Both the position numbers and the translations under genes were made by a program. A stretch of DNA of 12,176 nt from an uncultured Sulfitobacter sp. (GTDB taxonomy: Bacteria; Pseudomonadota; Alphaproteobacteria; Rhodobacterales; Rhodobacteraceae): positions 1 through 12,176 of the forward strand of contig CALAIJ010000019.1 of the NCBI GenBank assembly GCA_937923365.1, read 5' to 3'. A model generated the notes under the pieces. That model searched no databases. It was given only the letters and a program-made list of their open reading frames with translations, and was not told the DNA's origin. This document shows, piece after piece, positions 1 to 12,176 of this stretch (position 1 is its first letter; each line of letters opens with the position of its first letter).

Positions 1-197
1 GCAGGCACGGCTGGCAATCCGGGAATGGCAGGGGACGGGATCGCCGGAATGGGCAGATCAGGCAGTGCAATGCCCGGCAGGTCGGGCAAGGCAGGCAGGG
101 CCGGAAGCGCAGGCGGCGACGGAATGGCAGGCAGACCCAGCGCAGGGATTGGCAATGCCGGAACCGGCAGCGGAGGGAAGGTGCACTTGCTGGTCAT
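1..197 (-). CDS. Proline-rich LP-repeat protein, 3' end outside window
   Basis: The ATG at 197-195 overlaps the stop codon of the upstream spike gene (ATGA), so translation is probably coupled to it. The frame stays open to the window edge: 65 residues are visible and the C-terminus is missing. After a short start (MTSKCTF) the protein is almost entirely a Leu/Ile-Pro repeat with units such as LPALPALPDLP and IPAIPSP; well over a third of the residues are proline. There is no signal peptide or lipobox. Such a chain should form an extended polyproline-like rod or linker. A globular domain, for example PAAR-like or baseplate, may follow beyond the edge. Its place right after the gpV-like spike suggests a spike- or baseplate-associated part, but this is inferred from position only. 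I do not recognise a family. The reading frame is firm; the function is unknown. Confidence 0.7.
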   Translation of the reverse strand, partial: MTSKCTFPPLPVPALPIPALGLPAIPSPPALPALPALPDLPGIALPDLPIPAIPSPAIPGLPAVP

Positions 198-997
198 TTC
201 ACCACCACCGAGCTGGTCAGATGCGTACCCGGAATGAGCGGGCCAATCGGCGGTACTGGCGGGCCGGACGGCCCCATCGCGGTGGGGTGCGTATGGGTCA
301 TCACGGCGGTCCAAAGGGTTTGAAACGCGGTGCCCATGATTGTGGGCTCTGCCGCACCTGCGCCCAGTGCGACGGTTGTGCCCGACAGGTTGACGTTGCC
401 TGCCAGCACGGTGGCGGTATCGCCCTTCAACTCCACCACAGTGCCTGCGTCATTCACAAGGCTGAGCGCGTCGGCGGTCATGGTGACGATGTGGCCCGTC
501 TCGCCCATCAGGGTGGTTTCGCCGCCCTCGGCGTTCATGAACAGGTTTGCCCCCTTGTTGTTGGAGACCACAACCGATCCGTCTGGCTGCAATGCGACAA
601 AGGCATTGTCCTTGTGGCGGATGACGATCTTCTCGGCGCCTTCTTCGTCGCTAAACTCGATGGTGTGGCCAGAGGGCATCTGGATGACGCGGTGGGTCTG
701 TGGCTCTGCCTCCGCTTCTGCGGGGACGGCACCATCGGGAAAATAGGTCCCGACCCACAAGGGAAAGTCAGGGTCTCCGGCTTCGAATTCCACCCAGATT
801 GGTGCGCCGGGGGGCGGCATGGTGAAATGTCCCCAAGGCAGGCAGGGGCGGGCAATCACGGCGGTAGTCTCGCCATAGACAGTGGGCACGAGCACACTGA
901 TCCGGCCCATGGTGTCGGGCACGGAATCCTCGTGCACAAGTCCTGCGTATTTGCCGTAATACTTGCCTGAATGGCGCTCGAGGTCTGTTTCATCCAT
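194..997 (-). CDS. Baseplate spike protein, gpV/gp5/VgrG C-part-like
   Basis: This 267-residue protein would be the central spike that pierces the target envelope. The N-terminal part (about residues 14-85) reads as the gp5/gpV OB-fold: it opens with YYGKYAGLV, followed by DTMGRISVLVP, PCLPWG, and PPPGAPIWVEFEAGDPDFPLW. Residues about 100-220 are short beta-strand repeats rich in G, T, V and N, as expected for a trimeric beta-prism or helix. The C-terminus carries the HTHPTAMGPSGPP motif typical of phage baseplate V proteins. A TTG start at 1003 is excluded because it lies one base from the Shine-Dalgarno run; the ATG at 997 has proper spacing. In Afp-type eCIS the gpD and gp5 parts are fused in one VgrG-like protein (Afp8), whereas here they are separate genes as in P2 and Mu. 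The gene follows the gpD gene by 18 bases and its stop overlaps the next start. Confidence 0.9.
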   Translation of the reverse strand: MDETDLERHSGKYYGKYAGLVHEDSVPDTMGRISVLVPTVYGETTAVIARPCLPWGHFTMPPPGAPIWVEFEAGDPDFPLWVGTYFPDGAVPAEAEAEPQTHRVIQMPSGHTIEFSDEEGAEKIVIRHKDNAFVALQPDGSVVVSNNKGANLFMNAEGGETTLMGETGHIVTMTADALSLVNDAGTVVELKGDTATVLAGNVNLSGTTVALGAGAAEPTIMGTAFQTLWTAVMTHTHPTAMGPSGPPVPPIGPLIPGTHLTSSVVVK

Positions 998-1004
998 GTT
1001 CAAT

Positions 1005-1014
1005 CCCCCCTTCC
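1005..1014 (-). promoter_or_regulatory. Ribosome binding site fixing the spike gene start
   Basis: On the minus strand GGAAGGGGGG lies 7 bases before the ATG at 997. The in-frame TTG at 1003 is only one base from this run, too close for initiation, so it decides the start in favour of 997. Confidence 0.75.
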
Positions 1015-1015
1015 A

Positions 1016-2197
1016 TCAGCGGGTCGCCACGATCTTGGTGCGGTAGGTGCTTTGGGTCTGGTCGTCGATCCGGGTGCGCTGCACGATGTGATTGACCCGC
1101 TTGAGGTACCAAACCCCCGATCCGTTGGAGGGTAGGCCATCCAGTTCGACGGTGTCCTTGGCGCGGATCCTGACAGAGCCCATGGCCATTCCGGTGCCGT
1201 GATACCCCAGCAGGCGCGTGCGATCGGGCAGGACCGCCTGACGGGCGCGCTCGCAACTTGATGCAAGGCCCGTATGATGCCTGCGCGGACGCAGCTCGGT
1301 GGGCGTGATGTCCGCATTGGCGGCCAGTTCGGACCGCTGGGCCAGATCGCCGGGGCTGACGGCTCCCGTGCCAGCCTCGGCGCGCTGGATCAGGTTGTCG
1401 GACGGCACGGGCGGCGCGCTTTCTGCAGCGGCGGTGCCTTCCTCGACGCAAGGAAGGCCCGTCAGAGGGTCAATCACCGCAACATTGGAGGAAGCCGTGG
1501 CGGTGCGCCCCACATCACGCATCTCGAACGTCAAAAGTTGCGAGAAACCTTCGCAGTAGGTCATATGACCTGCGGGGTCCTGCGCTAGCAATGCGTCTTC
1601 TGAGATGAAATACAGCTGAGGCAGACCGGGGGGCGCTTCTTGGGTTGGCGGTTTGCCCTCTACGGCATTGGGCTCAATGAAGGCGCGGGCGTTATGGCGC
1701 GTCGCCAATTGCTGGATCAGGGTCCAGTCGGAGCGGTTGCGCTGCCGGATCGGATCGTCTTCGGAATACTCGGGCATCGGGTCGATCTCCACCTTGCCCA
1801 AGGCGATATTGTAAGGCTCGACAATGGCGGTCAGGATCGCCTCCAGCGTGCCTGCGTGGGTGCGGCCTGTGTTCTCGGGGGGCTGGTTCATACGGATGGA
1901 ATCATCAAAGCAGATGATCCTGAGCCGTGAGCGATCGCCCGACACGATCTCGCGCTCGCGGATGCGGCCCACAAACATCAGCGCGTATTCACTGAGCCAT
2001 CCCATGACGATATGGATTTGCTGGCCGGGCTGGATGCCGATGCTGTTGGAGCCGCCGGGGTCTTCCAGCAGCAAGGTGGCCTTGTCGGTGCCCTGGTCGG
2101 TGTCCTCGATGTCGATGCTGACCACAGCACCGCCCATGTCGGAACGGCCCCACTCACCGATCCAGATTTGCACAAAGACTTCCGTGTCGGCGGACAT
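1016..2197 (-). CDS. Baseplate hub protein, phage late control gpD-like (VgrG N-part)
   Basis: This 393-residue protein is expected to form the trimeric hub that connects the tube to the spike. The N-terminal half shows the gpD/gp27 pattern: a strand-rich start with VVSIDIEDTDQGTDKATLLLED (residues about 26-46), a loop with IQPGQQIHIVMGW (55-67), MFVGRIREREI (74-84), and then the helical part with RTHAGTLEAILTAIVEPYN (112-130) and SDWTLIQQLATRHNARAFIE (156-175). Residues about 240-310 are a low-complexity Ala/Pro/Ser/Glu linker. The C-terminal barrel ends with GSGVWYLKRVNHIVQ, a usual gpD ending. Start and stop of the preceding LysM gene overlap as TGATG, with AAGGAGG just upstream, so it is translationally coupled. 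It carries no gp5-type OB-fold; that function is in the next gene. Confidence 0.88.
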   Translation of the reverse strand: MSADTEVFVQIWIGEWGRSDMGGAVVSIDIEDTDQGTDKATLLLEDPGGSNSIGIQPGQQIHIVMGWLSEYALMFVGRIREREIVSGDRSRLRIICFDDSIRMNQPPENTGRTHAGTLEAILTAIVEPYNIALGKVEIDPMPEYSEDDPIRQRNRSDWTLIQQLATRHNARAFIEPNAVEGKPPTQEAPPGLPQLYFISEDALLAQDPAGHMTYCEGFSQLLTFEMRDVGRTATASSNVAVIDPLTGLPCVEEGTAAAESAPPVPSDNLIQRAEAGTGAVSPGDLAQRSELAANADITPTELRPRRHHTGLASSCERARQAVLPDRTRLLGYHGTGMAMGSVRIRAKDTVELDGLPSNGSGVWYLKRVNHIVQRTRIDDQTQSTYRTKIVATR

Positions 2198-2508
2198 CAG
2201 AACCTCCTTGTGCGAATGACTTCGCCTGCGGTCTGCGCACTGGGCACGTCGACCCCCGCACCGGGGGGCAGGTCAAGCGGGAAGGCGAGCGGATTGGCGT
2301 CCGCAATGCGCCACCATAAAGGCGAGCGTTCGTAGAACCGCCATGCCAGATATTCGACCGTTTCATTGCCCGTCGCCAGATGGTTCACCGCATGCACGTT
2401 GCGCGGCGGTGGCGTGCGCCGGATGGGCAGCGTGGCGCGCGGGCCGTCAGGGCCGTCATGGGTCAACGGCGGCAATGCCCAGTAGCGAGAGGTGATATCA
2501 ACGGCCAT
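2197..2508 (-). CDS. Small LysM/tail protein X-like hub protein
   Basis: This 103-residue protein has a LysM-like stretch at residues about 40-88 (AVNHLATGNETVEYLAWRFY, then LWWRIADANP and LPPGAGVDVP). This is the pattern of phage tail protein X, the Afp7 C-terminal LysM domain and T4 gp53-type baseplate proteins. In these families the domain acts as a structural adaptor in the hub and tube base, rather than as a cell-wall hydrolase. The N-terminal 38 residues are basic and proline-rich and look disordered. AGGAG lies 9 bases before the ATG. Its stop overlaps the start of the gpD-like gene by one base. In Afp/PVC the LysM part is fused to the tube-like domain (Afp7); here the two are separate neighbouring genes. 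The family level is fairly clear; the exact homologue is not. Confidence 0.78.
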   Translation of the reverse strand: MAVDITSRYWALPPLTHDGPDGPRATLPIRRTPPPRNVHAVNHLATGNETVEYLAWRFYERSPLWWRIADANPLAFPLDLPPGAGVDVPSAQTAGEVIRTRRF

Positions 2509-2537
2509 GTCAGAGGTCTCCTTTCCGGTTTCGCACT

Positions 2538-3323
2538 TCAGTCAAACAGGGATCCAAGGCCGGAGATGACCGGCGCAATCAGGGGTGAGGCTCTGCCCAC
2601 GTCCTCCCAGATCCCTTCGCGGCCCAAGGCACGGCTAGCCATGGTGTAGCGAATGATCGTGTCGCTGAACGGAGTGGTGGAATGGGTCTGCTCGGCCAGC
2701 GTGACGCTGACATCCGCGCGCAGAGGGGCAAGCGTTTCGGGATCAAAGTCGGTGACTTTGATGTCCAGACTTTCCATCACACAATCAAAGGTCAGCGGCC
2801 CGTAGACCAGCGTGCAGGGGGGCGGGCGCTTCCAGCAGGGCGGGCTCCAACTGCGCGACGAGATGGAGTTGACCACCAGTGCGGTCACATCAATGATGTC
2901 GTAGGCGGGGTACATGAAGGACCGCAACACGGCGAGGTCAGGCTCAATGGAGCCGCCGAAGTGGCCTTCGTTGAGGTCGATATCGTTTGGGTCGACTGGC
3001 CGTGGTCCGTCGGGTCCAGGCTCCAGCGCGTCCAGTTTGAACTCCAGCGAAAAGCGGCGCGGCTCGCCGTGCACGGCCTCCAGCGGTTTGGTGGCTGTCA
3101 GCAACGGCCCGATGTCCTTGAGGTCTTCCCAAAGCCCGCCGACAACATCCAGAAAGCCGCCTGCCGCTGCTCCGGCTTCGGTATTGTCAAAGCGCCATTT
3201 GCCAAAATTGTTGGCCTGCTGGTACTTGAACTGCTTCTTTTCCTGCAGGATTTCAGGGTTGTACTGAAACCGGAAAACCAGCGGTGGCACATTCACAATA
3301 TTGGCGAGCAATCCACGCTCCAT
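2538..3323 (-). CDS. CIS_tube-type hub/tube-adaptor protein (Afp7 N-domain-like)
   Basis: This 261-residue protein is likely the tube-like adaptor ring that joins the tail tube to the gpD hub. Family marks are FRFQYNPEIL near the N-terminus (17-26; the family usually has an FQFNP-type motif), RRFSLEFKLDAL (89-100), DLAVLRSFMYPA (129-140), and a C-terminal block with PPPCTLVYGPLTFDCVMESL and KVTDFDPETLAPLRADVSVTL (167-209). That block corresponds to the usual region in which a P-P-x-hydrophobic-x-W/Y-G strand precedes the FD-x-x-x-x-PLRA motif. An insertion at about 45-80, rich in Gly/Ala, and a short hydrophobic tail (247-261) have no obvious match. AGGAG sits 8 bases before the ATG, 10 bases after the stop of the preceding gene. 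Unlike Afp7, no LysM domain is attached; it is encoded by the next gene. Confidence 0.85.
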   Translation of the reverse strand: MERGLLANIVNVPPLVFRFQYNPEILQEKKQFKYQQANNFGKWRFDNTEAGAAAGGFLDVVGGLWEDLKDIGPLLTATKPLEAVHGEPRRFSLEFKLDALEPGPDGPRPVDPNDIDLNEGHFGGSIEPDLAVLRSFMYPAYDIIDVTALVVNSISSRSWSPPCWKRPPPCTLVYGPLTFDCVMESLDIKVTDFDPETLAPLRADVSVTLAEQTHSTTPFSDTIIRYTMASRALGREGIWEDVGRASPLIAPVISGLGSLFD

Positions 3324-3332
3324 GGGGGTCTC

Positions 3333-5261
3333 CTATCCAAGAATGGCAGTGGGGTCATTGGGGTTGAGGTTGCGGTCGTGGCGTTGTGCGGCATGGCGGC
3401 GGTACGCGATCCAGACGTCTTCGTCGGTCATTGACGGAAGCGGATAGTCACCGGGGGCAGAGAAGCCGGGTCTGGCCTCCGCCTCTGTCGCGGGGGGCTC
3501 GATGATGATCTCGACTTCGTCGATTTCAACGCTGGCGCGGGGGCGGTCAAACTGGCCTTGCAGCAGACCCGGCACGCCGCCGCGCTGGCCATTGGCCGTG
3601 GTGCTGGTGGGCCGGTTGCGAAAGTGCTCATCAACCGAATTCAAGATGGTGCGCAGTCCGGCGCCGTCGGTGAGCCAGCTTTGGTATGCGGTCGCAATCG
3701 CCTCTAACCCCGTTGGTGGCCCGTTTGCGTTGATCGGGGCCACGATCGCATTTGTCAGGGCGTCAGCGTTGTCGCGGATGCTGTCGATGCGCCTGCGTCG
3801 CAAGGTGTCGGACACCTGAACCTCGCGTTCGGCCGCCCTGCTGAAACCGTCGGTGATCCCGCGTAACCCCCGTGTGGCAGAGCCGGTCACGCCTTGTACC
3901 ATCGTGTTCATGCTGTCCACGGCTGCTGTGCTGTCGACCACGAGGCCCGCGCGAAAGGCATCAAGTTCGGTCCGGAAGTCAGGGAAGCCCGCGATCACAC
4001 CTGTTGCGACCGATCTGGGGGTGCGCGCGCCGGCAGCAGCACGTCGCCGACGTGCGGCGCGCCCCAGACCTGCGCGGTGGGCCTGCGCCAGTTGGCGGGT
4101 CATGCGCGGGGGCATCGTCGCGCCATTGTTGCGGTAAGCGGCAATGATGGCATGGATCGGCCCCAGCAAGGAGGGCAGGATACGGATCATATGGTCGATG
4201 GTCTGGAATGCAGGCTCATTTCCCAAGGCGCGAATGGCGCGAAACATCCCTGTGACCAACCAGCCAAGCAGGCCGGTGATGACCGTCTCAAGCGTGGTGG
4301 TCAGCGTGCTGATCGTGTCAAAGACAATGCCCACAAGCTGCTGCGCCATCGTGAGGATCGAGGCGAGGACCGTCTCGATTGTTGTGCCCAAAGCGCCCAC
4401 AACGCCCGCGGCAAGCCGCGCCGCGGCGGCCACGATATCGAACAGGGTTGTGAGCAAAACACCGCGCAACAACAGCACGTTGCGCAGCACAAAGCGGATC
4501 GTCTCGAGGATCTCCCGGCGGATTGATCCCAGACTGGTCACAAAGACCGCGATGGCACCCACCACATTGGGGATCAGCAGGATCAGCCCGTCCACCACAT
4601 GCATCAGACGGTCCAGCAGGACATTGATCCCGTTCAGGATCGCCATCCAGCTTTGCCCGCCCTGGGTCAGCACTTCGGGGGCCTGTACGCCTGCGCTGTT
4701 GGCGTTGGCAGTGCCGCCGTTCGCGGCGGTGAACAGGGCCGTCAACTGGCGCACCATGTCCTGAACGCCGCCCAGCGTGGTGGCAAGCGTCTCACCTGTC
4801 TGGGCCTGAGCCTGCGGGACGGAAGCGGGCTTGCCGTCTGCAGGGTCCTCGACCGTTTGAGCTGCATCATCAGCCATTGTCATGCGGATGATCTCGCGCA
4901 TGTCATCGGCAATCTCTTCGAGACTGTTGAGCATGCTTGGCAGGGCAAAGGCCGAAAAGAACCCGCCTACAGCCGATCCGAAAAGGCCGCCCACAAAGTT
5001 ACCGATCCCGCCAAAGAGGGATTCCAGTATCCCCCCCAGAGAATTGCCGGGCGCCAGATCATTGATGTTGACCACATGCACCATCAGGGCACCCTGGAAC
5101 ATTGGTGGCGCCCCGAATTTTGCTGCATCCGTCAGTGCTTTGGTGAACTCGAAGCCTACGTATCTGCTGGTGGACCGTTCGATGTCCTCCAGCGCACGGC
5201 GCGCGGTCCGGATTTGGACAAGCATGATGCCCAGCGACATGATGACGTCTTCATCTTCCAT
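3333..5261 (-). CDS. Large hydrophobic protein 3 of the tape-measure-position trio
   Basis: This 642-residue protein belongs to no family I recognise. Visible parts are: a charged N-terminal helix (about 1-45); a Gly-rich hydrophobic segment at 73-108 containing a perfect glycine zipper, G87-xxx-G91-xxx-G95-xxx-G99; a low-complexity Ala/Gln/Thr linker (132-200); and a long series of hydrophobic or amphipathic helices (204-375), including LMHVVDGLILLIPNVVGAIA and a Thr-rich run near 317-328. A strongly basic patch follows (386-416, with RAARRRR), then a soluble helical part and an acidic C-terminus. There is no signal peptide. AAGGAGGG lies 6 bases before the ATG, 16 bases after the preceding stop. 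Its place between the chaperone pair and the hub genes, its length and its helical, hydrophobic make-up resemble a tape measure protein that later inserts into the target membrane. Role inferred; the gene itself is firm. Confidence 0.85.
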   Translation of the reverse strand: MEDEDVIMSLGIMLVQIRTARRALEDIERSTSRYVGFEFTKALTDAAKFGAPPMFQGALMVHVVNINDLAPGNSLGGILESLFGGIGNFVGGLFGSAVGGFFSAFALPSMLNSLEEIADDMREIIRMTMADDAAQTVEDPADGKPASVPQAQAQTGETLATTLGGVQDMVRQLTALFTAANGGTANANSAGVQAPEVLTQGGQSWMAILNGINVLLDRLMHVVDGLILLIPNVVGAIAVFVTSLGSIRREILETIRFVLRNVLLLRGVLLTTLFDIVAAAARLAAGVVGALGTTIETVLASILTMAQQLVGIVFDTISTLTTTLETVITGLLGWLVTGMFRAIRALGNEPAFQTIDHMIRILPSLLGPIHAIIAAYRNNGATMPPRMTRQLAQAHRAGLGRAARRRRAAAGARTPRSVATGVIAGFPDFRTELDAFRAGLVVDSTAAVDSMNTMVQGVTGSATRGLRGITDGFSRAAEREVQVSDTLRRRRIDSIRDNADALTNAIVAPINANGPPTGLEAIATAYQSWLTDGAGLRTILNSVDEHFRNRPTSTTANGQRGGVPGLLQGQFDRPRASVEIDEVEIIIEPPATEAEARPGFSAPGDYPLPSMTDEDVWIAYRRHAAQRHDRNLNPNDPTAILG

Positions 5262-5277
5262 GATGTGCCCTCCTTTC

Positions 5278-7359
5278 CTATGGCCCGCTGGGCGCTGTTG
5301 AGACAGCAGCGTTTGGTGGCGCGTTGGCGGTCAGGGTTGCAAGGCGCTCCACGCCACTGGCGTAGGCGTTGCTGATTTCCGTGCCAAAGCGGCTGGCGAT
5401 CCGTGCGGCCAGCGCGCCATCGGTTTCATGTCCTGTGGCGGTGATTTGCATCCGGCGGGTGTGCACGCGGCCCACTTGCGCGCGCTCCAGCAGGATGCGC
5501 GGTGATGTCTCGTTGATCTGGACAGGCGTGCCTTCGCCCGCAAGGCGGTGCTGCTCCCATTCCTCCAGCACAAAGCGCAAATAGCCCGAGAGCGAGGCTG
5601 ACATGATGTTCATGCCCGCTTCGGGGGCTGAGGAGACCAGCCAGTTTGCGTATGTTGCCGCCAGAGGCCCCAGATCTGACTGGAACAGGCGCAGCTCGCT
5701 GTTGGGGAAGAGCGCATTCGCCTCATGCTCCGATTGCCGCAGGATCGTGGCGTGGGCATCTGTGAACTCGGCCGTCGCTGCGCCATTGGCCGCATGCGAG
5801 AAGGTGAAAGAGACCCCTTCAAGCAGCGTCACAATCTCTGAGGTGATTGTCTGGGTGCCCTGATTGGCCGCGTTACCTGCATCGATCAGGGCCGTGTTGA
5901 TGGCTTGGCGGGCAGGGTCCAGAAACAACTGGTGAATGTCGGGCATCGGGCGTCTGTGGATGCGCAGCGCAGGCGGCAAGGGGGCTGCGGGCAAAGCAGG
6001 TTGGTCCAGCAAGGGGACCAGTTGGGTCGCCCCGTCCAGCATCCCTTCGATGTCCAGATCAATGCCTTGGTTGTCGCGCAGATACTCTTCAAGCTGGCGG
6101 AAGTAGAAGCGCCGCGTTGGCCATTCATCCAGCGCGGCATTCAGACTGCCCATGCCCTCTTGAAGATTGCGGTGGGCCCAAGGGCCGTTTCCTTGGTTCA
6201 TGATAAAGTCTGTCAGCGTCAGGGTCCGGGGATCAGGGGCTTCGTATTTGTCGGGGCCAAAGATACCGTGGGCAATGTAATGGATGTCGTCGATCAGGGC
6301 TTCGAGGGTCTCGAACACGCCTTGCATCAAAGGGCCAAGGTTCATGGCACCCAGCATGCCGATAAAATGCACAACGCCGCCAACAATGGATCGCACCGCG
6401 TCCCACAGCGTTCTGAACTGGCCGAAGAACCGGCTGACGCCCAGCGACAGGGCGTAGGCGTAGACAGCGTAAAACGCGATTGTGCGGCGGAAATAATCCG
6501 ACATCTGTGTCTGGACGAGGGTCAGCAGATCAATCATCGCACCGGCATAGGTCTGCAACGCGGCATTCATATTGCCCAGCAAGGACTGGCGGAATTCCAA
6601 CACCTGCCGTTCGGCGGCAAAGACTTGATCCATCACGCTGTTTTTCAAAAACAACAGGATGTCGTGGCCAAGACGTGTGACCAAGTCGCCCATGACCGGG
6701 ATCACAAGCAAGGCGCCGGTGATGTAGCGCAGAATGTTATCAAGCTGCATGTGAAACGGCAGTGTTGCGGCAGCCGCCCCACCAGAGGCAAGTGCGGCGC
6801 CGTTTACGTTCTGCCCGCTGCCATAAAGCGCGCTGTGCACCCGTGTGCCCAGATCAAGTATGCCTGCACGCCCGTTTCCAACAGAGCGAAACGCGAGGCT
6901 GCCAAGGCCTACCAGATCAACGGCGGTCAAGGCACCGGGGTTGAACATGCTGGCAGGGGCGTCGTGCAACCGCGTAACAGAGCCGCGCGCAGCCCCCGTC
7001 ATGCGCGCCAGTATGCGCAGCAATCGCGGCATCAGGCGGGCCTCGGTGTAGCGGTCCGATATCTCGCGCGGGATGTTCCATTGCGCCCCGATGCGGGCAA
7101 AGCTATCGCCCAGACCGGGCGGGCCTTCTGACCACAATGCGCCGCGCTGCAATCCCGTGACACGGGCTGTCAGGGACAGGTTATAGAACATCACAACGGG
7201 GAATGCGCGGCTGTCGCGCTCTACCTTGTTGGCCTGTGACAGCCGACCGCCCAACCATTTGGAGATGATACCGCCATATTGGCCAAGCTCTTTGAGCCAG
7301 CGTTTGACTTGCCGTTCAAAGGGGGCGGCCTGGGCGTTCCAGATCAGGATGATGGGCAT
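5278..7359 (-). CDS. Large hydrophobic protein 2 of the tape-measure-position trio
   Basis: This 693-residue protein belongs to no family I recognise. The N-terminal 110 residues are mixed and basic (KRWLKELGQYGGIISKWLGG). Residues about 140-200 are Gly/Ala-rich. Hydrophobic or amphipathic helices occupy about 205-365 (YITGALLVIPVMGDLV, RRTIAFYAVYAYALSLGVSRF, IVGGVVHFIGMLGAM). A QFRTLWD motif at 314-320 closely matches QFRAFWD in the preceding trio protein. A Pro/Leu/Ala linker lies at 447-473, followed by a soluble helical C-terminal domain and a disordered Ala/Pro tail. It starts from a strong AGGAGG that overlaps the stop of the previous gene. Like its two neighbours it has a hydrophobic core and a soluble C-terminal third. 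A tape-measure or inner-tube role is inferred from position and composition; a secreted pore-forming cargo is the main alternative. Confidence 0.85.
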   Translation of the reverse strand: MPIILIWNAQAAPFERQVKRWLKELGQYGGIISKWLGGRLSQANKVERDSRAFPVVMFYNLSLTARVTGLQRGALWSEGPPGLGDSFARIGAQWNIPREISDRYTEARLMPRLLRILARMTGAARGSVTRLHDAPASMFNPGALTAVDLVGLGSLAFRSVGNGRAGILDLGTRVHSALYGSGQNVNGAALASGGAAAATLPFHMQLDNILRYITGALLVIPVMGDLVTRLGHDILLFLKNSVMDQVFAAERQVLEFRQSLLGNMNAALQTYAGAMIDLLTLVQTQMSDYFRRTIAFYAVYAYALSLGVSRFFGQFRTLWDAVRSIVGGVVHFIGMLGAMNLGPLMQGVFETLEALIDDIHYIAHGIFGPDKYEAPDPRTLTLTDFIMNQGNGPWAHRNLQEGMGSLNAALDEWPTRRFYFRQLEEYLRDNQGIDLDIEGMLDGATQLVPLLDQPALPAAPLPPALRIHRRPMPDIHQLFLDPARQAINTALIDAGNAANQGTQTITSEIVTLLEGVSFTFSHAANGAATAEFTDAHATILRQSEHEANALFPNSELRLFQSDLGPLAATYANWLVSSAPEAGMNIMSASLSGYLRFVLEEWEQHRLAGEGTPVQINETSPRILLERAQVGRVHTRRMQITATGHETDGALAARIASRFGTEISNAYASGVERLATLTANAPPNAAVSTAPSGP

Positions 7360-7366
7360 CTGCGCA

Positions 7367-7372
7367 CCTCCT
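7367..7372 (-). promoter_or_regulatory. Strong ribosome binding site of trio protein 2
   Basis: AGGAGG on the minus strand overlaps the TAG stop of the upstream gene and lies 7 bases before the ATG at 7359. It fixes that start and suggests coupled translation of the trio. Confidence 0.8.
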
Positions 7373-9203
7373 ATTCTGCGCCCGCGCCTTGGACGCGGTA
7401 GCTTTGGGATTGCAGGTGGGACACGACACTGTCGCGAAATGCCCGCATGTCGGGGGCCTGCACGGCGCCGCGCGCGCGGATCACCAGCTTGTTCACACGC
7501 GGCTGCAAACGTCCGCTGTCTGGCAGGTCAAGCTGCGGATGGGCGAGGGGCTGTGCTTCGGGCTGGGCATAAACCTGGTGGTCGATCATATCGAAAAAGC
7601 TGCGCAACTGCGGTGCGTAGACCCGCAGGTCACCGGGAAGGACCCGCCCGACGGCCAGATAGAGGGCGGCCCGAAGGCGCATGTCCGCATCCGTCCGTGA
7701 CGGCGCGCCGCGGGCCTCGTGCGCGCGCCGCTCTGCGTCCAGTACGCTGCGCGGGCGACGCAATATCCGGGCAGGCTGGTGCGCGTTTGGCATCTCGGCC
7801 CGGGCGCGTTCGAACAGCGCTGTGATATGTGCGCCCCAAGCGATTTCCGGCGCGCGGCCAATGCGCTGGGCGATCACCTTGCCATCCGGCAGCGTCGGTA
7901 CCTGAGGCATATCCGGCAGGGTGAAATCAGGCAGCTCGGGCACGGTCAACGCATCGATTTCGTCCAGCAAATCGGCCGCTTCTGTATGGGTGTCGAACGC
8001 GACCCCCAGATACCACATGCCGCGCAGGGTGGTTGCCAGATCCTCCTCGCCCTCATCTGTGTCATCGGGGCCGGGCGTGTTATAGGTAAGTTGAATGCGG
8101 CTGATGACCCGTGGCAGCAGTGCCATCAGGTCCGTGGCAAGCGTGATCAACTGGCCGAGGATCGAGGCGTTGAAGGCGTCCTGTATCCGGTCCTTCACGG
8201 TGTCGATATAGTCGTCCAGCGCGGACTTCATGCTGTCATAGAGCGTCGTCATTTCAGTGGTGATGGTGTCCATGAGCCCCTTCAGGCCGTCCATCAGAAT
8301 GTCTGGAATGGTCAGGATCATGTCGTAGACATGGGTCAGAATGCCGACAATGCCGCCGCCCGCAAGGAACGGGGTCAGCAGCGCCTCGGCAATGCCGCCG
8401 ACCGCGTCTGACAAAGTGTCCTTCAGGGTCATTGTCAGATCCCAAAAGGCGCGAAACTGGGTCATCAGGTAGGGCACCAACGGCAAGACACGCACCGCGA
8501 GGATGGCCACAAACCCAAGCAAATGCGCGAAAAAGCCGGCGGAGCGGTCAAGGAAATCCAGTAAGCTGCGCAGCAGCGGATTGTTGACCTCGTCGCGCGG
8601 TCTGCTGATCTGATCCCAAAGGGTCAGGCCCGCATCCAGCATCGCGGCCAGATCATGCATCAGATCGACAACAAGTGCTGTTGTCCGGTCTCCGCCGATG
8701 CCCAGTCCCAGCGACCAGAGCAGACCAACAGGGATCGCAATGGCGCCAATGACCGGCAGGACAAACAGGTTGGAGACCCAGTTTGCGATGCCGCTGAAGA
8801 ACAGGATGATCCACTGCGTCCATTCGCGGTCTTTGATCACGTCAGAGAGTTCGGTCATCCAGTAACCGACCAGCGCGGCCCCGCCGGGCGACAGCACATA
8901 GCCGACCACGACACCTGCCATACCGGTAAGAGGCCCCATCAGGGACATGCCTGTCGGGGCCGTGCGGGCAGAGGCGCGCACCCGTTCAAAACGGTCCCGT
9001 AATGCACCGATGTTTCGAATGGCAATAAAGAGGTTCAGATGTTTGACAGGCACGGATGTGCCGAACCAATGGACCAGAAACGCCGCACGTGCACGTCTGA
9101 GCAACTGCTCTTCCAGCCGCACGAGACGGTCCCACGGGGCCAACCCCTTGCTGACCTTGGTCAGCGTCGTGGTCAGTTCAGGAATGAGTGCAATAGGTTC
9201 CAT
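7371..9203 (-). CDS. Large hydrophobic protein 1 of the tape-measure-position trio
   Basis: This 610-residue protein (from the ATG at 9203) belongs to no family I recognise. An amphipathic basic N-terminus (1-80) is followed by several segments hydrophobic enough to span a membrane: 88-116, 131-170 (with WIILFFSGIA and LPVIGAIAIPVGLLW), 222-248 and about 266-300. A helical acidic stretch (300-370), a Pro-rich linker at 421-441 (VPELPDFTLPDMPQVPTLP) and a basic soluble C-terminal part (445-610) complete it. QFRAFWD at 249-255 resembles QFRTLWD in the next protein. An in-frame ATG at 9257 would add 18 residues and overlap the DUF6760 segment by 32 bases. I prefer 9203, but both starts have only a weak GGGA, unlike the other genes, so initiation may depend on ribosomes ending at 9226. 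Tape measure role inferred from position directly after the frameshift pair. Confidence 0.82.
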   Translation of the reverse strand: MEPIALIPELTTTLTKVSKGLAPWDRLVRLEEQLLRRARAAFLVHWFGTSVPVKHLNLFIAIRNIGALRDRFERVRASARTAPTGMSLMGPLTGMAGVVVGYVLSPGGAALVGYWMTELSDVIKDREWTQWIILFFSGIANWVSNLFVLPVIGAIAIPVGLLWSLGLGIGGDRTTALVVDLMHDLAAMLDAGLTLWDQISRPRDEVNNPLLRSLLDFLDRSAGFFAHLLGFVAILAVRVLPLVPYLMTQFRAFWDLTMTLKDTLSDAVGGIAEALLTPFLAGGGIVGILTHVYDMILTIPDILMDGLKGLMDTITTEMTTLYDSMKSALDDYIDTVKDRIQDAFNASILGQLITLATDLMALLPRVISRIQLTYNTPGPDDTDEGEEDLATTLRGMWYLGVAFDTHTEAADLLDEIDALTVPELPDFTLPDMPQVPTLPDGKVIAQRIGRAPEIAWGAHITALFERARAEMPNAHQPARILRRPRSVLDAERRAHEARGAPSRTDADMRLRAALYLAVGRVLPGDLRVYAPQLRSFFDMIDHQVYAQPEAQPLAHPQLDLPDSGRLQPRVNKLVIRARGAVQAPDMRAFRDSVVSHLQSQSYRVQGAGAE

Positions 9204-9225
9204 CAGGGTCCCGTGGGTTAAGTCG

Positions 9226-9459
9226 TCAGCCCGAACGGGCCGACTTGATCTGGGCATTTTCCCGCTCGATCTGTTCCGACAGCAGTTTCACGAAGGCTCT
9301 GCGTTCGGAGGAGGCGAGGTCGATAATCTCGGACCATGGCCAGTGCAGATGATAAGCGAGGAAAAAGATCTCCTGCCTGAGCGCTTCGCTGCTCAGGCCA
9401 GAGACAAAAAATTCGTCATGTCCAAATTCGATTTCATCTCTGCGCCGCAGCTGTAGCAT
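9226..9459 (-). CDS. DUF6760 (Afp6-like) segment, probably made by -1 frameshift
   Basis: The open frame codes for 77 residues if an ATG at 9459 is used. The conserved DUF6760 part is clear: EALRQEIFFLAYHLHWPWSE followed by IIDLASSERRAFVKLL, matching the family pattern of E-E-x-x-x-x-AYHFHW-x-x-x-E-hydrophobic-x-x-L-x-x-x-ERR-x-W/F-V. In eCIS clusters this short protein lies near the tube and baseplate genes; its role is not known to me. The first 18 codons overlap the chaperone gene, encode a charged stretch unlike the family (MLQLRRRDEIEFGHDEFF), and have only a weak GGGA upstream. The family part begins exactly where the slippery site ends. I therefore infer that the segment is made mainly as a C-terminal extension of the chaperone, 59 residues from the GTC codon at 9405. 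Independent initiation at 9459 remains possible. Confidence 0.8.
   Translation of the reverse strand: MLQLRRRDEIEFGHDEFFVSGLSSEALRQEIFFLAYHLHWPWSEIIDLASSERRAFVKLLSEQIERENAQIKSARSG
9375..9411 (-). promoter_or_regulatory. -1 programmed ribosomal frameshift signal (slippery heptamer plus hairpin)
   Basis: On the minus strand the heptamer T_TTT_TTG occupies 9411-9405, in the right phase for the chaperone frame (AAT TTT TTG). A 6-base spacer (TCTCTG, 9404-9399) follows. Then come two perfect 8-base arms, GCCTGAGC (9398-9391) and GCTCAGGC (9382-9375), around AGCGAAGC, which can itself fold as a GCGAAGC mini-hairpin. The zero-frame TGA (9395-9393) lies within the 5' arm. A -1 slip re-reads from 9405 in the DUF6760 frame and gives a fusion of 260 + 59 = 319 residues ending at 9226. 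Slippery site, spacing and stem all match known bacterial and phage -1 signals. Frameshifting itself is inferred. Confidence 0.82.
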
Positions 9460-10184
9460 TCGCGGTCCCGCATCAGATCAACCCCGGGGGCGGCCTTGTT
9501 GAGGGCCTGATCAATCAAACGCCGGTCCGTCAGGGTGAGGTCCGACAGCAGACGTGCGCCCAATGCCTCCACGCGGTGCGGGGACATGTCGCCAACTTTC
9601 TTGAGGCAACGCGATAGCAGGGCGTTCTTGCCCAAGGACGGATTTTTGCGCGTCATCGGGGCCACGGCGGTTTCGTCAACGCCGCGCGGCAGGGTCAGCA
9701 CGATGGTTGTGTGGCACGCACCGTCCTTGTCCCAATACCCGTCCTCAAGCTCGACAGTGATGTCGGCCAGTTCTTCGTCAGGGCCGAGTGCGGTGACCGG
9801 AAGCTCGTCGAGGTTCTCCATCACGTCGTGCTTTTCACCGCAACTGGCGCAGGTGTAGCTGGCGGGCAATTCAGGGCCAAAGGTAAAGCTGCGCAGCTTG
9901 ATCAACACAAAGTTGCGGTCGGCAGAATACCAGTTGGCCACATCCTGTTTGGTCAGCTTGGCCTCGCCCTCGAACTGGGTGATGCAGGAATGCAAAAGCT
10001 CGGTGACGAGCTTGCCACCATTGTGCTGGTTGGACCGATCAGCGAGGATCGCCTCCTCCCTACCGGTCATTTTGCGCAACGCACCGGTGCGCCGTGTGGC
10101 GGCATCGTCGGTCGCATAGCCGATGGGCAGCGTGAATTCCATTTCGCGCGCCTGTGGTTTGATGTCGGGTGTTGCGATGTTCAT
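9393..10184 (-). CDS. T4-baseplate-chaperone-like assembly protein with two CxxC pairs
   Basis: This 263-residue protein matches the CIS-associated relatives of T4 baseplate hub assembly chaperones. Marks are EFTLPIGYATDD (16-27), KMTGREEAILADR (38-50), NGGKLVTELLHSCI (55-68) and SADRNFVLIKLRSFTFG (87-103), all usual in these proteins. CxxC pairs at 112/115 (YTCASCGEKH) and 243/246 (RECYSCGAEM) could bind one zinc ion between them. A helical region (200-230) lies between the two pairs. By synteny with P2 gene E and lambda G it sits after the tube gene and before the tape-measure-position genes, so a tube assembly chaperone role is likely. AGGAG lies 8 bases before the ATG. The last codons hold a slippery site, so a fraction of the product should be extended by the DUF6760 segment. 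The second CxxC lies just 13 residues before the slip. Confidence 0.83.
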   Translation of the reverse strand: MNIATPDIKPQAREMEFTLPIGYATDDAATRRTGALRKMTGREEAILADRSNQHNGGKLVTELLHSCITQFEGEAKLTKQDVANWYSADRNFVLIKLRSFTFGPELPASYTCASCGEKHDVMENLDELPVTALGPDEELADITVELEDGYWDKDGACHTTIVLTLPRGVDETAVAPMTRKNPSLGKNALLSRCLKKVGDMSPHRVEALGARLLSDLTLTDRRLIDQALNKAAPGVDLMRDRECYSCGAEMKSNLDMTNFLSLA

Positions 10185-10210
10185 GAGGTGGTCTCCTTTG
10201 AGGGCAGGGG

Positions 10211-10690
10211 TCAGGCAGCGGCGATGCGCTCCAGCCCTTCGTGTTCGATTTCAAGTGTTTGGGTGAAGAAGCTGTCTGATCCCGCCTCAAGGTCGCTGAA
10301 CTTGGAGGACTTGATCCACGCCTGCATCACCAGAAAGGTCAGCACCGGTTCGCCGTAGTCCAGTTTCACGATCTGAAAGCTGCGCCGGACACGCGACCCC
10401 CGCGAGAAGTTCTCGGAGAGGTGGAAGGTCTCGCGCCACCAATCCAGAAACCGCTGGTCTTCGGGGCTGTTGTCCATCCGCCGCTCGATTGTCAGCATTT
10501 CGTATTTGACCTTGGTGGAGGATATCTTGCGGACCAGCAGTCCCCCTCCGTCGGGTTGCTCGATCGTGTCGTAGCTGCCTTCACTCAGCCCGCTGATGCG
10601 GGTGATGCCGGGGCTTTCCAATCCATCCAGCAAAAGCCGATATTCGGTCGCTTTCATGCCGTCGTAGTTGCCGTCTGATGCCAGTGCCAT
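10211..10690 (-). CDS. Contractile tail inner tube protein, gp19/Afp1-like
   Basis: This 159-residue protein is of usual length for the T4 gp19-like tail tube family, whose hexamers stack to form the inner tube pushed through the target envelope. Visible family features are the N-terminal strand EYRLLLDGLESPGITRISGL (16-35), where the family normally has a short ligand-domain start ending in a SGL motif; VRKISSTKVKYEMLTIERRM (53-72), where the family has VRKxPGxxxYxxxTLKRG; and the closing strands LTFLVMQAWIKSSKFSDLEA (118-137) and QTLEIEHEGLERI (144-156). AAGGAG lies 6 bases before the ATG. The gene starts 24 bases after the sheath stop, the usual sheath-tube pair. Only one tube gene is seen in the window; eCIS often have two or three paralogues, which might lie outside it. 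Confidence 0.92.
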   Translation of the reverse strand: MALASDGNYDGMKATEYRLLLDGLESPGITRISGLSEGSYDTIEQPDGGGLLVRKISSTKVKYEMLTIERRMDNSPEDQRFLDWWRETFHLSENFSRGSRVRRSFQIVKLDYGEPVLTFLVMQAWIKSSKFSDLEAGSDSFFTQTLEIEHEGLERIAAA

Positions 10691-10714
10691 GGCCGTCTCC
10701 TTGTTGTGGATAGG

Positions 10715-12176
10715 TTAGCTGTCCGAAGCGACGCCGCCCGCTGGCGTCTGGCCAACTTTGACGACGATCGTTTCGGCAGGGACCGAGGGGTAAAAATAGA
10801 TTTCGACGTTCAGAAACCCGAGTTGCACCTGATCGGGCGGGTTGTTGCTTTCGTCCACGATCACCTGAAACGTCTGGCCGGGGCCGCCTGTGCCAAAGGC
10901 CCCCTGACGCCATAGCTGCATCAGGAAAGGCGAGATGCTGTCGTATTTTACGAGGTTCCAAAGCTGGTCGCGGTTGGGTTCCTGGCGGACCCAGCCCAGG
11001 CCGTCGCGCAAACTGCTTTTCACGTAGTTGAACAACAGGCGCACGTTCACAAACAGCCAGCGGCTGTCACTGGACAGCGTGCGCGAGGCGTCGATCACAA
11101 TGCCCTTGCGCGGAATGGCGCGGATGCCGTTGATAGCACCTTCCTTGACCAGTTGGGTGTGACGCGCCTCCGATACTGCCGTAGAGACATCAAGCGCGCC
11201 GCGAATGTTCGCGCCGTCCCCTGCCGGGGCTTTCCATATCCCGCGGGTGCGTTCGATCCGGGCGTAGACGCCCATGACATGCCCAGTGGGTGGCACCAGC
11301 TTGACCGGATTTTCACCCACGCCAATGGGATCAGCGACCAGCAGCCAAGGCCCGTAAAGCGCGCCATACCGCTTGGCCCCCATCAGGGCCTGCCCGTAGG
11401 GAATGGCCGTGCCTGCATCTATCGCAGCTTCGGGAATGGCGCCCACATACATGCAGTCATCACGCGTCTCGCAATAGGTGATCCCGGCCGAGGCGATGGC
11501 GGGGTCTGTGCGCTCGCAGGTCACCAGCTGCACGTTGTAGGGGTCAAAAGCGTAGAACCCCGTGCCTGCCGCCTGATCGCCGATGAAGTCCGCTGATGTC
11601 GGGACGGCATCAACGCCGCCGGTGTCGAATTGCACGGGCTCTGCAAGTGTCGTGGGCCGGTTCTCGCCAATGGCGGTGGCGCTGTTTTCATTGACCGCGC
11701 GCACAAAGCCCGAGCCTTGGAGCGGATCATTGACCCGTGCGACGACGTAATTGGCCACGTCTGCCTCCATAGACAGGCCAAAGTGGCTTTCTACCGGATC
11801 GTCATCAGGGCTGCCGTCATGGATATGCAGGTCGAATTCCAGCGTGGCCAACCGTGTGTCGGTTTGGGTATAGGCGCCCGGCGCCGCCAGAACCGGGGCC
11901 CATGTGACAGCCCCTGTCAGCGTGTTGACGGAGATGAGCTTGGTCTGTTCGGTGGTGACGCCGTCGCTGATTTCAACGGCGTCGCCAGATTTCAACCCGT
12001 CGACACTGTGCAACACGGTGCCGCCGGCTGCGAGAGCTGCGGTAGTGCCTGTGGCTGCGGTGACAGCATTGAACCCGAAGGTCGCGTTGATCGCCACGGA
12101 CAGCGACGTAAATCCGCCCGACAGCGTGGCGATATTGCCCGTAGAGGTCAGGATGATTTCATCCGCGCCGCTGAGT
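10715..12176 (-). CDS. Contractile tail sheath protein, N-terminus beyond the window
   Basis: The frame is open to the right edge: 486 residues are visible, and the usual MPxYxxPGVYVEE-type N-terminus is missing. A GTG at 12097 is not the true start, since sheath-like sequence continues upstream (GADEIILTSTGNIATLSGGF). The N-terminal visible half is a Gly/Ala/Thr/Val-rich beta domain of the kind inserted in longer sheaths, with SHFGLSMEADVANYVVARVN after it. The conserved core follows: CETRDDCMYVGAIPEAAI, YGALYGPWLLVADPIG, VMGVYARIERTRGIWKAPAG, IPRKGIVIDASRTLSSDSRW and LFVNVRLLFNYVKSSL. The C-terminal handshake region has WNLVKYDSISPFLMQLWRQGAF, VIVDESNNPP and a final LNVEIYFYPSVPAETIVVKV. 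Sheath subunits surround the tube and contract to drive it. The gene heads the visible operon, just upstream of the tube gene. Confidence 0.95.
   Translation of the reverse strand, partial: LSGADEIILTSTGNIATLSGGFTSLSVAINATFGFNAVTAATGTTAALAAGGTVLHSVDGLKSGDAVEISDGVTTEQTKLISVNTLTGAVTWAPVLAAPGAYTQTDTRLATLEFDLHIHDGSPDDDPVESHFGLSMEADVANYVVARVNDPLQGSGFVRAVNENSATAIGENRPTTLAEPVQFDTGGVDAVPTSADFIGDQAAGTGFYAFDPYNVQLVTCERTDPAIASAGITYCETRDDCMYVGAIPEAAIDAGTAIPYGQALMGAKRYGALYGPWLLVADPIGVGENPVKLVPPTGHVMGVYARIERTRGIWKAPAGDGANIRGALDVSTAVSEARHTQLVKEGAINGIRAIPRKGIVIDASRTLSSDSRWLFVNVRLLFNYVKSSLRDGLGWVRQEPNRDQLWNLVKYDSISPFLMQLWRQGAFGTGGPGQTFQVIVDESNNPPDQVQLGFLNVEIYFYPSVPAETIVVKVGQTPAGGVASDS

Follow-up and report, generated by a model that had tools for sequence, protein, structure and literature searches.

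Comparison of related loci makes it very probable that the tail assembly chaperone (TAC) encoded in the window, i.e. the whole stretch of 12,176 nucleotides analyzed here, arises from a single gene as a short and a long form through a -1 slip on the heptamer T_TTT_TTG, with DUF6760 (PF20546) as the end of the long form. Most ribosomes would stop at position 9393 and release a short form of 263 residues. A minority would slip one base back on T_TTT_TTG, where tRNA-Phe and tRNA-Leu could re-pair with TTT TTT, and would then continue beyond the stop into the 59-residue DUF6760, resulting in a long form of 319 residues. If the system works like lambda G/GT, numerous short and few long copies would cover the tape-measure protein, with the DUF6760 part recruiting tube subunits. 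That ribosomes slip in the cell, how often they do so and what each form does in assembly is inferred.

On the minus strand, the genes follow in the order sheath, tube, chaperone (PF12322), DUF6760 and three large tape-measure-like open reading frames (assigned by Pfam and PHROG), and continue with a CIS_tube protein, a 103-aa gene, a 393-aa gene and a VgrG-like tip. The gene preceding the chaperone (10211..10690, minus strand) encodes a tail tube protein (PF06841, Phage_T4_gp19; Pfam E 2.5e-14). The TAC-N-like short form of the chaperone (263 aa; 9393..10184, minus strand) matches PF12322, T4_baseplate (Pfam E 5.1e-12; PHROG 150 E 1.2e-13), starts at an ATG with a 5-nt SD match ahead and ends in DMTNFLSLA*.

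The minus-strand 3′-end of this gene reads ...GAC ATG ACG AAT TTT TTG TCT CTG GCC TGA, where AAT TTT TTG are the zero-frame codons 258-260 of 263. In agreement with an earlier note on this DNA, T_TTT_TTG (minus strand, 9411-9405) lies in the correct phase, with TTT (Phe259) in the P site and TTG (Leu260) in the A site, and is followed by the 6-nt spacer TCTCTG (9404-9399) and by a perfect 8-bp GC-rich hairpin (9375..9398) whose 5′ arm contains the zero-frame stop TGA (9395-9393). As likewise claimed there, the -1 frame past the heptamer reads directly into VSGLSSEALRQEIFFLAYHLHW..., an extension of 59 residues (9229..9405, minus strand; stop TGA 9228-9226) that matches PF20546 DUF6760 at 27 bits, which is exactly the curated cut-off; the predicted product length, 260 + 59 = 319 residues, adds up correctly. 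Mechanically, a gene caller would give a free DUF6760 protein of 77 aa, starting from an ATG at 9459 (9226..9459, minus strand). T_TTT_TTG is the sole in-phase T6R/A6R slippery site in the ten minus-strand genes, with 0.25 expected from codon shuffles, and in-phase X_XXY_YYZ heptamers of any kind number 6 in these genes vs 17 expected. In the window alone, the coincidence of heptamer and hairpin is suggestive; it is the comparison with relatives that carries the argument.

For this comparison, a profile of 20 chaperones yielded 36 genomic loci and 12 on viral contigs, which together with the window make up 49 loci. They were fetched by the motifs RKMTG[RKN][ED]E and [WM]YSADRN[FY] in the first half of the chaperone; since these motifs are far from the junction, the heptamer was not selected for in the set. 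The loci represent about ten phyla, the named taxa being Alpha- and Gammaproteobacteria, Myxococcota, Actinomycetota, Chloroflexota, Acidobacteria, Rhodothermaceae, Planctomycetota, Cyanobacteria, Gemmatimonadetes and Symbiobacteriaceae. In 49/49 loci, the frame resembling DUF6760 is -1 relative to the chaperone (the contig of L034 ends within this frame), and T_TTT_TTN is present in 41/49 and T_TTT_TTR in 36/49, although these counts are not independent events because the loci share ancestry. The heptamer is T_TTT_TTA in 27 loci, T_TTT_TTG in nine, T_TTT_TTT in three, T_TTT_TTC in two and T_TTC_TTG in five, and the sites T_TTC_CTG (L005), G_TTT_TTC (L035) and an unrelated one (L052) occur in a single locus each. 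Thus, the heptamer is conserved at related junctions, a test that the earlier note had proposed, and this conservation supports the note's central claim, namely that a programmed -1 frameshift ahead of the tape-measure genes joins DUF6760 to the chaperone.

The five T_TTC_TTG loci (L030, L031, L032, L047 and L051) comprise three Actinomycetota and two viral-collection contigs. On this heptamer only the P-site tRNA can re-pair fully, and a P-site slippage variant is possible there. The nearest genome relative of the window (L005, 79% identical) has T_TTC_CTG instead of the heptamer together with an ATGA start overlap (4738-4760), and a switch to reinitiation is possible in this case; the slippery-site solution is thus not universal. 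Homologues are few in the window's family, order, class and phylum: a search with the DUF6760 protein gave 3/149 genomes, and searches with the chaperone profile gave 2/292, 6/385 and 3/398, the window's own genome being counted throughout. A scan of viral contigs with the single window protein returned nothing, the same scan with the L052 extension returned only itself, and a plasmid search gave no match. One candidate, L004, was rejected as a chance match inside a penicillin-binding-protein-like frame. Of the 49 extensions, 37 entered one alignment and 29 the other.

The G+C content of 43/49 loci is 61-74%, and the chaperone genes there hardly use TTT or TTA. In a codon-identity test performed earlier, the site did not stand out (z 2.3 for residue 258, noise level for 259 and 260); it gave little because it measures codon sameness and not rarity. 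The codon-surprise test, which was chosen after that outcome, scores the rarity of the codons in each column given each locus's own usage, and covered 245 columns and 43 non-redundant loci (L052 and the near-duplicates L039-L042 and L046 were dropped from the 49 for the codon tests). The top five of the 245 columns are window residues 258-262 (z 20.5, 17.8, 36.0, 17.4 and 8.2), followed by a column at 3.45; none of the columns 234-257 is above 2.92, and codon choice upstream of 258 is normal. Phe259 is encoded by TTT in 37/43 non-redundant loci, compared with 30/206 Phe codons at other positions of these genes. At position 260, 23/43 loci have TTA, a codon that accounts for 9/1371 Leu codons elsewhere, and the base ahead of the slip-site Phe codon is T in 42/43. 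As a within-gene control, the conserved Phe102 is TTT in 7/46 loci vs 43/49 for Phe259 (the 49 include the poorly aligned L052). Constraint beyond the zero-frame protein thus starts at the heptamer, which fits a frameshift there and not an internal start 48 bases upstream. At the level of sequence, selection on the in-phase heptamer, a constant -1 phase and dual coding from the heptamer on are evident.

In seven loci, the slip codon TTA is the bldA codon (L010, L011, L016 and L042 from Streptomyces or Streptomyces-like organisms; L024, L025 and L040 from other Actinomycetota), and no other TTA occurs in them among roughly 244 chaperone codons counted. The frameshift rate at the actinomycete loci with a TTA slip codon could depend on a scarce tRNA. 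According to the available text of PMC10020575, 42/56 Streptomyces eCIS regions have at least one TTA-containing gene.

The earlier note had also stated that three independent elements line up. All of them are present in the window, but the statement goes too far for the hairpin, which is unconserved in relatives. In the window, its arms GCCTGAGC (9398-9391) and GCTCAGGC (9382-9375) form 8/8 pairs around an 8-nt loop, and none of 300 random synonymous recodings of the -1 frame pairs equally well (z -4.3). The 66 nt from 9415 to 9350 fold at -24.9 kcal/mol vs a dinucleotide-shuffle mean of -17.1 (sd 3.0), with 5/200 shuffles as good. Perfect 8-bp stems with loops of 3-10 nt have four start positions on the minus strand, two of which belong to one overlapping stem. 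Among the relatives, a short stem of the window type reached p<0.05 in 6/47 loci, namely the window, four Lysobacter-type loci (L020, L023, L039 and L044) and L037; its mean z over the 47 loci is -0.22, and 27/47 values are negative, the same count as for both control placements. An alternative long stem, GTAGxCCAGGAA/TTYCTGGCCTAC, was significant in 12/47 loci (mean z -0.40), and the two control stem placements in 5/47 and 0/47 (mean z -0.32 and -0.14). Whole-region folding gave a mean z of -0.52 with 34/48 loci negative (L034 was left out of the folding, and L034 and L052 out of the stem tests).

Covariation or compensatory support beyond shuffles was found for neither the short nor the long stem in the 29 gap-free loci. 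A conserved stimulatory hairpin was therefore rejected, and the conservation of the stem with compensatory changes that the earlier note had proposed to look for failed to appear. As the stems are unconserved and show no covariation, stimulators would be lineage-specific at best, and the window hairpin is a candidate with a presumed stimulating role. A downstream stimulatory structure, strong in the window and unconserved among the loci, is by definition not needed for a TAC frameshift. Three other features of such a frameshift were found: two frames between the tube and tape-measure genes, a conserved in-phase heptamer and a -1 frame open through the stop.

The family of the window chaperone, PF12322, also covers T4 gp26 and gp51, of which gp51 has an extra C-terminal tail. 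T4 differs in that gp26 and gp51 are separate genes on opposite strands. The gp51 tail resembles DUF6760 weakly and non-significantly (PHROG 634 E 0.012; P 0.16), and the window has the domains in different frames. Vladimirov et al. (2022) reportedly deals with the TACs of T4-like phages. T4 genes 26 and 51 (L053 7803-9229) both encode full-length PF12322 proteins, and gp26/gp51 are possibly the two-gene counterpart of the short and long chaperone. Both are given as hub assembly chaperones in the text available from PMC3004832.

The statement in the earlier note that P2 uses the same heptamer proved correct, as AF063097 annotates the E+E′ -1 site with the sequence GGT TTT TTG. P2 E/E+E′ (PF10109/PF06528) shares with the window the position of T_TTT_TTG near the chaperone gene end, between the tube (FII) and tape-measure (T) genes, as well as a -1 extension containing HW. 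It differs in having six codons from heptamer to stop vs three in the window, and E comprises 91 aa vs 263 aa with two CxxC pairs in the window chaperone. A direct profile comparison of the window chaperone with P2 E found nothing; P2 E′ and the DUF6760 extension show a weak profile match around the common HW (P 2.4e-4, probability 43%). PF10109, the P2 E family, is carried by 28 of the 120 chaperone homologues listed (of 645), and the window chaperone itself has no PF10109 match in Pfam at E up to 0.1. The heptamer of lambda G/GT differs from T_TTT_TTG. Lambda has in common with the window a frameshift near the end of the first gene and, as far as the accessible text of PMC5009743 describes it, a short and a long chaperone that act on the tape measure. 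Likewise, the TAC frameshift of Vandenendeviridae and Andersonviridae (GTTTTT motif) combines a T-rich conserved -1 site with a downstream open reading frame reread as chaperone extension, according to the part of PMC12846349 available; these, however, are phages.

We infer the TAC function from position, family and the frameshift itself, since the sequence likeness to P2 E′ and to the gp51 tail is weak. A PDB search with the chaperone profile gave one match only, at E 1.9. The predicted structure of the chaperone has a mean pLDDT of 90, and three helices are predicted for the DUF6760 extension (mean pLDDT 88). In the model, the chaperone (9393-10184) seems to be built from two halves that resemble each other, both having a beta hairpin, helices and one CxxC pair (at residues 112/115 and 243/246, respectively), which suggests an internal duplication.

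The earlier note had further grouped DUF6760 with Afp6-type proteins. This we could not substantiate: Alg6/Cis6, the Afp6 orthologues, are described in the text available from PMC8894135 and PMC8894136 as a spike plug present in mature particles, and the DUF6760 profile, compared with PDB sequences at E up to 10, gave six matches, none of them to a contractile-system chain, although the plug chains are perhaps outside that set. It follows the same lines that the -1 shift might be real and the extension such a spike plug instead of a chaperone domain, a reading that we consider very unlikely. It draws on the small size and helical nature of the protein, on its location close to baseplate genes of contractile clusters and on the plug being essential for assembly in AlgoCIS (PMC8894135, available text). 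Besides the outcome of the PDB comparison, with its reservation on the plug chains, the place before the tape measure and the link to the chaperone speak against it and fit a TAC.

We also considered how else the -1 frame could be translated. Termination-reinitiation, i.e. a separate DUF6760 coupled to the chaperone stop by an ATGA/GTGA overlap as in L005, would account for the 14/49 loci in which a start codon overlaps the zero-frame TGA and for L005 itself, which has an ATG and no heptamer. At these 14 loci, free DUF6760 could accordingly be made as well. The window, however, has CTGA, the zero frame ends with TAG in 25/49 loci and with TAA in 3/49, where no such overlap is possible, and the heptamer would be left unexplained. 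As a general explanation reinitiation is therefore highly improbable; it may act as an add-on or replacement in some lineages.

An independent small DUF6760 protein initiated within the chaperone gene (ATG 9459, 77 aa), with the heptamer being incidental, has hardly any probability. The ATG is there, an ATG, GTG or TTG is found at the matching place (-64) in 26/49 loci, and gene callers give many proteins of 74-79 aa. Yet, as we read the loci, such a start arises where the codon ahead of the conserved Cys243 ends in A, G or T, and the SD match at the 26 loci has a length of 0 in 19, 3 in five and 4 in two of them; in the window the ATG has only a 3-nt match ahead. Moreover, the -1 frame of 10/49 loci lacks any ATG, GTG or TTG from the preceding stop until 14 bases beyond the zero-frame stop, codon usage ahead of residue 258 is normal, and T_TTT_TTR would be left unexplained. 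The 77-aa frame overlaps the chaperone with its first 16 residues, and the corresponding stretches of database relatives, from the start to the heptamer, do not resemble one another. The 98 database homologues of the extension have predicted lengths that scatter from 44 to 81 aa. An anchor motif was matched by 61 of these 98 DUF6760 proteins, the other 37 being not judged; of the 61, 36 extend across the slip site, where 33 read FF. FF in the -1 frame together with FL in the zero frame implies T_TTT_TTN, where FL was assumed for the partners. The window's nearest relatives are among the 33 FF-reading proteins, and the stretch ahead of FF is unlike between proteins. Transcriptional slippage on the T6 run, which would produce mixed mRNAs in place of ribosomal slippage, has a next to negligible probability: the six-T run is conserved, with seven T in the three T_TTT_TTT loci, but the T_TTC_TTG group breaks the run yet keeps the frame arrangement, and six T are short for slippage by bacterial RNA polymerase.

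In addition to the -1 frameshift on T_TTT_TTN, we observed other arrangements of the two domains. One open frame comprises both the chaperone and a DUF6760-like part in three loci from genomes of the window's class (L056, L057 and L059; Pfam DUF6760 below cut-off at E 0.0043, 0.026 and 9e-6, and T4_baseplate in L059 only at E 0.25) and in three further loci (L086-L088; DUF6760 profile E 5e-5, 4e-4 and 2e-3) in the genomes that harbor L008 (Myxococcus) and L036 (a cyanobacterium). Six loci (L003, L058, L062, L063, L084 and L085) have a short chaperone with an open frame of 123-175 aa and then a -1 DUF6760-like frame (E 7e-16 to 2e-10); the junction has GGGGAR before the stop in five of them and a lambda-like G_GGA_AAG in L062. 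In a seventh short chaperone relative, L061, no DUF6760-like frame was found after the chaperone. The phages pSt2308, SP-15 and BRock (L081, L082 and L083) have the same gene order, with a gp51/DUF6760-like sequence in +1, as judged by eye; in BRock there is no start codon from -26 to +30 of the stop, and the gene annotated in that frame starts 34 bases on.

Most of these alternative arrangements support DUF6760 as a chaperone domain. They also allow a wider, still tentative proposal that we regard as possible: DUF6760 and the gp51 tail may be one "T domain" common to the tail chaperones of contractile systems, whose short and long forms would be made interchangeably by a -1 slip on T_TTT_TTR (as in the window), by a -1 slip on G_GGG_GAR or the lambda-like G_GGA_AAG (the short chaperones, of which two have a Pvc16_N gene at a distance of 6-10 kb), by a +1 shift (BRock, pSt2308 and SP-15), by one-frame fusion in some clusters or by two genes (T4). 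In Streptomyces, the TTA slip codon could add a dependence on the bldA tRNA.

The presence of PF14065 together with an AAA+ ATPase is invariable in eCIS according to the available text of PMC10020575. PF14065 (Pvc16_N, tail terminator) was not found in the window's genome, which is 65% complete and has the window on a 12-kb stretch. It occurs in 8/22 genomes or records searched, and three genomes have it close to a different chaperone relative. Its distance from a different, short chaperone is 6-10 kb in the Streptomyces and Actinomadura genomes, and in the Myxococcus genome, it is present twice, about 2 kb from the one-frame versions. The cyanobacterium has it about 4 kb away from the L036 chaperone, whose site is T_TTT_TTT. 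On account of this distribution, we describe the window cluster as a contractile tail-like cluster only.

The mechanism is a known one, that of the lambda G/GT- or P2 E/E′-type tail chaperone frameshift, and the family is new. The use of this phage-tail mechanism by DUF6760 seems to be unreported: no mention of DUF6760 was found in the literature searched, a coverage that leaves out most subscription papers, and the publications on contractile injection systems and ribosomal frameshifting treat only other frameshifts in the parts available. If the two-form chaperone is real, a Pfam family of unknown function and the small proteins annotated as free would be a frameshifted chaperone end in the contractile tail clusters of many phyla, and annotations as well as particle reconstitution would have to include both forms. 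Moreover, these clusters would be linked with P2 E/E′ and the hub chaperones of T4 in one testable scheme of how contractile systems determine the length of their tubes. Frameshifting itself is textbook knowledge, which limits the surprise.

Downstream of the junction, three large open reading frames of 628, 693 and 642 aa with weak tape-measure matches lie in a row (window 3333-9257, minus strand); most tails have one tape-measure gene. The first (7371..9257, minus strand) has weak PHROG tape-measure matches (best E 2e-4), and its true start may be nearer 9203. The second (5278..7359, minus strand) has a very weak PHROG match (E 0.033), and the third (3333..5261, minus strand) has PHROG tape-measure matches with a best E of 2.8e-6. 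The viral-collection contig L067 has the same gene order as the window, including three large open reading frames in a row; this similar trio (8078-13506; 570, 639 and 587 aa) has a tape-measure match in the first only.
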